Below are positions 1 through 64,000 of a stretch of 64,000 bases of DNA, one piece after another. Made by a program: the position numbers and the translations under genes. The notes below the pieces were generated by a model, which was not told the origin of the DNA, did no database searches, and saw only the letters and a program-made list of their open reading frames with translations. The stretch comes from Rhodococcus opacus B4. GTDB lineage: Bacteria > Actinomycetota > Actinomycetes > Mycobacteriales > Mycobacteriaceae. Every line of letters begins with the position of its first letter. Position 1 is the first letter of the stretch. Location of the stretch: positions 3,224,001 to 3,288,000 of the forward strand of contig NC_012522.1 in the NCBI RefSeq assembly GCF_000010805.1. Direction: 5' to 3'.

Positions 1-163
1 CGGATCCCGGGACACCATCGCCTACTGCCGGATCGGGGAACGCTCCAGCCACACCTGGTTCGTGCTCAAGGAACTGCTCGGCCACAAGAATGTCAAGAAC
101 TACGACGGCAGCTGGACCGAGTACGGCTCGCTCGTCGGTGTACCCATCGAACTGGGCAAGTAG
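1..163 (+). CDS. Thiosulfate sulfurtransferase (rhodanese), C-terminal end only
   Basis: The last 53 codons of a gene that begins before the window, in the frame starting at base 2 and ending with TAG at 161-163. The peptide has the rhodanese active-site loop [12 protein letters not shown], with the catalytic persulfide-forming Cys at the start of a CRxGxR motif. It ends in a typical sulfurtransferase tail (SWTEYGSL...PIELGK). Family knowledge: these enzymes transfer sulfane sulfur from thiosulfate to cyanide or other thiols in the cytoplasm. The gene is followed 20 nt later by a DUF1416 gene, the same order as the actinobacterial sseA/cysA-sseC pairs. Start and N-terminal inactive domain lie outside the window. 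Confidence 0.88.
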
Positions 164-183
164 CGAACCGCGGGAACAAGCAC

Positions 184-489
184 ATGAGCGCAGCACCAAC
201 GCACACCCACACCATCCCCGCCGGGGTCGACCTCGACAGGGAAACCGCCATCAGCGGCAAGGTCGTCACGGGTGACGGACAACCTGTCGGCGGCGCCTTC
301 GTTCGACTTCTCGACGGCACAGGCACGTTCACTGCCGAGATCGTCGCCTCCGGCGCCGGAGATTTCCGTTTCTTCGTTGCACCGGGCGACTGGACCGTGC
401 GCGCCCTCTCACCCATCGGCACCGGCGCGGCATCGGTGAAGCCCACCACCAGCGGTATCCACACCGTGGACATCACCCTCACCGCATGA
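184..489 (+). CDS. DUF1416 (SseC-like) protein
   Basis: A 101-residue protein that matches the small DUF1416 family, usually annotated SseC and found directly after thiosulfate sulfurtransferase genes in actinobacteria. Residues about 20-95 form a transthyretin/carboxypeptidase-regulatory-like beta-sandwich pattern (ISGKVVTGDGQPVGGAFVRL, later a GDFRFFVAPGDW stretch). No signal peptide or membrane segment is visible. The short gap to the rhodanese gene points to one operon and a role in sulfur transfer, but the molecular function of the family is not established. The ATG at 184 gives the family's usual length. Confidence 0.85.
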   Translation: MSAAPTHTHTIPAGVDLDRETAISGKVVTGDGQPVGGAFVRLLDGTGTFTAEIVASGAGDFRFFVAPGDWTVRALSPIGTGAASVKPTTSGIHTVDITLTA

Positions 490-525
490 TATTTCGACGC
501 CGAACACCCACCCGGCAACGGCAGC

Positions 526-3500
526 TCAGGAACCCTCGCTCTGTGATTCCACGACCCACGCCGCGATCTGTGCGCGCGAGTTGAATCCCAGTTTCGTCAG
601 GAGGTGCTCCACGTGCCCCTGCGCGGTGCGGGGCGAGATGACGAGTCGGGCTGCGATCTCCTTGTTGGTCAGCCCCTCGGCGATGAGGGCGGCAACTTCA
701 CGCTCCCGCTTCGTCGGTTTGGGGGACGGACCGGCGGACGTCGACGCGGCCGAGACCTGCTCGCCGAGCGCGTAGGCGACGGCTGCGTCGAAACCGAACG
801 CCTCGCCCTTTCGGTGGGCGGCGGCGAATGCCTGCTCGGTCATCGCGCCCCGGGTCAGCCGTTCGCACTCGTCCTGGTACACGCTCAGGCCGGGCACCAG
901 CACCGTCGAACTGCCCACCGACCGGGCGAGCGTCTCGGCGGCACCCAGCAACACGACCGACCGCTCCATGTTCTGTTCCTCGGCAGCGATCCACGCGAGG
1001 GCCTGCAGGCAGACACTGGCATTGAGCCGGTCGTTCACCCGGCGGTCGACTTGGAGTGCCTGCCCCAGGAGGCGCGCGGCGCGCGCCCTCTCCCCGAGCC
1101 GCCACACGGCGACGGCCAGCGCCCACAACGAATACGACCGATAGACCGATTCACCTTGCGCCTCGGTGATCGCGAGGACGCGTTCGTGGCTTTCGATGGC
1201 TCGAACCGTGTCGTTCAAGAGGTCGTGCGTCATACCGAGGCCCACGATGGCGGCGACCTCGTAGACGTCGTTGCGGCCCCCGAACGCCTCGGCGGCCAGT
1301 TCGAGCCGTGCCCGTGCGTCGGGGAGACGCCCACCGAACAGTGCCGCGTATCCGACCGTGTGGTCGACATGTGCACGCACCATCGGGTCGGTCGTCCGAT
1401 CGGCGAGCGCCTGCGCCTCACCCGCCAGGGCGTCCGAGACCGGGATGTCGCCCTGCACTCCGGCCAGCACCGTGGCGGCGTAGAGCGCCTTGGCGCGATC
1501 GCTCGCCGGTTCGGGGGGCTTGCGATCGAGGAGGCGACCGAGCCATCTCCGCCCCTCGCCGAACAACCCCCGGGACAGCCAGAACGGGTATAGAGCGGCG
1601 GCGATGCGCAGTCCGATGTCGGGGCTGTCGGACACGCAGAACTCCAGCGCTTCACGGATATTCGGTTGCTCCCGCCCCAGTTGGGCGATCAACGGGAGCT
1701 GCCGGGAACTGATCCATTCGGCATCGGCCTCGAGCGCCAGGCGCTCACACCAGTCGCGGTGCCGACGGCGAAGTTCCGTGTACTCCCCACTCTCCTCCGC
1801 CTTTTCTCGCCCATAGGCACGCAACGTCTCGAGCATACGGAACCGCACCGCGGGACCCGATTCTTCGCGTGTCAGAATCGACTTGTCGACGAGGAAGGTC
1901 ACTGTGTCGAGCAGGTCCTCCGCCTCGTCACAGCCGCACACCTGTTCAGCGGCCTCGAGTTCGAAACTGCCTGCAAACACGGACAGTTGCGCCCACATCC
2001 GTCGTTCCGCGGGGGTGCACAGGTCGTAACTCCAGTCGATGCACATCCGCAACGTCTGCTGTCGCGACGGCGCGTCCCTGCTGCCGCGAGTGAGAAGCAG
2101 GTAGCGGTCGGTCAGCCGCCGCAGTATCTGGTCGGGCGTCATGGCCCGAAGCCGGGCGGCCGCCAACTCGATCGGCAACGGCAACCCGTCCAGCCGCTGG
2201 CAGATCCGGGCGATGGCGACCTTGTTGTCCTCGGTCAGCTCGAACCCGGGGACCGCGGCGGCACCTCGTTCGACGAACAGCGTGACCGCGTCGTTGCGGG
2301 GAAGACCCTTCGGGAGGTGATCGGGATCCGGGACCGGTAGTGGGGGGATCAGGAGGGCCGTTTCGCCGCCGATCCCGAGCGGCTCTCGACTGGTCGCGAG
2401 AATCCGCACCTGCGGGCACGCGCGAAGCAGGATTTCGGCGAGCTTCGCGGCCGCCGCCACCACCTGCTCGCAGTTGTCCAGCACAAGTAGCAGGTCGCGC
2501 GGGGCGAGGTACTCCACCAGAACGTCGTGGGCGGATCGCGCCGACTGGTCGCGCACCCCCAGCGCAGCGGCCACGACCCCCGGCAGCAGCGAATCATCGC
2601 GCAGCTCACCCAGTTCGACCAGCGTCACACCGTCCGCGAAGTTCCGCTGCACTTTGGTGGCAGCACGAATGGCGAGCCGGGTCTTGCCCACCCCGCCGAT
2701 CCCGGTCAGCGTCACCAGCCGCGACGTCGACAGCAAATTCGTCGCCTCCGCGAGTTCCGTGCGACGGTCGACGAAGCTGGTCAGCTCCAGCGGAAGTCCA
2801 CCCGTCCGGCCCGAGTCGGCCGGTGACCAGCCGGGCCTGCCTTGCGCACCTTGCCCGACGGCGGACGATCCGCTTTGCACTGCAATAGGTTCCGCATGCA
2901 TGGCCATCTCGTCGACCGGGAAACCGTGATGCAGTTGCGCCTCACGCAGTTGTCTGCCCAGTTCCACGGCGGACGGGCGGGCCCCGGGTTCGGACGACAT
3001 GGCGCGTTCGACAACCGCGCTGACGTCCTCGGGTACGCCGTGCTCGCGAGGGTTCGGAACCGGCTCGGACGCGATCCGCAGGAACTGCGCCACCAACTGT
3101 TCACCGCTACGGCGTTCGAACGCCGCGTGACCGGTGAGCGCCGCGAACAGGGCGGCGCCGAGCCCGTAGACGTCGGCGGCAGGAGTCGGGGGATCGCCCG
3201 CCACGACCTCGGGAGCGGTGAACGCCGGCGACCCCGTCACGATGCCCTCGCTGGTCTCGAACCCGCCGGCGATATGGGCGATACCGAAATCGGTGAGTGC
3301 GGGCTCACCGTAATCGGTGATCAGGATGTTGCCCGGTTTGACGTCGCGGTGGAGGATTCCGAGGCGGTGGGCGGTCTCCAGGGCGCCGGCCATCTTCACC
3401 CCGAGACGCAGCGCCTCGTCCAGCGGAAGCGGCCCGTGGCGGCGGATCCGTTCGTCGAGCGAACCCTGCGCCTGGTACGGCATCACGATGAACGGCCGGC

Positions 3501-3789
3501 CGTTCTCGGTGACGCCGGCGTGGAGAACATTGACGATGTTCGGGTGTCCGGTCAGCCGGCCCGCCGCACGCTGCTCCCGCAGGAACCGGGCCCGATTCTC
3601 CTCGTCGAGGTCGGCGGTGAGGACCTTCACCGCCACGGTGCGGTCGAGCGCAATCTGAGTACACCGGTACACGATCCCGAATCCGCCGCGGCCGATCTCC
3701 TGCGCGTCCTCGAATCCGGCCACCGCCAACTCCGCCGTGACCGAACCGGACACGTCGCGTTGGGTGGCGAACGGATCGACGTCAGTCAT
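526..3789 (-). CDS. PknK-like Ser/Thr kinase - NB-ARC-type ATPase - LuxR regulator, full length
   Basis: A 1087-residue signalling giant. Residues about 28-280 are a complete Hanks-type kinase: Gly loop GRGGFG at 33-38, catalytic-lobe Lys 55 (VAVKVL), HRDVKPGN at 147-154, DFG at 167-169 and APE at 192-194. A second module starts near residue 335, with a P-loop GIGGVGKT at 363-370, a Walker B-like LLLVLDNCEQ and a sensor-like ATSREPLG, followed by a long TPR-like helical part. The last ~65 residues form a LuxR/GerE helix-turn-helix (EVAALIAEGLTNKEIAARL...). The layout resembles mycobacterial PknK, which couples phosphorylation to transcription. No transmembrane segment is seen, so it is likely cytosolic. 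A truncated paralogue lies at 16181-19036. The target genes are unknown. Confidence 0.9.
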   Translation of the reverse strand: MTDVDPFATQRDVSGSVTAELAVAGFEDAQEIGRGGFGIVYRCTQIALDRTVAVKVLTADLDEENRARFLREQRAAGRLTGHPNIVNVLHAGVTENGRPFIVMPYQAQGSLDERIRRHGPLPLDEALRLGVKMAGALETAHRLGILHRDVKPGNILITDYGEPALTDFGIAHIAGGFETSEGIVTGSPAFTAPEVVAGDPPTPAADVYGLGAALFAALTGHAAFERRSGEQLVAQFLRIASEPVPNPREHGVPEDVSAVVERAMSSEPGARPSAVELGRQLREAQLHHGFPVDEMAMHAEPIAVQSGSSAVGQGAQGRPGWSPADSGRTGGLPLELTSFVDRRTELAEATNLLSTSRLVTLTGIGGVGKTRLAIRAATKVQRNFADGVTLVELGELRDDSLLPGVVAAALGVRDQSARSAHDVLVEYLAPRDLLLVLDNCEQVVAAAAKLAEILLRACPQVRILATSREPLGIGGETALLIPPLPVPDPDHLPKGLPRNDAVTLFVERGAAAVPGFELTEDNKVAIARICQRLDGLPLPIELAAARLRAMTPDQILRRLTDRYLLLTRGSRDAPSRQQTLRMCIDWSYDLCTPAERRMWAQLSVFAGSFELEAAEQVCGCDEAEDLLDTVTFLVDKSILTREESGPAVRFRMLETLRAYGREKAEESGEYTELRRRHRDWCERLALEADAEWISSRQLPLIAQLGREQPNIREALEFCVSDSPDIGLRIAAALYPFWLSRGLFGEGRRWLGRLLDRKPPEPASDRAKALYAATVLAGVQGDIPVSDALAGEAQALADRTTDPMVRAHVDHTVGYAALFGGRLPDARARLELAAEAFGGRNDVYEVAAIVGLGMTHDLLNDTVRAIESHERVLAITEAQGESVYRSYSLWALAVAVWRLGERARAARLLGQALQVDRRVNDRLNASVCLQALAWIAAEEQNMERSVVLLGAAETLARSVGSSTVLVPGLSVYQDECERLTRGAMTEQAFAAAHRKGEAFGFDAAVAYALGEQVSAASTSAGPSPKPTKREREVAALIAEGLTNKEIAARLVISPRTAQGHVEHLLTKLGFNSRAQIAAWVVESQSEGS

Positions 3790-4228
3790 CGACTACATCG
3801 ATTCGTCCCGTTCGAAACACGGTCGACGCATGCCACACTGCCCACCTCTCGACGATGTACCCCAGGATATCGCCGACCGCCCCCGCTGATGGCGGACTTG
3901 CGTTCTACCCGTGTGTGGACCGAAATACGACGAGATAACCGTCCGGTCGGTTCGGTCAGCAGGCCCTCCAGGTTTCCGCTTCAACTGGACACTCACCCAG
4001 TCGTTTTCGAGGATTGCCCCGGGTGAATCTATGCTCCCCGCGGTGAATAGACCCACACAGAGCGGGTACCCGACACCTACGCTGCTCCGCGGGCCCGGCG
4101 GCCCCACGGACCAGCGAGGCCCCCTGACCGGTCACCCCTCGGCTGGAGGGCCACGCCGCCCGCGGCCGGGGAGCCCCCCTCTTCCCTCGCCTGCGGGCGG
4201 CACCATGCCGTCACACCCTTTCGTCGCA
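3790..4228. other. Intergenic region before the kinase gene
   Basis: About 440 nt between the kinase start and the decayed membrane-protein copy. It contains no gene-like frame with family features. It presumably holds the kinase promoter; I see no clear operator or hairpin. Confidence 0.5.
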
Positions 4229-4670
4229 TCACACACGTCGGACGGTACGGCTCTCGCTGACGGCGCCGGAACCCTCCGCCGCCGCGAGCGCGAAACCGTC
4301 GCTCGAGGCGCCTCGGGTGCGCTCGCCGAGGGCACGATATCCGTGGTAGTAGGTCACGAGCATGAGAGCCCAGACCGACAACGCCAGAATGTAGAACAGC
4401 GTGTGATCCGCGTCGTCACCCGGAATCGGGAAGAAATCGTAGATCACCGCCACGAACGCTCCGAGGGCCGTCGCCACGAAGACTCCCACCGCGTGCCGTC
4501 GCACGCCGTTCCGCCACAAACGAACTGCAACCGTGAACATGAACAGCGCCACCGCAAGATTCAGCACGAGATAGAAGATCGCCCATCCCAACTCGACGGG
4601 ACGCACGTCGAGTGTGCGATTCAATCCCACCGCGACCGCCGCTGCGACGGCACCGGCCTCCACCACACCC
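4229..4670 (-). pseudogene. 5'-truncated copy of the multi-pass membrane protein gene
   Basis: This open frame matches the C-terminal half of the intact membrane protein encoded at 19178-19900 almost residue for residue, starting at VEAGAVAAAVAVGLNRTLDV. It then covers the last three or four predicted membrane helices and the DDADHTLFYILALSVWALML segment. The first ~40 residues of the open frame (to about 4783) are unrelated and come from the spacer after tetR. The tail after TYYHGYRALGERTRG has diverged. The promoter half, start codon and first helices are missing, so it is probably non-functional. Confidence 0.85.
4337..4667. repeat. Direct repeat copy A (~330 bp, near-identical to 19276-19606)
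   Basis: By eye the two copies differ at only about ten positions over ~330 bp. They have the same orientation and lie ~15 kb apart. The identity is much higher than between the two kinase-LuxR paralogues nearby, so this piece was duplicated or converted recently. Confidence 0.85.
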
Positions 4671-4805
4671 GCCCCATCCGAGGCGAATAGGCGCACTGAC
4701 CGGCCGAGCCGGCCCTCGCAATCCACGACCCGCGATCCACAATCGGGAAGGCAAGCGGGAAGGCAAGCGGGAGCATCGCACAATGACGTCTTCTTGCCGG
4801 GTCTT

Positions 4806-5414
4806 TCAGCTGGCTGCCGTCGCCTGTGGGATCCGGTGCGCGTCGGCGAGGCGTTCCAGGGATTCGGCGATCACATCGACTGTTGTGCCACGCATGACCG
4901 CATCCTTGTAGGTCAGCCATTGCGGAATCAGACCATCTGCCACCGAGGCGAGCGCTCGAGCCAGGACCTCGACCAAGTTGACGTCATCGTCGGGCCGCAA
5001 TCCCTGACGCAATAAGCCTTCGAGCATGTCGAGATAGAGTTGATACACCCGCTTGGCCAAGTCACTGTCTTGCCTGAGGACCCAGAAGAATAGTTCCAAC
5101 TGGGCCTGCGCGTATGTGTCATCCTTCTCGACCCATGCTTGGATCTGACGCAGAAGCCCCGAGGCTGCCCGGCCCAGCCCTGAGCCTTTGCGTACGTGAA
5201 AACCTTCACGTAACTGTGTCGCGGCCATATCCTCGTAGATGGCGAGAAACAGCTCTTCTTTCGTATGGAAGCAGTAGTGCAAGCTCGCAAGCGGGGCCTG
5301 CGCACGTTCCGCGATGCGGCGGGTGGTCGCACCATGCACACCGCGTTCGGCAATAATCTGCACCGCAGCGGTGATGTAGTCCTCTCGGCGTTGCCCGGCA
5401 GGCAAACGTGCCAT
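4806..5414 (-). CDS. TetR-family regulator, copy 1
   Basis: A 202-residue TetR/AcrR-type repressor. Residues about 8-55 form the N-terminal DNA-binding domain (AAVQIIAERGVHGATTRRIAERAQ helix-turn-helix, then LASLHYCFHTKEELF). The rest is an all-helical ligand/dimerisation domain. The ATG at 5414 follows a GAGGAG ribosome-binding site. A paralogue at 43262-43870 differs by about 22 residues by my count, almost all in the ligand domain, so the two probably read the same operator but may respond to different ligands. They also share 35 identical bases upstream. The ligand is unknown; the context suggests a degradable amine or its metabolite. Confidence 0.88.
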   Translation of the reverse strand: MARLPAGQRREDYITAAVQIIAERGVHGATTRRIAERAQAPLASLHYCFHTKEELFLAIYEDMAATQLREGFHVRKGSGLGRAASGLLRQIQAWVEKDDTYAQAQLELFFWVLRQDSDLAKRVYQLYLDMLEGLLRQGLRPDDDVNLVEVLARALASVADGLIPQWLTYKDAVMRGTTVDVIAESLERLADAHRIPQATAAS

Positions 5415-5450
5415 CGTCGCTCCTCGTTCTCCATCAGATCCCGGTGGCCA

Positions 5451-5485
5451 TCAGCCTACCGGATACTGGATCTGTTGACTTGGTC
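5451..5485 (-). promoter_or_regulatory. Conserved tetR upstream block, copy 1
   Basis: 35 bases identical to 43907-43941 and in the same position before the second tetR gene. It contains TTGACTTGG (5475-5483), the complement of CCAAGTCAA, a half-site also found in the palindrome at 20039-20056. It is a likely autoregulatory operator/promoter (inference). Confidence 0.5.
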
Positions 5486-5672
5486 ATTAGTTGGCCCAAG
5501 GGTATGGCGGTTCTCCCTCAGCACCAACGGCCAACCTGGAGCCTGGGTCAACCAAGACGGCATTACTCGACCTGATGGTCTCGGCCGCCCTGACCAATCG
5601 GATCGGCAGTACCGGTCGCGACCCCGGCTACCGCCTAAAGAATCATTGCTGCCGACCATGCCCCTACCTGGA

Positions 5673-5692
5673 GTTCAACAAGTCGGTTGAAC
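5673..5692. promoter_or_regulatory. Palindrome GTTCAAC-N6-GTTGAAC
   Basis: Perfect 7-bp inverted arms with a 6-nt spacer, in a ~400-nt stretch (5486-5884) where I see no gene. The size fits a dimeric repressor site. TCGGTTGA, part of the right arm, also occurs twice at 41545-41565 before the permease gene. Confidence 0.4.
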
Positions 5693-5884
5693 TGGACCTG
5701 GCCGACACGCCGAGTTTTCCTCGATCTTCCTTCCTACCGACCGACTTGCCTGATCGGTTGGAGATTTAGGTTTTTCCGAGCCTATCGGTACCCCGGGGCG
5801 CGGTCGGGTCGCCGATGTCGTCGGCTGGCGATCCGGGTCCACGGTCCGGGAGGCCCTTTCGTTCGGTGGTCGGCTGGTGACCGA

Positions 5885-6730
5885 TCAGACTGGAGCGGGA
5901 AGTGCCGCCAATCGGCTCAAGGCGTCGATGATCACGTTCGACCATGGTGCTTGCTTCGACAGTCGAAGGTGGGTTCGGCGGGCGTGGGTAGCAATGCGGC
6001 CTGCGATCGGAAAGACCGGTAGCCGTAGCCGTTTCGGTTCCCATCGGGCATCATGGTCGGTGAATCCGAGCATCTGTGTGCAGGCCGTCAGGTCGAGGGC
6101 GAGTCGCACGATCGCCAACCAGATCCGGTTCTGATCGAAACCGTGTAGCGGCAGGTTCGACAGTCCGGTGTCTTTCGCGACACGGATGCGGTCTTCGCAG
6201 CGGGCACAGCGACGATGGCGAAGTTCGAGATCGTGGACCTGACCCCGAACGCTATTGGTCGCGAAAGCCGTCAACCGGAGTCCGTCGGTGCCGCTGAACC
6301 GCAACTGAGCTCCCGGGTCCGGCCTCTCCTTGCGGATGATGAGCCGCATCCTCGCCGGCCGGCCGGTGAGGTCGACGATGCCGGTGGCATCGATGACCCA
6401 GGCACCATCGCGGACCTCCTCGTCGGCATCGACAGCATATGACCACGCGTGGCGACGGTGACCCTCTGTTTGTGCGGGAGTTCAGAAGTTCGTGGCTCGC
6501 CCTGGCACCGTCGGTACGAATCAATCTCTTGCCGGGGGTCTGGATCCGGTGGTGAACAGGCACTGCGCCAACACTTTTCCGGTTATCTCGATGTGTCGGG
6601 CCTCGGTACTCGATCCTGCGTTGCCGGGACGGAGCAACGCTGCGACAGGCTCGCCGTCCCGTCCCGTCGTGTCCGTGGTCGACGAACGCCATCAAGCCTC
6701 CGCCTCGCCCAGGGCGGTTCATCCACGGCT
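5885..6730 (-). mobile_element. Degenerate IS1380-family transposase
   Basis: The C-terminal part is readable from 6349 to 5885 and has the conserved IS1380 segments LRFSGTDGLRLTAFATN, LELRHRRCARCEDRIRVAKD, NLPLHGFDQNRIW and WEPKRLRLPVFPIAGRI. Upstream pieces in other frames (for example LMAFVDHGHDGTG near 6690) belong to the middle of the same transposase, so frameshifts have broken it. The N-terminal third and the terminal inverted repeats were not found. It is a dead element at the edge of the P450 segment. Confidence 0.72.
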
Positions 6731-6828
6731 TTCTTCACCGAGGTCGAGACATTGACCAAGGGCCGCCAGGCGGTCAGCGACGTCTGTCGGCGGTTCCGCA
6801 CCGCCTTCGAAACCGGCCTTACCACCAA

Positions 6829-7632
6829 TCAGCGCACCAACATGCCGAGCGCTGCGGCCGGGCTCACCCGACGGTAGGACTCGGTGACGAGTCCGTCGGC
6901 CATCAGTGCCCGACGGCTCTCGACGGCACACTCGCGTACTTGTGCCGGCTGCTCGGCAAGCCGAGCAGCGACGACCTGCAGCCAGACCTGGGTGTCAAAC
7001 TCGGCGCCGTCCCACAATTGACCGAAGTCCTGCGACGTCAGTCCGCCGAAGGTGTCAAGACTGGCCTGCGGGTCCAGCGTGAAGTACGGGTTCACCTCCG
7101 TGACCGGATCGAGTCCGGTGACGGTGACATCCGAACTCCCGACTCGGCCCATAGGGGAATAGGCGAACGCGCTGGTGACTCGCTCCAGCGCAGAATTGCG
7201 CTCTGACCATCCGGCGGAGATCAGGCTCGAGAAGTCGACCGAGGTCGCAATCGCGTCGGGCACGGCGAGGCGGGTGATGGCTCGGTCGTTGATGGCAGTG
7301 AGGACGGCCAGCGGATCATTATCAATGAAGACCTCCTTCCTGGTGGGCCAAAAGTCGAAGGGACTAAGGTCGCCGAAGCGTCCCCCCACATGGATCGCGT
7401 AGATCTCGGGATAGACCGGAACGCCATCGCGACGAGTCGGCACTGCATCGAAGTGCAGAGCGATGGCGGCTTGGATCATCAGGCTCGCGCCCAGCGCCCC
7501 GAAAGGCTCCGCCACAACGATCGCGAACCGGTCGTGAGCTCGCCACGCGGGGAACAACTGGTCTACATCGGAATCCTCGCCATTGAGCGTGACGGCGAAG
7601 TGAGATTTTTCGAGCTGTGTAGCAGTATGCAC
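6829..7632 (-). CDS. Protein of unknown function beside the P450 system
   Basis: A 267-residue, soluble-looking protein that I do not recognise. It has no signal peptide, no clear membrane helix and no Cys-rich motif. Notable patches are LFPAWRAHDRFAIVVAEPFGALGAS near residue 30, YAIHVGGRFGDLSPFDFWP near 90 and NPYFTLDPQASLDTFGGL near 180. It lies 72 nt after the reductase gene on the same strand and is probably the last gene of the P450-reductase operon. Its coding character (third-position GC, no frameshift) supports a real gene. It could be an accessory or substrate-binding protein of that system, but nothing in the sequence shows this. Confidence 0.6.
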   Translation of the reverse strand: MHTATQLEKSHFAVTLNGEDSDVDQLFPAWRAHDRFAIVVAEPFGALGASLMIQAAIALHFDAVPTRRDGVPVYPEIYAIHVGGRFGDLSPFDFWPTRKEVFIDNDPLAVLTAINDRAITRLAVPDAIATSVDFSSLISAGWSERNSALERVTSAFAYSPMGRVGSSDVTVTGLDPVTEVNPYFTLDPQASLDTFGGLTSQDFGQLWDGAEFDTQVWLQVVAARLAEQPAQVRECAVESRRALMADGLVTESYRRVSPAAALGMLVR

Positions 7633-7704
7633 CGGGCCGCCTTCGGGTCGAGAACTGTTCAGTCGTCGGGTGACCGGATCACGTCCGGTCTGCGCCCGCG
7701 TCGG

Positions 7705-8637
7705 TTACAGGTCGAGGCAGAGCGGACCTGAGTTCGGCTGAGCGCGCGAGACACAGATGCACATGACGTCATGGCGGTCCTGTTCCGCCTTGGTCAGGAG
7801 CGAGTCCCGATGATCGGCACACCCACTCAGGATCGAGGTCACACAGGTACCGCATGTTCCCTCTTCGCACGAAGAGAAGACGTCCAGCCCTTCTTCCACC
7901 GCGATCTCGAGGATCGATCGACCGACCGGGACGGTACGGCTGATCCCGCTCGTCACGAACTCGACCTCGAACGGTTCGTCCTCAGGGACGTCCGCGAGAG
8001 TCTTCGGAGAGAACCTCTCGAGATGCAGCACACCCGGGACACCGCGATCCATCGCCACCTCCAGGGCGTCGAGCATCGGCTCGGGACCACAGGCGTAGAT
8101 CCGCGTCTCGTCATCACTCCGGGCCAGGGTTGCCTTCAGGTCGATCAACCCCTCCTCATCTTCGGAGATTAGGGTCACGCGATCACCGTACGCGGCCAGT
8201 TCCTCCGTGAACGCCATGGTCGCACGTGATCGCCCGCCGTACACCAGGCGCCATTCGGCCCCTGCGTCGTGGGCGGCTTGAACCATCGGGAGGATAGGAG
8301 TTATGCCGATGCCACCGGCGACGAAGAGATAGCGCCGGGACTCGAGGAACTCGAAGTGGTTGCGCGGCTCGCTCACCTCGACCACGTCACCCTCGTTCAA
8401 TCCCGACACGGCCACTGAGCCACCCCGCCCAGCAGCCTGACCCAGAACGCCGAGTCGCCAGGCCTGGCGCTGCGCGGGAACCGAGCAAAGGGAGTACTGA
8501 CGCACGAAGTCAGCAACACAGATGTCGACATGCGCTCCAGGAGTCCAACACGGCACTTCGCTGCCATCCTCGCGTTCCAACACCAGGGAAACCACGTCCG
8601 CGGTCTCCGCCCGCTTCTGGGCCACACGCATCCACAT
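7705..8637 (-). CDS. Phthalate-dioxygenase-reductase-type flavin/2Fe-2S electron transfer protein
   Basis: A 310-residue oxidoreductase. Residues ~1-100 are the flavin domain (RQYSLCS motif). Residues ~105-220 bind NAD (FVAGGIGITPILPM, later ACGPEPMLDALE). Residues ~225-310 are a plant-type 2Fe-2S ferredoxin domain with the cluster motif CEEGTCGTC plus a distal Cys (MCICVSRAQ). This order (flavin, NAD, ferredoxin at the C-terminus) is that of PDR/VanB reductases, which feed electrons to Rieske oxygenases or P450s. The start ATG overlaps the stop of the upstream P450 gene by one base (TGATG), so the two are translationally coupled and this is most likely the redox partner of that P450. Confidence 0.9.
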   Translation of the reverse strand: MWMRVAQKRAETADVVSLVLEREDGSEVPCWTPGAHVDICVADFVRQYSLCSVPAQRQAWRLGVLGQAAGRGGSVAVSGLNEGDVVEVSEPRNHFEFLESRRYLFVAGGIGITPILPMVQAAHDAGAEWRLVYGGRSRATMAFTEELAAYGDRVTLISEDEEGLIDLKATLARSDDETRIYACGPEPMLDALEVAMDRGVPGVLHLERFSPKTLADVPEDEPFEVEFVTSGISRTVPVGRSILEIAVEEGLDVFSSCEEGTCGTCVTSILSGCADHRDSLLTKAEQDRHDVMCICVSRAQPNSGPLCLDL

Positions 8638-9923
8638 CAGCTCGACTCCCTTCCTGCGGCAAGCACACCGGCGTCCACGACTGCGCGCGTGAAGCGCAAC
8701 GGCAGCGCATCGAGTTCGTGGATCATCGAACCTTCGCCCCAGACGGCGGGACCGTTCCGGTCAATGGACACCGCCGCTTTGGAGAGTTCGGAAAGAACGA
8801 CTTCGCCCAGCATCTGGACGATGTTGCGGCCCGCACACGCGTACGCGCCACCCGCGAAGGTGTACTGCCGCATCCTGTTCTCACGCTCGAGAACAAATCG
8901 GTCCGGGTCCGGGAAGAACTCCGGATCGCGATTTCCGAACAGCCAGAGCACGAGGATGGCCGAACCCTTCGGGACTGCGACATCACCCAGGACAAAGTCG
9001 TTCACCGCCTCGCGCATCGTCATCGCAACCGGGGGGGTGCAGACGCGTCGCCTCGAGGAATCCCAGCCGCGCAACGCTCGCAATGTCGCCCTCCTGCTTC
9101 GCCAGGTCGACACCCGCGTCGAGCAGGGTGTGCACCAGCGACCCTATCCCGGCGCCAAGGTGTTGAAGCCATCCAGGAGCGCCAGGGAGAACGCGTAGAA
9201 CGGATCGGCCGGCTTGGCAGGCCCGGCCTCCATGGCCTCATAGTCGGCCACCAGCTTGTCCACAAGCGTGGACGTGCCGCGTTCCGCCGTGCGTCGAAGC
9301 GCCGAGGACAGCGTGTCAACGTATTCGCGCGCGCCCGCATCAGCGGTTCGCAGGACGTCGGGAGTCGGGGCCAGCAAGAAGGATTCGACGATGTCGTGTG
9401 CAGCCTTGATCAGACGCTCGCACTGGTCGAGCGGGATGTCTAGAGCGTGCGACCAGAATTCAGCGACGAGCGGCTGGGCGAACTCCGTCAGGAAGTCGAT
9501 TGCTCCCGCCTCGAGCGCCCACTCGATCCGAGCCCGCACCATCTGTGCGAAGCGATCGGCGAAAGGCGAGATGGCTGCCGGTGCAAGCGGTGCCGCGATG
9601 AGTCGCTTGTTCGGCGTGTGCTGGGGCGGCCACATCGTGAATGTCGAGTTTCGAAAGAATTCGCTGAGCGCCGCGAGTGGCGGCTCGAACTCCCCGATGC
9701 CGGCGAGAGCAGCTGCAGCCGACTGGTGGGACACGTCCCGGCTCTTGACGAGCGCGGCAATGTCGGCGTTGCGGTAGACGACAAGGCCTCCCCGGGACGT
9801 CTGCATCGGTCCCTGGTACTCCCGTTGGAACAGGTCGTCGGTGATCCACGAGAAGTCGCGACCCCACCCAGGGTCATCCAACTCCGAGAAGACCGGAAGC
9901 TCACGAATTTCGCGAGTCGTCAT
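8637..9923 (-). pseudogene. Cytochrome P450, interrupted by two compensating frameshifts
   Basis: Residues from the ATG at 9923 read as a P450 to about 9144 (helix-C/I region, ending DGFNTLAPG and a TAG). The same frame resumes at ~9040 with VAMTMREAVNDFVLGD and carries the haem loop FAGGAYACAGRN. Between them, one missing base near 9147-9150 and one extra base in a run of seven G (9031-9037, plus strand) displace the frame. Read in the shifted frame, the gap encodes AGIGSLVHTLLDAGVDLAKQ, then LGFLEATRLHPP, which holds the ExxR motif. So all P450 parts are present (about 428 residues) and only two indels separate it from an intact gene. These may be sequencing errors or early decay. The substrate is unknown; the partner reductase follows directly. 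Confidence 0.85.
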
Positions 9924-9996
9924 TGCGCATCTCCATTCGTCGAGACTCAGGCGAGAACACCACGAGAGTGGTGCTGGACTTCTGATCTAATGCGCC

Positions 9997-10010
9997 TGAT
10001 CATGCGACTT
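9997..10010. promoter_or_regulatory. TGATCATNYGATCA-type site before the P450 operon
   Basis: TGATCATGCGACTT, a left half-site of the recurrent 14-bp motif, 74 nt upstream of the P450 start. It is degenerate in its right half. It belongs to the site family described in the findings. Confidence 0.4.
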
Positions 10011-10080
10011 AATCTGTTGAACGATTTTGGGCTGGATGAGCCCGCCGGTTCAAGACCCTCTTCCACGTCGGGAAGTGCGG

Positions 10081-10959
10081 TTAGGTTTCGGGGCGGCTGA
10101 GGTCCTCGTAGACCGCAGCGAGCGCCATGTCGCCCTTCGCCTCGACAACGTTCGCGAGGACGTCGTGGAACGCACCCAGCATGATCGCGGGCTGCCCGAT
10201 CCGCCGCATGTCCGCGCAGTTCACGACCATCGAGTCGAAGTGGGTCCGCAGCGCGGCCTGGTTGCTGGTGAAGTCACCGCTCTGCAGGTGCTCGACGGCG
10301 ACCTGGCAGGCGTGCGAGGTCAACGGCGCCCCAAGCCGTTCGTGGAACTCCAGGAAGATGGCGGGACTGACCCCGTAGTGGGCGGCATAGGCCGCGGCCT
10401 CGTAGAACCCGGCCACCGCCACGTGGTGGGCGATGCCACCCGACGAGCCGAGGATGTTCGGCAGGGCGGGATCAGCGCCGTCGTAACGCGGGCGGCCGAG
10501 CGCCGCCAAGAGATGCCGGTGGGCATCGAACACCGAGCGGTCGCCGGCGTACGACAGCCCCGCGGAATCCGGCCCCAGGTTCGTCGGGTAGTCGTAGATG
10601 TTCCCATCCAGGTAGCGCCCACCGCGCTCCCCGACCCAGCGACTCATGGTGCGAGCCTCGTCTGGCGTGCCCCAGGTGAGATTCACGATGACATGCCCGG
10701 ACAGCGTGCCTGCGACTTCTGCCTGCTCGAGTAGCGCCTGGGCGTGCTCGTACCGGTCCAGGCAGATCACCGCCACGGCGGCATCGCCCACCGCAGCAGC
10801 GGGGTCCGGTGCCGCGGTGGCGCCTGCTGCCACCAGTGGGGCGGCCCTCTCCACCGAGCGGTTCCAGACCGTCGTGGTGAACCCACTCTCCAGAAAGAGG
10901 TGGGCAAGTGTGGCGCCCATGTGCCCGAGGCCGAGCACCGAGATGTCCTGCTGCGTCAT
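10081..10959 (-). CDS. Imine-reductase-like NAD(P)-dependent dehydrogenase 1
   Basis: 292 residues in the 6-phosphogluconate/beta-hydroxyacid dehydrogenase-like fold. The N-terminal Rossmann motif is VLGLGHMGATLAHLF, with TTVWNRSVERA after beta-2, the NADPH-favouring pattern of imine reductases. The C-terminal half is the helical swapped dimer domain. The catalytic Lys of beta-hydroxyacid dehydrogenases is not present, which favours the imine-reductase branch. The ATG at 10959 follows GAGGAA; an upstream in-frame ATG lacks such a site. It lies ~160 nt upstream of the P450 start, same strand. Two paralogues lie at 32857-33732 and 35721-36611. A likely role is C=N/C-N redox on an amine. Confidence 0.82.
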   Translation of the reverse strand: MTQQDISVLGLGHMGATLAHLFLESGFTTTVWNRSVERAAPLVAAGATAAPDPAAAVGDAAVAVICLDRYEHAQALLEQAEVAGTLSGHVIVNLTWGTPDEARTMSRWVGERGGRYLDGNIYDYPTNLGPDSAGLSYAGDRSVFDAHRHLLAALGRPRYDGADPALPNILGSSGGIAHHVAVAGFYEAAAYAAHYGVSPAIFLEFHERLGAPLTSHACQVAVEHLQSGDFTSNQAALRTHFDSMVVNCADMRRIGQPAIMLGAFHDVLANVVEAKGDMALAAVYEDLSRPET

Positions 10960-11028
10960 GCGTTCCTCTTCATTCTCAGGAGACCGACCGGGACGCCGTC
11001 TCAACTCCTCTGTGGTGAGTCGACGGAC

Positions 11029-11468
11029 CTACGCCACGGGGTTGCGGGCCGGGCTCAGGCGGCCAACTGCGGCGAACTTCTCGGCCACTGCCGGTTCGTC
11101 GGTGAAGGTGACCTCCCGCACGACCTTCAGCGTGGAGAGATCGAACGTGTAGGTGACGAACATCGGCCAGTGAATCGTGACGTTCTCGCCCGACGGCCCC
11201 ACAGCAGCCGCCGAGGCTTCAACGTGGCTGCAAGGACGTCATCGCAGGTGTGCATGCCCACGAATTTCACCGAGAATGCAGACTCGCCGGTCCACATCTC
11301 TCGCACGAAGTCCTCGAGGCCGGCCTTGTCCATCTCCTTGCCGTTCTCGATGAAGACGAGAGCATCGTCGTAGTAGGCCAGCAGCGTGTCGAGGTCCTGG
11401 GCGTCCATGGCCGTGCTCATCTCGTCGAGCCGGGCCTGGAAGGCGTCGTGGTGCTGCGTCGTGCTCAT
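11029..11468 (-). pseudogene. NTF2/SnoaL-like protein with a frameshift
   Basis: From the ATG at 11468 (after GAAGGAGCATC) a small SnoaL-like fold begins (ARLDEMSTAMDAQDLDTLLAYYDDALVF...). It runs to ...TCDDVLAATLK near 11225. There the frame breaks by one missing base. The next frame continues sensibly as ASAAAVGPSGENVTIHWPMF, then VTYTFDLSTLKVVREVTF, and ends VGRLSPARNPVA with TAG at 11029-11031. Length in the repaired form is ~146 residues, normal for the family. Such proteins are small isomerases, hydrolases or binding proteins. As with the P450, the indel may be real decay or a sequencing error. Confidence 0.7.
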
Positions 11469-11477
11469 GATGCTCCT

Positions 11478-11720
11478 TCGATGTTGATCCATGTGGTCGT
11501 CAGTGGGTGTACTTCTCCAGCCCGTGCACGCTGCGGTCGGCGCCTTCTGACCCCCGAAGGGCACCGCGGTACCGCAATCCTCGTAGCAGTTGACCCAGAC
11601 CATGCGTGGCCTGGATCTGTCGGGACAGTCGGTGTGCGTGACTCAGGTCGCCGGCCCAGAGGGACGATCTGAGGCCGTTGTCGGAGTTGTTCAAGATGGC
11701 GACCGCCTCGGAACGGCTTA
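11478..11720 (-). pseudogene. Remnant of an aldehyde dehydrogenase C-terminus
   Basis: In mixed frames this stretch encodes pieces that match the C-terminus of the intact aldehyde dehydrogenase at 22883-24388. Examples are NNSDNGLRSSLWAGDLSHAHR (intact copy: NNTVFGLGSSVWTADLGRAHR), VWVNCYEDCGTAVPFGG, HGLEKYTH and a final TTTWINIE. At least two frameshifts separate these pieces. The 5' three quarters of the gene are gone. The ribosome-binding site of the NTF2-like gene has formed at its very end. Confidence 0.75.
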
Positions 11721-11745
11721 ATCAAAAGATTAAATCATTTGATCA
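11718..11745. promoter_or_regulatory. Twin operator-like motifs
   Basis: TTAATC-AAAA-GATTAA (11718-11733) is a perfect palindrome with a 4-nt spacer. It abuts AAATCATTTGATCA (11732-11745), a good match to the recurrent TGATCATNYGATCA motif. The remaining stretch to 12250 (about 500 nt) shows no gene. Confidence 0.5.
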
Positions 11746-12250
11746 GTATTGCCGGGTTCCCTCTGGGTGTCAATGGCGACGGCGCGACCGGTCGGGATCG
11801 CCGAGGTAGCTCCGCCTGCCGACGGTTCGGCTCGGGCCCGTGGGCGGATCCCGACGATCCACCGTGAACACACCGTGACTGTTACAGGAGCATTGCTCGC
11901 CAGATAAGCGATCGAATCGAACAAGACCTCCGCAAAGAGGCTGATCCTTAAGTGGCACGCCCCCAGCGTCCGTCCGCAGGGATGATCGGTCGCGGCAGCA
12001 CCGTGGACCAAACTTATTGCTAGAAATCACCTTTAAGTACCATGACGTCTGAACCGTCGACTGAGGCCTTTGGTACGCACACCGAAGGCGCACAGCGCCA
12101 CATGAGGCAATTACCGACAAGGCGAGCCAGGCAATTCGTGAGAGTTTCATCCCGCGAAGTCGGCGATCTGGCCGAATCCGTTACAATCCGATCTCGATAC
12201 ATCTGCAGCACAACAGTTTCCGATGCCGATCGTCATTTGAAAGCCGCAAC

Positions 12251-12272
12251 GATGAGTCCACCCGGACTCATC
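12251..12272 (-). terminator. Hairpin downstream of the glutamate dehydrogenase gene
   Basis: Perfect 9-bp stem GATGAGTCC/GGACTCATC with loop ACCC, 63 nt after the gdh stop codon. No long T-run follows, as is common for actinobacterial terminators. Confidence 0.5.
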
Positions 12273-12335
12273 GTCGCCTGTGGGGTGAGTTCGGTGTACC
12301 GATCGGACCCACCCCACCACTGCGTGTCTCCCCAC

Positions 12336-13655
12336 CTACGGGTACAGGCCGCGGACCCGGTGTGCCTCGGCGACCTTGCCGACACCCAAGACATGGGCTG
12401 CCAACCGAAGTGGAATTCTCTTGTCGCCGGCGAGAGCCCACACCGAGCGGGATGCGGTGCGCATCAGGGTTACAAGCTTGCGGTTGACTTCCTCGCTGCT
12501 CCAGGAGAAGGCCTGCAGGTTCTGTACCCATTCCAAATAGGAGACGACGACACCGCCCGCGTTGGCGAGGATGTCCGGAACGACGGTGATGCCCTTGCCG
12601 GCGAAGATCGTGTCGGCATCGGGTGAGGTCGGCCCGTTCGCACCCTCGACGATCAGTCGCGCGCGAACGGTGTCGGCGTTCTGCCCGGTCAGCACACCGT
12701 CCATGGCCGCGGGGACGAGGACATCCACATCGAGCGCGAACAGTTCCGCGTTGGAGATCTGGTCGGCGCCATCGTAAGTGTCGAGGGTTCGGCCGCGACC
12801 CACCCACTCCTGGATCGCTGCGATCTCGAGCCCGGATTCGCGGTAGCAGCCGCCGGTCACGTCCGAGACCGCCACCACCCGGCAGCCTTCGTCTGCGAAG
12901 AACTGCGCTGCATGGGCACCGACCTTACCGAATCCCTGAATGGCCACCGCCGCACCGACCGGGTCGATCCCCTTCTGCCGCATCGCCTCCAGCGCAGCGA
13001 GGACCACCCCACGGGAGGTGGCACCGGCCCGGCCGTTCGACCCACCGACGGCCAGGGGTTTACCGGTGGTCGCCCCGTGGACAGAGTAGCCGGCACTGAC
13101 GGAGTAGGTATCCATCATCCAGGCCATGGTGGTTTCGTCGGTATTGACATCGGGAGCGGGAATGTCCTTGTCGGGACCGATGAACGGCAGGATCTCCTGG
13201 GTGTATCGGCGGGTGAGTCGTTCCTTTTCCGCCATGCTCAGGACACTGGTATCTACCGCGATGCCGCCCTTGGCCCCGCCATAAGGTAGGCCGAGGAGGG
13301 CGCACTTCCAGGTCATCCACATCGCGAGCGCGGTGACCTCCTCGATGTCACTGGCGGGGTGGAATCGGACGCCGCCCTTGCCGGGGCCGCGGGTGAGGTT
13401 GTGCTGGACACGGTACCCGGTGTAGATCTCGGTGGTTCCGGTATCCCGACGCAGGGGCACGGCCACAGTCAGAGACCGGCGGGGTGTGGCGAGTAGCTGA
13501 TGGAGTCCCTCGTCGAGCCCGAGGAGATCAGTGGCATTGCGCAGTTGGGTCAACGCTGCCCGGTGGGCGAGTTGGCCGGGGGACGGCGGCGCACCGAAAG
13601 TCACGGGGGCGGTGGGGGTCGGCTCTGCAGTGGTGTGGAGATCGGTGATCGTCAT
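12336..13655 (-). CDS. Glutamate dehydrogenase (Glu/Leu/Phe/Val dehydrogenase family)
   Basis: 439 residues. The N-terminal substrate domain shows GPGKGGVRFHP, then the catalytic-Lys region MTWKCALLGLPYGGAKGGI and DIPAPDVNTDE. The C-terminal Rossmann domain has IQGFGKVGAHAA (near residue 230) and IVEGANGPTSPDAD. Length fits the hexameric ~45-kDa class. It interconverts glutamate and 2-oxoglutarate plus ammonia; the exact amino-acid and coenzyme preference cannot be read. The ATG at 13655 is preceded by a weak AAAGG; a longer open frame upstream has no coding features. A perfect copy of the recurrent operator lies ~210 nt upstream. This suggests co-regulation with the amine cluster, where it could regenerate glutamate or 2-oxoglutarate for the ligase, aminotransferase and dioxygenases. 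Confidence 0.9.
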   Translation of the reverse strand: MTITDLHTTAEPTPTAPVTFGAPPSPGQLAHRAALTQLRNATDLLGLDEGLHQLLATPRRSLTVAVPLRRDTGTTEIYTGYRVQHNLTRGPGKGGVRFHPASDIEEVTALAMWMTWKCALLGLPYGGAKGGIAVDTSVLSMAEKERLTRRYTQEILPFIGPDKDIPAPDVNTDETTMAWMMDTYSVSAGYSVHGATTGKPLAVGGSNGRAGATSRGVVLAALEAMRQKGIDPVGAAVAIQGFGKVGAHAAQFFADEGCRVVAVSDVTGGCYRESGLEIAAIQEWVGRGRTLDTYDGADQISNAELFALDVDVLVPAAMDGVLTGQNADTVRARLIVEGANGPTSPDADTIFAGKGITVVPDILANAGGVVVSYLEWVQNLQAFSWSSEEVNRKLVTLMRTASRSVWALAGDKRIPLRLAAHVLGVGKVAEAHRVRGLYP

Positions 13656-13865
13656 GCGAGGGCGGCCTTTGCTGATGTTGTGCCTCGACGGTCTGGTGGG
13701 CGCGATCGAGGCGTTCGGCCAGGTCCGACCACGGCTTCTGTGGTGACATCGGGACTGAGACTCGTGGGCTCGTTCGTCGTCATGAAAAGTTGCGTTCCTT
13801 CGAAATTGGGCCGGCCGTATGCGGCGCCAAATCAACTGGTGATCCGGCTCATACCGTAAGCCCAG

Positions 13866-13896
13866 TTGATCATTCGATCAAGGCTTTTGATCAAAA
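13866..13896. promoter_or_regulatory. Two TGATCA-type palindromes before gdh
   Basis: TTGATCATTCGATCAA (13866-13881) contains the exact motif TGATCATTCGATCA also present at 25548-25561. TTTTGATCAAAA (13885-13896) is a perfect palindrome right beside it. Confidence 0.6.
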
Positions 13897-14070
13897 TCAT
13901 CGCCACGACGGGCTGTTCGGCCTACATGGGATCCGCTCGACGACGACGCCATAGCCCTAGTTCACAGGATCACCCACGTGCCAGAAACGGTCTTTGCACT
14001 GGGGATGGAGCAAACCAGTACACTTCGAACGCGGCTCCGCCGACCGAGCCGATCCTGCGCTCGACCAAAA

Positions 14071-14086
14071 TCGATCAACTGATCGA
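14071..14086. promoter_or_regulatory. Perfect palindrome TCGATCA-AC-TGATCGA
   Basis: 7-bp arms with a 2-nt spacer, related to the recurrent TGATCA half-sites, about 90 nt before the hydrolase remnant. Between 13900 and 14600 I see no intact gene. Confidence 0.4.
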
Positions 14087-14159
14087 ACCCCACCGTGTGG
14101 GCGCGATCCAGACTCGTCTGTACCGCACGGTCGGGCGACGTCCATCCCTCGTATAGCTG

Positions 14160-14310
14160 CACGGCGGCGGTTTCCTACTGGGAACCCTCGACGGGGCCGA
14201 CGAACTGCACCGCCCGATCGCCGCCCGATCCGGCTGGACGGCCATGCCGCTGGATTACCGCCTGCCCACGAGAAACCCGTACCCGGCAGCACTGGAAGAC
14301 TGCTCGACGC
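14160..14310 (+). pseudogene. Remnant of an alpha/beta hydrolase (HSL family)
   Basis: One frame reads HGGGFLLGTLDGADELHRPI, then AMPLDYRLPTRNPYPAALEDC. This matches the oxyanion-hole HGGGF motif and the following segment of the intact hydrolase at 20326-21372 (HGGGFTVGSLDGVDELCRII and VSVDYRLAPEHPFPAAI). The start, the GDSAGG nucleophile elbow and the C-terminus are absent; the frame turns into non-homologous sequence after the Cys. A decayed paralogue. Confidence 0.75.
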
Positions 14311-14607
14311 CCACGCGCGGCCGACCCGGACGGCCCCGCGACCCAAGAGCTCGCCTACCCCGCAATCGACCGGACGTTCACCCTTGCGTCGTGGTCAGAG
14401 TTCTCCGATGCGGAGCACAGCGGACGTCACCTGGTTCTGCGAGCGATGCGTCGGCCGGGAGACCGGGCGGCCGAACACCTCGCGCACCCGCGCCCGCCGA
14501 AACGCGCGCGGCTGCCGCCTGCCCCGATCCTGACCTCGGAGGGCGACCCGATCCTGGACAATGTCGAAGGGTATGCAGTCCGGCTGCGGCGCGTCGGCGT
14601 GATGCAC

Positions 14608-15291
14608 CTAGCCGATACTGAAGGGCTGACCCCACAAGGTGACCGTGCTGGAGACATTCTCGGTCTCGACCTCGACGTTAACGAAGGCGCGGGCCTGGGC
14701 GTAGCCGGCGCACCCGCTCACGCCGAGAGTGGAGTCGCTCCACGAGACCGAACCGGTAGGGCCCTCGAAGTAGTTGCCACCCCAATGCGCCTCCGCGCCG
14801 TAGGGATCGGCATATTCCTGGTCGAGGATGTCGACCGGAATCGCCTGACCGGGACCGAGAGTGATTCCGCCGCTCGTCCCCCCGGAAAGTGGGTTCCCAA
14901 CGGTCCCGGTCTCGATATCGGCCCATGACATCGAGGCCCCACCCTGTGCGTCGACACCCGCACCGAAGTCGATCTGGCACGCCAGAACGTAGCCAGGATA
15001 GATGAACGCGGTCTGCACGCCGTCACCCTCGAGCGCGACGGACGCCCTGCCCGAGACCCAGACGTTGCGGTGCAACGGCGTCGAACCCATCGACGGCGAA
15101 ATGTTCGCACTCTCGTCCGTCAGGTTCACCGTCACCACAGTGCCATCGGCGAGGGTCTGCGTGATGCTGCCACCGGGCAGCGGAACGTACGTATCGGCAT
15201 TCGCCGCACCGACGGAGCACAAGCCCATGGTCGCGGCAGCAACGGCACCGACCGCAGCCAGACGCACACCGTTCTTACGGTTGATGATCAT
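14608..15291 (-). CDS. MspA-family porin 1
   Basis: 227 residues. An N-terminal signal peptide (RKNGVRLAAVGAVAAATMGL, cleavage around GAANA/D) is followed by the MspA fold: TYVPLPGGS, a VTVNLTDESANISPSMGSTP strand, the VWVSGRASV strand, PGYVLACQIDFG and the typical C-terminal ARAFVNVEVE ... FSIG. MspA proteins form octameric goblet pores in the mycolic-acid outer membrane and admit small hydrophilic solutes. ATG at 15291 follows GAGGGAACA. It lies 72 nt after a second porin gene on the same strand, and both could serve substrate uptake for the surrounding catabolic genes. Confidence 0.9.
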   Translation of the reverse strand: MIINRKNGVRLAAVGAVAAATMGLCSVGAANADTYVPLPGGSITQTLADGTVVTVNLTDESANISPSMGSTPLHRNVWVSGRASVALEGDGVQTAFIYPGYVLACQIDFGAGVDAQGGASMSWADIETGTVGNPLSGGTSGGITLGPGQAIPVDILDQEYADPYGAEAHWGGNYFEGPTGSVSWSDSTLGVSGCAGYAQARAFVNVEVETENVSSTVTLWGQPFSIG

Positions 15292-15363
15292 TGTTCCCTC
15301 TCAGGGATAGAAACCTCGCACACGCGAGAATGTGGGTGGAAGAACAGCGAAAGACAGAAGAAA

Positions 15364-16047
15364 TCAGCCGATACTGAACGGCGCACCGTACAGAACGGTC
15401 TTCGAGTAGTCGTTACCCACGATCTCCACGACCGAGTACGACCGAGCCTGCGCAAATCCACCGCACTTCTGCACCTGCAGCTCCGCGTCCTGGTACTGCA
15501 ACGCGTACACGCCGTCCTTCGTGATGTCCTTCGCCGCGATCGGTACGTACTTGACCTCACCCGAGTTCAGCGGAACCGACAGCCCTAGGCCCGGCGACAG
15601 CGAAGACAGATCCGCCGCGAACGACGGCGACGCCGACAGACCGGTGATGTCCACCTGGCAACCCACGATGTACCCCGTCGACACCCGCGAAACACCATGT
15701 GTGGTCGTCGCATTCGTACCGTTGTAGGTACCCGCATTGTTCGTCGTGGCGTTCGCGACCGGAACCTCGGCGACCTCCTCGAGCCCGGTGACGTCAGCCG
15801 TCACCGTGCCCGACACCCACGCCACCCGACCGGCGCCATTGGCAGCCAACGACGGCGACGACAGAGCGCTCTCCGCGGTACGCGTCACCGTCACATTCGG
15901 ACCGGTCTTCGAACCATCAGGCAGCGGGATGAAAGTATCCGCGCCCGCCGCACCAGTAGACATCAAACCGAGTGCAACAGCCGCAGCAGCACCCAGGCCT
16001 GCAATACGGGCGCCACGGCGCAGACCTGATACGGAGTTCTTCATCAT
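15364..16047 (-). CDS. MspA-family porin 2
   Basis: 227 residues with a signal peptide (RRGARIAGLGAAAAVALGL, cleavage near GAAGA/D) and the MspA motifs TFIPLPDGS, TRTAESALSSPSLAANGAGR, VAWVSGTV, VGCQVDITG and the C-terminal SIG. It is closer to the mycobacterial MspA consensus than porin 1. A Thr/Asn/Gly-rich segment (VANATTNNAGTYNGTNATTT) interrupts the middle strands and looks like an enlarged loop. ATG at 16047 (or the adjacent ATG at 16044) follows GAGGGAAAC. First gene of the two-porin unit; both act in the outer membrane. Confidence 0.9.
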   Translation of the reverse strand: MMKNSVSGLRRGARIAGLGAAAAVALGLMSTGAAGADTFIPLPDGSKTGPNVTVTRTAESALSSPSLAANGAGRVAWVSGTVTADVTGLEEVAEVPVANATTNNAGTYNGTNATTTHGVSRVSTGYIVGCQVDITGLSASPSFAADLSSLSPGLGLSVPLNSGEVKYVPIAAKDITKDGVYALQYQDAELQVQKCGGFAQARSYSVVEIVGNDYSKTVLYGAPFSIG

Positions 16048-16180
16048 TCGTTTCCCTCAAAACTTTCTCAAAGATATTCATTCGCAGAATGTTTGGGTGG
16101 AAGTAGCCACACCCACGAGATGCCGGGAAGCATAACCTGAGACTGAGATCAGTTTCATAACTGTGATGCGCATCACATAG

Positions 16181-19036
16181 TTTCGATCGCCGTCCTCAGC
16201 AACCGCCCACCGCCAGGGCATCGTGCACCGTGACGTCAAACCCGCGAACATCCTCCTCACCGACTACGGCGAGCCGGCGCTGACGGACTTCGGAATCGCG
16301 CACATCACCGGCGGTTTCGAGACCGCCACCGGAATCGTGACCGGTTCACCCGCGTTCACAGCACCCGAGGTGCTCGGCGGCGCCACCCCCACTCCCGTCT
16401 CCGACATCTACGGACTCGGAGCCACTCTGTTCTGCGCACTCACCGGCCACGCCGCATTCGAGCGTCGCAGCGGCGAGCAATTGGTCGCCCAATTTGTCCG
16501 CATCACCAACGAACCGGCACCGGATCTACGCGATCACGGCATTGCAGACGATGTCGCTACCGTGATCGAGCAGGCTATGTCGAGGCGCCCCGAGGACCGG
16601 CAACCCTCCGCCCTGGCATTGGGCGAGAATCTGCGCGAGATCCGATGCCGCCGCGGGATATCTGCAGACGACGGTGTGCTCCATGCGTCCCCACCGGTCG
16701 CAGCACCAGCATCCGATGAGTGGTTTCACGCCAACCCTTCCCGCCACGAGAGGGGGAACCTACCACTGGAATTGTCCAGCTTCGTCGGTCGCAGACACGA
16801 ACTCACCGAAGCGAAGACTCTGCTGGCGTCGTCGCGCCTGCTGACCCTGGTCGGCATCGGTGGAGTCGGGAAGACACGCCTCGCACTTCGACTGGCAACG
16901 AGCATTCGCCGCGAGTTCGCCGACGGCGCATGGTTCGTCCAACTCGATGAGGTCCACACCCCGACTCGATTGATCGACGTGGCGGCCGCAACCCTCGGCC
17001 TGCGGGATCAGACCGACCGGTCGCTACGCGAGATTCTGCTGGACTTCCTGTCGTCGCGAAAGCTCTTGCTGATCTTGGACAACTGCGAGCAGGTGGTCGA
17101 CGCGGCCGCTGACCTCGCGACGGTGCTGCTGCAGCAGAACCAGAGTCTGCGAATCCTTGCCACCAGCCGCGAACCCCTTGCCATCGCCGGCGAGGCGACG
17201 CTACGCGTGCCCCCGCTGACGGTCCCCGACCCCGACCGTGAGCCATCGCTGCAGGGTCTGCCCCGCTACGAGGCCGTGTCGCTGTTCACCGAGCGCGCCA
17301 CCGCCGCGGTCTCGACCTTCGCGTTGACCGATACCAACAAACTTGCGGTGTCTCAGATCTGTCACCGGCTGGACGGTTTACCCCTGCCCATCGAACTGGC
17401 GGCGGCGCGGTTGCGGGCGATGTCGCCGGAGCAGATCCTGCTACGGCTGTCCGACCGCTATGCGGTGTTGACGCGCGGGAGCCGAGGCGCACCCACACGC
17501 CAGCAGACGCTTCGGTTGTGCGTCGACTGGAGCTACGACCTGTGCACCCCGCTCGAACAACGGACGTGGGAACGACTCTCGGTCTTCACCGGCAGCTTCG
17601 AACTTGATGCCGCAGAACACGTGTGCGGGCAGAAGCTGCAGCCCGGCGAACTGCTGGACTCGGTGGCCTCCCTCGTCGACAAGTCGATCCTGATCCGCGA
17701 AGAACACGGCGGCACGGTCCGCTTCAGACTGCTCGAGACCCTCCGCGCGTACGGACGAGAAAAGGGCCGGCAGAACGACGACTACCACGACCTGCGCCGG
17801 CGGCACCGGGACTGGTACCGACAACTGGCTCGCACCGCCGAGGACGAATTCATCAGTCCCCGCCAGCTCCAATGGATCGCGCAACTCAGCAGTGATCAAC
17901 CCAACCTGCGGGACGCGATGGACTTCTGCCTCGCCGAAAACAACGCCGAAGCCGGATTACAGATCGCCACACCCTTGCTGCAGCTCTGGGGGACGCGAGG
18001 TCAGCTCAGCGAGGTACGGCGTTGGCTCGACCGATTCCTCTCACTCCAGACACAACGCCCGACCATCACCTACATCCGGGCGCTGTACGCCGACTGCGTA
18101 ATGTCCGAACAGCAACAGGATCACCGGAGAGGTGCTGCCCTCCTCGAGCAAGCACGCACCCTCGCCGACCAGCTCACCGACCCGATAGCGCACGCAATTG
18201 TCGACCACGCGGATGGCATCGTCGGACTATTCACCGCCGACCTCACACGGGCTGCCTCGAGTCTGGATCGAGCACAGCCTGTGTTTGCGCAAGCCGAGAA
18301 CGAGCTTGCGTTGCAGATCGAGTCTCTGACGTTTCTGGGATTGGCTTATCAACTCGCCGACAAACCCCACCGGGCGATCGAGTGCTACGAAGAGGTTCTC
18401 GCGATCACGGAGGCTCACGGTGAATCGGTGTATCGGTCGTACGCATTTTGGGCCATGGCCGTCGCGCAATGGCGTCTGGGCGCTCAGAGTCGCGTGAGTG
18501 AGTTACTCGAGCAGGGTTTGCGACTCGCCCGGCTCGCCGACGATCCGGTCGGTTGCGCAAATTGCGTCGAAGTTTACGCCTGGATTGCCGGACCCAATGA
18601 TCCCAGAAGAGCCAGCACGCTGATGGGAGCCGCGGAAGCGCTCGGTCGCGCTGCCGGAAGCCCCTCCGTGTACATTCCGGACCTGCTCATTTATCACCAA
18701 GAGTGCGAACGGTCCGCCCGTCGGATGCTCACCGCACACGCCTTCGAGGAGAGCCGGCAGCACGGTAGGGCCATGGATATCGATTCCGCAATGGCCTACG
18801 CACTAGGCGAGCGCCCCCACAAGCCGCCCTCCCCAGGTTCGCACCACTTGACGAAACGCGAACAACAGGTCGCAGAACTGATTGCCGAGGGCTTGACCAA
18901 CAAAGCGATCGCGGCCCGCCTCGTCATCTCACAACGCACCGCCCAAGGACATGTCGAACACATACTCACCAAACTCGGTTTTACGTCGCGAGCACAGGTC
19001 GCTGCCTGGGTTGTCGAAGAACGGAAATCGTCATAG
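16181..19036 (+). pseudogene. Kinase-ATPase-LuxR paralogue lacking the kinase N-lobe
   Basis: Strong similarity to the 526-3789 protein begins abruptly at TAHRQGIVHRDVKPANILL (about 16196) and runs to the C-terminus. It covers the catalytic loop HRDVKPAN, DFG and APEV, then GIGGVGKTRLALRLA, LLLILDNCEQV, ATSREPLA and the final LuxR helix-turn-helix (AELIAEGLTNKAIAARLVI). The Gly loop, catalytic Lys and helix C are missing, and an in-frame TAG lies just upstream (16178-16180). The longest possible product starts with a GTG at 16223 (937 residues). Kinase activity is therefore lost, but the ATPase and DNA-binding parts are intact with no frameshift. It may still make a regulator. Ends 141 nt from the convergent membrane-protein gene. 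Confidence 0.82.
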
Positions 19037-19177
19037 ATTCCTGCGCCTACCGCTACCCTCGGAGATCCGAGCAGAATCGGGAGATATGCGAACGCGCCTT
19101 GCCCAGTCGGGACGGTCGCCAGTGCGGCCCTCGGCGAAGACAAGTCGACGGCCCGTGCACGGCCACCGGCAGTCTGG

Positions 19178-19900
19178 TCAAGCATCTGATCGCTGTGGAC
19201 TGACCACGCCGGATAACTCCGCGGCCGCGGCGCCGTCACCGGAGTCCCCCCGGGTGCACTCGCCGAGCGTGCGGTATCCGTGGTAGTAGGTCACGAGCAT
19301 GAGAGCCCAGACCGACAACGCCAGAATGTAGAACAGCGTGTGATCCGCGTCGTCACCCGGAATCGGGAAGAAATCGTAGATCACCGCCACGAACGCTCCG
19401 AGGGCCGTCGCCACGAAGACTCCCACCGCGTGCCGTCGCACGCCGTTCCGCCACAAACGACATGCGACCGTGAACATGAACAGTGCCACCGCAAGATTCA
19501 GCACGAGGTAGAAGATCGCCCATCCCAACTCGACGGGACGCACGTCGAGTGTGCGGTTCAATCCCACGGCGACCGCCGCTGCGACGGCACCGGCCTCTAC
19601 CACCCACGAGGGCCGGTAACCGTGGGTCACCGCCATCATCCCGAGCACAATGATCAGTGTCATCCCGAACGAGCGCGAGAACGCGTCGAAGAACACCATC
19701 AGGTGATAGCTGAAACTCGAGTGCACGATCCCGGTGGCGGCTAGGAACAGCACGTTCGTACCGGACAGCGCGATCACCAGCCACTCGATCCCGAGCAAGA
19801 GATTGTGCTGGCGGCGAAGGAAGTTGACGCCGTAGTAGTAGCCGGCGCCAAACATCGAGACATTGGCGATCAGCAGCAACGCCATGGCGAGAGTGTTCAT
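19178..19900 (-). CDS. Multi-pass membrane protein of unknown function
   Basis: 240 residues with about seven predicted membrane helices, starting MNTLAMALLLIANVSMF. Charged turns separate helices (LRRQHN, RPSWVVE, RLWRNGVRR), and an acidic PIPGDDADHT loop precedes the last helix. The hydrophobic pattern is like small 7-helix sensor/transporter families, but I do not recognise a named one. ATG at 19900 has GAAGGAT upstream; an in-frame ATG 21 codons earlier has none. A near-identical C-terminal half is duplicated at 4229-4670. In both places the gene lies next to a kinase-LuxR giant, which hints at a functional link such as membrane sensing (inference). Confidence 0.75.
   Translation of the reverse strand: MNTLAMALLLIANVSMFGAGYYYGVNFLRRQHNLLLGIEWLVIALSGTNVLFLAATGIVHSSFSYHLMVFFDAFSRSFGMTLIIVLGMMAVTHGYRPSWVVEAGAVAAAVAVGLNRTLDVRPVELGWAIFYLVLNLAVALFMFTVACRLWRNGVRRHAVGVFVATALGAFVAVIYDFFPIPGDDADHTLFYILALSVWALMLVTYYHGYRTLGECTRGDSGDGAAAAELSGVVSPQRSDA
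19276..19606. repeat. Direct repeat copy B (partner of 4337-4667)
   Basis: Within the intact membrane-protein gene. Same orientation as copy A and about 97% identical by eye. Confidence 0.85.
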
Positions 19901-20038
19901 TCGTGATCCTTCGGAAAGAGGAGCCGCGACCGTACCGACGTCCGATGCATTTGGCCGCATCACAACTCCCTGTGCGAGAACGGTTTACACAGAACTGTTC
20001 ATCCATTGCTAGCTGGCCCGACTCATCTGTTCAGTTGC

Positions 20039-20056
20039 CCAAGTCAATCAACTTGG
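20039..20056. promoter_or_regulatory. Palindrome CCAAGT-CAATCA-ACTTGG
   Basis: Perfect 6-bp arms in the divergent spacer between the membrane-protein and hydrolase genes. Its left part CCAAGTCAA is the complement of the TTGACTTGG present upstream of both tetR genes, so it is a candidate TetR operator (inference). Confidence 0.45.
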
Positions 20057-20149
20057 TCATACCTTGAATAGATACCCTCACGGTATGCGTGATGTCAATG
20101 ACACTCCGCGCAGGACACCGCACGCAGAACTCGTGGTGGACACCCGTCC

Positions 20150-20175
20150 GATCATCTGACATGATCGTATGATCT
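20150..20175. promoter_or_regulatory. GATCAT/ATGATC site cluster before the hydrolase gene
   Basis: GATCAT-CTGAC-ATGATC is an inverted repeat and TGATCGTATGATCT (20162-20175) resembles the recurrent 14-bp motif. Located ~150 nt upstream of the hydrolase start. Confidence 0.45.
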
Positions 20176-20325
20176 GACAGGAGTTATCGTCGGACCGAGA
20201 ACGATGTCGCCAATCCCCAGCCAAAAGCGGCTCTGCGAAAACCAACCCGGCCGCAGACATACCAACGCGTCGGCCAACGGCCGGCTTCCCGCCACATCAT
20301 CGTCGCGATCGGAGAGTGATTGCAT

Positions 20326-21372
20326 ATGACCTACTCGCAATGGCAGGACGTCCTGGACTCGGACGCGCTGGCAGTGGCCAAGCAGCTCGACGAACTGCTG
20401 CCGGGACCTCTTCACACGCTGGGACTCGACGGTGTTCGACAGTTCGCTGCGCCAACTCCCCCGCCCCGCACGACACGGGTCGCATCGGTAGAGGACCGCA
20501 CCATCTCCGGAGTCGCCGACGGTGGGAATGTCTCGGTGCCGGTCCGTATCTACCAGCCCGACCGCGCAACCCAGGCCGGCGCGCTGCTTTACATCCACGG
20601 CGGCGGCTTCACTGTCGGTTCGCTGGACGGCGTCGACGAGCTGTGCCGGATCATCGCCGACGAGGCCTGCTGCGTCGTCGTATCGGTGGATTACCGACTT
20701 GCGCCCGAGCACCCCTTTCCGGCGGCGATCATCGACGTTCGGGTGGCCTACGACTGGCTCCGGGCCAACGCCGCCGAACTGGGCGTCGCCCCGACCCAGC
20801 TCGCAGTCGGCGGCGATTCGGCCGGCGGTGGACTGGCAGCCTCGCTGTGCCTCGACCTCCGCCGTCGCGGAATCGCTCAGCCAGTGATGCAACTGCTCGT
20901 CTATCCGGCAGTGGACGACCAGTTCACCCGACCGTCGTGGACAGACTTCAAGGACGCCCCACTACTCGACGCCGGAACCGCGCAATGGTTCTGGAAGCAG
21001 TACGTCGGTGAATCCCCCACCGACCTCGGCGAGCTCGCGGTCCCGATGAAGGCCGGTTCGCTGGCCGGACTGGCCCGTGCTCACATCGCCACCGCCGAGG
21101 TCGATCCGCTCCGCGACGACGGCGAGGCATACGCCGCCGCCCTCCACGAGGCAGGCGTCGCGGTACGTCACCAGCGATACACCGGCGTGTTCCACGGGTT
21201 CTTCCCGGAGGTGCAGACCTACGCAAAGAGTCGCCGCGCAGTGCTGGACGCATGCGAGAGCTTGCAACTGGCGTTCCGATTGGGCCCCTCGGTGCCGATT
21301 CGGCATCTCCCGAGTCGACCTCGTACGGACACAATCTCCGGAGACGCCGCATTCGACGGACAAACAGCGTGA
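20326..21372 (+). CDS. Alpha/beta hydrolase, hormone-sensitive-lipase family
   Basis: 348 residues. HSL-family hallmarks in order: oxyanion-hole HGGGF near residue 92, VDYRLAPEHPFPAA, nucleophile elbow GGDSAGGGLAASL near 166, catalytic Asp in AEVDPLRDDG near 261 and His in FHGFFPE near 291. No signal peptide, so a cytosolic esterase, lactonase or amidase. ATG at 20326 lies 9 nt after GGAGAG; a TTG two codons earlier is possible. The last ~40 residues are Arg/Ser-rich and not family-typical. A lactonase/esterase would fit downstream of the Baeyer-Villiger-type monooxygenase in this cluster (inference). A remnant paralogue sits at 14160-14310. Confidence 0.88.
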   Translation: MTYSQWQDVLDSDALAVAKQLDELLPGPLHTLGLDGVRQFAAPTPPPRTTRVASVEDRTISGVADGGNVSVPVRIYQPDRATQAGALLYIHGGGFTVGSLDGVDELCRIIADEACCVVVSVDYRLAPEHPFPAAIIDVRVAYDWLRANAAELGVAPTQLAVGGDSAGGGLAASLCLDLRRRGIAQPVMQLLVYPAVDDQFTRPSWTDFKDAPLLDAGTAQWFWKQYVGESPTDLGELAVPMKAGSLAGLARAHIATAEVDPLRDDGEAYAAALHEAGVAVRHQRYTGVFHGFFPEVQTYAKSRRAVLDACESLQLAFRLGPSVPIRHLPSRPRTDTISGDAAFDGQTA

Positions 21373-21475
21373 CATCCAGCGAAAGAACGACCTCCTCCGA
21401 AACCACACATCGACGCGACGCGCAGCACCGCAACCCGAAGGCCTCCGCCGACCCCGAGTAGATCGCGTATATACC

Positions 21476-21778
21476 ATGAAATCCTCGACAGATGGCAGAC
21501 GGCACCAGCGGCGACACGCCGCGGCGGGCGGAGTCGACCACAAACGGAAGCATCGTGACAAAGAGACGGAGATCCTCATCGGGTTCGCGAGTATGTGGGC
21601 GCCATACGGAGGCGCTAGTGAGGACGAGATCCTCGTTCAATTCGGACTGTCAAGACTCCAGTTCATCGACCGCTTGTGGGAGAAGATCCCCGAATCCAAC
21701 TGCGCCCTGGAAGAGATACAGCGCTTAGCACATGCATACCCGCGCCGTCCGCGAACGAACGGATTCAAATCCCGTTGA
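21476..21778 (+). CDS. Small DUF3263-like protein 1
   Basis: 100 residues with a basic N-terminus (RRHQRRHAAAGGVDHKRKHR), then a compact helical segment ETEILIGFASMWAPYGGASE followed by FGLSRLQFIDRLWEKI. The latter resembles DUF3263, small actinobacterial proteins with a helix-turn-helix-like core (typical pattern: ...F...W...GA.E..I...FGLS...Y...L...). The start could be further in, since no strong ribosome-binding site is seen. The next gene encodes a protein with the same pattern, which supports both being real. Function unknown; DNA binding is possible. Confidence 0.5.
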   Translation: MKSSTDGRRHQRRHAAAGGVDHKRKHRDKETEILIGFASMWAPYGGASEDEILVQFGLSRLQFIDRLWEKIPESNCALEEIQRLAHAYPRRPRTNGFKSR

Positions 21779-21831
21779 CTGAGTCGTTATTCACGCTCAG
21801 ACGCCGGTGCGAGTACACGACCCGAGGTTGG

Positions 21832-22140
21832 ATGACGATGTGGAACCGCCGTCGCAACAACGACATTCTCGATTTCGCTCTGCTGTGGCAACCGCTCGGA
21901 GGACCAGCGCCGAAAGATATAGCGACCGCCTTCTCAATCGATATCGACGAGTACGAACGGCTACTCCAAGGCGCTGTGCGACTCAAAATGTCTCAATTAC
22001 ACGAGGGCGTCACATCCCCGGAGCAGGTCTATGGACTGACCGCGATTGCGGCGCTTGCTCAGTTCCTGTCGCCCGGATCGGCGGGTTGCCCTTACCTGGG
22101 TGTGTCGAAACCTTCCGGTCTGCGTTCGCGGAGTGACTGA
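21832..22140 (+). CDS. Small DUF3263-like protein 2
   Basis: 102 residues. The segment NDILDFALLWQPLGGPAPKDI followed by AFSIDIDEYERLLQ mirrors the core of the preceding small protein (ILIGFASMWAPYGGASEDEI, FGLSRLQFIDRL). The C-terminal part (LTAIAALAQFLSPGSAGCPY) has no recognised motif. ATG at 21832 or 21838. The tandem arrangement and shared core suggest a local duplication. Function unknown. Confidence 0.45.
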   Translation: MTMWNRRRNNDILDFALLWQPLGGPAPKDIATAFSIDIDEYERLLQGAVRLKMSQLHEGVTSPEQVYGLTAIAALAQFLSPGSAGCPYLGVSKPSGLRSRSD

Positions 22141-22299
22141 AGAGAGGCGTGACCGCAGGCTGCGGTGAGAGGTACTTGAAGTCGGACTGCCCTCCGCGGA
22201 TCCCATCCCGATCGAGAAGGGCTTTCCCTTGCCGGTGAAATCCGAACAGGTCCGATACGGGGATCAGTACAACGGCCTTCGCGAGCAACTCGGTATGCA

Positions 22300-22700
22300 C
22301 CTATTCCTCGAGCCGGAGTACAACGCGAGGAGCTCGACTCTCAGTAGCAGTCCACCAAGGCCACCGACATCGCTCGCGTACGTCGTTCCTCACTCGTCGA
22401 TAACAAACCCCGACAACCAATGTGTGTGCCAAATGCACGGTGGCGCCGACCACCTCGAGTGTGTCGTCGGCCCAGAACCAGCCGAAGGTGGCTTCGAGTA
22501 CGGCCTCCGAGTTCGGGACCGGCTTTCTCGATCTGCAACCCCCAGCGACACGGGATCGTTGACAACCCGGATCGCCGCGAATTGCTCGTCGGTGTCGGTT
22601 TGCCTGACGGTCACCGTCCGTTGCCGGTGCAGTAAGGTCCCAATGAACTGGCCACACATGCATACTCGACAACTCCACCACTGTCTGCGCGTCGGCCAAC
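22300..22700 (-). mobile_element. Remnant of an IS110-family transposase (N-terminal part)
   Basis: One frame reads EAVLEATFGWFWADDTLEVV, then ATVHLAHTLVVGVCYRRVRND. This is the conserved IS110/IS116 pattern LEATYGWYW...L...A.VHLAHPL.VKG..YRRVKND. Upstream parts lie in another frame and the DEDD/catalytic Ser regions are missing. A dead fragment at the boundary between the hydrolase/DUF3263 genes and the aldehyde dehydrogenase gene. I see nothing else in 22141-22882. Confidence 0.55.
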
Positions 22701-22882
22701 CATAGCCGCGGCCGGGACCGTCCCGTCCGGACACGCCGAAGGCCCGCGACGACACCGATCGCTTCTGATTCTCGGTGGGTGCGCCGAGTACATCGTGGCC
22801 CGGATGCCCTGGGGGCGCCCCACTCCCATCCGACGACTTTTCCGTGAGATCCACCAGGGACGATCTGCCGCGCGCCCGGAAT

Positions 22883-24388
22883 CTACAACTCGATCCAGGT
22901 CGTCTTGAGGTGCGTGTATTTGTCCAGACCGTGATTGCTCCTGTCCGCACCGTGCCCGGACAGCTTGCGGCCGCCGAACGGGACCGAGGAGTCGCCCTCT
23001 TCGTAGCAGTTGATCCAGACCATACCGGCGTCGATGCCGCGCGCCATCCGGTGAGCCCGGCCCAGATCCGCGGTCCACACCGACGAACCCAATCCGAAAA
23101 CCGTATTGTTCGCGATCGCGAGCGCCTCCTCCTCCGCACGGAAGGAGTGCACCGCCAGCACCGGACCGAAGATCTCGTGCTGGGCGAGCCTGCTGTCCGG
23201 ATCGACGTCGACGAAGACAGCAGGGTCGACGTACAGGCCGTCATCGCGCCTGGTATCCGAGCCCAGAACCAGTTTGGCACCCGAGTCGATGCCCGCGCGG
23301 ATCTCGGCCAGGACGTCGTCGCGATGTGCGGCGAAGGCCAGCGGACCGAGTGTCGTCGCCGGGTCCAGTGGATCACCGATCACCGCCGCGTTCAGGTTGT
23401 CGATGACCTTCGCCACCACTTCCTCGCGTACGTCCTCGTGGACCACCAATCGCGATCCGGCAGTGCACATTTGACCGCTATTGAAGGACACCGCCCAGGC
23501 GGCCATTGAGGCTGCCCGGTCCAGGTCGGGCGCGTCGGGGAACACGATGTTCGGCGACTTGCCGCCCAGCTCCAGCCACACCGGTTTGGCGTTGGACGCA
23601 CCCGCGTAGGACAGCAGCTGCTTCCCGACGTCGGTGGATCCGGTGAACGCCAGGGTCGCGATATCGTCGTGCATGCCGAGCTGTTCGCCGACCTTGGCGC
23701 CACTGCCGGTGATCACCTGCAGAACGCCCGGGGGTATTCCTGCCTCGTAGGCAAGCTCGGCGGCCCGCAGCAGGGAGAACGGCGTCTGACTCGCCGGCTT
23801 GGCGACGACGCTGTTGCCGGCGACCAGGGCAGCCGGAATCTTGAACATCGCGAGCGTCATCGGGAAGTTCCACGGCGTGATGATGCCGACGACACCGACC
23901 GGCTCACGGGTCACCAGGGCGACCGCGCCGTTGCGGCCGCGCGGAGACTCGTCCATCAGCTTGTCGGCAAGCTCGCCGTACCAGCGCACAGTGTTGATCG
24001 CGGTACGCATCTCGACGTTCCACGCGATCGTGACCGGTTTACCCATTTCGTACGCAACAAGGAACGCCAGCTCGTCGCGATGCGCGTCGAGCAGGTCGGC
24101 CCACCGGATCAGCGTCTCGCCACGCTCACGCGGCTCCAATCCTGCCCACACCCGGCTGCGAAAGGCGCGCTTCGCACCCTGTATTGCCCGCTCGACATCC
24201 ACCTCGTCAGCACTCGCCACCTGCACCGTCTCACCGCGGCGGGGACTGGTATGCGGTGCGGTCTTGCCGCTGCTTGCTTGCGCCCACTCGCCGTCCACCC
24301 ACATCGCAGTCGGCAACTCGGTCTGCACCGCGAGGTCCAGCCAGTCGTCAAATGTGGCCCGTTCGGGAGTCTTGACTTTATCTGCCAC
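22883..24388 (-). CDS. NAD(P)-dependent aldehyde dehydrogenase
   Basis: 501 residues, the standard length of the ALDH superfamily. Motifs: VVGIITPWNFPMT near residue 160, FTGSTDVGKQL near 245, catalytic Glu in LELGGKSPN near 270, catalytic Cys in NSGQMCTAGSR near 303, EIFGPVL near 398 and INCYEEGDSSVPFGGRKLSG near 450. It resembles the PuuC/gamma-glutamyl-aminobutyraldehyde dehydrogenase group by overall pattern, but that subgroup call is uncertain. A GTG at 24388 preceded by AAAGGCGGA gives the best start; the frame stays open far upstream over the PhyH gene. It is the second gene of a PhyH-ALDH operon (59 nt gap). It probably oxidises the aldehyde made by the dehydrogenases or dioxygenases of the cluster. 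Confidence 0.9.
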   Translation of the reverse strand: MADKVKTPERATFDDWLDLAVQTELPTAMWVDGEWAQASSGKTAPHTSPRRGETVQVASADEVDVERAIQGAKRAFRSRVWAGLEPRERGETLIRWADLLDAHRDELAFLVAYEMGKPVTIAWNVEMRTAINTVRWYGELADKLMDESPRGRNGAVALVTREPVGVVGIITPWNFPMTLAMFKIPAALVAGNSVVAKPASQTPFSLLRAAELAYEAGIPPGVLQVITGSGAKVGEQLGMHDDIATLAFTGSTDVGKQLLSYAGASNAKPVWLELGGKSPNIVFPDAPDLDRAASMAAWAVSFNSGQMCTAGSRLVVHEDVREEVVAKVIDNLNAAVIGDPLDPATTLGPLAFAAHRDDVLAEIRAGIDSGAKLVLGSDTRRDDGLYVDPAVFVDVDPDSRLAQHEIFGPVLAVHSFRAEEEALAIANNTVFGLGSSVWTADLGRAHRMARGIDAGMVWINCYEEGDSSVPFGGRKLSGHGADRSNHGLDKYTHLKTTWIEL

Positions 24389-24447
24389 AGTCGCTTCCGC
24401 CTTTCGCGCGGCTCGGTGTTGCTGCTCTGAATTCTCGAATGACCGCT

Positions 24448-25311
24448 TCAGCTGTCGAGCCCGAGGACTCCGGCCAATTCGTTGTAATCGACCTGCCACA
24501 GGCCCGCCGACGTCGGCGGGTACTGCGAGCGGAATCCGATCAGTCGTTGCGCACGCGGCGACAGCGTTTTGGCGATCTCCAGATCGACGATGAACGGGTA
24601 GGACTCTTCGGGGGTCAAGTAGCCAGCGTTGAAGGTGAACGCAACAGCGCGACGGTACTCGTTGTCGGTGAGGTTGGCCCCGCCACCATGGACGGTCTTT
24701 CCACTGATGAACAGCGCGTCGCCAGCCTTCATGATCGCCGGAATGGTGCCTTCCGGAGTCCCGTTGTCCTCGAAGTCGTCCCAATGATTGCTGCCCGGGA
24801 TGACACGAGTCGCACCATTCTCCTCGGTGAAGTCGGTCAGCGCGATCAGGAAATTGATGCACGCTTCGGGGCCGGACGGGCCCAGTGCGTAGAAGGGCGG
24901 CCAGTTGCCCAGGTCGCGGTGCAGCATCTGAGCCTTGTTGCCCGGGCCGATCTCGATGACCTGTGCCGTGGTCATCCAGTACGTGCCGGCTTCCTCGACG
25001 AAGGTCAGATCACTCAGTTCGTGAACAAGATCCTTGTCGATGATTTCCCCGCGGAAAGTCTCGCTGTGCGTGACCAGATTCGTCAGGCGCTTGGTGTTGC
25101 TACCGTGGAACTCGGCGATCATGCCGTCGTGCGTAGAGCCCGGGCGCAGCTGTGCCATCGGATCGTCGATGTCAGCGTTGAAGCGCTTGATCTGGTCTCG
25201 TGTGAGAAAGTCTTCGATGATCACACCGCCGTCGCGGCGGACGATCTCGAGAATCTTCTCCGCAGACGTGGTCACGGGGACTCGCTGCAGTACCTGCTGG
25301 TCGACAGTCAT
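24448..25311 (-). CDS. PhyH-family Fe(II)/2-oxoglutarate dioxygenase 1
   Basis: 287 residues of the phytanoyl-CoA dioxygenase (PhyH) superfamily. The N-terminus carries the usual DGGVIIEDFLT. The metal triad is HRDLG (His-x-Asp, near residue 136) and the distal His in KTVHGGGAN near 205, followed by the 2-oxoglutarate Arg in EYRRAVAFTFN. GATRVIPGSNHWDDF precedes it. Such enzymes hydroxylate small substrates, including amines and amino acids (EctD is a relative), using O2. ATG at 25311 follows GGAGAAG; the operator at 25346 lies only 35 nt upstream. A close paralogue is at 36902-37810 and a distant one at 38593-39486. Confidence 0.9.
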   Translation of the reverse strand: MTVDQQVLQRVPVTTSAEKILEIVRRDGGVIIEDFLTRDQIKRFNADIDDPMAQLRPGSTHDGMIAEFHGSNTKRLTNLVTHSETFRGEIIDKDLVHELSDLTFVEEAGTYWMTTAQVIEIGPGNKAQMLHRDLGNWPPFYALGPSGPEACINFLIALTDFTEENGATRVIPGSNHWDDFEDNGTPEGTIPAIMKAGDALFISGKTVHGGGANLTDNEYRRAVAFTFNAGYLTPEESYPFIVDLEIAKTLSPRAQRLIGFRSQYPPTSAGLWQVDYNELAGVLGLDS

Positions 25312-25345
25312 AACTTGCTTCTCCTTCCGGTAGACCGGTGATGTC

Positions 25346-25372
25346 TGATCATTTGATCATATCGTTTGATCA
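25346..25372. promoter_or_regulatory. Consensus operator TGATCATTTGATCA plus third half-site
   Basis: Perfect TGATCA-TT-TGATCA at 25346-25359, then TTTGATCA at 25365-25372. It lies immediately upstream of the PhyH1-ALDH operon, at a distance where a bound protein would block or overlap the promoter. Confidence 0.65.
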
Positions 25373-25546
25373 GAGTTCGGACAAGGGTTTTGGTTAGATC
25401 GGTCACATCCGCTTCGGGCATCATGCTTTCGCTTGAAGATGCTGCAATACAGCACTATTAGCCCTAAAGCAGTGCACCTTCGCGAATTCGACCGGACGCG
25501 CCACGCGGGCCCGTCGATTCGGTAGCTGGCACCGAAATGGCGCTGC

Positions 25547-25561
25547 TTGATCATTCGATCA
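25547..25561. promoter_or_regulatory. Operator copy TTGATCATTCGATCA
   Basis: Same 14-mer as before gdh, located between the aminotransferase stop and the PhyH1 promoter (spacer 25312-25592 has no gene). Confidence 0.5.
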
Positions 25562-25592
25562 CGCGGGCAGGCTGTTGGCCTGCGCCAACAGC

Positions 25593-26843
25593 TCAGCCGA
25601 CGACGCGGCTCAGTGCCTCGGCGATGAAGTCGATGTCCTCGGCCGTGTGCGCTGTACTCAGGAAGATTTTTCCCGAGGGCATGAACATCACGCCTTCGGC
25701 GAGCATCCCGCCCAGGACCTTCCCCCAGATGCCACCGGTTCCGTGGAGTCCGGTGGCCGCGCCCTCGGGCACGAATTGCAGCAACGACCCCACACGGTTC
25801 AGATGCGCCGGGACTTCGGCTTCGGCCAGTACCGCACCGAACAGATCGTGGAACCGCGCCGCATTGCTCTCCAGCGTCGCATACACCGCCGGATCCGCGA
25901 GCACACCCATCGTCGCCTCGACCGCGGCCAACGCGACCGGATTTCCGTTGAACGTTCCGGCATGCACCACGCCGTCGGTCACCTGATCTATCAAGTCTGC
26001 GCGGCCCACCACCGCGCTCTGGGTGAACCCGCCGGCCATCGCCTTGCCGAACACCGATAGATCCGGGCGTACCCCGAAGCGCTCGGTGGCACCACCACGT
26101 GCGACCCGGAAGCCCGCGATGACCTCGTCGAAAATGAGCACCACGCCGGCCTCGTCGCACAGAGCCCGAACCGCCCGCAAGAACTCCGGAAGCGGTTCGG
26201 TCACCCCCGCATTGCTCATAATCGGATCGAGCAGGACCGCGGCGATACCGAGTTCGCGTGCGTCCTCCAGAATGCCGGTGATCATCTCGATGTCGTTGAA
26301 CTCCGAAACGATCAGATCATCAAGAACGCTGGGGCTCTGGCCTCTGGTTGCGGTCAGCGTCGGCCTGCCGTACTCATCCGACGACATACCCGCATAGACC
26401 GAATCCTGCCAGCCGTGATAGCTCTTGGCGAACTTGACGATGCGTCGGCGTCCGGTCGCGGCCCGAGCGAGCCGCAGCGACACCTGAACAGCCTCGGTGC
26501 CGGTGTTGCTCCACAACAGGCGCTCGCCGTGCGAAACCGCCTCCAGCACCGCTTCGGCCGCCGCGTACTCCAGGGCGTGGCCGGTGCCGACCACCTGCAT
26601 GCGGTCGAGGACTCCCCGGACCGCCGACACCACCCGTTCGTCGCTGTGACCGAGCACCAGTGCACCCCAGGCCATTACACAGTCAGCATATCGATCGCCG
26701 TCCAGATCCCAGACGTGGGCGCCACGAGCTTCCCTGACGAACAACGGATGCGGCTGCATGGATGCACGCAGCCCCGAACTGACTCCGCCGCCAATGCTGT
26801 TCCGAGAACGCTGAAATGCGGCAAGTGAAGATTGAAGACCCAT
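25593..26843 (-). CDS. Class-III aminotransferase (HemL/omega-transaminase-like)
   Basis: 416 residues. PLP-enzyme motifs: NTGTEAVQVSLRLARAATGR near residue 110, YHGWQD near 143, IFDEVIAGFRVARGG near 235 and the PLP-Lys in VFGKAMAGGF near 269. HAGTFNGNPVALAA follows near 298. The pattern resembles glutamate-1-semialdehyde aminomutase-like subgroup enzymes, but with a catabolic neighbourhood a transaminase acting on an amine or amino acid is more likely than haem synthesis. ATG at 26843 follows GAGGAG. Last gene of the five-gene operon starting at 30771, 68 nt after the amidotransferase. Confidence 0.88.
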   Translation of the reverse strand: MGLQSSLAAFQRSRNSIGGGVSSGLRASMQPHPLFVREARGAHVWDLDGDRYADCVMAWGALVLGHSDERVVSAVRGVLDRMQVVGTGHALEYAAAEAVLEAVSHGERLLWSNTGTEAVQVSLRLARAATGRRRIVKFAKSYHGWQDSVYAGMSSDEYGRPTLTATRGQSPSVLDDLIVSEFNDIEMITGILEDARELGIAAVLLDPIMSNAGVTEPLPEFLRAVRALCDEAGVVLIFDEVIAGFRVARGGATERFGVRPDLSVFGKAMAGGFTQSAVVGRADLIDQVTDGVVHAGTFNGNPVALAAVEATMGVLADPAVYATLESNAARFHDLFGAVLAEAEVPAHLNRVGSLLQFVPEGAATGLHGTGGIWGKVLGGMLAEGVMFMPSGKIFLSTAHTAEDIDFIAEALSRVVG

Positions 26844-26911
26844 ACCCGGTGAAACTCCTCATATAGCTGAACTCGAACCAGAACCCGTCGATAGTGAGCG
26901 CGCTGAGCGCG

Positions 26912-27685
26912 TCATCCGACCTTCCGATGCTGCTGGCGATCATTCATCGTCCATGTGCACCGTTCGATGAGCCAATCGAAGATCGGGTCGCGCTCGGTTT
27001 GCCATTCGGGATGCCACTGGACGCCGACAACGGGTCGGCCACTCAGCTCGATCATCTCCGCACTTCCGTCGGTGGTTCGGCCGGTGACCGCGAGTCCGAC
27101 ACCGGGCCGGTCCACCGCCTGGTGATGCCATGAGTTGGAAGTTCGACGGGCACCGTAGATCTGGCGCCCGACGCTGCCGGAGGAAAAGTCGACGACATGG
27201 TTGTCGTCACCGGCGTAGGGCGCAGCCTTCGGCGAAGAATGCACGACGGACGTTTCCTCGATGTCCTCGATCAGTGTCCCGCCTAGGACGGTGTTCAGCA
27301 GCTGATGCCCGCGGCACACGCCGAGGATGGGGATGCCCAGCGCCAGCGCGTCGGAGATCAGGTCGGCCTCGTACTGGTCCCGCTCGAAGTCGATGACGTC
27401 GACGTTCCGGCGCGGATCGGCGGCCGGGTCGACCGGACGCATGCCACCCCAGCGTGACGGGTGCACGTCCTGTCCGCCCGTCACGATCAACCCGTCCAGC
27501 CTGTCGGCAACACCGGTCGAACTCGACACGAACGGAAGGTTGACCGGAATGCCGCCGGCTTCGGCCACGCACCGGTCGAAGTCAGAGAAGAAGGAGTTCG
27601 TCAAGCGATCGGTGAACCGTGGCGATGTACCGGTCACCATTTCCAGCCGATAGCATCGGCCCGTGATACCGATGAGAGGTCTCAT
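26912..27685 (-). CDS. Class-I glutamine amidotransferase / gamma-glutamyl hydrolase (PuuD-like)
   Basis: 257 residues of peptidase family C26. It begins PLIGITGRCYRLE and has DGLIVTGGQDVHPSRWGG, nucleophile Cys in LGVCRGHQLLN near residue 112, and catalytic His/Glu in GVQWHPEWQ near 232. PuuD-type enzymes release glutamate from gamma-glutamylated amine metabolites. The ATG at 27685 overlaps the stop of the alcohol dehydrogenase gene (ATGA), so it is translationally coupled; the frame remains open upstream but that part overlaps the dehydrogenase. The presence of a ligase in the same operon supports a gamma-glutamylation/deglutamylation cycle. Confidence 0.88.
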   Translation of the reverse strand: MRPLIGITGRCYRLEMVTGTSPRFTDRLTNSFFSDFDRCVAEAGGIPVNLPFVSSSTGVADRLDGLIVTGGQDVHPSRWGGMRPVDPAADPRRNVDVIDFERDQYEADLISDALALGIPILGVCRGHQLLNTVLGGTLIEDIEETSVVHSSPKAAPYAGDDNHVVDFSSGSVGRQIYGARRTSNSWHHQAVDRPGVGLAVTGRTTDGSAEMIELSGRPVVGVQWHPEWQTERDPIFDWLIERCTWTMNDRQQHRKVG

Positions 27686-28794
27686 GTCGACGTCGCTCCA
27701 ATTCCTACGACAACGCGGATTTCCCTGCCCGATGCCAGGGCATCGAACCCTTCGTTGATTGTTTCGAGTGAGTATTCGGCGGTGACCAGCTCGTCGAGCT
27801 GCAGCAAACCGGCCCGTGCGAACTGCAGATACATCGGGATATCCACCTTGAAGTGGTTCGATCCCATGAACGACCCGCGCAGACTTTTTTCCTGCATGAA
27901 GAGTTCGGATCCACGAAGTGGAATCGAATGCGAGTCCGGGATCATGCCCATCACCGTGGCAACGCCGCCTGGTCGCAGCATCGCGAACGCCTGCCCTGCC
28001 GTGGCACCGGAGCCGACCGCCTCGAATGCGTGGTGCGTGCCGCCGTCGGTCAGCGCCTGCACCGCCGCGACCGGGTCGGTCTCGCGGGCATTCACCACCT
28101 CTGTTGCTCCGAAGAACTTGGCCTGCTCCAGTTTTTCCGGCACGACGTCCACACCGATGATCTGTGCCGCGCCGGCCAGCCGGGCGGCCTGCACCGCGGA
28201 GAATCCGATTCCGCCGAGCCCGATCACCGCAACAGTCTGCCCCGGACGAACGCAGGCGCTCTGCAGCACCGAGCCCATCCCGGTGGTCACCGCGCAGCCG
28301 AGCACGCTCGCCGTTTGCAGACGTACCCCCGGCTCGATCGTGACGACGCTGTTCTTGTGGACCAGCGCCATCTCGGCGAAACCACCGATCCCGGCAGTGG
28401 CCCGCACCGCCGCCCCCTGACTGTTGGTCAGACGGGGCCGGGCGCGGCCCTGCTGCAACTCCGCCCGACGCACGCACAGGGTCTGCTGCCCGGCCAGGCA
28501 GAATTCACACGACCCGCAGTACGCCGACAGACAGGTCACGACGGTGGTACCTGGACTGAACTCCGTAACAGCGCTGCCGACCTCGACGACCTCGCCCACC
28601 GCCTCGTGGCCGAGCACGATCGGCGTGTCGGACTCGAAGGTTCCGTCCATCTCGTGCAGGTCCGAATGACACAGACCGGCGTACGCGATCCGGATCAGCA
28701 CCTCGTCGGGCCCTGGGTCGTCGATGACCAGCTCTTCGATATCCAACGCACCTGGCGCGGCATTGAGCACTGCCGCCTTGATACGCGTGCTCAT
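27682..28794 (-). CDS. Zinc-dependent alcohol dehydrogenase (MDR family)
   Basis: 370 residues. Catalytic Zn ligands: Cys in GLCHSDLHE near residue 38 and GHEAVGEV near 61. Structural Zn: the four-Cys cluster CGSCEFC...C near 92-104. Rossmann motif VIGLGGIGFSAVQAA near 190, followed by an acidic residue in IIGVDVV, which favours NAD. It looks like a class-III-like/aryl alcohol dehydrogenase. Its ATG overlaps the stop of the ligase gene (ATGA) and its stop overlaps the amidotransferase start (ATGA), so the three are tightly coupled. Probable step: oxidation of a hydroxylated (gamma-glutamyl) amine to the aldehyde taken by the ALDH (inference). Confidence 0.9.
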   Translation of the reverse strand: MSTRIKAAVLNAAPGALDIEELVIDDPGPDEVLIRIAYAGLCHSDLHEMDGTFESDTPIVLGHEAVGEVVEVGSAVTEFSPGTTVVTCLSAYCGSCEFCLAGQQTLCVRRAELQQGRARPRLTNSQGAAVRATAGIGGFAEMALVHKNSVVTIEPGVRLQTASVLGCAVTTGMGSVLQSACVRPGQTVAVIGLGGIGFSAVQAARLAGAAQIIGVDVVPEKLEQAKFFGATEVVNARETDPVAAVQALTDGGTHHAFEAVGSGATAGQAFAMLRPGGVATVMGMIPDSHSIPLRGSELFMQEKSLRGSFMGSNHFKVDIPMYLQFARAGLLQLDELVTAEYSLETINEGFDALASGREIRVVVGIGATST

Positions 28795-30161
28795 ACAAGC
28801 TCGAAGTAGCGGTTGAGTTCCCAATCGGTGATCCCGCAGTCGGGGTCGCCGCCACCCATGGTGTGGAACGCCAGCCATTCCCAGCGTCGGGTTCCGATCC
28901 AGTAGTCGACGAACTCTTGCCCGAGGACCTCGGCCAGTGCCTTGTCGGCTGCGAGTGCATCGGCCGCGCGGGTGATCGTGTGCGGCAGCGCCTCGGTGCC
29001 GGACGGGTTACACCAGGCCATGCCGACGAACGGGGCCGGCGGCTCGATGCCGTTGACGACGCCGAAAAGACCGGCCCCCAGCACCGCTGCAGCTACCAGG
29101 TAGGCGTTCGAATCTGCTCCCGGCGTCCGGTATTCGATGCGCGAGTACTTCGGGTGGCGGGTCACCGCGCGGACGGCGGTGGTCTTGTTGTCGATGCCCC
29201 AGGTGACAGTCGTGGGCGGGCCTTCCAGCGGGATCTGCCGTCGGTAGGAGGTCAGGAACGGCAGTGCCAACGAGGTTGCCCCCGGCATGGTCTGCACGAC
29301 GCCGCCGATGAAGTTTCGCATCACATCGGACGGTCCGTTCTCGGCGAAGAACGCGTTGCCGTCCTCGTTCGCCAACGAGATGTTCAGATGCGAGGCCTGA
29401 CCCCACGCGTCGGACCACTTGGCCATGAAGGTCACCGACCGACCCAGCTCGTTCGCGACCTCACGAAGGACCTGACGGGTCCGGGCCCAGTTGTCGGCCG
29501 TGGTGACGATGTCGGCGACGGCGACGTTGATCTCGATCTGGCCCACGGCCGCCTCGTCGTTCCACGCCTCCCACTCCAGTCCCACTTCTACGAGACGCTT
29601 CTGCACTCGGTCCAGGAACTGCCACCAATCGCCAGACTTGGCATGCACATAGGCTCCGCCGGCCGAACCGCCGAGCGGGGTCAGATCCTTGTATCCCTTG
29701 CGTCGCGCTTCGTGAACCGACTCCTCGAAGACGGTTGCTTCGATCTCGATCGCCGCCTTGACCGAGTAGCCCTCGTCAGCAGCCTGCCGCTCCACCTTGC
29801 GCAAGAGATTTCGCGGACATACCGACACCGGGTCACCGGTCTTGGTCCAGAAGTCGCCGATGACGGATGCCTTGCCGGGCTCCCATTCGATCAGCGTCGC
29901 CAGGTCGGGGCGAAGGAAGATGTCCAGCAGATCGCCGCGCCACTCCGGAAAGGCGAAACCGAACTGGGGAAAGTTACCGAGATCGTTGCCGAAGACGACG
30001 TCGGCGAACGGAAATCCCGTCTCGAGTCCGCTCAGGAACTTCTTCGGGGAAATCGACTTTCCCACGAACGTCCCGTCGAGGTTCGTTGCCTCGATGCGAA
30101 TCGACGTGATCGCCCGCTCGTCCAGCCACCGCCGGACCCGGGCACTCGTTGTTTCAGCCAT
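28791..30161 (-). CDS. Glutamine-synthetase-family ligase (gamma-glutamylamine synthetase-like)
   Basis: 456 residues with the GS fold: IEIEATVFEE (metal Glu pair near 134), GQIEINVA near 206, KWSDAWGQASHLNISL with the conserved His near 258, a TSYRRQIP in place of the NSYKR loop, and RIEYRTPGADSNAYL near 337. It lacks the N-terminal adenylylation-style features of housekeeping GlnA and resembles PuuA/GlnA3-type enzymes that join glutamate to amines with ATP. ATG at 30161 follows GGAAGGT and overlaps the previous gene by 8 nt. Together with the PuuD-like hydrolase, ADH and ALDH it defines the probable amine-activating step. The amine itself is unknown. Confidence 0.88.
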   Translation of the reverse strand: MAETTSARVRRWLDERAITSIRIEATNLDGTFVGKSISPKKFLSGLETGFPFADVVFGNDLGNFPQFGFAFPEWRGDLLDIFLRPDLATLIEWEPGKASVIGDFWTKTGDPVSVCPRNLLRKVERQAADEGYSVKAAIEIEATVFEESVHEARRKGYKDLTPLGGSAGGAYVHAKSGDWWQFLDRVQKRLVEVGLEWEAWNDEAAVGQIEINVAVADIVTTADNWARTRQVLREVANELGRSVTFMAKWSDAWGQASHLNISLANEDGNAFFAENGPSDVMRNFIGGVVQTMPGATSLALPFLTSYRRQIPLEGPPTTVTWGIDNKTTAVRAVTRHPKYSRIEYRTPGADSNAYLVAAAVLGAGLFGVVNGIEPPAPFVGMAWCNPSGTEALPHTITRAADALAADKALAEVLGQEFVDYWIGTRRWEWLAFHTMGGGDPDCGITDWELNRYFELV

Positions 30162-30771
30162 TGAACCGCACCTTCCAGTGTGCACCGCACATCACTGAGA
30201 TCTGCGCAGCCGAGCCGATCACCGCGACGGCACCGACACCCAGTGCGATGAGAAATGAATCGAACATCCCGCTGAGGACTGCCGACAATGATTCGGCCGA
30301 CCCGTGGATCTCGAAAGTGGCGACGCCGTCGCCGAAGACGAGACGCTCGTCGTTGTCGATGCACACGATGACCAGCTGCTCGGGGAATCCAGCCGAGTCG
30401 GCGTTGAGTTCCCAGAACTTCTGCGCAGCGACATTCCAGTCCGGCAGGGGCGGCGACAGCAGCCGGCCCACCGCGTGCCCGATCTCCCCTCCCCCGACGA
30501 CCGTGTATTCGGGGTAGAAGTGCAGTTCGAGAGGTTCGACACTGCCGTCGACGCCGTGCCTCACATGTACGCGACCGTCGGCGAAATCGAGCGTCGCCGC
30601 CTGCGGATCGACGACCGACTTCAGCGCCACCGTCCCGGTAGTACCACCTATCAACGCCCGCAACTCGGGCACCTCTGCGCTGGCCCTCAACGTCCGAGCC
30701 ACCGACAGCACCAGCGGCGTCGGATCCGGCTCGACCGCGACCAGCAAATCTTCTGCAGTCAGGGAACTCAC
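30154..30771 (-). CDS. Unknown protein, first gene of the ligase operon
   Basis: 205 residues from a GTG at 30771 with GAGG upstream (an alternative TTG start lies 10 codons earlier). I do not recognise the family. The central part (TLDFADGRVHVRHG, later LVIVCIDNDERLVFGDGVATFEI) has the alternating strand/turn pattern seen in sterol-carrier-protein-2-like domains, and the C-terminus is hydrophobic (FLIALGVGAVAVIGSAAQISV), possibly one helix. It overlaps the ligase gene by 8 nt, so the two are co-translated and it should work in the same pathway, perhaps as a small-molecule carrier or membrane anchor. That role is a guess. Confidence 0.6.
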   Translation of the reverse strand: MSSLTAEDLLVAVEPDPTPLVLSVARTLRASAEVPELRALIGGTTGTVALKSVVDPQAATLDFADGRVHVRHGVDGSVEPLELHFYPEYTVVGGGEIGHAVGRLLSPPLPDWNVAAQKFWELNADSAGFPEQLVIVCIDNDERLVFGDGVATFEIHGSAESLSAVLSGMFDSFLIALGVGAVAVIGSAAQISVMCGAHWKVRFNG

Positions 30772-30812
30772 CTGCTTGACCTCATTTCGATGACTGACCA
30801 AGACTTCTGCCT

Positions 30813-30826
30813 AAGTCATATGATCA
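30813..30826. promoter_or_regulatory. Operator-like AAGTCATATGATCA before the ligase operon
   Basis: Match to the recurrent 14-bp motif 42 nt upstream of the GTG at 30771, nearly the same spacing as at the two PhyH operons. Confidence 0.5.
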
Positions 30827-30964
30827 GTGTGGTCGGTGTCACCGATGTCGTCAAGAGCCATCGACAATCCCGGTTCATCCGGGGTAAAACCGCTACCGAA
30901 GCTGACTCGTGGCGGAGTTCCCGGTGTTGACGCGGATCCCGAACTTACTGCAAACTAGCTAGTC

Positions 30965-30978
30965 AGATCATTTGATTA
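30965..30978. promoter_or_regulatory. Operator-like AGATCATTTGATTA in the divergent spacer
   Basis: Lies between the ligase operon and the divergent monooxygenase gene, 141 nt before the latter. Only two mismatches to TGATCATTTGATCA. Confidence 0.5.
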
Positions 30979-31118
30979 GATCGATAGATTCTTTTCTCGG
31001 TCCAGACGCGGGCGTTACACGGTCGGCAACACGCCCCGTGACATCCGCATCCACCGAGTCCCGACAACAACCCAACTGATATCAGTAACGGCCGGCCCGT
31101 TCGGTAGGGAGTGACTTC

Positions 31119-32573
31119 ATGGAGCCAACAAACTCGCACGTCGACGTCGTAATCGTGGGAGCGGGACTGTCCGGCATCGCCGCCGCGGTCGAACTGCGTA
31201 CCACCCATCCCGAGCGGACGTTCGTCATGCTCGAGAAGCGCGACAACCTCGGTGGCACCTGGGACCTGTTCCGGTACCCGGGCATCAGGTCCGACAGCGA
31301 CATGTTCACCCTCGGCTACAGCTTCAAGCCGTGGCGGGACGAGAAGACGATCGCCGACGGGCAGACCATCCTCGACTATCTCCACGAAGCCGTCGACGAG
31401 CATCAACTGCGTTCCACCGTCCGCGTCGATCATCGTGTGCTCAAGGCGGATTGGTCGAGCGAATCCAGCACCTGGACGGTGCAGGTCGAGTCGCCCGCCG
31501 GCTCCGACACGATCACGTGCTCATTCCTGTACATGGCCTCGGGCTACTACGACAACGAGAACGGCTACCGACCACGATTCCCGGGCGAGGAGAATTTCAC
31601 GGGCCCGATCGTCCATCCCCAGGAATGGCCGGAGGATCTCGACTACGCCGACAAGAAAGTGGCAGTCATCGGTTCCGGTGCCACGGCCATCACGCTGATC
31701 CCGGCGATGGCCGGCACCGCCACCAAGGTCACCATGGTGCAGCGTTCGCCGTCGTACGTCGCGATCGACAGCGACATCGACGAGGACGCCATCAAGTTGC
31801 GGGCGGAAATCGGCGACGAGGCCGCGTTCGACGCGGTCCGCCTGCGCAACCTGGAACAGCAACAGATCAACTATCAGTTCGCACGGAGCTATCCCGAGGA
31901 GTTCAAGAAGCCGCTGTTCGATGCGATCGACGCGATAGTCGGGTCCGAGTTCCGCGAGAAGCACTTCACCCCGTCCTACCAACCGTGGGATCAGCGCCTG
32001 TGCCTGGTCCCCAACGGCGACCTCTTCGAAGCGATCAAGGCCGGCCAGGCCGACGTGGCGACCGGATCCATCGCCGAGTTCACCGAGCACGGCATCCGAA
32101 TGGAGTCCGGCGACATGGTGGAGGCCGACATCATCGTCACCGCCACCGGACTGAACCTCTGCACCCTCGGCAAGGTTGCGTTCACCGTCGACGGAAACCC
32201 GGTCGACTTCAGCACTACCTACACCTACAAGGGTGTCGCGTTCAGCGGCGTCCCAAACCTGGTGCAGGCGCACGGCTATCTGAACTCGTCGTGGACGCTG
32301 CGACTCGAACTGGTCAACCAATTCTGGAGTTCGCTGCTCACCACGATGGACAAGCTGGGTGCCAAAGCGGTTACCCCGGTGTTGCGTGCCGGCGACGAGA
32401 ACATGCCGCGCGATCCGTGGATGACCGGAGTGACCTCGGGATACTTCTTGCGGTACCTCGATCACATGCCGTCGCAGGGCGATCGGCTCCCGTGGCTGAA
32501 CCCGCAGGTGCACGAGCTCACGAAGGAGATCCTCAGCGCCGATCCCGACGACGGGGTACTTCAATTCGATTAG
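31119..32573 (+). CDS. Class-B flavin monooxygenase with Baeyer-Villiger fingerprint
   Basis: 484 residues. FAD Rossmann motif VGAGLSGIAAAVEL near residue 15, GGTWDLFRYPGIRSDSD near 45, the Baeyer-Villiger fingerprint FTGPIVHPQEWP (F-x-G-x3-H-x3-W-P) near 157, NADPH motif VIGSGATAITL near 182 and IVTATGLNL near 341. It thus matches Baeyer-Villiger monooxygenases, which insert oxygen next to a carbonyl; N- or S-oxygenation is also possible in this class. ATG at 31119 with a weak GGGAGTGA upstream. It is divergent from the ligase operon with two operator-like sites between, so probably co-induced. A lactone or ester product could be opened by the hydrolase at 20326. Confidence 0.9.
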   Translation: MEPTNSHVDVVIVGAGLSGIAAAVELRTTHPERTFVMLEKRDNLGGTWDLFRYPGIRSDSDMFTLGYSFKPWRDEKTIADGQTILDYLHEAVDEHQLRSTVRVDHRVLKADWSSESSTWTVQVESPAGSDTITCSFLYMASGYYDNENGYRPRFPGEENFTGPIVHPQEWPEDLDYADKKVAVIGSGATAITLIPAMAGTATKVTMVQRSPSYVAIDSDIDEDAIKLRAEIGDEAAFDAVRLRNLEQQQINYQFARSYPEEFKKPLFDAIDAIVGSEFREKHFTPSYQPWDQRLCLVPNGDLFEAIKAGQADVATGSIAEFTEHGIRMESGDMVEADIIVTATGLNLCTLGKVAFTVDGNPVDFSTTYTYKGVAFSGVPNLVQAHGYLNSSWTLRLELVNQFWSSLLTTMDKLGAKAVTPVLRAGDENMPRDPWMTGVTSGYFLRYLDHMPSQGDRLPWLNPQVHELTKEILSADPDDGVLQFD

Positions 32574-32856
32574 TGCGGTCAGCGGCGCTACGGCAGCTTC
32601 GAAGCCTGGCTGGGCCGAGCAGTTACCGGGGTCGGCTGAGACAGTTCACCGAACCTGGGAATTTCACGTGCGCCGCAGCATTCGTCGGCTTGGTGTCTAT
32701 GCCAAAAGCCCGGTCGACAGTGCCAGCCAGGATTTCTCGGACCCCGCACAGACCCGGACTCGCGATGGGCTCCAGGGGGAGTTCCCTCCGAACGCGGCTC
32801 TGCCCGCGGGACAAAATACATGTTCATATGTTCTATCGATGAATACGAGGAGTGAC

Positions 32857-33732
32857 GTGACGGGGACGAACCAACTTGACCTGGCCGTGATCGGCTGCGG
32901 AAACATGGGGTCCGCTATAGCCCGGGTTGCGCTCGAGAAGCAGTATTCGGTCGCAGTATGGAATCGCAGCCCGGAGCGCGCCGTGCGATTGGTCGATGCA
33001 GGCGCCACCGTCCTCACGGAAGTCAGCCAGGCGTTTCAGAATGCCGACCTGACCATCGTCTGCGTCAGCACGACCGACGACGTCCGCGCCCTGCTCGCAC
33101 AGATCGACCCCACCCGGGTCGCCGGCGCGATCTTGAACCTGACGAGCGGCTTACCGGACGAGGCAAACGAACTCGCGGCGTGGGCGGCCGAACATGGCGT
33201 GCCGTATCTGGACGGCGCAATCCTCTGCTTCCCCGAGCAGATCGGCAGCGCCGAGGCCCGTATCCTGGTCGCCGGCCCCGAGCAACTCTGGACGGCGCAC
33301 AGCGACATCGTTCGGGCGCTGGCCGGAGGAGCATTCCACGTCGGCACCGTCCACGGCGCAGCCAACGTCATGGACGCCGGTTTGGTCGGCGCCTTCTACA
33401 TGTCCAGCATGGTGGCGTTCATCGAGGCGACCCGGTACATGGGCAACGCCGGTGTCAGCACCGACGCGCTCCGGTCCCTACTGCCACACACCCTCGATCA
33501 GTTCTCCGAGGAGATCCACGACATCCTGAACCGCGTGGACACCGGCACTTTCGCTACCGAGCGGGCGACACTCACCGTTTACCAGGAGGCCGGTCAGACC
33601 TTCCTCGACACGATGGCACCGCACGGCCCGGCCACCATGATCCGGGCAACCACGGGTGTGTTCGACCGGGCAGTCGCCGCCGGCCTCGCGAACGAGGACC
33701 TCGCCGCGATCGTCAAGCTCTCAGCCGAATAA
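32857..33732 (+). CDS. Imine-reductase-like NAD(P)-dependent dehydrogenase 2
   Basis: 291 residues. Rossmann motif VIGCGNMGSAIARVAL, then VAVWNRSPERA (NADPH-type), LNLTSGLPDEA, and a C-terminal helical domain with NVMDAGLVGAFYMSSMVAFIEA. The Asp in NVMD falls where canonical imine reductases have their catalytic Asp, so this is the most canonical of the three paralogues. The beta-hydroxyacid dehydrogenase Lys is absent. GTG at 32857 has GAGGAG just upstream; an ATG six codons earlier has no ribosome-binding site. Ends at a strong hairpin (33737-33771). Likely reduction of a cyclic imine or reverse oxidation of an amine. Confidence 0.85.
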   Translation: MTGTNQLDLAVIGCGNMGSAIARVALEKQYSVAVWNRSPERAVRLVDAGATVLTEVSQAFQNADLTIVCVSTTDDVRALLAQIDPTRVAGAILNLTSGLPDEANELAAWAAEHGVPYLDGAILCFPEQIGSAEARILVAGPEQLWTAHSDIVRALAGGAFHVGTVHGAANVMDAGLVGAFYMSSMVAFIEATRYMGNAGVSTDALRSLLPHTLDQFSEEIHDILNRVDTGTFATERATLTVYQEAGQTFLDTMAPHGPATMIRATTGVFDRAVAAGLANEDLAAIVKLSAE

Positions 33733-33736
33733 CTGT

Positions 33737-33771
33737 ATGCCGTGCAGTTCCAACGTGGAACTGCACGGCAT
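33737..33771 (+). terminator. Perfect 15-bp hairpin after the imine-reductase-like gene
   Basis: Arms ATGCCGTGCAGTTCC and GGAACTGCACGGCAT around the loop AACGT, starting 4 nt after the stop codon. A run of five T follows about 20 nt later. Most likely a terminator. Confidence 0.7.
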
Positions 33772-34384
33772 CCGCTGCGATACCAATTTTTCTCTGCGAA
33801 CCGATTCTCTGGTTCCGTTTGCCATCGGCCATGAGCGATCCCAGATACTTTCCGGTCCAGCATCCCGCGCAGCGGGACAGGACCATGCGGTACAGCGCGG
33901 CGTTGGCCTGGCGGCGAAATAGATATCTTGGTCCGCTCGAACATTCGGATCATTTCGATCCGGGCCGTCGCGCCCGCCCTCGCGCGGGCGCCCTATTCGG
34001 GGCAGGTCACCGCTGTCGGGGCACGTCTCATCGGTGCGAGCGGCAGAACGCAATGCACTGGAGTCTTGGCCGACAGATCTATGCGGGCGTCATGATCAAT
34101 CATCACACGGGTCAGTCCACGACCTGAGGCGGTACGTCATCATGCCCTCAGATGTCGGTACGCTCGCCGGGCGCGCTTGTTTGCCTGCCCGCGGACTGAA
34201 GCGGGCAAGAAGCTGTGCAGATTGCGACTCCGACGAAGCGAATCATAAGACGCGGAAAGCCCACCACGGTGTCCGCGCTCGGCCGGTTCACCCGCCGACC
34301 ACCCAGTTCGACACCACATTGCGCACACCGGCCCGGCCGCAGCACCCATTTTCCGGTCGGCATTCGCGTCGACCGCCCTGATAC

Positions 34385-34516
34385 CAATACCTTGTAACGC
34401 GTTGGCCGACTGCGCCATTCGGACTCCACATCGACGTAGGACCGGCGCCGACTGCCGCCGCCGGTCCAGTTCGACACCGCCCCTGCCCTGGGTTCGAACT
34501 CGGTGTACCGCAGGTA
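34385..34516 (-). pseudogene. Remnant of an acyl-CoA ligase gene start
   Basis: About 90 bp at 34391-34480 align with 41033-41122, the 5' part of the intact ligase gene (peptide QSANALQGIGI against QLANALQGLGV). The remnant lies directly downstream of the diaminopentanoate-dehydrogenase-like gene. An internal ~90-bp deletion removes the start codon region. The rest of 33772-34384 shows no gene. Confidence 0.6.
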
Positions 34517-35560
34517 CTACGCCACAGTCGCAGACTGGATTCGATGGGCACCTTTCGACGCGACCGCCGCAACAGGAAGATCGGCCATGGTGCGCAGGCC
34601 CGGCGTCGCATCGACGATCGCAGTGATCGCGTTCGACGCGACCGCGACAGTCGACTGCAGGCTGTCCAGCCCACGCGGCGCGAGGAACTCGAGAGTCTGC
34701 TCCTCACCCTCGATCAGCCACCGGTCGCCGGGGACGACCGGATCGCCGTCTTCGAAGAAGCCGAAATGGACCGCGACCTCGATGACGGGTTCACCGTCCC
34801 GGATCCCCCGGGCGGCATGGCGGACCGCTGCAATTGTTCCCGGCGCCACAATAATATTGTCACCGATCCGCTCACTGTCGGTGAGAAATGCCGGTGCCGG
34901 ACAGTCGACCTCGATCGTGTCCAGCACCCACCCCAGTCCCGATGCCAATGCCGCGATGCTCTCGGTGAATCCGACGTGACCGATGACCCGCCCCTCGTCC
35001 TGGGCCTGCACGAACTCCAACTCGGTGAGGCCGATACCGAACTTTCCGAGGATGTGGCCGTAGTGCACCATCTGGGTGGCCCGCTCGATCTGCACGCTCT
35101 CGACGCGCTGAGTCAAACTGCTGAGCAGCAACGGCAGGGTGTCCATCAACATGCCCGGATTACATCCGGTGCCGACCACGCTGCGGCCGTTTGCACGTGC
35201 TACCTCATCGACCCGCGCCGAGAACTCGGGATGAGCGTGCGCCGGGTATCCCAATTCCTCACATATCGACACGACGTTGTAACCATGCGAAAGCAAGTCC
35301 GTGACCAGCGGCTCGATCGGCTCGACGAACGACGTGGTCGCGACGAACGCCACGTCCGCCCTCGGCAATGCGTCGATGGAGCCGACCACGACGCCCTTGG
35401 AGCTACTCACGCCGAGCAACTCGCCGACATCGCGGCCATGCAGGGCAGGCTGGATGTCCAGCGCACCCACGACGGCGCAGTCATCGCGTCGGCACAGCGT
35501 CCGACCAACGTCGACGCCAACGCTGCCGAGTCCCACGAGGACAACCGATGCAGTGCGCAT
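34517..35560 (-). CDS. 2,4-diaminopentanoate dehydrogenase-like amine dehydrogenase
   Basis: 347 residues of the dihydrodipicolinate-reductase-like NAD(P) superfamily, closest in pattern to 2,4-diaminopentanoate dehydrogenase-type proteins. The N-terminus has VLVGLGSVGVDVGRTL, later VAFVATTSFVEPIEP near residue 70, EELGYPAHAHPEFS near 100 and GTGCNPGMLMDTLP near 130, a typical motif of the group. Family members oxidatively deaminate a C-N bond beside a second amine, so an amino acid/amine dehydrogenase role fits the cluster. ATG at 35560 follows GGGAGAG. It is third in the order PhyH2 - imine reductase 3 - this gene. Confidence 0.8.
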   Translation of the reverse strand: MRTASVVLVGLGSVGVDVGRTLCRRDDCAVVGALDIQPALHGRDVGELLGVSSSKGVVVGSIDALPRADVAFVATTSFVEPIEPLVTDLLSHGYNVVSICEELGYPAHAHPEFSARVDEVARANGRSVVGTGCNPGMLMDTLPLLLSSLTQRVESVQIERATQMVHYGHILGKFGIGLTELEFVQAQDEGRVIGHVGFTESIAALASGLGWVLDTIEVDCPAPAFLTDSERIGDNIIVAPGTIAAVRHAARGIRDGEPVIEVAVHFGFFEDGDPVVPGDRWLIEGEEQTLEFLAPRGLDSLQSTVAVASNAITAIVDATPGLRTMADLPVAAVASKGAHRIQSATVA

Positions 35561-35709
35561 TCACTCTCCCGAATCTATGTATAAAGCCCAGTCGATCTGA
35601 CGCACCGCGTACCGGCCCCGGCAGGTCTTCGGCGTGGTGGCCGTGGGCCGGTACCGCCCGTAGCACGTTTTGTGGTCACACACCCGCGAGAATCTCTCCG
35701 ATCGAAATC

Positions 35710-35723
35710 TGATCGTTCGACTA
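35710..35723. promoter_or_regulatory. Weak operator-like TGATCGTTCGACTA
   Basis: Partial match to the recurrent motif, about 150 nt upstream of the diaminopentanoate-dehydrogenase-like gene and touching the stop of the previous gene. Confidence 0.3.
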
Positions 35724-36611
35724 TATCAACTGAACATCCAATTCTCGCGGGAGCTTCGCCAGTGCTGCCAGCGCCTTGTTGCCATAGCCGGCGGCCACGC
35801 CATCCGCCAAATTCTTTGTCAGCGCGCCGATCAGCACCGATCGACTGCCGGCCGAGTCGAAAGCCTCCATAAACGTTTCGAATGCCTTGAGGTAGGTTCG
35901 GAGCGCGGCCTGATCGGTCTCGAAGTCACCGGCCTGGATCGCCCGAGCCGACTCCGCGATGCCACTCTCGACCACGCCCAGTACCGTGTCGGTCACGTCA
36001 CCCAGTTTGTCGAGCGCGACGCCTTCGGACTGAACGAAGGCGATCGCCTCGATATACGCGGTTATGGCGACTACGGCGAATCCGCCCAATGCGGCGATGG
36101 TCGCCGCTGCGCCGCCGAGCCTCTCGCTGACCAGGGTGGATCGACCGCCCAGCTTGACCAGCGTGCCCTTCAACTCGTTGTAGATCTCCGCGGATCCCGA
36201 ATAGACCAGTGCGCCCTTCTCGGCGCCGATGTCCTGTGGGTATCCGGCGATGGCCCCGGCAAGATAACGCCCACCACGCGAGGTGACCAGGTCGCCCAGG
36301 CCGGCCATTTCGTCCGGCGTGCCGGTCACCAGGTTCACGATCGTCCGTCCCGCCAGATCAACCCCCGCAAACGCGGCCTCGACGTGGGCGCTGTTCAGCA
36401 GCACGACGAGTGTCACATCGGCGAAGGCCACCGCGTCCGCGGCCGTGTCCGCGGCGGTGATGCCGTCCAGCTCGGCCAACACCTTGGCCTTCTCCGCAGT
36501 CCGGTTCCAGACGGTCACCACGCAACCAGATTTCGCCAGCACCCGGGCGATCGCGGCGCCCATCAGCCCGGTTCCCAGTACCGCCACCGCACGGACGCCC
36601 GAGTCAGCCAT
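35721..36611 (-). CDS. Imine-reductase-like NAD(P)-dependent dehydrogenase 3
   Basis: 296 residues. Rossmann motif VLGTGLMGAAIARVLAKSG and VTVWNRTAEKA near residues 8-40, LVTGTPDEMAGL, GGRYLAGAIAGYPQDIG, and a helical C-terminal domain (TIAALGGFAVVAITAYIEAIA). The position of the canonical imine-reductase Asp is hydrophobic here, as in paralogue 1, and the beta-hydroxyacid dehydrogenase Lys is also absent, so the proton donor is not evident. ATG at 36611 has GAAGGAG upstream. It lies between PhyH2 and the diaminopentanoate-dehydrogenase-like gene, all on the same strand; the 290-nt spacer to PhyH2 contains no gene. Confidence 0.82.
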   Translation of the reverse strand: MADSGVRAVAVLGTGLMGAAIARVLAKSGCVVTVWNRTAEKAKVLAELDGITAADTAADAVAFADVTLVVLLNSAHVEAAFAGVDLAGRTIVNLVTGTPDEMAGLGDLVTSRGGRYLAGAIAGYPQDIGAEKGALVYSGSAEIYNELKGTLVKLGGRSTLVSERLGGAAATIAALGGFAVVAITAYIEAIAFVQSEGVALDKLGDVTDTVLGVVESGIAESARAIQAGDFETDQAALRTYLKAFETFMEAFDSAGSRSVLIGALTKNLADGVAAGYGNKALAALAKLPRELDVQLI

Positions 36612-36901
36612 GCATTCTCCTTCAGTTGGAATCAAGTCGAACTCCGAATAAGATCGTTGCGTCGCCGCTGTTCGTACAGCGCGCCGATCCCCTGCGGGCA
36701 TCTCCAGGACTTTTCGAGGTGCCAGACTTCAGTGGGAGTTGCGCCGCGCGGATGCTGATACCTGTGATCGGTTGCCGGACAGCCTTATCCGTTTCCCGCG
36801 GCCTTGCTCATGGATGAGGTTGTCGACAATCCCCATTGAACGAAGACGGACAATAGATTTCAAAGGCCGGCGATTCATGATGGTGAGTGAGTGTTTCCGT
36901 A

Positions 36902-37810
36902 TCAATGGGCTCCAGGAGCGCTGAGTGGGCCGACGTAGGCTTTTTCGTCATCCAGACCCAGGTAGCTGGACAGCTCGCCGTAGTCGTACTGCCACAGACC
37001 ACCGGACAGAGCCGGGTACTGCGAACGGAAGCCGAGCAGTCGCTGCGCATGCGGAGTCATGGTCTTGACCAGGTCCATGTCGACCATGAAGGGGTAGGCC
37101 TCCTCGCCGACGAAGCAGCTGGAGTTGAAGGCGAAGGCGACAGCACGACGGTAGATGTCCGCGGTCTGGTTGGCGCCTCCGCTGTGGGCAGTCTTGCCGC
37201 TGAGCAGCAGTGCGTCGCCGGAATTCATGATGGCCGGGATTGTGTCCTCGTGCTTACCGCGATCCTCGAAGTCCGGCCAGTGGTTGCTTCCCGGAATGAC
37301 GCGGGTGGCACCGTTTTCCTCGGTGAAGTCGGTGAACGCAATCAGGAAGTTGATCGTGCCTTCCGGGCCTTTCCGGCCGAGCTCGAACAGCGGCCAGAAG
37401 TTCTCCAGGTCGCGGTGCATCGGCTGCAGCGGGTTTCCGGGGCCGATCTCGATGACCTGGGCTGCAGTCATCCAGTAGGTGCCGGTCTTCTCCAAGAAGG
37501 TGAGATCGGAGATCTCTTTCACCAGCGGATCGTTGATGACCTCGTTGCGGAAGGTCGCGCTGTGGGTCGCCAGGTTGGTGAGGCGCTTGGTGTTGACGCC
37601 GTGAAATGCCTGAATCACCTCGTTGTCATGCGTGGTTCCCGGATTCAAAGCCTGCATGGCCGGTTCGATCTCGGCATCGAAGCGCGCAACCTGATCCTGA
37701 GTGAGCAGTCCCTGAATGACCACCCCACCGTCGCGTTCCATGATCTCGATGATCTCGGTGGCGGGTGTGCTGCGCGGTACGGAGATCAGGGTGTGAGTAA
37801 TACTCGTCAT
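36902..37810 (-). CDS. PhyH-family Fe(II)/2-oxoglutarate dioxygenase 2
   Basis: 302 residues and clearly a close paralogue of PhyH1 (shared blocks RDGGVVIQGLLTQDQ, NTKRLTNLATHS, TYWMTAAQVIEIGPGN, INFLIAFTDFTEENGATRVI). Metal ligands HRDLE near residue 142 and the distal His in KTAHSGGANQT near 211; Arg in YRRAVAFAFN. Hydroxylation of a cluster substrate with O2 and 2-oxoglutarate is expected. ATG at 37810 after AAGGGCTG; the operator at 37854 is 44 nt upstream. The last residues after YLGLDDEKAY extend beyond PhyH1. Confidence 0.9.
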   Translation of the reverse strand: MTSITHTLISVPRSTPATEIIEIMERDGGVVIQGLLTQDQVARFDAEIEPAMQALNPGTTHDNEVIQAFHGVNTKRLTNLATHSATFRNEVINDPLVKEISDLTFLEKTGTYWMTAAQVIEIGPGNPLQPMHRDLENFWPLFELGRKGPEGTINFLIAFTDFTEENGATRVIPGSNHWPDFEDRGKHEDTIPAIMNSGDALLLSGKTAHSGGANQTADIYRRAVAFAFNSSCFVGEEAYPFMVDMDLVKTMTPHAQRLLGFRSQYPALSGGLWQYDYGELSSYLGLDDEKAYVGPLSAPGAH

Positions 37811-37853
37811 TTTCAGCCCTTCTAATCGCTTCAGACGGTGTAATCAATCGACT

Positions 37854-37867
37854 AGATCATACGATCA
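37854..37867. promoter_or_regulatory. Operator AGATCATACGATCA before PhyH2
   Basis: One of the best matches to the recurrent 14-bp motif, 44 nt upstream of the PhyH2 start. Confidence 0.55.
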
Positions 37868-38592
37868 GTCCAGTTATGCGGTCAAGACTTTGAGTGAAAT
37901 AGGTCTCGATTGACCTATCCGTGAGACCCCCGTCATACCTAGGTGGGCGGCGACGTAAATCCGCCAAAGTTGATGCGGGTGACGTACCCGAGCCCTGCCG
38001 CCGCGGTTCAATTCGTCTCGAACTGCAGTCTCGAAGAGCCATTTCGTGGTGAGTAACGAGGAAGGCAGCGGGTGCGGGGCGAGGCATGAGTCAGCCGCAC
38101 GACCACGCTGAGTTGGCCCGTCAGAACCGACGGGTCGATACGAGGCGGGGCGCGTTCCGGTCGGTCAGGTCTCTTACGGAGGGTTGGCACCGCGGGAATG
38201 CACGTTCCAACCCCATTCGGTGATCTCGGAGAGGAAGCGGCCGACCGCGTGGACGCGTCAGATCCAGTCCGCGATGGTGATCGGTTCACCGGTGACCGTG
38301 TTGACGGTGATGAAATCCCCAGAGGGAGGTGTCCCATCTTCGATGTGCCGGCGCTTGGCCCCTCGTGGCCTGTAAGTCGACGGTGGCCAGGAGCCAACTC
38401 GTCAACCGGTCTGTCGGATCGAATCCTGCACCGCTCCCTCGTGACCGACTGCATACGGATCAAGCGCATGCATGCGAACATCCAGCGTGGGTGTGCACTT
38501 CCGCGGACAGACATCGACAATCTTGGGATTTTTGGTTCGGAAGTCTCCCGGAACACGGGAAGGCTCAGGCCGAACGCGGAACGGAGACCTGT
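37868..38592. other. Gene-poor spacer
   Basis: About 725 nt. I find no supported gene. A short minus-strand frame ending near 38268 reads GDFITVNTVTGEPITIADWI and could be a fossil of a protein tail, but no family can be assigned. Confidence 0.4.
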
Positions 38593-39486
38593 TTACTCGG
38601 CATCGAATTGGGCGTAGCTGTTGGTGAACGGCGCAGCGTCGTCCTTCAGCAAGAAGATCGGGTCGGCCATCGCGCCCTCGTGGCCCACGAATCCGGTACC
38701 GGGTGGACAGGTCGAGTAGCCCAGCAGCTTCTGAATATCCTCGTCGAAGGTCCTGGCAATCTCCGGCGGGTACGTAAGGAATGCGTTCTCCTCCTGACGC
38801 AGAAACCCGAGATCGAAGCCCAGGGTGAATCCGATCCGGCTGCTGTCGGAGTTGTTGGTGCCGCCGCCATGATAGGTACCGCCCACCCAGATCAACGCCG
38901 ACCCCGCGGCCATCTCCGTCGGCAAGGCTTCGTCGACCTTCGGTGCCCGGGTGTCGTCCCACCTGTGACTGCCCGGAACCACCATTGTTCCCCCGTTTTC
39001 CGCGGTGAAATCGGTGATGGCGACCATCAACTGGACACGGGCCTGGTTGTAGCCCTCGTGGTGGCGCCATTGCCACACACTGTCATCCCGATGCAGCGGC
39101 TGCGCGCCCTCGCCGGGGTGGATATCGATGATCGAGGTGACCCCGATCTGATAGTTCGGCACCATCTCGACCTGATCTTCACCCAGGTAGACCGGCCGGG
39201 TGCGCTCCAGGTAGTGCGCCGCTACGCCGTTGTAGATCGGGTGACGTGCAGCCGTGGCGGCATGCTTGATGTGGTTGAAAACGCCGTACAGCCGCTTGGT
39301 CCGTTGCCCGGAGAAGTCGTCCTGGCCCCAGGCCGCTGTCTCCAACGCGGCATCGATCTCCACTCGGGCTTCGTTCAGTGTTTCGCCGTCGAAAAAGTCG
39401 CGGATGATGACGCCGCCGTCACGATCGATGTGCGCGATCACGTCGTCCAGTGAGGCGCTTGCTTCCAGGGTGGTCAAACCTGCCAC
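38593..39486 (-). CDS. PhyH-family Fe(II)/2-oxoglutarate dioxygenase 3 (divergent)
   Basis: 297 residues. It shares the PhyH core (DRDGGVIIRDFFDGETL; ligands HRDDS near residue 150; ENGGTMVVPGSHRWDD; distal His in GTYHGGGTNNS near 217; Arg in RIGFTLGF) but is clearly divergent from PhyH1/2. GTG at 39486 follows a strong GAAGGAGACATC. It is downstream of the acyl-CoA ligase (71 nt gap, same strand), so the ligase and this dioxygenase form an operon; a CoA-thioester or a free acid may be its substrate. The final residues SYAQFDAE are unlike its paralogues. Confidence 0.88.
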   Translation of the reverse strand: MAGLTTLEASASLDDVIAHIDRDGGVIIRDFFDGETLNEARVEIDAALETAAWGQDDFSGQRTKRLYGVFNHIKHAATAARHPIYNGVAAHYLERTRPVYLGEDQVEMVPNYQIGVTSIIDIHPGEGAQPLHRDDSVWQWRHHEGYNQARVQLMVAITDFTAENGGTMVVPGSHRWDDTRAPKVDEALPTEMAAGSALIWVGGTYHGGGTNNSDSSRIGFTLGFDLGFLRQEENAFLTYPPEIARTFDEDIQKLLGYSTCPPGTGFVGHEGAMADPIFLLKDDAAPFTNSYAQFDAE

Positions 39487-39557
39487 GATGTCTCCTTCAA
39501 AGATGTGTGGGCGGAATTGTTCTTTCAATGGATTCGATATGAATTTCAGCCACTCGA

Positions 39558-41201
39558 CTATTCGGAACTGAGAACCTCGAGGTGGCCGTCGGCGAACTGC
39601 TGCCGAAGCAGCTTCTTGTCGAACTTGCCCACACTGGTCTTCGGCACTTCGTCGATGTAGACCCAGCTGTCGGGCAATTGCCATTTGGGGAGATTCCCAC
39701 TCAGATGGTCGCGGAGTACCTTCGGATCGGGCTCCACACCCTCCTCGAGGACGACCACCGCGCATGGCCTTTCGTCCCACTTCTGATCGGGGATACCGAA
39801 CACGGCCGCCTCTGCGACATGCGGATGTGCCATCAGGTCGTTTTCCAGCTCCACCGACGAGATCCATTCCCCGCCGGACTTGATGACGTCTTTGGCGCGA
39901 TCCACCAGCGTCAGATACCCGTCCGGCGACACCCGACCGACGTCGCCGGTCCGCAGCCAATCACCGTCGAAACTCCCGGCGTACCGCTCCCGCTCGGCGT
40001 CATCGCGCGCGTAGTACGCCGCCGTGACCCACGGCCCCCGCACCTGAAGCTCCCCCAGTGAAACATCGTCGTTGGCGACAACGTCACCGGCATCGTTCTT
40101 CAGCCGGTAGTCGACGAGCGGCGCGAACTGGCCCTGCGTCGCGCGATGCGCCCACGGATCGTCACCGGAGTGACCCGCGGGCAGTGCCGCGGTGGCCGAG
40201 ACCGCCGATGTCTCGGTCATACCCCACCCCTGGATCATCTCGACACCGAGCTCGTCCTGGTAGGCCTGCAGCAACGACAACGGTGCCGCCGATCCGCCGA
40301 CGAACACCCGCTGCAGGTGTGTGAGGTCCTGCGGCGTGCGCGCGAGGGTCTGCAGTATGCCGGTATAGATCGCCGGCACGGCCGCGGCGATGGTCGGGCG
40401 TTCGGCCGCCAGCATCGCCAGCAGCGGCTCCGGTTGCAGGAAGCGATCGGGCATGAGTAGCGACGCGCCGGAGAGCATCGACGCATACGGCAAGCTCCAG
40501 GCGTTGACGTGGAACATGGGCACGATGACCAGGCAGGTGTCCCGGGTGCTCAATCCCATCCCCATGGACGTGGTGACGTGCAGCGCGTGCAGGTAGAGCG
40601 AACGATGCGAGTAGACAACACCCTTCGGATCTCCGGTGGTCCCGGAGGTGTAACACATGGCGGCAGCCGATTGCTCGTCGATATCCGGCCAGCAGTAGGT
40701 CTCCGATCGGTCGGCGAGCAGCTCCTCGTAATCATGCACCGCGACGTGCGCGGGCGCCTGGAAACTCTCGGGGAGCGCGCCCACCACGACGACGTGCCGC
40801 ACCGTCGTCATCATCGGCAACGCCTGCCCGAACGCGGACAACAGCGAAGCATCGACGATCACGACCTGATCCTCGGCATGGTTTGCCACGAAGGCCACCT
40901 GACTGGGCGAGAGCCTGATGTTCAGCGGATGCACCACCGCACCCATCGCAGGCACCGCCGCATACACTTCGAGGTGCTCGCTGTTGTTCCACATGAAAGT
41001 GGCCACCCGATCCGACCGCCCCACGCCGAGGCCCTGTAACGCGTTCGCCAACTGCGCCATTCGGGGAGCCAGCTCGCCGAAGGTTCGGCGCCGACAGCCG
41101 CCGCCGGTCCAGGTCGACACTACTGCTTCGCGGTGCGCGGTGGTGGCATAGCGCAGCAACCGCGCGAGTGATAGCGGTCCGTCGTTCATTGTGCTGCGCA
41201 T
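39558..41201 (-). CDS. AMP-forming acyl-CoA ligase
   Basis: 547 residues of the ANL superfamily. Core A3 motif YTSGTTGDPKGVVYSHRS near residue 193, A5 GWGMTETSA near 318, LRTGDVG near 416, VDRAKDVIKSGGEWIS near 430 and the C-terminal catalytic Lys in PKTSVGKFDKKLL near 524. It resembles medium/long-chain or branched-chain acyl-CoA synthetases. ATG at 41201 follows AAGGGCGAG. With the hydratase-free setting here, it most likely activates the carboxylic acid end product of the pathway for beta-oxidation. A decayed copy of its 5' end lies at 34385-34516. Confidence 0.9.
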   Translation of the reverse strand: MRSTMNDGPLSLARLLRYATTAHREAVVSTWTGGGCRRRTFGELAPRMAQLANALQGLGVGRSDRVATFMWNNSEHLEVYAAVPAMGAVVHPLNIRLSPSQVAFVANHAEDQVVIVDASLLSAFGQALPMMTTVRHVVVVGALPESFQAPAHVAVHDYEELLADRSETYCWPDIDEQSAAAMCYTSGTTGDPKGVVYSHRSLYLHALHVTTSMGMGLSTRDTCLVIVPMFHVNAWSLPYASMLSGASLLMPDRFLQPEPLLAMLAAERPTIAAAVPAIYTGILQTLARTPQDLTHLQRVFVGGSAAPLSLLQAYQDELGVEMIQGWGMTETSAVSATAALPAGHSGDDPWAHRATQGQFAPLVDYRLKNDAGDVVANDDVSLGELQVRGPWVTAAYYARDDAERERYAGSFDGDWLRTGDVGRVSPDGYLTLVDRAKDVIKSGGEWISSVELENDLMAHPHVAEAAVFGIPDQKWDERPCAVVVLEEGVEPDPKVLRDHLSGNLPKWQLPDSWVYIDEVPKTSVGKFDKKLLRQQFADGHLEVLSSE

Positions 41202-41209
41202 GATCTCGC

Positions 41210-41285
41210 CCTTCGAATTCGGTGCCCGCAGGTTCTACGGCGCAGTCGTGGACTGGGTTCGACAGACGGCTTTTCGCCGCACCCG
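41210..41285 (-). pseudogene. Remnant of the diaminopentanoate-dehydrogenase-like gene end
   Basis: The stretch just upstream of the ligase gene aligns with the last ~25 codons and the stop region of the gene at 34517-35560 (compare 41214-41270 with 34493-34550). The two loci therefore share the junction dehydrogenase end - ligase start, each keeping the opposite gene intact. Confidence 0.6.
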
Positions 41286-41310
41286 CCTACCGCCTACCGC
41301 CTACCGCCTA
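41283..41310. repeat. Four tandem copies of CCGCCTA
   Basis: A 7-bp unit repeated four times, exactly, in the spacer between the ligase and permease genes. Probably a slippage product. Confidence 0.8.
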
Positions 41311-41544
41311 CCGCGGAAGTAGACAATTTCTGATCGTTTGCCCAAGTCGTGTGATTGGAGACACTATGTCGCCCGCAGCGGCATGTCAATGCCCAGCGCC
41401 CCGCAGCGAAGATCACACGAATCGCAGCGGCAAGCCGTGAATAGCTGGGCGATTTGTCCTGATTGCACCCTGGTTCTCGGGTGCACGGGGCAAATATCGA
41501 CTGTGGCATTGACCACAGCCGGACATACTGCAATCATCTGGGGG

Positions 41545-41565
41545 TCGGTTGACCTAATCGGTTGA
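41545..41565. promoter_or_regulatory. TCGGTTGA direct repeat before the permease
   Basis: Two copies of TCGGTTGA 13 nt apart, ~110 nt upstream of the permease start. The same octamer is part of the palindrome at 5673-5692. Confidence 0.4.
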
Positions 41566-41674
41566 ACATTCCCCGGCATTTGCCGTCGCCGATTCGCTGT
41601 GCCGACCCGGAGGCCCCCGCAGGCCTCCCTTCACCTACGCGACGTCTGTCGCGAAACTTTCTAGGAGTAATCGC

Positions 41675-43123
41675 ATGGTCGATACTGCATCGCCCCATGG
41701 AAACGAGCACCCACATCAGTCGGGGGTCGAAGATCTCGACACCGGACATCTCGGTCGGGTACCACTGGTTTCGTTGTCCCTCACCTCGTTCATTCCCGCG
41801 GTCGGCATGGCCCTCGTACCGCTTCTGATGTTCGAGACCGCCGGCCCAGCGGCATGGCCGTCCGCCCTCCTCGGTGCGCTCGCGGTGATCTGCGTCGGAC
41901 TGTCCGTGATCACCTTCGCTCGCCGATTCATCAGCACCGGCTCTCTGTACAGCTACATTTCCGAGGTATTCGGACCATGGGCCCGATATCTCACCGCAGC
42001 AGCACTCTTCGTCGGGTTCGTCCTACAGGTCGGTGGTGTCGGCGCAATCTTCGGCATCTTCACCGGTAGCTTCCTCATCTCGCGGGGATTCGAGAACGCC
42101 CTCGACTTCGGCCCGCAATCAGCGATCATCCTCGGTGCCATCGCTATCGGTGCTATCGTTTCAATTCGCGGACTGGACACGTCGGTGCGGGTCGCGGTCG
42201 GCCTCGCTGCGCTGTCGATTCCACTCGTCCTCATCATCACCGTCGCGAGCGCAGTACATACGGGACTCGACCTGTCCCAGCAGTTCGACTTCGACGGCAT
42301 CAGCGTCAGTGGGATCCTGCAGGGTGTGGCCGCCGGCACCACGTTCCTCATCGGGTTCGAAAGCTGCACGGCATTGGCTGCCGAAACCCGGGATGCTCGA
42401 CGCAATATTCCACTCGCGGTGATGTCCGTGCCCGTGGTGCTGGGTGTTCTGTACTTGCTCTGCACCATCTTGCAAGTGCCCGGGCTCATCGCCGCTTCGT
42501 CCGATCTCGAGGCCGGAATGTCGGCGCCGGCCGCGTTGGCGCTCAATGCCGGGCTCGGATCCGCGGTCGCCACGGCAACGGACCTGGTGCTCGCCGTGGC
42601 GTGTTTCGCCGCGCTCATCGGGTTCATCAACTACGGCGCGCGCTTCGTCATGGCGTTGGGAATCGACAAGCTACTACCCGAACGAATCACCGAGGTGCAC
42701 AACAGATTCCGAACTCCGCACGTGGCAATCATCGTCCTGTCGGTACTCGGGTTCGCCGCCATGGCCGCCGTCATGGCCGTCACGGGAACAGTGACGCAGG
42801 CGTACTACGCCAGCGCACCACTGATCGTGTACGCATGGGTCGCCCCGTACATCCTCATCACCGTCGGCGCCATCATTCTGATGCTCCGCGCCAAGACGAC
42901 ACGTCCCCTCATCCTCGTGTGCTCAGCACTCGGCGGCATCACGATGGCCTGGGTCTACCTCAACGGGGTGATCAATCCTCCGGCACCACCAGGCGATGCC
43001 ATGTCATGGGTAATCGTCGTTGTGATCGCGCTCGTGCTGGCGGTCTTCGTGATCTCCAGCCGACGCCGGCGCCCCACCACCGCGCCCGCTCCCATCCGGG
43101 GCGAGGAGGAAATCGTCCTCTGA
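41675..43123 (+). CDS. APC-superfamily amino acid/amine permease
   Basis: 482 residues with about 12 hydrophobic helices. Helix 1 carries the APC pattern (SLSLTSFIPAVGMALVPLL), followed by SLYSYISEVFGPWARYLTAA and the conserved FLIGFESCTALAAETRDARR loop after helix 6, typical of amino acid and polyamine permeases. The C-terminus is basic then acidic (SSRRRRPTTAP...EEEIVL). ATG at 41675 follows AGGAG. It sits in the inner membrane and probably imports the amine substrate of the cluster. It is convergent with tetR copy 2 and preceded by possible operators. Confidence 0.9.
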   Translation: MVDTASPHGNEHPHQSGVEDLDTGHLGRVPLVSLSLTSFIPAVGMALVPLLMFETAGPAAWPSALLGALAVICVGLSVITFARRFISTGSLYSYISEVFGPWARYLTAAALFVGFVLQVGGVGAIFGIFTGSFLISRGFENALDFGPQSAIILGAIAIGAIVSIRGLDTSVRVAVGLAALSIPLVLIITVASAVHTGLDLSQQFDFDGISVSGILQGVAAGTTFLIGFESCTALAAETRDARRNIPLAVMSVPVVLGVLYLLCTILQVPGLIAASSDLEAGMSAPAALALNAGLGSAVATATDLVLAVACFAALIGFINYGARFVMALGIDKLLPERITEVHNRFRTPHVAIIVLSVLGFAAMAAVMAVTGTVTQAYYASAPLIVYAWVAPYILITVGAIILMLRAKTTRPLILVCSALGGITMAWVYLNGVINPPAPPGDAMSWVIVVVIALVLAVFVISSRRRRPTTAPAPIRGEEEIVL

Positions 43124-43179
43124 CGCGCTGACCGCCCGAGCCAGCCTTCGCGATCCGCGAGCCACAATCGGACGGTAGA

Positions 43180-43229
43180 CGGGAATCGCTCATCCCTCGC
43201 AATAGCGGGTGACGGGTGAGCGATTCCCG
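43180..43229. terminator. Bidirectional hairpin between permease and tetR2
   Basis: Perfect 13-bp arms CGGGAATCGCTCA and TGAGCGATTCCCG around a 24-nt loop, located between the two convergent stop codons. Confidence 0.65.
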
Positions 43230-43261
43230 ACGCAGTTGAGCAGCCTCCCCTTGACGGGTTT

Positions 43262-43870
43262 TCAGCCGGCTGCCGTCACTTGCGGGATTCGGTGCGCGTC
43301 GGCGAGGCGTTCCAGGGATTCGGCGATGACATCGACTGTCGTGTCACGCATGACCGGATCCTTGAAGGTCAGCCATTGTGGAACCAGACCATCTGCAACC
43401 GAGGCGATGGTTCGAGCCAGAACCTCGACCAACTTGACGTCGTCGTCGGGCCTCAACCCCTGACGCAGCAAGCCTTCGAGCATGTCGAGATGGACTTGAT
43501 ACAGCCGCTTCGCCAGGTCGCTGTCTTGCCTCAAGACCCAGAAGAACATTTCCAATTGGGCCTGCGCGTATGTCTGCTCCTTTCCGAACCATGCTGCGAC
43601 CTGACGCAGAAGTCCCGCCGCCGCGCGGCCGAGTCCTGAGCCTTCGCGCACGTGAAAACCTTCTCTTAACTGCGTCGCGGCCATATCCTCGTAGATGGCG
43701 AGGAACAGCTCCTCTTTCGTATGGAAGCAGTAGTGCAAGCTCGCAAGCGGTGCCTGCGCACGTTCCGCGATGCGTCGAGTGGTCGCACCATGCACACCGC
43801 GTTCGGCAATAATCTGCACCGCCGCGGTGATGAAGTCCTCTCGGCGTTGCCCGGCCGGCAGACGTGCCAT
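43262..43870 (-). CDS. TetR-family regulator, copy 2
   Basis: 202 residues, about 89% identical to copy 1 by hand count. The N-terminal 70 residues are the same except one Tyr/Phe change. Differences cluster in the ligand-binding half (for example LRQIQAWVEKDDTY versus LRQVAAWFGKEQTY, YQLYLD versus YQVHLD), which suggests a changed effector. ATG at 43870 after GAGGAGCGAAG-like sequence. Convergent with the permease gene. Likely repressor of the nearby transport and catabolic genes. Confidence 0.88.
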   Translation of the reverse strand: MARLPAGQRREDFITAAVQIIAERGVHGATTRRIAERAQAPLASLHYCFHTKEELFLAIYEDMAATQLREGFHVREGSGLGRAAAGLLRQVAAWFGKEQTYAQAQLEMFFWVLRQDSDLAKRLYQVHLDMLEGLLRQGLRPDDDVKLVEVLARTIASVADGLVPQWLTFKDPVMRDTTVDVIAESLERLADAHRIPQVTAAG

Positions 43871-43906
43871 CTTCGCTCCTCGCTTCTTCCATAAATCCAG
43901 TAGCAG

Positions 43907-43941
43907 TCAGCCTACCGGATACTGGATCTGTTGACTTGGTC
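43907..43941 (-). promoter_or_regulatory. Conserved tetR upstream block, copy 2
   Basis: 35 bases identical to 5451-5485 at the same place before the gene, including TTGACTTGG at 43931-43939. Sequence flanking it differs, so the block is either selected for or marks the edge of the duplication. Confidence 0.5.
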
Positions 43942-44270
43942 GCGGTATTGACTGAGCGTGGAACGGCAGCGTGGCGCCGACATGCGCGCGCTGGGATCAC
44001 CACCACCTCGACGCCGACGCGCTATTTATCATGTCGTACTCGAACGGGATCCAGCCTGAGTGCGTCATCCCCACCGGAACCGGAGCATGTGATGAAAACC
44101 GAGCGTTCACAACCGCGGCTCGCTCTGACACTGCAGCGCGATCGCCTCCGCGTCGATGCGCGGCACCACGACGACGTCCTCGTGCAGCGCGCGCACCATG
44201 CGCAGGTTCCGTCTATCAAATGACGCAGAATGCCCACCCCTCGAACCGGGAGCGGGGGATACTGAGCTAC
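43942..44270. other. Spacer before the Lrp gene
   Basis: No supported gene. A minus-strand frame (RNLRMVRALHEDVVVVPRID near 44200) looks protein-like and may be a fossil, but it has no start and no recognised family. Confidence 0.35.
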
Positions 44271-44744
44271 ATGTCGAGACTCGACCGAACCGACGCCCGC
44301 CTGCTGCTCGCGCTGTGCGACGCTCCCCGCGCAACCGGCGTCCAGCTGGCGACGCTGCTGGGGATGGCTCGGAATACCGTGCAGGCACGAATGTCTCGCT
44401 GGGAGGAGCAGCGCGTGCTCGCACCGGTCGACCGCTGCGTATCACCCCGCGACCTGGGGTACCCCTTGCAGGCGTTCGTCACCGCGGTGGTCGACCAGCA
44501 CCGCCTCGAGGACGTCATCGAACATCTGCGGGACATCGCCGAGGTCGTCGAGGTCGTCGGCATCTCGGGAGCGGCAGACCTGCACATCGGCGTGGTCGCT
44601 GTCGATGCCGACGACCTGTATCGCGTCGCGGGCCTCATTCTCGCCGTGCCCGGGATCGAGCGCACCACGGTGTCCGTCGCCATGCGCGACGCCATCCCCT
44701 ACCGGACCCGCCCACTGCTCGAGCGGATCGCCGAGGAGCACTGA
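44271..44744 (+). CDS. Lrp/AsnC-family regulator
   Basis: 157 residues. The N-terminal winged helix (LDRTDARLLLALCDAPRATG, LATLLGMARNTVQARMSRWEE) is of the AsnC type, and the C-terminal ~80 residues form the RAM ligand domain (EVVEVVGISGAADLHIGVVA, DDLYRVAGLILAVPGI). ATG at 44271; an in-frame ATG at 44220 is an alternative. It lies convergent to the MFS transporter gene (13 nt between stops). Such regulators respond to amino acids or related small molecules. Target unknown; a neighbouring transporter is the usual candidate. Confidence 0.85.
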   Translation: MSRLDRTDARLLLALCDAPRATGVQLATLLGMARNTVQARMSRWEEQRVLAPVDRCVSPRDLGYPLQAFVTAVVDQHRLEDVIEHLRDIAEVVEVVGISGAADLHIGVVAVDADDLYRVAGLILAVPGIERTTVSVAMRDAIPYRTRPLLERIAEEH

Positions 44745-44757
44745 CCCGGGCGCGCAC

Positions 44758-46113
44758 TCAACGACCGGCGGTGACCATCCCGTTGTCGGCGCCTTCGATA
44801 CTGCACGTGGCACTTACGCGGGACCTGAGCACGAGAACCAGGATCACGGCGACGAGCATGACCGCCCCCACGACCCACAGTCCGGCGCGTGCGTTTCCGG
44901 TGGCGTCGAACAGCCACCCGGTGACGTACGGAGCCCCGAAACCGCTCATGTTGCCCACCGAGTTGACGACGGCGATGCCCGCCGCGGCGCCCGCTCCGGT
45001 CAGGAACGTGCTGGGCAGGTACCAGAACACGGGCAGTGCGCAGAACACGCCGACCGCGTTGACGGTGACCGCGATCATCGTCGTGAGCGGCGACTGCATG
45101 TACAGGGCGACCGGGATCGAGACGGCTCCGATCAGGGTGGGCATGGCGACGTGCCAGATCCGCTCACCTGTCCGGTCGGAGTGCCTGCTCCACAACACCA
45201 TTGCGACGGCGCCGACCGCGAACGGAACCGCGACGATCAACCCGGTGGTGAACAGCGAGAAGTCGGTGGCGAACGTCTTCTGGAAGCCCGCGACGATGCT
45301 GGGCAGGAAGAAGCTGAGCGAGTACAGCCCGTAGGTGATCCCGAAATAGACGAGGCCCAGCATCCAGACACGGGAATCCGTCAGCGCCCGCCGCACCGAC
45401 CCACTGATGCGGGAACCGGATTCCGAGGCCTCGGATTCGAGTTCACTAGTGAGCCAGCCTTTTTCGTCTTCATCCAGCCATCCGGCCTGCGACGGCCGGT
45501 CCGTCAGGTAGAACCAGGTGACCACCGCGAGCAGGACGGCGGGTATTCCCTCGATCAGGAACATGACCCGCCAGCCGGAGAGTCCGAAGATCCCGTCCCA
45601 GTATTGGATGATGGCGCTCGACAACGGTGCTCCGAGCGCCGACGACACCGGCAGCGCGAGAAGGAACAGACCCATCAGCCGCACCCGGTAGGCGCGCGGG
45701 AACCACAGGGTCAGGTAGAGCAGGACGCCGGGGAAGAAGCCGGCCTCGGCGATACCCAGCAACATCCGCAGCGTGTACAGCGATCCGACATTGGGCACGA
45801 AAGCCATGGCCGCCGCGATGATTCCCCACGTGAGCATTATCCGGGCGATCCAGCGCCGCGCCCCGAACCTGTGCAGCGCGAGATTGCTCGGCACCTCGAA
45901 CAGGAGATACCCGATGAAGAAGAGACCGGAGGCCAGGCCGAACATGGTCTCGGTCAGGCCGAGTTCCTCGCTCATGGTCAGCTTCGCCAGCCCGATATTG
46001 GTCCGGTCGAGGTAGTTGACGAAGTAGGCCAGGCCGAGGAACGGAATGAGCCGCCGGGCGACCTTCCGGACCACCCTCGCCTCGATCTCGGGTTTCTGCA
46101 GTACGGACGACAT
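44758..46113 (-). CDS. MFS transporter, anion:cation symporter-like
   Basis: 451 residues with 12 predicted helices. Motifs: YFVNYLDRTNIGLAKLTM in helix 1, GLFFIGYLLFEVPSNLALHRFGARRWIARIM (loop 2-3 signature), GIAEAGFFPGVLLYLT and WFPRAYRVRLMGLF. These define the ACS subfamily (phthalate, 4-hydroxyphenylacetate, galactonate, tartrate transporters), which import organic acids with protons. ATG at 46113 after GAGG; an upstream GTG is possible. Substrate not readable. The Lrp gene ends 13 nt away. Confidence 0.9.
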   Translation of the reverse strand: MSSVLQKPEIEARVVRKVARRLIPFLGLAYFVNYLDRTNIGLAKLTMSEELGLTETMFGLASGLFFIGYLLFEVPSNLALHRFGARRWIARIMLTWGIIAAAMAFVPNVGSLYTLRMLLGIAEAGFFPGVLLYLTLWFPRAYRVRLMGLFLLALPVSSALGAPLSSAIIQYWDGIFGLSGWRVMFLIEGIPAVLLAVVTWFYLTDRPSQAGWLDEDEKGWLTSELESEASESGSRISGSVRRALTDSRVWMLGLVYFGITYGLYSLSFFLPSIVAGFQKTFATDFSLFTTGLIVAVPFAVGAVAMVLWSRHSDRTGERIWHVAMPTLIGAVSIPVALYMQSPLTTMIAVTVNAVGVFCALPVFWYLPSTFLTGAGAAAGIAVVNSVGNMSGFGAPYVTGWLFDATGNARAGLWVVGAVMLVAVILVLVLRSRVSATCSIEGADNGMVTAGR

Positions 46114-46416
46114 GAATGCCTCGGCTTTCTGGAGAGCGGGCGACGTGACGTGGACCACTGTATGAGCCGGATCTGCACGACACTATGGAGAAACCACACA
46201 TGCGACGCCCGGATGAATGGAGGGATTGTCATCTGGGCGTCGCCCCCGGGGAATTCGCCTCTCACCGTGGTTGCAATATTCGCAAACCGCCTCGTCGCAT
46301 ATCGCACAATTACTCAGCTGCAACATATTTCACCGATCCGATCGGCGCCGTAGCGTAATCGGTGCCGCACACCGAAGGGTGTGATCGAACGGGTGAGCAG
46401 TGAGGACGGGAATGCG

Positions 46417-47232
46417 ATGACGACCATGACGACGGGCACTGCAGAAGTGGCCGCGGAGTTCACCGTCCCGGATCTGCTCGTCGAGGAGGCGGACACGGTT
46501 GTGACGGTCACGTTCAACCGGCCGGGCAAGCTCAACTCGCTGACACCGCAGATGTACGAAGACCTCGGTCGCGTGTGTGAGCGGGTGAACGTGGATCCGG
46601 CGGTGCGGTTGCTGGTCGTCCGCGGTGCCGGCCGGGCATTCGCTGCCGGCTCCGACATCGCGCACTTCCGGTCCTTCACCGATGGTGAGGACGGGGTGGA
46701 GTACGAGAACCGGTTCGTGGCGGTGCTCGCGCGCCTGGAACGGGTGCGGGTGCCGACGTTGGCGGTGATCGACGGACCTTGTGTGGGTGCGGGGTTGATC
46801 GTCGCGGCGGCGTGCGATGTCCGGGTCGCGACCACGCGCTCGTATTTCGGATTGCCGATCGCCCGCACCCTGGGCAACGCGCTGTCCGCGTATCCGCTGG
46901 CGCTGCTCGCCGACAGGTTGGGCTCGGCCCGGCTGGCATCGATGGTGGCGCGGGCCAGGATGCTGCCTGCCGCCGAGGCAGCGTCGATCGGATTCGTGGC
47001 CGAGACCGCCGTCCCCGACCACTTCGACGACCTGGTGGCCGTCGTGACCGGGGACCTACTCGCCGCCGCGCCCTTGACGGTGTGCTCGACCCGTGAGGTG
47101 CTGCGCCGAATCCGGACCACGGTATTGCCGGAGTCCGCGGACCTGGTCCGCGCCGCGTACGGGAGCGACGATTTCCGGGCGGGGGTGGCCGCGTTCCTGC
47201 GGGGCGAACGCGCGGAGTGGTCGGGAAGGTGA
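46417..47232 (+). CDS. Enoyl-CoA hydratase/isomerase-family protein
   Basis: 271 residues from the ATG at 46417 (a GTG at 46381 is an alternative). Crotonase motifs: VVTVTFNRPGKLNSLTPQMY near 30, VVRGAGRAFAAGSDIAHF (oxyanion-hole segment), and PTLAVIDGPCVGAGLIVAAACDVRVAT with the second oxyanion glycine region. The Glu residues of true hydratases are not clearly placed (GPCVGAGL), so an isomerase, hydrolase or lyase of the superfamily is equally possible. It stands alone between the transporter and the metE riboswitch. Confidence 0.85.
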   Translation: MTTMTTGTAEVAAEFTVPDLLVEEADTVVTVTFNRPGKLNSLTPQMYEDLGRVCERVNVDPAVRLLVVRGAGRAFAAGSDIAHFRSFTDGEDGVEYENRFVAVLARLERVRVPTLAVIDGPCVGAGLIVAAACDVRVATTRSYFGLPIARTLGNALSAYPLALLADRLGSARLASMVARARMLPAAEAASIGFVAETAVPDHFDDLVAVVTGDLLAAAPLTVCSTREVLRRIRTTVLPESADLVRAAYGSDDFRAGVAAFLRGERAEWSGR

Positions 47233-47334
47233 GCATCGGTGGCGTCCCGAGGCGGGTCCGGCGGGGTGTCCCACCCGGGCGGGTGGTGTCCTATGCTGAC
47301 CGGTGCAGCTGGTTCGCCCGGCTCGGTCGTGAGG

Positions 47335-47545
47335 AGCCCCGAAGACCGCACCGGGCGTCGAAGCACCGCGGATCCCTGCCGGGGTTTCGGGGTGTGAGAG
47401 GGAACCCGGTGAGAATCCGGGACTGTCCCGCAGCGGTGAGTGGGAACGACCGCCGTCATCATGCACTGGGCATTTGCCTGGGAAGCGACGGCCACTAGGT
47501 CCGGTGGATGCCACCGGGGGCCCACGAGTCCGAAGACCTGCCGAC
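47335..47545 (+). ncRNA. Cobalamin riboswitch upstream of metE
   Basis: The conserved core is present: GAGGGAACCCGGTGAGAATC, then CGGGACTGTCCCGCAGCGGTGAG (47397-47440), a TGCCTGGGAAGCGACGGCCACT segment and the B12-box-like AGTCCGAAGACCTGCC at 47527-47542. This is the standard order of adenosylcobalamin riboswitches. It is followed by a GC hairpin (47549-47569) and 127 nt later by the metE start. Expected logic: B12 binding shuts off the B12-independent methionine synthase. Outer boundaries are approximate. Confidence 0.88.
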
Positions 47546-47548
47546 TGT

Positions 47549-47569
47549 GTCGGGCACGCCGTGCCCGAC
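47549..47569 (+). terminator. Riboswitch expression-platform hairpin
   Basis: Perfect 9-bp stem GTCGGGCAC/GTGCCCGAC with loop GCC directly after the B12 box. It may act as the terminator or as an occluding stem. Confidence 0.5.
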
Positions 47570-47695
47570 GGTCCACCGCCTCGGGGAATGGGCGTGTAGG
47601 CCTTCTCGTGTCGCAGCATGCGTTGTCTCGGGCTCGAGAGGTGTACTCGTTTCTGCCGGTGGTGGTCCTTCCCTGCCTGTAACTGGAGAAACACC

Positions 47696-49957
47696 GTGAC
47701 CACCCTCTTCACCGCGACCGTACTGGGATCACCTCGCATCGGTCCGAACCGCGAACTCAAGAAGGCCGTCGAGGCCTACTGGGCGGGCCGCGCCGACGCC
47801 GCCGCCCTGACCGAGGTCGGCGCCGACCTGCGCCGACGAAACTGGACCGACCTGCGCGATGCCGGGCTCGATTCGATCCCGGTCAATACGTTCTCGTACT
47901 ACGACCAGGTCCTCGACACCGCCGTGATGCTCGGTGCCCTGCCCGACCGAGTCGCCGGCATCGGCAATGACCTCGACCGGTACTTCGCCGCCGCCCGCGG
48001 CACCGACACCGTCACCCCGCTGGAGATGACGAAGTGGTTCGACACCAACTACCACTACCTCGTCCCCGAGATCGCCCCCTCCACCACGTTCACCCTGGAC
48101 GCGTCGAAGGTGATCGGCGAACTCGGTGAGGCGCTCGAACTCGGCATCGCGGCCCGCCCGGTGATCGTGGGCCCGGTGACGTTCCTGCTGCTGTCGAAGA
48201 CCGTCGGCTCGGACGCACCCCTGCTCGAGCGCATCGACGAGCTGGTGCCGTTGTATGCGGATCTGCTGACCCGGCTCCACGACTCCGGCGCCGAGTGGGT
48301 GCAGATCGACGAACCGGCCCTGGTCGCCGACCGCACCCCACAGGAGATCGCCACCGCCAAGCGCGTCTACGACCAGCTCTCCGCCGTCGAATCCCGTCCC
48401 GCGATCCTGCTGGCGTCGTACTTCGGCAGCCTCGGCGACGCGCTGCCCGCGCTCGCCTCGACCGGGGTCGAGGGCATCGCGGTCGATCTGGTCGCCGGAT
48501 CCGACACCCTCGCCGCGGTTCCCGAGCTGACCCGCAAGCATGTCGTCGCCGGTGTGGTGGACGGTCGCAACGTCTGGCGCACCGACCTCGAGCACGCGCT
48601 GACCACCCTCGGCACCGCGTTGGGCAGCACCGGATCACTGGCGGTGTCCACCTCCTGCTCGCTGCTGCACGTCCCCTACACGCTCGATGCGGAGCGGTCT
48701 GTGGACGCGGCGCTGCGTTCGTGGCTGGCGTTCGGGTCGGAGAAGGTCCGCGAGGTGGTGACCCTGGCCACCGCATTGACGCAGGGCCGGCAGGCGGTGG
48801 AGGGACGGTTCGCGCTGGACCGGGCGGCACGAGCGACCCGGGCCACGGATTCGCGGCTGCACGACGGCGCGATCCGGGCTCGGCTGGAGTCAATCCTGTC
48901 GTCCGATCCCGGGAGGTCTCCGGCGGATCGGCGTCGTGAGGCGCAGGCCGGGTTGAATCTGCCGTTGCTGCCGACCACCACGATCGGCTCGTACCCGCAG
49001 ACGACGGAGATCCGCCTCGCCCGCGCGTCCTTGCGCAAGGGTGCGATCACGAAGGCGGAATACCACGATCGGATGCGCGCCGAGATCGCCGATGTCATTG
49101 CCCTGCAGGAGAAACTGGGCCTCGACGTCCTCGTGCACGGCGAACCGGAACGCAACGACATGGTGCAGTACTTCGCCGAGCAGTTGGACGGGTTCTTCGC
49201 CACCGAGAACGGCTGGGTACAGTCGTACGGGTCCCGGTGCGTACGTCCGCCGATCCTCTACGGCGACGTGCGCCGGCCGAACCCGATGACCGTCGACTGG
49301 ATCACCTACGCCCAGTCCCTCACCCAGCGCCCGGTCAAGGGCATGCTCACCGGTCCGGTCACCATCCTGGCGTGGTCGTTCGTGCGCGACGACCAACCAC
49401 TGGCCGACTCGGCGAACCAGGTCGCCCTCGCCATCCGCGACGAGACGGTGGACCTGCAGGGCGCCGGGATCCGGATCGTCCAGGTCGACGAACCCGCACT
49501 GCGCGAACTCCTCCCACTGCGGGCGGCCGAGCAGACCGCCTACCTGGACTGGTCGGTCGGGGCGTTCCGGCTCGCCACCTCCGGAGTCGCCGACACCACG
49601 CAGATCCACACCCACCTGTGCTACTCGGAGTTCGGTGAGGTCATCGACGCCATCGCCAACCTCGACGCCGACGTCACCTCCATCGAGGCGGCCCGCTCAC
49701 ACATGGAAGTTCTGGGTGACCTCAACGCCGTCGGCTTCGACCTCGGCGTCGGCCCCGGCGTCTACGACATCCACTCCCCGCGCGTGCCGAGCGTGGCGGA
49801 GATCGCAACGTCGCTGAGGGAGGCACTCGATGCAGTCCCCGCGCAGCGGTTGTGGGTCAACCCCGACTGCGGACTGAAGACCCGCGGCCCGGTGGAGGTG
49901 GAGGCATCCCTGCGTAACCTCGTCGACGCCGCGAAGCTGGTCCGCGCCGGCCTCTGA
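47696..49957 (+). CDS. metE: Cobalamin-independent methionine synthase MetE
   Basis: 753 residues, the family's full length. The N-terminal domain begins [20 protein letters not shown], and the C-terminal catalytic barrel has [14 protein letters not shown] near residue 428, [14 protein letters not shown] near 478, [12 protein letters not shown] near 597, the Zn ligands in HTHLCYSEF near 640 and NPDCGLKTR near 724. It transfers a methyl group from 5-methyltetrahydropteroyl-triglutamate to homocysteine in the cytosol. GTG at 47696 follows GGAGAA. It sits behind a cobalamin riboswitch, so it is likely repressed when B12 is available. Confidence 0.96.
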
Positions 49958-50097
49958 CCCCGGGACGCAGTTCCTGGGGTCAGGCGACGACGGGACGCTG
50001 GGTGACGACGGAGCGTTGTGCGACGACGGTGTACTCCGACAGCGGGCGGATCAGGGCGTTGGAGTCTCCCTGCTCGACGATGTGCGCCGCAGGTCCG
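49955..50097 (-). pseudogene. Copy of the prpC 3' end
   Basis: Minus-strand reading gives AHIVEQGDSNALIRPLSEYT, then VVAQRSVVTQRPVVA and a TGA. The intact prpC at 56836-57960 ends AHIIEQGESNALIRPLSEYT, GVAQRSVVA. The match also covers the GACCCC...GGGGTC hairpin next to it (49956-49981; 56812-56837) and begins at the metE stop codon. Similarity ends sharply at about 50097. Confidence 0.8.
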
Positions 50098-50159
50098 GCG
50101 GCGAGCGTCCCAAGAGGTGCATTCACATCTGGTGAGAAGCCCATTCCCTCACTGGCAGT

Positions 50160-50191
50160 ATGGGGTCAGGGGTTCGAGTCCCTTGGCTTCA
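50160..50191 (+). other. tRNA 3'-end-like sequence (possible att site)
   Basis: AGGGG-TTCGAGT-CCCTT (50168-50184) folds as a 5-bp T-arm with the 7-nt TTCGAGT loop, followed by GGCTTCAC as an acceptor-like strand. No D or anticodon arm is present upstream, so this is at most a tRNA or tmRNA fragment. It sits at the start of a foreign-looking segment. Confidence 0.35.
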
Positions 50192-50200
50192 CAATCACGA

Positions 50201-50233
50201 AACCCGTTCCGGCTGAGTCGGAGCGGGTTTTGT
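50201..50233 (+). terminator. Intrinsic terminator
   Basis: AACCCGTTCCG / CGGAGCGGGTT stem (one G-T pair), 7-nt loop, then TTTTGT. A textbook terminator behind the tRNA-like end. Confidence 0.75.
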
Positions 50234-50315
50234 CATCGTCGGGCGGCCTCGAGCCGATCGTCGCTGACGCGCCCATGGACGGCACACCGGTGTACAGGTG
50301 CGATAGGTTTTTGCC

Positions 50316-51269
50316 ATGGCACGGGACATCGCGAGAACGGTGCGGGGAATCACCCTTCAGCAGTTGCGGTACTTCGTGGAGGTGGCCGCCGAAGGATCCA
50401 TCAGTGCCGCGGCGGACCTGCTGTATGTCGCGCAACCGACCATGTCGGCCGCGCTGAAAGACCTCGAACGTCGCGTGGGACGTACGCTCTTCGTTCGCTC
50501 GACCCGTGGGGTGACGCTCACCGAAGACGGGGCGGAATTTCTCGGCTACGCGCGCCAGGTGGTCGAGCAATCGGAACTCCTGGAACAGCGTTATCTTGGC
50601 CGCGGGCCCTCGCGCCGGCTCCTGGCCGTATCAACTCAGCACTACTCATTCGTCGTCGACGCCTTCGCCCGCATGGTGAAAGCGTCTGAGGCCGCGGAGT
50701 ACGCGTTCAGTCTTCGAGAGACCCGCACGTGGGACATCATCGAGGATGTTCGCACGCTGCGAAGTGAACTCGGTGTGCTCTATCGCAACGAGTTCAACGC
50801 AAACGTGATCAACAAGCTGATTCGCGAAGCAGGGCTGGTCTTCACGCCGCTGTTTCTGGCGTCGCCGCATATCTTCATCGCCCGCACGAACCCTCTCGCA
50901 GGGCGAGAGAGTGTGGCGCTGAGTGATCTTGAAGATTTGCCCCGGCTCACGTTCGACCAGGGTGTGAACAACTCCTTCTACCTCGCTGAAGAGATCCTCT
51001 CCACCCGTTCATCGAAGCAAGACATTCGGGTCAGCGATCGAGCGACCATCTTCAACCTCATGATCGGTCTGGGCGGGTACACCATCTCTACCGGCATCGT
51101 CTCGGACGATCTCGATCCGTCTATCGTCGCTGTTCCGCTCGACGTGGACGATCGCATCGAGATCGGTTGGATCGGTCATGCCTCGGTGTCTTTGACCGCC
51201 CAGGCTCAGCGCTTCGTGGCGGAGATGCGCGACGTCGTTTCGGGGTTCGGAGTCGATCTGCTGGCATAG
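50316..51269 (+). CDS. LysR-family regulator
   Basis: 317 residues. LysR helix-turn-helix at about 13-70 (LQQLRYFVEVAAEGSISAAA, LYVAQPTMSAALKDLERRVG, FVRSTRGVTLTEDG), then a periplasmic-binding-protein-like effector domain (FLASPHIFIARTNPLAG, FDQGVNNSFYLAEEIL). ATG at 50316 has only a weak ribosome-binding site. The same-strand mesX and mesD genes follow after 232 nt. The context predicts control of methionine synthesis, comparable to MetR, with homocysteine or a methyl donor as possible effector (inference). Confidence 0.88.
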   Translation: MARDIARTVRGITLQQLRYFVEVAAEGSISAAADLLYVAQPTMSAALKDLERRVGRTLFVRSTRGVTLTEDGAEFLGYARQVVEQSELLEQRYLGRGPSRRLLAVSTQHYSFVVDAFARMVKASEAAEYAFSLRETRTWDIIEDVRTLRSELGVLYRNEFNANVINKLIREAGLVFTPLFLASPHIFIARTNPLAGRESVALSDLEDLPRLTFDQGVNNSFYLAEEILSTRSSKQDIRVSDRATIFNLMIGLGGYTISTGIVSDDLDPSIVAVPLDVDDRIEIGWIGHASVSLTAQAQRFVAEMRDVVSGFGVDLLA

Positions 51270-51501
51270 GCATTGACTATATCCAGCTATCGCAGGAGGT
51301 AATTAGGCTATGGCGGCGGGTCTACCTACACTGACTTCCACGCCACTTCGAACAGTCGGCTCCCGGGGTTTTCGGCCTGAAAGATCGGCCCTGGACCATC
51401 GGGAGATTCGGTTGAAGTGCTGCGAAAACTCAGGCAGTGAACCCGTGCGGTGACGCGCTCGTCGCTGCACTCACCGCAAGTGATTGGGGCAACTGATCAG
51501 C

Positions 51502-52473
51502 ATGACGAACGACTGTGTTTTCAGCATTAGCACGACGCGCTTCGATGAGGACTACACCCCGACGACCAACTCGCGCAGCACGACAAACTTCGCGAATCTC
51601 GCACGTGGCGAGGATCGTCGGCAGAATCTGCGCAACGCGGTGACGATGATGAACACCCGTGTCAACGAGGTGGTGCACTGGGACAATCCGCGTGGTGACC
51701 GCTACGAACTCGAACTCGACATCGTCTCGGTGGACCTGCATCTCGCGTCGGCCGGGGATGACGCCGCGTTTCCGGTGATCGAAGTGCTCGACGTCGACAT
51801 CGTCGATACCACTACGGGCGCCCGCACGGAGGGCATCGTCGGAAACAACTTCTCCTCCTACATTCGCGACTACGATTTCAGCGTTCGGCTTCCGGGGCAC
51901 CAAGCGACGGGAATCCCCAGCGACTTCGGCGATCTGCACGGGCAGGTCTTTCAGCGTTTTGTTGAATCGGACGAGTATCGCGAACGGTTCTCGCAGCCAC
52001 CAGTCATCTGCATCAGCGTTTCGACGTCCAGGACGTACCGCCGACTCACGAATTACCACCCGATTCTTGGGGTGGAGTATGTGGCAGAGGAGAAGTCGCT
52101 CACCGATCAGTACTTCGGAAAGATGGGGCTCAGGGTTCGCTACTTCATGCCTCAGGGGTCCGTCGCTCCATTGGCCTTTTACCACCGCGGTGACTTGCTC
52201 AACGACTATTCATTCCTCGCACTCGCGGGAACGATCGCGACGATGGAGACGTTTCAGAAGATCTATCGTCCCGAGATCTACAACGCGAACACTGCGGCGT
52301 CGGAGGTGTACCAGCCGAGTCTCGACAACGGCAACTATTCACTTCCGCAAGTGAGCTACGACCGTGTCGAGCGCACTCAGCTCGCGACCACACAGGGAAA
52401 GTTCACCGAGGTGAATCTCATGAAACCGTATGGCCCTGTTCTTGAACGGTGGGCTACCAAGCAATCCGCCTGA
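51502..52473 (+). CDS. mesX: DUF1852 protein, MesX-like partner of a methionine synthase
   Basis: 323 residues matching DUF1852 (blocks FSISTTRFDEDYTPTTNSR, TTNFANLARGEDRRQNLRN, GNNFSSYIRDYDFSVRLPGH and YRRLTNYHPILGVEYV). MesX proteins are always found with MesD and are needed for its activity; the reaction uses oxygen but the methyl donor of the pair is unresolved. No signal peptide, so cytosolic. ATG at 51502 has no strong ribosome-binding site; the frame opens six codons earlier. It lies 26 nt before the MesD gene, one operon. Confidence 0.88.
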   Translation: MTNDCVFSISTTRFDEDYTPTTNSRSTTNFANLARGEDRRQNLRNAVTMMNTRVNEVVHWDNPRGDRYELELDIVSVDLHLASAGDDAAFPVIEVLDVDIVDTTTGARTEGIVGNNFSSYIRDYDFSVRLPGHQATGIPSDFGDLHGQVFQRFVESDEYRERFSQPPVICISVSTSRTYRRLTNYHPILGVEYVAEEKSLTDQYFGKMGLRVRYFMPQGSVAPLAFYHRGDLLNDYSFLALAGTIATMETFQKIYRPEIYNANTAASEVYQPSLDNGNYSLPQVSYDRVERTQLATTQGKFTEVNLMKPYGPVLERWATKQSA

Positions 52474-52499
52474 CCGTGTGAGACCGAAAGGTACCAGAG

Positions 52500-53525
52500 A
52501 TGAACACACTCCTGCCCACCTCGATCGTCGGTAGCCTGCCCAAGCCCTCGTGGCTTTCGGAGCCAGAGAAGCTCTGGTCGCCGTGGAAGTTGCGAGACGA
52601 CGAACTGCGCGAAGGGAAACTCGACGCCCAGACGCTCGCAGCACATGAGCAGCGTCGCGCCGGGCTCGACATCATCAGCGATGGTGAACAGACGCGTCAG
52701 CATTTCGTGACCACGTTCATCGAGCACCTCAGTGGCGTTGACTTCGACCGGCGCGAGACCGTGCGAATTCGTGACCGTTACGATGCGAGCGTCCCGACGG
52801 TTGTCGGCGCGGTGAGCCGCGAAAAGTCAGTGTTCGCAGCGGATGCAACGCGTCTTCGAGCAGCGACCGACCGGCCGATCAAATGGGCCCTGCCCGGCCC
52901 TATGACAATGATCGACACGCTCTATGACGACCACTACAAGAGTCGCGAAACGCTCGCATGGGAGTTCGCGACAATCCTGAACCAAGAAGCAAGGGACTTG
53001 GAAGCGGCCGGCGTCGACATAATCCAGATCGATGAGCCCGCTTTCAACGTGTTCTTCGACGAACTGAAAGACTGGGGGGTAACGGCGCTCGAGCGTGCGA
53101 CCGAAGGGCTGAGCTGCGAAACTGCCGTTCACATCTGTTACGGCTACGGCATCAAAGCCAACACCGACTGGAAGGCAACGCTCGGGGCAGAGTGGCGCCA
53201 GTACGAAGAGTCGTTTCCACTGTTGCAACAGTCATCGATCGACATCGTGTCGCTGGAGAGCCACAATTCGCGGGTACCTGTCGACCTGATCGAACTGCTT
53301 CGGGGCAAGAAGGTCATGCTGGGTGCGATCGATGTGGCGAGCGACACCATCGAGACGCCCGAAGAGGTCGCCGCAACCCTTCGTCGCGCACTCCCGTTTG
53401 TTGACGCAGACAAGCTCTACCCGAGTACCAATTGCGGTATGGCGCCACTGGGCCGACGCGTCGCACGAGACAAGATGGTCGCGCTCGCCGCTGGGGCTGA
53501 ACTCCTGCGACGTGAGTTGTCCTAG
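52500..53525 (+). CDS. mesD: Core methionine synthase of the MesD type
   Basis: 341 residues, corresponding to only the C-terminal catalytic barrel of MetE. Motifs: LPTSIVGSLPKPSWL, DIISDGEQTRQHFVTTF, WALPGPMTMIDTLYDDHY, IDEPAFNVFF, Zn ligands in HICYGYG (His-x-Cys) near residue 218, LESHNSRV with the Glu, and PSTNCGMAPLG with the last Cys near 309. The lack of the MetE N-terminal folate-related domain and the adjacent DUF1852 gene identify MesD. It methylates homocysteine without folate or B12. ATG at 52500 follows GAAAGG. Confidence 0.88.
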   Translation: MNTLLPTSIVGSLPKPSWLSEPEKLWSPWKLRDDELREGKLDAQTLAAHEQRRAGLDIISDGEQTRQHFVTTFIEHLSGVDFDRRETVRIRDRYDASVPTVVGAVSREKSVFAADATRLRAATDRPIKWALPGPMTMIDTLYDDHYKSRETLAWEFATILNQEARDLEAAGVDIIQIDEPAFNVFFDELKDWGVTALERATEGLSCETAVHICYGYGIKANTDWKATLGAEWRQYEESFPLLQQSSIDIVSLESHNSRVPVDLIELLRGKKVMLGAIDVASDTIETPEEVAATLRRALPFVDADKLYPSTNCGMAPLGRRVARDKMVALAAGAELLRRELS

Positions 53526-53713
53526 CGACTCCGACGACTCGGCGGCACCCGAGTACGTGTGACATCGGCACTGCGGGATTGCCCGTGCTGCTGTGGATAG
53601 AACGGCTGGGTTCGTCAGTTCTGCGGCTACGTTATGGCCCTCCAGATAGAATTGATGTTTCGTAACGTCGCCGAAAGAGGCACTCAAAGCGGTTCCGGCG
53701 CAGCGGTTGTGGA

Positions 53714-54502
53714 TCAGCGGTCGGCGAAATACCGTGAGGACCGCGGCCGGTACGTGACGGTCGGGTAGCCGGTGACGGGATCGACGGCGACCCCAGCCCG
53801 CACGTTGTACACCTGCTCGACGAGGGCCTCGGTGATCACCTCGGCGGGGCGGCCGGCGGCCACGATGCGGCCGGCCTTCAGCACCACCACGCGGTCGCAG
53901 AACATCGCGGCCAGGTTGAGGTCGTGGAGGGCAATGTAACTGGTGAGGGGAAGTTCCGCCACCAGGGACAGGATGTCGAGCTGATGCTGGATGTCCAGGT
54001 GGTTGGTCGGTTCGTCGAGCAGCAGTTCGTCCGGTTCCTGTGCGAGGGCCCGCGCGATCTGGGCGCGCTGCCGCTCCCCACCGGACAGGGTGTGCCACAG
54101 TCGGTGCGACTTCGACGTCATGCAGGTGTGCTCGAGCGCCCGCTCGACGGCCGAGGTGTCCGCCGACTCGTCGCCGCCGAAGACCCCGCGGTGCGGTATC
54201 CGGCCGAGTCGGACCACGTCGAGCACGGTGATGTCGACCTCGGTGTCGGAATGCTGATCGACCATCGCCACCCGGCGCGCGATCTGCCGTCGTCGGAGGG
54301 TCCTGATGTCGGTGCCGTCGAGGAGGACACTGCCGGAGCCCGGTTCCGCGAGCCCGCTGAGCAGTCGCAGTAGCGAGGACTTGCCCGAGCCGTTGGGGCC
54401 GAGCAGTCCGATCGTTTCGCCGACGGCGGGATCCACGGATACCCCGTCGAGCACGAGGTGTCCGCCGCGGCTCCAGCCGAGGTTCTTCGCGTGCAACGTC
54501 AT
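53714..54502 (-). CDS. ABC transporter ATPase (BtuD/FepC-type)
   Basis: 262 residues: Walker A GLLGPNGSGKSSLLRLL near 33, Q-loop VDQHSDTEVD, signature LSGGERQRAQIARAL near 140, Walker B DELLLDEPTNHLD and switch His in ALHDLNLAAMF. Of the type that powers uptake of cobalamin or ferric siderophores. The ATG at 54502 overlaps the permease stop (ATGA). Because the operon lies behind a cobalamin riboswitch, corrinoid import is favoured over iron. An F420-0 or siderophore role is an alternative seen in annotations of this family. Confidence 0.9.
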   Translation of the reverse strand: MTLHAKNLGWSRGGHLVLDGVSVDPAVGETIGLLGPNGSGKSSLLRLLSGLAEPGSGSVLLDGTDIRTLRRRQIARRVAMVDQHSDTEVDITVLDVVRLGRIPHRGVFGGDESADTSAVERALEHTCMTSKSHRLWHTLSGGERQRAQIARALAQEPDELLLDEPTNHLDIQHQLDILSLVAELPLTSYIALHDLNLAAMFCDRVVVLKAGRIVAAGRPAEVITEALVEQVYNVRAGVAVDPVTGYPTVTYRPRSSRYFADR

Positions 54503-55554
54503 CGGCTGGTCCTCATGCGGAAGAGGATGACGGCGAAGGCCGGAACGCCGATCAGGGCGGTGACGACGCCGACGGGAACCTCTTGCGGTGCGAACACCGT
54601 GCGGGCGATCGCGTCCACCCACACCATGAAGACGGCACCGACCACGGCGGTGGTGGGGAGCAGCCGGCTGTGCCGGGGACCGACGAGGAACCGTGCGGCG
54701 TGCGGCAGGACCAGTCCGACGAACCCGATCGCGCCTGCGGCGCTCACCAGGGCGGCGGTGACGAGTGCGGTGATGGTCAGCAGGAGGATCCGAATCCATC
54801 GCACAGACACCCCGAGTGCGGCGGCCGCGGAGTTCCCGAACGTGAACGCGTCCAGCGCCGACGACTGGGTCAGGCACACCAGCAGTCCCACAAGAGTGAC
54901 TGCCCCGCACAGGGTGACGTCGGCCCAATCGGCACCGGAGAGCGAACCGAGCAGCCAGAACAGCACCCCGCGGGTCTGCTCGGCGTCTGCCGACGAGATC
55001 ACGATGAACGACGTCAACGCCGAGAACAGCTGCGTCCCAGCCACTCCCGCGAGCACCACCCGGGACGTACCGCCGCCTGCGCCGGCAGCGAGCAGCATCA
55101 CCAGGGCGAACGAGATCACCGCGCCCGCGAACGCTCCCGCCGACAGCGACACCGCGCCTGCACCGAGACCGAGGACCGCGACGAGCACCGCCCCGGTGGA
55201 CGCCCCCGACGAGATGCCGAGCACGAACGGATCGGCGAGCGGATTCCGCAACAGCGACTGCATGATCGCCCCGCACAGCGCGAGTCCCGCGCCGCAGACG
55301 GCGGCGAGGAGGGTGCGGGGCAGTCTCAGTTCCCAGACGATGCCCTCTTTGATGCGGCTGATGTCGGTGGCGCCGAATCCGAGGCGCTCGAACACAACCG
55401 CGTAGACGTCGCCGACGGACAGGCTGGCGGGTCCGATCGTGATGACGACGGCGATCGACGCCGCCAGTACGGCGAGCCCGCCGAGCAGGCATGCCCCGAG
55501 CAGCGGCCGGGAGTCGAACCGTGTGGCCACCACGGTCAGTTCGCCAGTCCCCAC
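54499..55554 (-). CDS. FecCD/BtuC-type permease
   Basis: 351 residues with about nine to ten helices typical of BtuC/FecCD permeases (LPRTLLAAVCGAGLALCGAI, NPLADPFVLGISSGAS, AAGAIGFVGLVLPHAAR and FAPQEVPVGVVTALIG). The start is uncertain: a GTG at 55554 overlaps the binding-protein gene by 19 nt, and further GTG codons follow within nine codons. Inner-membrane channel of the importer, translated in one operon with the binding protein and ATPase. Confidence 0.88.
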   Translation of the reverse strand: MGTGELTVVATRFDSRPLLGACLLGGLAVLAASIAVVITIGPASLSVGDVYAVVFERLGFGATDISRIKEGIVWELRLPRTLLAAVCGAGLALCGAIMQSLLRNPLADPFVLGISSGASTGAVLVAVLGLGAGAVSLSAGAFAGAVISFALVMLLAAGAGGGTSRVVLAGVAGTQLFSALTSFIVISSADAEQTRGVLFWLLGSLSGADWADVTLCGAVTLVGLLVCLTQSSALDAFTFGNSAAAALGVSVRWIRILLLTITALVTAALVSAAGAIGFVGLVLPHAARFLVGPRHSRLLPTTAVVGAVFMVWVDAIARTVFAPQEVPVGVVTALIGVPAFAVILFRMRTSR

Positions 55555-56576
55555 TGCTTCAGCGCGGCCGCGGTCTTCTCCACCCCGTCGATGGTGCGGA
55601 TCGACGGGTTCAGGTCGGCGCCGTTGACCACGATGTACCGCTTGTCGCGGACGGCGGCGAGCCGCTGGGTGACCGGGTTCGATTCGAGGAACGCGATCTT
55701 GCTGTCGAGAGCGTCACCGTCGATGCTGCGGCGACTCAGGTCCGCGAGGACGAGGGCGGTCGGGTCGCGGTCGAGGACGCTCTCCCAGCTGACCTGGGGC
55801 CATTCGTTGGTGGTGTCGGCGAAGATATTGTCGGCGCCGACGGAGTTGGTGATGATGCCCGAGGATCCGCAGCAGCCCGCCATGTACGGAGTGTTGGTGT
55901 CGGCGAACCAGTACGCGAGGGAGACGCCGGACGCCTCGACCTCCCGCGACGCGGCGTCGAATCGCTGCTGCAGTTCCGCGACGAACTGCTCGCCGCGGTC
56001 GCGGACGTCGAAGATGGCGGCGAGTTCGCGGATCTCCTTGTAGACGGTGTCGATGCGCAGCGGTTCGGTGCGTGCCCCGTCCGCATTCACGCTCTCGTCC
56101 GTCTTGCCGTCGCAGTCGGTGGGCGAGAGGTAGCTGGGGACGCCGAGTTGGTCGAACTGGTTCCGGTCGGCGACACCGCCCGGACCGAGAGTGCCGCCGA
56201 ACGAGGCCGACACGAAGTCGGGTTCGGTGTCGAGGACCACCTCGAACGACGGCTTGTTGTCGGCGAGCCGCGGAACCTTCACGTTGTCTTCGGCCAGGTT
56301 GTCGCGGATAGGGTCGGTCCAGGTGGCGGTTCCCACCATCCGGTCGGCAAGGCCGAGGGAGAGCAGGATCTCGGTCGAGCCCTGGTTGAGCGACACCGCT
56401 CGTTGCGGCGGGGCGTCGATGGTGACGGTGTGCCCGCAGTTTTCGATGGTCATCGGAAAGCTCGAGGACGCCGAGGCCTTCTCGGGCGCCGGTGCGTCGG
56501 ACGACGACGAGCATGCCGAGACCAGAAGGGCCGAGCCGGCAGTGAGGGCGGCGAGGTGCCGCCAAGACGTGCGCAT
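55536..56576 (-). CDS. Corrinoid-type substrate-binding lipoprotein (BtuF-like)
   Basis: 346 residues. Lipoprotein signal with lipobox LVSAC near residue 20 and a Ser-rich linker (SSSSDAPAPEKASASSS), then a class-III periplasmic-binding-protein fold (AVSLNQGSTEILLSLGLADRM, TEPDFVSASF, WESVLDRDPTALVLADLS). ATG at 56576 follows GAAGGAG. It is anchored outside the inner membrane and delivers the ligand to the permease. First gene of the operon, 30-170 nt after a cobalamin riboswitch. Confidence 0.88.
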   Translation of the reverse strand: MRTSWRHLAALTAGSALLVSACSSSSDAPAPEKASASSSFPMTIENCGHTVTIDAPPQRAVSLNQGSTEILLSLGLADRMVGTATWTDPIRDNLAEDNVKVPRLADNKPSFEVVLDTEPDFVSASFGGTLGPGGVADRNQFDQLGVPSYLSPTDCDGKTDESVNADGARTEPLRIDTVYKEIRELAAIFDVRDRGEQFVAELQQRFDAASREVEASGVSLAYWFADTNTPYMAGCCGSSGIITNSVGADNIFADTTNEWPQVSWESVLDRDPTALVLADLSRRSIDGDALDSKIAFLESNPVTQRLAAVRDKRYIVVNGADLNPSIRTIDGVEKTAAALKQWGLAN

Positions 56577-56604
56577 GAAGAGCGAACTCCTTCATCAGGG
56601 CCCA

Positions 56605-56745
56605 GTCGCGGAGCCGAGGATCGTCACAACTCGATCGACGAGTAGTCGGACTCCGAACCAAAGGGTTCGTTACCGTTGCGCGTCAGCCCCGGATTTCCAC
56701 CGGGTTCCCTCGCCGATCCTGGCCGCATGGACGGCCTCGGACACC
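56605..56745 (-). ncRNA. Cobalamin riboswitch upstream of the BtuFCD-like importer
   Basis: On the minus strand the core reads GAGGGAACCCGGTGGAAATC, then CGGGGCTGACGCGCAACGGTAAC (about 56710-56667), followed by a GGTTCGGAGTCCGACTACTC segment. This is the compact actinobacterial cobalamin-riboswitch pattern (GGAA-CCGGTGAAAATCCGG-GCTGACCCGCAACGGT). It ends ~30 nt before the binding-protein start. Boundaries approximate. Confidence 0.82.
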
Positions 56746-56835
56746 ATATACGGCGGTCACAGACATGTGTGGGTGCGCCCCGGGGTCAGGAGACGGTGAT
56801 GCCCACGCGCTGACCCCGGGACGCAGTTCGTGGGG

Positions 56836-57960
56836 TCAGGCGACGACAGAGCGTTGCGCGACGCCGGTGTACTCCGACAGCGGGCGGATCAGGGCGTTCG
56901 ATTCTCCCTGCTCGATGATGTGGGCGGTCCACCCGGTGATGCGGCTCATCACGAAGATGGGGGTGAACACCTCGATGTCGAAGCCCATCAGGTAGTAGGC
57001 GGGCCCGGTGGGGAAGTCGAGGTTCGGTTTGATTCCGGTGGCCTCGTTCATCGTCTTCTCGAGGATCTCGTACATCTGCACCCACCTGTCGCCGTCGGTG
57101 CGGGCGGCGACGTCGAGGAAAGCCTGCTTCATGGTGGGAACGCGGGAGTCGCCGTTCTTGTAGACGCGGTGCCCGAAACCCATCACCTTGTCCTTGGCGG
57201 CGAGCTTGCCAAGCAGCCACTGCTCGGCGAGGGCGGGGTCGCCGATCTCGAGCATGTGATGCATGACGGCCTCATTGGCGCCGCCGTGCAGCGGCCCCTT
57301 CAGTGCCCCGATGGCGGCGGTGACGGCGCTGTAAATGTCCGACAGCGTCGAGGTCACCACCCGCGCGGCGAAGGTGGACGCGTTGAAGGAGTGCTCAGCG
57401 TAGAGGATCAGCGACACCTCGAACGCCTTGACCAGCTCCGGGGCCGGCACCTCCCCGAAGCACATGTGCAGGAAGTTCTCCGCGAACCCCAGATGACTGT
57501 GCGGGGCGATCGGGTCGAGGCCGCGGCGGCGGCGGTGATCGGCGGCAACGATGGTCGGCAGCACCGCCATCATCCGCAACGCCTTGGCCCGGTTGGCGTT
57601 TGGAGTGTTGTCGTCCTCTTCAGGGTCCTCGGCGCCGAGGTAGCTGATCGCGGTGCGCACCACATCCATCGGGTGGCAGTTCTCCGGCAGCTTCGTCACC
57701 AGCGACAGCAGCGACCGATCGGCCCGGCGGGCGGCCCGCTCACGCTGGGTGAACAGGGCCAGCTGCGCGTCGGTGGGCAGTTCCCCGTTCCACAGCAGAT
57801 ACGCGACCTGCTCGAAGCTGCAATGTGCCGCCAGATCCTGCACCGCGTAGCCGCGGTAGGTCAGCGAATTGGTCTCCGGCACCACCTTCGAGATGGCGGT
57901 GGTGTCGACGACGACACCGGCCAGCCCCTTGTAGATGGTGGGTATCGCGGTTTCGGTCAT
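56836..57960 (-). CDS. prpC: 2-methylcitrate synthase
   Basis: 374 residues of the citrate synthase family: YKGLAGVVVDTTAISKVVPE near the N-terminus, YRGYAVQDLAAHCSFEQVAYLLW, GPLHGGANEAV with the first catalytic His, MGFGHRVYKNGDSR with the second His, and RITGWTAHIIEQ with the catalytic-region residues near the C-terminus. The prpD-prpB-prpC order and the promoter regulator identify it as the 2-methylcitrate enzyme joining propionyl-CoA and oxaloacetate. Its ATG overlaps the prpB stop by one base (TGATG). Confidence 0.94.
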   Translation of the reverse strand: MTETAIPTIYKGLAGVVVDTTAISKVVPETNSLTYRGYAVQDLAAHCSFEQVAYLLWNGELPTDAQLALFTQRERAARRADRSLLSLVTKLPENCHPMDVVRTAISYLGAEDPEEDDNTPNANRAKALRMMAVLPTIVAADHRRRRGLDPIAPHSHLGFAENFLHMCFGEVPAPELVKAFEVSLILYAEHSFNASTFAARVVTSTLSDIYSAVTAAIGALKGPLHGGANEAVMHHMLEIGDPALAEQWLLGKLAAKDKVMGFGHRVYKNGDSRVPTMKQAFLDVAARTDGDRWVQMYEILEKTMNEATGIKPNLDFPTGPAYYLMGFDIEVFTPIFVMSRITGWTAHIIEQGESNALIRPLSEYTGVAQRSVVA

Positions 57961-58898
57961 CACTGGCTCCCCGTGAGTGTGAAGTTGAAGACTCCGGAAT
58001 CGAACTCGTTGTAGCGCTCGTACTCGAGCACCTCGTACAGACGCGACCGGGTCTGCATCCGGCCGAGCAACCCCTCCTGGGTTCCCTTGTCGTGGATCTC
58101 GCGCAGCCCGGCCTCGATCGCACCCATCGCCAACCGCAAAGTCGTGACCGGGTAGATCACGGCGTTGTAGCCAATGTCCTGCAGCGTCTGCGCCGGGATC
58201 AACTCGGATTTGCCGAATTCGGTCATGTTCGCAAGCAGCGGAATGTCGACGGCCGCCCGGAACTTCGCGAATTCCTCCTCGGTGTGCAGGGCCTCGGTGA
58301 AGATCAGGTCGGCCCCGGCAGCGGCGTACGCCTCGGCCCGCTCGATCGCGTCGTCGATGCCGACTCTGCCGGAGGCGGACATGTCGTCGATCCCGGCGGC
58401 GTCGGTGCGGGCGCAGATGACGAAGTTCGGATCCCGCCGGGCGGACACCGCGGCCCGCAGTCGGCGCACCATCTCATCGATCGGCACGATCGCCTTGCCG
58501 TCGAGGTGACCGCACCGCTTGGGGTTGACCTGATCCTCGAGGTGCAGGCCCGCGATACCCGCGTCCTCGAAGGCGAGGACGGTGCGAGCTGCGGACATCG
58601 GCTCACCGAATCCGGTGTCGGCGTCGACGAGGACGGGAAGGTCCGTGACCCCGGCGATCTGAGCGCTGTGTGCCATCACCTCGGTGAGCGTGGTCAACCC
58701 GATGTCGGGCAGTCCGAGGCCGGCGGAGAACGCACCACCGGAGACGTAGACGCCCTCGAATCCGATCTCCTGGATGAGCTTCGCGGTCAGCGGGTTGATC
58801 GCTCCCGGCAGCCGGGTGATGCCCTCCGACGTCAGGCTCGCCCGGAAGGCTGCGCGCTTGTCGGCCGCGGACGTCGCGGCGGCGATGAGGCCGGCCAT
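57960..58898 (-). CDS. prpB: 2-methylisocitrate lyase
   Basis: 312 residues of the isocitrate lyase/PEP mutase family. It shows FEGVYVSGGAFSAGLGLPDIG, LVDADTGFGEP (metal Asp), HLEDQVNPKRCGHLDGKAI with the KRCGH catalytic motif, FVICARTDA and ADLIFTEAL. It cleaves 2-methylisocitrate to succinate and pyruvate. The ATG at 58898 overlaps the prpD stop by one base, so prpD, prpB and prpC are translationally coupled. Confidence 0.95.
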   Translation of the reverse strand: MAGLIAAATSAADKRAAFRASLTSEGITRLPGAINPLTAKLIQEIGFEGVYVSGGAFSAGLGLPDIGLTTLTEVMAHSAQIAGVTDLPVLVDADTGFGEPMSAARTVLAFEDAGIAGLHLEDQVNPKRCGHLDGKAIVPIDEMVRRLRAAVSARRDPNFVICARTDAAGIDDMSASGRVGIDDAIERAEAYAAAGADLIFTEALHTEEEFAKFRAAVDIPLLANMTEFGKSELIPAQTLQDIGYNAVIYPVTTLRLAMGAIEAGLREIHDKGTQEGLLGRMQTRSRLYEVLEYERYNEFDSGVFNFTLTGSQ

Positions 58899-60400
58899 CA
58901 GAAGAGACCCTTCGGCGACTTCGGCGAGCGACCCAGCACCTCGTCCGACACCGTGAAGGTGAGCTGGTCCAGCTCGTCGGCCTTCAGCTCGGGGGTGCGT
59001 TGCGCTGCGTCGAGGAAGCGGTCCTGCTCGGCCTGCGCAACGACACCCTCGGCGAGGGTGCGGAACTTCGCGATGTACTGGTCACGCGCGAACGGCCGGG
59101 CGCCGAGCGGGTGGGCGTCGGCGACGGCGAGTTCGTCGACGATCACCTCACCGCTCTTCAGGGTGATCTCGGCGCGGGCGCCGAAGGCCTTCTCGTTCGG
59201 GTCGGTGGAGTGGTAGCGGCGGGTCCACTCCGGGTCCTCGGCGGTGGAGATCTTCCTCCACAGCTCGATCGTGTCGGGACGCTGCGCCCGCTCGGGGGCG
59301 TAGGAGCGTTCGTGGTGCCAGGTGCCGTCCTGCAGCGCGACCGCGAAGATATACATGATCGAGTGGTCGAGCGTTTCGCGCGACGCCTTGGGATCGAACT
59401 TCTGCGGGTCGTTCGAGCCGGTGCCGATCACGTAGTGGGTGTGGTGGCTGGTGTGCAGCACGATCGACGCGATCTGGTCCAGGTCTCCGATGCGCTCGCG
59501 CATGCGGCATGCGAGGTCGATCGGGGCCTGGCTCTGGTACTCGGCCGAGTGCTCCTTGGTGTAGGTGTCGAGGATGCCGCGCTTGGCCTCGCCGGGACCG
59601 GGCAGCGGCACGTTGTACTCCGCCTTCGGGCCGCCGAGCAGCCACGCGATGACCCCGTCCTCGCCCTCCCAGATCGGCGACGGCGCCCCCTCGCCGCGCA
59701 ATGCCCGGTCCACGGCCTCGACGGCCATCTTGCCCGCGAAGGCCGGCGCGTACGCCTTCCAGCTGGAGATCTCGCCCTTGCGCGACTGACGGGTGGCGGT
59801 GGTGGTGTGCAGGGCCTGGCCGATCGCCTGGTAGACGGTGTCGGTGTCGAGGCCCAGCAGGGTGCCGATCCCGGCGGCCGCAGAGGGGCCGAGATGCGCG
59901 ACGTGGTCGATCTTGTGCTCGTGCAGGCAGACGGCACGGACCAGGTCGACCTGGATCTCGTAGCCGGTGGCCAGACCGCGGATCAGGTCGTTGCCGTTAC
60001 GGCCCGTGTGCTGCGCGACCGCGAGGATCGACGGGATGTTGTCACCGGGGTGCGAGTATTCGGCGGCGAGGAACGTGTCGTGGAAGTCGAGCTCCCGCAC
60101 CGCGACGCCGTTCGCCCACGCCGCCCACTCGGGCGAGAAGGTGCCACCGACACCGAACACGGTCGATCCGGGGCTGTACGGATGTGCCTGCGCCTGCGCC
60201 CGCGCGTTGGCAACCGGGCGGCGGGTCAGGGAGGCCGCGGCAACGGCAGCGTTGTCGATGATCCGGTTGACGATCATCTCCGCGGTGTCCGCAGGCACCT
60301 CGACGGGGTCGGTGGCGACCTCGGCGATCTTCCACGCCAGGTGCTCCTCGCGCGGGAAGTCCTCGGCGGAGCGGTGCGTGCGTACGAGATGGGTCTTCAC
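58898..60400 (-). CDS. prpD: 2-methylcitrate dehydratase
   Basis: 500 residues of the MmgE/PrpD family: [80 protein letters not shown] and [20 protein letters not shown]. Iron-sulfur-independent dehydratase that converts 2-methylcitrate to 2-methyl-cis-aconitate. A GTG at 60400 follows GGAGGAACACCT and gives the usual length; an ATG six codons earlier lacks a site. First gene of prpDBC, divergent from prpR. Confidence 0.95.
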
Positions 60401-60552
60401 AGGTGTTCCTCCGGGCATCGTTGAGCTGTCTCGCTTTCGCACGCTACACAGACGCATCGACCAGCGAAATACGCCGCAAATGCCTACTTTTGCGGATCGG
60501 ATCCTGCAAATCTGCGAACTTTGCGTAATCAGCGGGTGCTACCTTTTCGGGT
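60401..60552. promoter_or_regulatory. Divergent prpD/prpR control region with TTTGC/GCAAA motifs
   Basis: CGCAAA (60475-60480), TTTGCGG (60489-60495), TGCAAA (60505-60510) and TTTGCG (60520-60525) occur within 50 nt. The mycobacterial PrpR and the related RamB recognise TTTGCAAA-like sites, so these are probable PrpR boxes between the divergent promoters. Confidence 0.6.
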
Positions 60553-61974
60553 ATGCAGAAGATGTATGCCGGTGGTCGGCTTCGGCGGCTGCGCGAGGAG
60601 CGCGGGCTGACACAGTCGGCGCTCGCGAAAACGCTCGGGCTGTCCACCAGCTACGTCAATCAGCTCGAAAACGACCAACGCCCGCTGACGGTCCCGGTGC
60701 TGCTGCGCCTGAATGCCGACCTCGATCTCGACATGTCGTTCTTCGCCGCCGACACCGACGCCCGGCTGCTGGCCGACCTGCAGGAGGTGTTCGGGGAGAA
60801 CCCCGAGGCCGCCGACCTGTCCACCACCGACATCGACGAACTCATCTCCCGAGTCCCGGCCGCAGCCCGGGTACTTGTCGGGTTGCACCGGAGGCTACGC
60901 GGCGCCACGGCGCAACTCGAGCAGTTCTCCACCGGCGTCGACGGCACACTGGCGGACCCGTCGACCGCGATGCCCTACGAGGATGTCCGCGACTTCTTCT
61001 ACGACCAGCGCAACCACATCCCCGAACTCGACATCGCCGCCGAAAACCTGTTCACCTCCCGGGATTTGACCCTCGGCGGAATGGATCTGCAACTGAGCCG
61101 GCTGCTGCACGACGAACACGACATCACCGTCACCATCCGCACCGACGACCCCGACCGGCCCGGCCCGAAACGCACCTTCGACCCGCAGACCCGGGTGCTG
61201 ACCCTCGCCCGGCGGCTCGCACCCGGACAACGCGCGTTCCAACTCGCCACCCAGCTGGCGTTTCTCACTCAGGCCGAGACGATCGACCGGATCGTCACCC
61301 GGACGGAATCGCTGCCGGCCCAGTCGAGGGACCTCGCCCGGATCGGGCTCGCGAACTACTTCGCCGGCGCCCTGATCCTGCCCTACACCCCGTTCCTGGC
61401 CTCCGCGGAAGCACTGCGCTACGACATCGACCTGCTGTCGATGAAATTCGAGGTCGGCTTCGAAACCATCTGCCACCGCCTCTCCACCCTGCAACGCCGC
61501 GGCCAGCGCGGGGTGCCGTTCTTCTTCGTCCGCACCGACCGCGCCGGCAACATCTCCAAACGCCAATCCGCCACCGCCTTCCACTTCTCCAGGGTCGGCG
61601 GCAGCTGCCCACTGTGGGTGGTACACGACGCATTCGCCACCCCGGGCCGGATCCGTACCCAGATCGCGCAGATGCCCGACGGGCGCTCCTACCTGTGGCT
61701 CGCCCGCACCACCGACGAGAGCACCCCCGGCTACCTTGCGCAGAAGCGGGACTTCGCGATCGGCCTGGGCTGCGACCTCACCTACGCGAGCAAACTCGTC
61801 TACTCCCACGGCCTGCAGATCGACGACCCGTCCACCGCCGTCCCCATCGGCCCCGGTTGCAAGGTCTGCGAGCGCGCAGGCTGCGCCCAACGCGCCTTCC
61901 CTCAACTCGGACGCACCATCAACGTCGACGAGAACAGCGCAGCCACCATCCCCTACACCCCCGGCGCCCGCTGA
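60553..61974 (+). CDS. prpR: PrpR/RamB-type short-chain acyl-CoA regulator
   Basis: 473 residues. XRE-type helix-turn-helix at about 5-62 (RLRRLREERGLTQSALAKTL, STSYVNQLENDQRPLTVPVL). The middle is an IrrE/DUF955-like domain that binds acyl-CoA in this family (ARIGLANYFAGALILPYTPF, EVGFETICHRLSTLQRRG). The C-terminal domain carries the three Cys of GCKVCERAGCAQRAFP, which bind a 4Fe-4S cluster in mycobacterial PrpR. It activates prpDC in response to propionyl-CoA. ATG at 60553 (a second ATG is at 60562). Divergent from prpD. Confidence 0.92.
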   Translation: MQKMYAGGRLRRLREERGLTQSALAKTLGLSTSYVNQLENDQRPLTVPVLLRLNADLDLDMSFFAADTDARLLADLQEVFGENPEAADLSTTDIDELISRVPAAARVLVGLHRRLRGATAQLEQFSTGVDGTLADPSTAMPYEDVRDFFYDQRNHIPELDIAAENLFTSRDLTLGGMDLQLSRLLHDEHDITVTIRTDDPDRPGPKRTFDPQTRVLTLARRLAPGQRAFQLATQLAFLTQAETIDRIVTRTESLPAQSRDLARIGLANYFAGALILPYTPFLASAEALRYDIDLLSMKFEVGFETICHRLSTLQRRGQRGVPFFFVRTDRAGNISKRQSATAFHFSRVGGSCPLWVVHDAFATPGRIRTQIAQMPDGRSYLWLARTTDESTPGYLAQKRDFAIGLGCDLTYASKLVYSHGLQIDDPSTAVPIGPGCKVCERAGCAQRAFPQLGRTINVDENSAATIPYTPGAR

Positions 61975-62121
61975 ACGCGGCCCACCCTTCAGCCGAAGGG
62001 TCGCAGAGGTAGAGCGCCCGTGACCGACGGAGAAGAGATCACCGGTTCGCCGTCGCATGCACCACCGGAACCGGACTACCGTCAGAAGGGAATCGCATCA
62101 CCATTCCACAGAGGAGGGGTC

Positions 62122-62529
62122 ATGACTTCGACCCGGGAACTGTTCGACACCATGATCGCCAATTCCGGCTTGAGCAGTGACGTACTCGCCGCCGCCGTGG
62201 ACGCCCTGCAGGAGGGCGAGGAAATCGTGGCGGCCTGCTCGATGGGCATGCTCGGTGCGCAGGATGCGCTGCAACTGGCCCCCGCTATCAGCCGGGACCT
62301 CGACTGCGCCGACATCCTCGGCGTCACCCGCCGCATCCTGACTCGGGGCAGCGGTCCCGACCACACGCTGATCACCGCCCAACTCGAAGCCTGCCTGCTC
62401 GCCTGCGAACGTAGCTACGAGTTGTGCAGCCGACACGCCGACCACCACGCTCACTGCCGGATGTGCGCGGACGCGACGCGCCGCTGCGCCGACATGTGCC
62501 GCCAGGTCCTCACAGCAATTCACGCCTAG
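62122..62529 (+). CDS. Four-helix-bundle Cys/His-rich protein (Csp/DUF326-like)
   Basis: 135 residues, four predicted helices. The C-terminal half is rich in Cys and His: CLLACERSYELCSRHADHHAHCRMCADATRRCADMCRQ in pieces, with CxxxC-spaced residues on helices 3 and 4. This is the pattern of DUF326/copper-storage (Csp) proteins, but the first two helices have only two Cys, fewer than a true Csp. It may bind copper or another soft metal in the cytosol (no signal peptide). ATG at 62122 follows GAGGAGGGG. Stands alone between prpR and a flavoenzyme gene. Confidence 0.72.
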   Translation: MTSTRELFDTMIANSGLSSDVLAAAVDALQEGEEIVAACSMGMLGAQDALQLAPAISRDLDCADILGVTRRILTRGSGPDHTLITAQLEACLLACERSYELCSRHADHHAHCRMCADATRRCADMCRQVLTAIHA

Positions 62530-62573
62530 GAATCCCACCGCTGCGCTACCCGGTGGCAGGTCGTACGCAGCTC

Positions 62574-64000
62574 TCATCGCCCCGGGAGTTCGATCGCGAG
62601 GTCGTGGTGGAAGAGATCACCGGGATCCCAGGTGGCTTTGATCCGTTGCAGCCGTGGGTAGTTGTCGCCGTAGTACAGGGTGGACCAGGGCACCGGGGAG
62701 GTGTTCCAGCGCGGATCCCGGAGGTCGGTGTCGGGGTAGTTGATGTAGCTGCCGGCGTTGGCGTGGTTCGGTGCGGGGACACCGCCGGTGTCGGCGTAGA
62801 TGTCGCGGAACATGTTCCGTGACCATTCGAGGTGCGCGGCTTCGTCCGCGGGGTTGCGCCAGCCGGTGACGAAGACCGCCTTCATGAACGAGTTGCGGGT
62901 CGGCATCGCGGTGGCGTCGGCGGGGCGGGCGTTGATCGCGCCGCCGGCGGGGAAGAACTCCACACCGGAGTCGGGGCTCTGGAAGCGCGGATCGGTCAGG
63001 TACCGGTGCAGTGTGCGCAGCTGCTCGGGGCTGTAGGCCTGGCGCAGATTCGCGCTCTTGTACTTTCCCAGGAACGGTGCCCGGCCGCGGGGTGCGGACA
63101 GCCGCGTCGACACGTCCAGGAACGGGCCCTCGGTCGCGGGGATCACCACCGGCGGCGGCCACACCCCGTCGCTCACCGCGGCGACGAACTCGTCGAGCAG
63201 TCCCCTGGCGCCCGGAAGGCCGGCGTCGAGACGAGGGGTGAGCTGGCAGGACCCGCCGAGGAACGCGCTGGCGAAGAACTGCGCGTACAGGCTCGCGAAC
63301 CGCGACCCCGGTTCGCTGTTGCGTTCGAAGAAACGCTGAAAATTCCCGACGAATCGGACGAAGGATTCCTCGGTCGCGGTCGGGAGGACGATCTGGCTGG
63401 TGATCAGATTTGCCGGGGGTGCCGGCAGGATCCGCGCGGAATCGGACCCGTCCGTATCGTGCGAGCGCAGCAGGTACCTGGTCACCACACCGAAGTTTCC
63501 GCCACCACCGCCGGTGTGCGCCCACCACAGATCCGGATTGGGACCGTCGCGGGTGGCGAGCACGGCCGATGCTTTCCCGTCAGCGTCGACCACCACGACC
63601 TCGACACCGTAGATGTGGTCGACGACAGAGCCGAACAATCGCGAGAGCGGACCGAAGCCGCCGCCGGCGGCATGCCCGCCCATGCCGACCCCGAGGCAGC
63701 TGCCGCCGGGAATCGTCACACCCCAACGCCGGTACAGCTGCTCGTACACGGAGCCGAGATCGGCACCCGCTCCGACCGAGAAAGCCCGGTGCGCCGGGTC
63801 GAAATCGATGCCGGTGAGCCGGTGGAGGTCGACGATCACCCCGGTCGCAGGATTGTCGACAAAAGCGTCGACGCAGTGCCCGCCCGAGCGGGCCGCGATG
63901 CGCAGCCCGTCGTCGACCGCCCGCTGGATGGCGGCGACGGTCTCTTCGGTGGTGGTGGGCACGAAGATGGCCTGGGGGCGAGCGAGAAAGCGCGGGTTGT
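62574..64000 (-). CDS. Berberine-bridge-type FAD oxidoreductase, N-terminus beyond the window
   Basis: At least 475 residues are visible, and the frame continues past 64000 (NPRFLARPQAIFVPTTTEE precedes the GTG at 63962). FAD-binding (PCMH/BBE) motifs: AARSGGHCVDAF with the flavin-linked His, PGGSCLGVGMGGHAAGGGFG with the second-site Cys (bicovalent FAD pattern), HTGGGGGNFGVVTRY, and the C-terminal BBE tail ASYINYPDTDL-like (GSYINYPDTDLRD) and YYGDNYPRLQRIKATWDPGDLF. Such enzymes oxidise sugars, alcohols or alkaloid-type amines with O2. It could carry a signal peptide outside the window. Confidence 0.9.
   Translation of the reverse strand, partial: NPRFLARPQAIFVPTTTEETVAAIQRAVDDGLRIAARSGGHCVDAFVDNPATGVIVDLHRLTGIDFDPAHRAFSVGAGADLGSVYEQLYRRWGVTIPGGSCLGVGMGGHAAGGGFGPLSRLFGSVVDHIYGVEVVVVDADGKASAVLATRDGPNPDLWWAHTGGGGGNFGVVTRYLLRSHDTDGSDSARILPAPPANLITSQIVLPTATEESFVRFVGNFQRFFERNSEPGSRFASLYAQFFASAFLGGSCQLTPRLDAGLPGARGLLDEFVAAVSDGVWPPPVVIPATEGPFLDVSTRLSAPRGRAPFLGKYKSANLRQAYSPEQLRTLHRYLTDPRFQSPDSGVEFFPAGGAINARPADATAMPTRNSFMKAVFVTGWRNPADEAAHLEWSRNMFRDIYADTGGVPAPNHANAGSYINYPDTDLRDPRWNTSPVPWSTLYYGDNYPRLQRIKATWDPGDLFHHDLAIELPGR

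Follow-up and report, generated by a model that had tools for sequence, protein, structure and literature searches.

We found that a 205-amino-acid protein encoded in the window (the whole 64,000-nucleotide stretch of Rhodococcus opacus B4 DNA analyzed here) is very probably best read as two SCP2-type units in one chain; each line of evidence for this, from sequence profiles and from structural models, is modest, but jointly they support the reading well. We consider the protein likely to be the dedicated partner of one clade of glutamine synthetase (GS)-like ligases, and the conclusion that its gene is obligately paired with this clade in the genomes examined is well supported. The fold and the type of ligase are both known, and it is their obligate combination that is apparently undescribed: a search of open-licence PMC papers found no SCP2 protein paired with a GS-like ligase, and we know of no GS-family enzyme that has so far been found to work with a carrier subunit.

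The gene lies at 30154 to 30771 on the minus strand and runs from a GTG at 30771 to a TGA at 30154 (205 aa plus stop), coordinates that a first-pass annotation, made from the sequence alone, had given correctly. The longest version of the open reading frame would begin at a TTG at 30801 and encode 215 aa. In the closest relative of the protein, however (89% identical; locus L006 of genome G259), stop codons stand upstream of the GTG, making it the earliest possible start (205 codons); for this reason we preferred the GTG in the window and rejected the TTG, and the start assumed in the first-pass annotation is borne out. Compared with this relative, the gene gave a dN of 0.045 and a dS of 0.213 (dN/dS of 0.21), while the antisense frames in the same comparison gave dN/dS values of 1.06, 0.34, and 2.7. 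Both the frame and the overlap with the GS gene are kept in relatives at about 30 to 40% identity. Because dN/dS is low and frame and overlap persist in distant relatives, sequence comparison identifies the product as a protein under selection; a chance open reading frame or antisense artefact was rejected on the dN/dS values. Some relatives are plasmid-borne (3 in Rhodococcus and 1 in Tsukamurella); all annotated plasmid copies of the gene are labelled "hypothetical protein," and the fourth plasmid record is without annotation.

On its own, the window protein has no Pfam or NCBIfam match at an E value of ≤1, and it gave no match to the SCP2 family (PF02036, gathering score of 21.3 bits) at E values up to 10. 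The earlier statement that it has no recognizable family therefore stands for the single sequence; it does not stand for the family, because the relatives do match SCP2. When 34 relatives were scanned against Pfam, 12 matched SCP2 at an E value of ≤10 (best E value, 7.3e-5) and 5 matched the alkyl-sulfatase C-terminal domain; NCBIfam gave nothing meaningful on the same 34. Four of ten members scanned singly matched SCP2, in the first half of the protein for three of them (residues 35 to 98 in L036, 42 to 93 in L016, and 46 to 98 in L019) and in the second half for L013 (residues 142 to 196, in two stretches), which at 23.5 bits was the one of the ten above the Pfam cut-off. As it has no match of its own but relatives that match PF02036, we place the window protein as a divergent relative of the SCP2 fold, not as a Pfam member.

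Profile-profile comparison and structure prediction, both proposed in the first-pass annotation as checks, gave concordant results. In hhalign comparisons with an alignment built from 34 bona fide SCP2 domains, the first half of the family matched with an E value of 3.3e-5 over 74 columns and the second half with 4.3e-4 over 53; for each half, 0 of 200 column shuffles scored as well, and reversed alignments scored far lower. When the profiles of the two halves were compared directly with each other, nothing was found (E value of 0.53). The sequence thus does not reveal the duplication, and we read the protein as a tandem because each half matches SCP2 on its own. A sequence search of the PDB with the family profile returned weak matches, with SCP2 proteins first (E values of 0.2 and 0.24) and ModE close behind (0.34).

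The AlphaFold models, built from two-sequence alignments, point the same way. The first SCP2-like unit (residues 1 to 110; 30442 to 30771, minus strand) modelled alone reached a pLDDT of 80.6 and a pTM of 0.75 in the best one of five (the remaining four models had pLDDT values of 45 to 54), and its top structural match was the SCP2 domain of UbiJ (6h6p; Z score of 6.5, 96 residues, root mean square deviation [rmsd] of 3.5); further alignments were to C-terminal domains of alkylsulfatases and to other domains with this fold. The full-length model was of low confidence (pLDDT of 47.4, pTM of 0.45), and within it residues 108 to 197, in the second unit (about residues 108 to 205; 30157 to 30450, minus strand), aligned to mosquito SCP-2 (2ksh; Z score of 7.0, 88 residues, rmsd of 3.7), with nearly all of the top structural matches being SCP2 folds. 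Both Z scores lie below 8 and come from shallow models, and Foldseek E values were above 0.01 in searches with either one. An SCP2-like strand pattern had been a mere hint in the first-pass annotation; Pfam, profiles, and models now bear it out and extend it to two folds. By analogy with the hydrophobic cavity of SCP2 proteins, binding of a lipid or sterol by the window protein is putative.

The same annotation had noted a hydrophobic tail. Residues 173 to 191 are indeed hydrophobic in the window protein (19-residue Kyte-Doolittle mean of 2.11 at residue 173), but as a conserved feature the tail does not hold up: just 12 of 35 relatives have any 19-residue stretch with a mean of at least 1.6, and many relatives have polar residues and arginine in place of the tail. 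As the stretch is not kept among relatives, we rejected a transmembrane anchor. The models instead place the stretch in the helix-strand-helix with which the second SCP2 fold ends; the protein may still touch the membrane loosely, in the way proposed for UbiJ.

The gene heads a minus-strand run in the order gene-GS-ADH-GGH-aminotransferase-PhyH-ALDH, with a flavin monooxygenase (FMO) diverging from it at 31119; the leading position of the gene had been recognized from the outset. The run comprises a GS-family gamma-glutamyl ligase of 456 aa (28791 to 30161), a Zn alcohol dehydrogenase (27682 to 28797; PF00107/PF08240; its start is not settled, with the frame open to 28878), a gamma-glutamyl hydrolase of the peptidase C26/GATase type (26912 to 27640; PF07722, E value of 7.8e-46), a class III aminotransferase resembling glutamate-1-semialdehyde aminomutase (25593 to 26843; PF00202), a PhyH-type dioxygenase (24448 to 25311; PF05721), and an aldehyde dehydrogenase (22883 to 24304; PF00171, E value of 2e-157). 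On the divergent side, the FMO (31119 to 32573, plus strand; PF13738/PF00743) is joined by an imine-reductase-like protein. The genes further on, to about 43.9 kb, encode a DAP_DH_C protein, a second protein of the NAD_binding_2 type, two additional PhyH proteins, an AMP ligase, an amino-acid permease, and a TetR regulator. Judged from gene content, the layout is that of an amine-utilization cluster with gamma-glutamylated intermediates.

Many amines, pollutants included, enter breakdown through GS-like ligases, which are regarded as stand-alone enzymes. The window GS has the GS catalytic domain (PF00120, E value of 5.4e-74) and is distinct from the glutamate-ammonia ligase equivalogs: all NCBIfam equivalogs for glutamine synthetase and for gamma-glutamylputrescine synthetase scored below cut-off, the latter model at 164.6 bits against a cut-off of 650. 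Its best solved relatives are GS-like, among them 8wwu (E value of 1.4e-36). Since a C26 hydrolase and dehydrogenases adjoin it, the enzyme probably gamma-glutamylates amines for breakdown. A characterized locus of this type was not found in the search of open-licence PMC papers; the available text of a paper on an isoprene plasmid (PMC4676930) concerns other genes.

We compared the distribution of the 205-aa protein with that of the GS clade. Of 401 sampled genomes of the same taxonomic family, 38 contain relatives of the protein, at 47 places and in 13 of 31 genera; the GS clade (E value of ≤1e-100) occurs in the same 38 genomes, also at 47 places, and the two lists fall at neighboring coordinates. 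The two matches lie on different contigs in the draft genome G032, where the contig with the gene also contains the start of GS (L007). At the level of the class (394 genomes), we found 8 full-length places in 7 genomes, along with two further weak and partial matches, and the same 7 genomes hold 8 GS places. The 296 genomes of the phylum added one more full-length case (L127), with a GS that is 44% identical and lies directly behind the gene. The 1.5-kb flanks of 23 more distant GS loci (about 31 to 34% identity) lacked the gene. A search of genome contigs returned one relative, L035, and in viral contigs none of 50 pattern matches was a relative of the protein. Ten of the 12 genomes matched in the phylum, from other actinobacterial lineages, gave matches to the first half only, with no GS in the fetched stretch. 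These loci (L128 to L137) encode proteins of about 140 to 300 aa that match only the first SCP2 unit; two of five scanned match Pfam SCP2 weakly, and we treat them as general SCP2 relatives.

In a set of 45 loci (L035 to L039 and 40 fetched stretches no longer than 20 kb), GS follows the gene immediately, on the same strand, in every case. Alcohol dehydrogenase and gamma-glutamyl hydrolase are likewise present at 45/45, and aldehyde dehydrogenase at 44/45. Pairwise distance matrices of the gene and GS correlated with an r of 0.961 (46 loci), compared with 0.91 for gene-ADH, 0.888 for GS-ADH, and 0.776 for gene-GGH, and shared inheritance in one operon can raise such a correlation without physical contact. 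The tie to the ligase, originally proposed from a single overlap, thus holds in every full-length case examined.

That overlap is exactly 8 nt, as first reported: the GS gene starts with an ATG at 30159 to 30161, inside the end of the 205-aa gene, whose TGA occupies 30154 to 30156, so that the two share ATGGCTGA (30154 to 30161, minus strand). The overlap is again exactly 8 nt in 37 of the 45 loci; in the remaining 8, GS starts with an ATG or GTG that gives an overlap of 11 nt, in the same relative frame, and in L127 the overlap is 4 nt. A candidate GS ribosome-binding site, GGAAGG (30171 to 30176, minus strand), lies 9 nt before the GS ATG and is present in 30/45 loci. With this overlap and the embedded candidate site, we propose that the two genes are co-translated. 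GGAAGG is formed by the codons of the C-terminal Trp-Lys-Val of the protein, and at 30154 to 30176 on the minus strand the conserved Trp-Lys codons thus double as the candidate site; part of the C-terminal conservation may therefore reflect an RNA function.

Obligate pairing, putatively coupled translation, and a fold known to bind hydrophobic ligands point to a subunit or carrier dedicated to the ligase. Our main reading, to which we assign a probability of roughly 0.5, is that the protein serves the co-encoded ligase without catalysis of its own, as an accessory subunit or carrier, and presents a lipophilic amine to it. In such a scheme, translational coupling would have the protein made in step with GS, and the ligand in its SCP2-type cavity would be either a lipophilic substrate, an amine or amino alcohol, or the product of gamma-glutamylation. 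The bound amine would be handed to GS for ATP-dependent gamma-glutamylation, and the protein would keep the intermediate near the enzymes that follow. The alcohol and aldehyde dehydrogenases could then oxidize the masked amino alcohol (alcohol to aldehyde to acid), and the C26-type hydrolase would take off the glutamyl group. Physical contact with GS, ligand binding, the substrate, and the order of steps are what we infer here.

Carriage of a lipophilic substrate, taken by itself, has close to an even chance of being correct. Two published systems make it plausible: the SCP2 domain of UbiJ is proposed, in the available text of PMC9499169, to bind ubiquinone intermediates by their hydrophobic tail within a soluble complex of enzymes, and NpaA1, a GS-like ligase for naphthylamine, is described in the accessible part of PMC11335346 as having a large hydrophobic pocket and an aromatic tunnel for bulky amines, so that bulky lipophilic amines are plausible substrates of GS-like enzymes. 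Against carriage, some amine ligases of the GS-like kind, GlnA4 being an example, use small polar amines, and no comparable partner is described in the portion of PMC6529630 available. More tentative still is the idea of a two-component gamma-glutamyl ligase, in which a dedicated tandem lipid carrier would deliver lipophilic amines that are glutamylated and passed on while bound.

The SCP2 fold also serves as a structural domain without lipid transport, and Eis and maleylpyruvate isomerase, in which it does so, are among our structural matches. This counts against carriage and in favor of a structural or regulatory subunit of GS, whose SCP2 folds would be a scaffold shaping the oligomer or the amine entrance, or an activity switch, with no ligand carried. 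One-to-one obligate pairing and a co-variation strongest with GS would fit such a subunit, and the conserved W112, F119, and W120 could form an interface. We nonetheless regard it as rather unlikely, as lipid binding is the best documented role of the SCP2 fold and an interface was not seen here.

A carrier of a hydrophobic intermediate for some other step, such as the FMO, PhyH, or acyl-CoA ligase reaction, with adjacency to GS serving expression only, is less probable again. SCP2 proteins often serve lipid oxidation, and an FMO-related gene is present at 35/45 loci, an AMP ligase at 38/45, and PhyH at 20/45; all three are nevertheless dispensable in the neighborhood, whereas GS is not, and the gene-FMO correlation is the weakest of those measured (0.626). 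Finally, an enzyme with a new activity on the SCP2 fold is very improbable: there are a few conserved polar residues (D16, R26, Q57, T60, Y153, Q190, S192, and K200) but no clustered catalytic set, the invariant positions (D16, P19, V21, F119, W120, G128, P130, G147, L162, G168, G186, S192, and A197) being mostly structural (Gly, Pro, Trp, Phe, and Leu), with D16 as the single acidic residue and no His or Cys.

Returning to the accessory subunit or carrier, several known systems resemble it in part. The SCP2 domain (PF02036; 2ksh, 1pz4, 2cx7) supplies the fold common to both halves, and relatives match it by Pfam and by profile; the window protein differs in having two units per chain, diverged below recognition, and a fixed GS-like partner. 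UbiJ (6h6p, 6h6o, 6h6n), of the ubiquinone metabolon, shares the fold and is likewise proposed to be a non-catalytic helper of cytosolic enzymes, but its SCP2 domain is single and its role, together with UbiK, is in ubiquinone synthesis, whereas here we found two units in an amine-catabolic operon with GS, ADH, GGH, and ALDH as neighbors. On the side of the ligase, the Puu putrescine pathway has GS-like gamma-glutamylation of an amine, dehydrogenases, and a hydrolase like that of the window. The nearest actinobacterial pathway described, to our knowledge, is the GlnA4 ethanolamine pathway of Streptomyces coelicolor. It shares GS-like amine gamma-glutamylation and dehydrogenases with the window operon but, unlike it, shows no SCP2 partner, and the term SCP2 is absent from the available text (PMC6529630). 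The glutamyl organic amide synthetases NpaA1 and AtdA1 (8wwu) are GS-like organic-amine ligases, as the window GS is presumed to be; they are proteobacterial, with the substrate pocket inside the ligase and no SCP2 partner seen in the part of PMC11335346 available.

In the genomes examined, one whole GS-like clade is thus never seen without a tandem SCP2-fold protein. Were the protein a carrier or subunit, assays or use of these ligases alone may fail or mislead. The reading would also indicate lipophilic substrates for a widespread and uncharacterized actinobacterial amine-catabolic operon and would make the protein another bacterial example, following UbiJ, in which an SCP2 domain serves soluble enzymes.

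Several further features of the window and its relatives were observed. Three PhyH-type dioxygenase genes lie in one amine-type cluster (24448 to 25311, 36902 to 37810, and 38593 to 39510, minus strand), accompanied by two 6PGDH/imine-reductase-like proteins. Many relatives of the operon encode an AMP-binding ligase fused to an enoyl-CoA hydratase (805 aa at 12766 to 15183 in L037), where the window has a plain AMP ligase. Elsewhere in the window, two MspA-type porin genes adjoin each other (14608 to 15291 and 15364 to 16047, minus strand; PF09203), and a cobalamin riboswitch (47369 to 47543, plus strand; 82.1 bits against a gathering score of 31.5) is directly followed by an open reading frame at 47618 to 49957, which reads as a cobalamin-independent methionine synthase (MetE).
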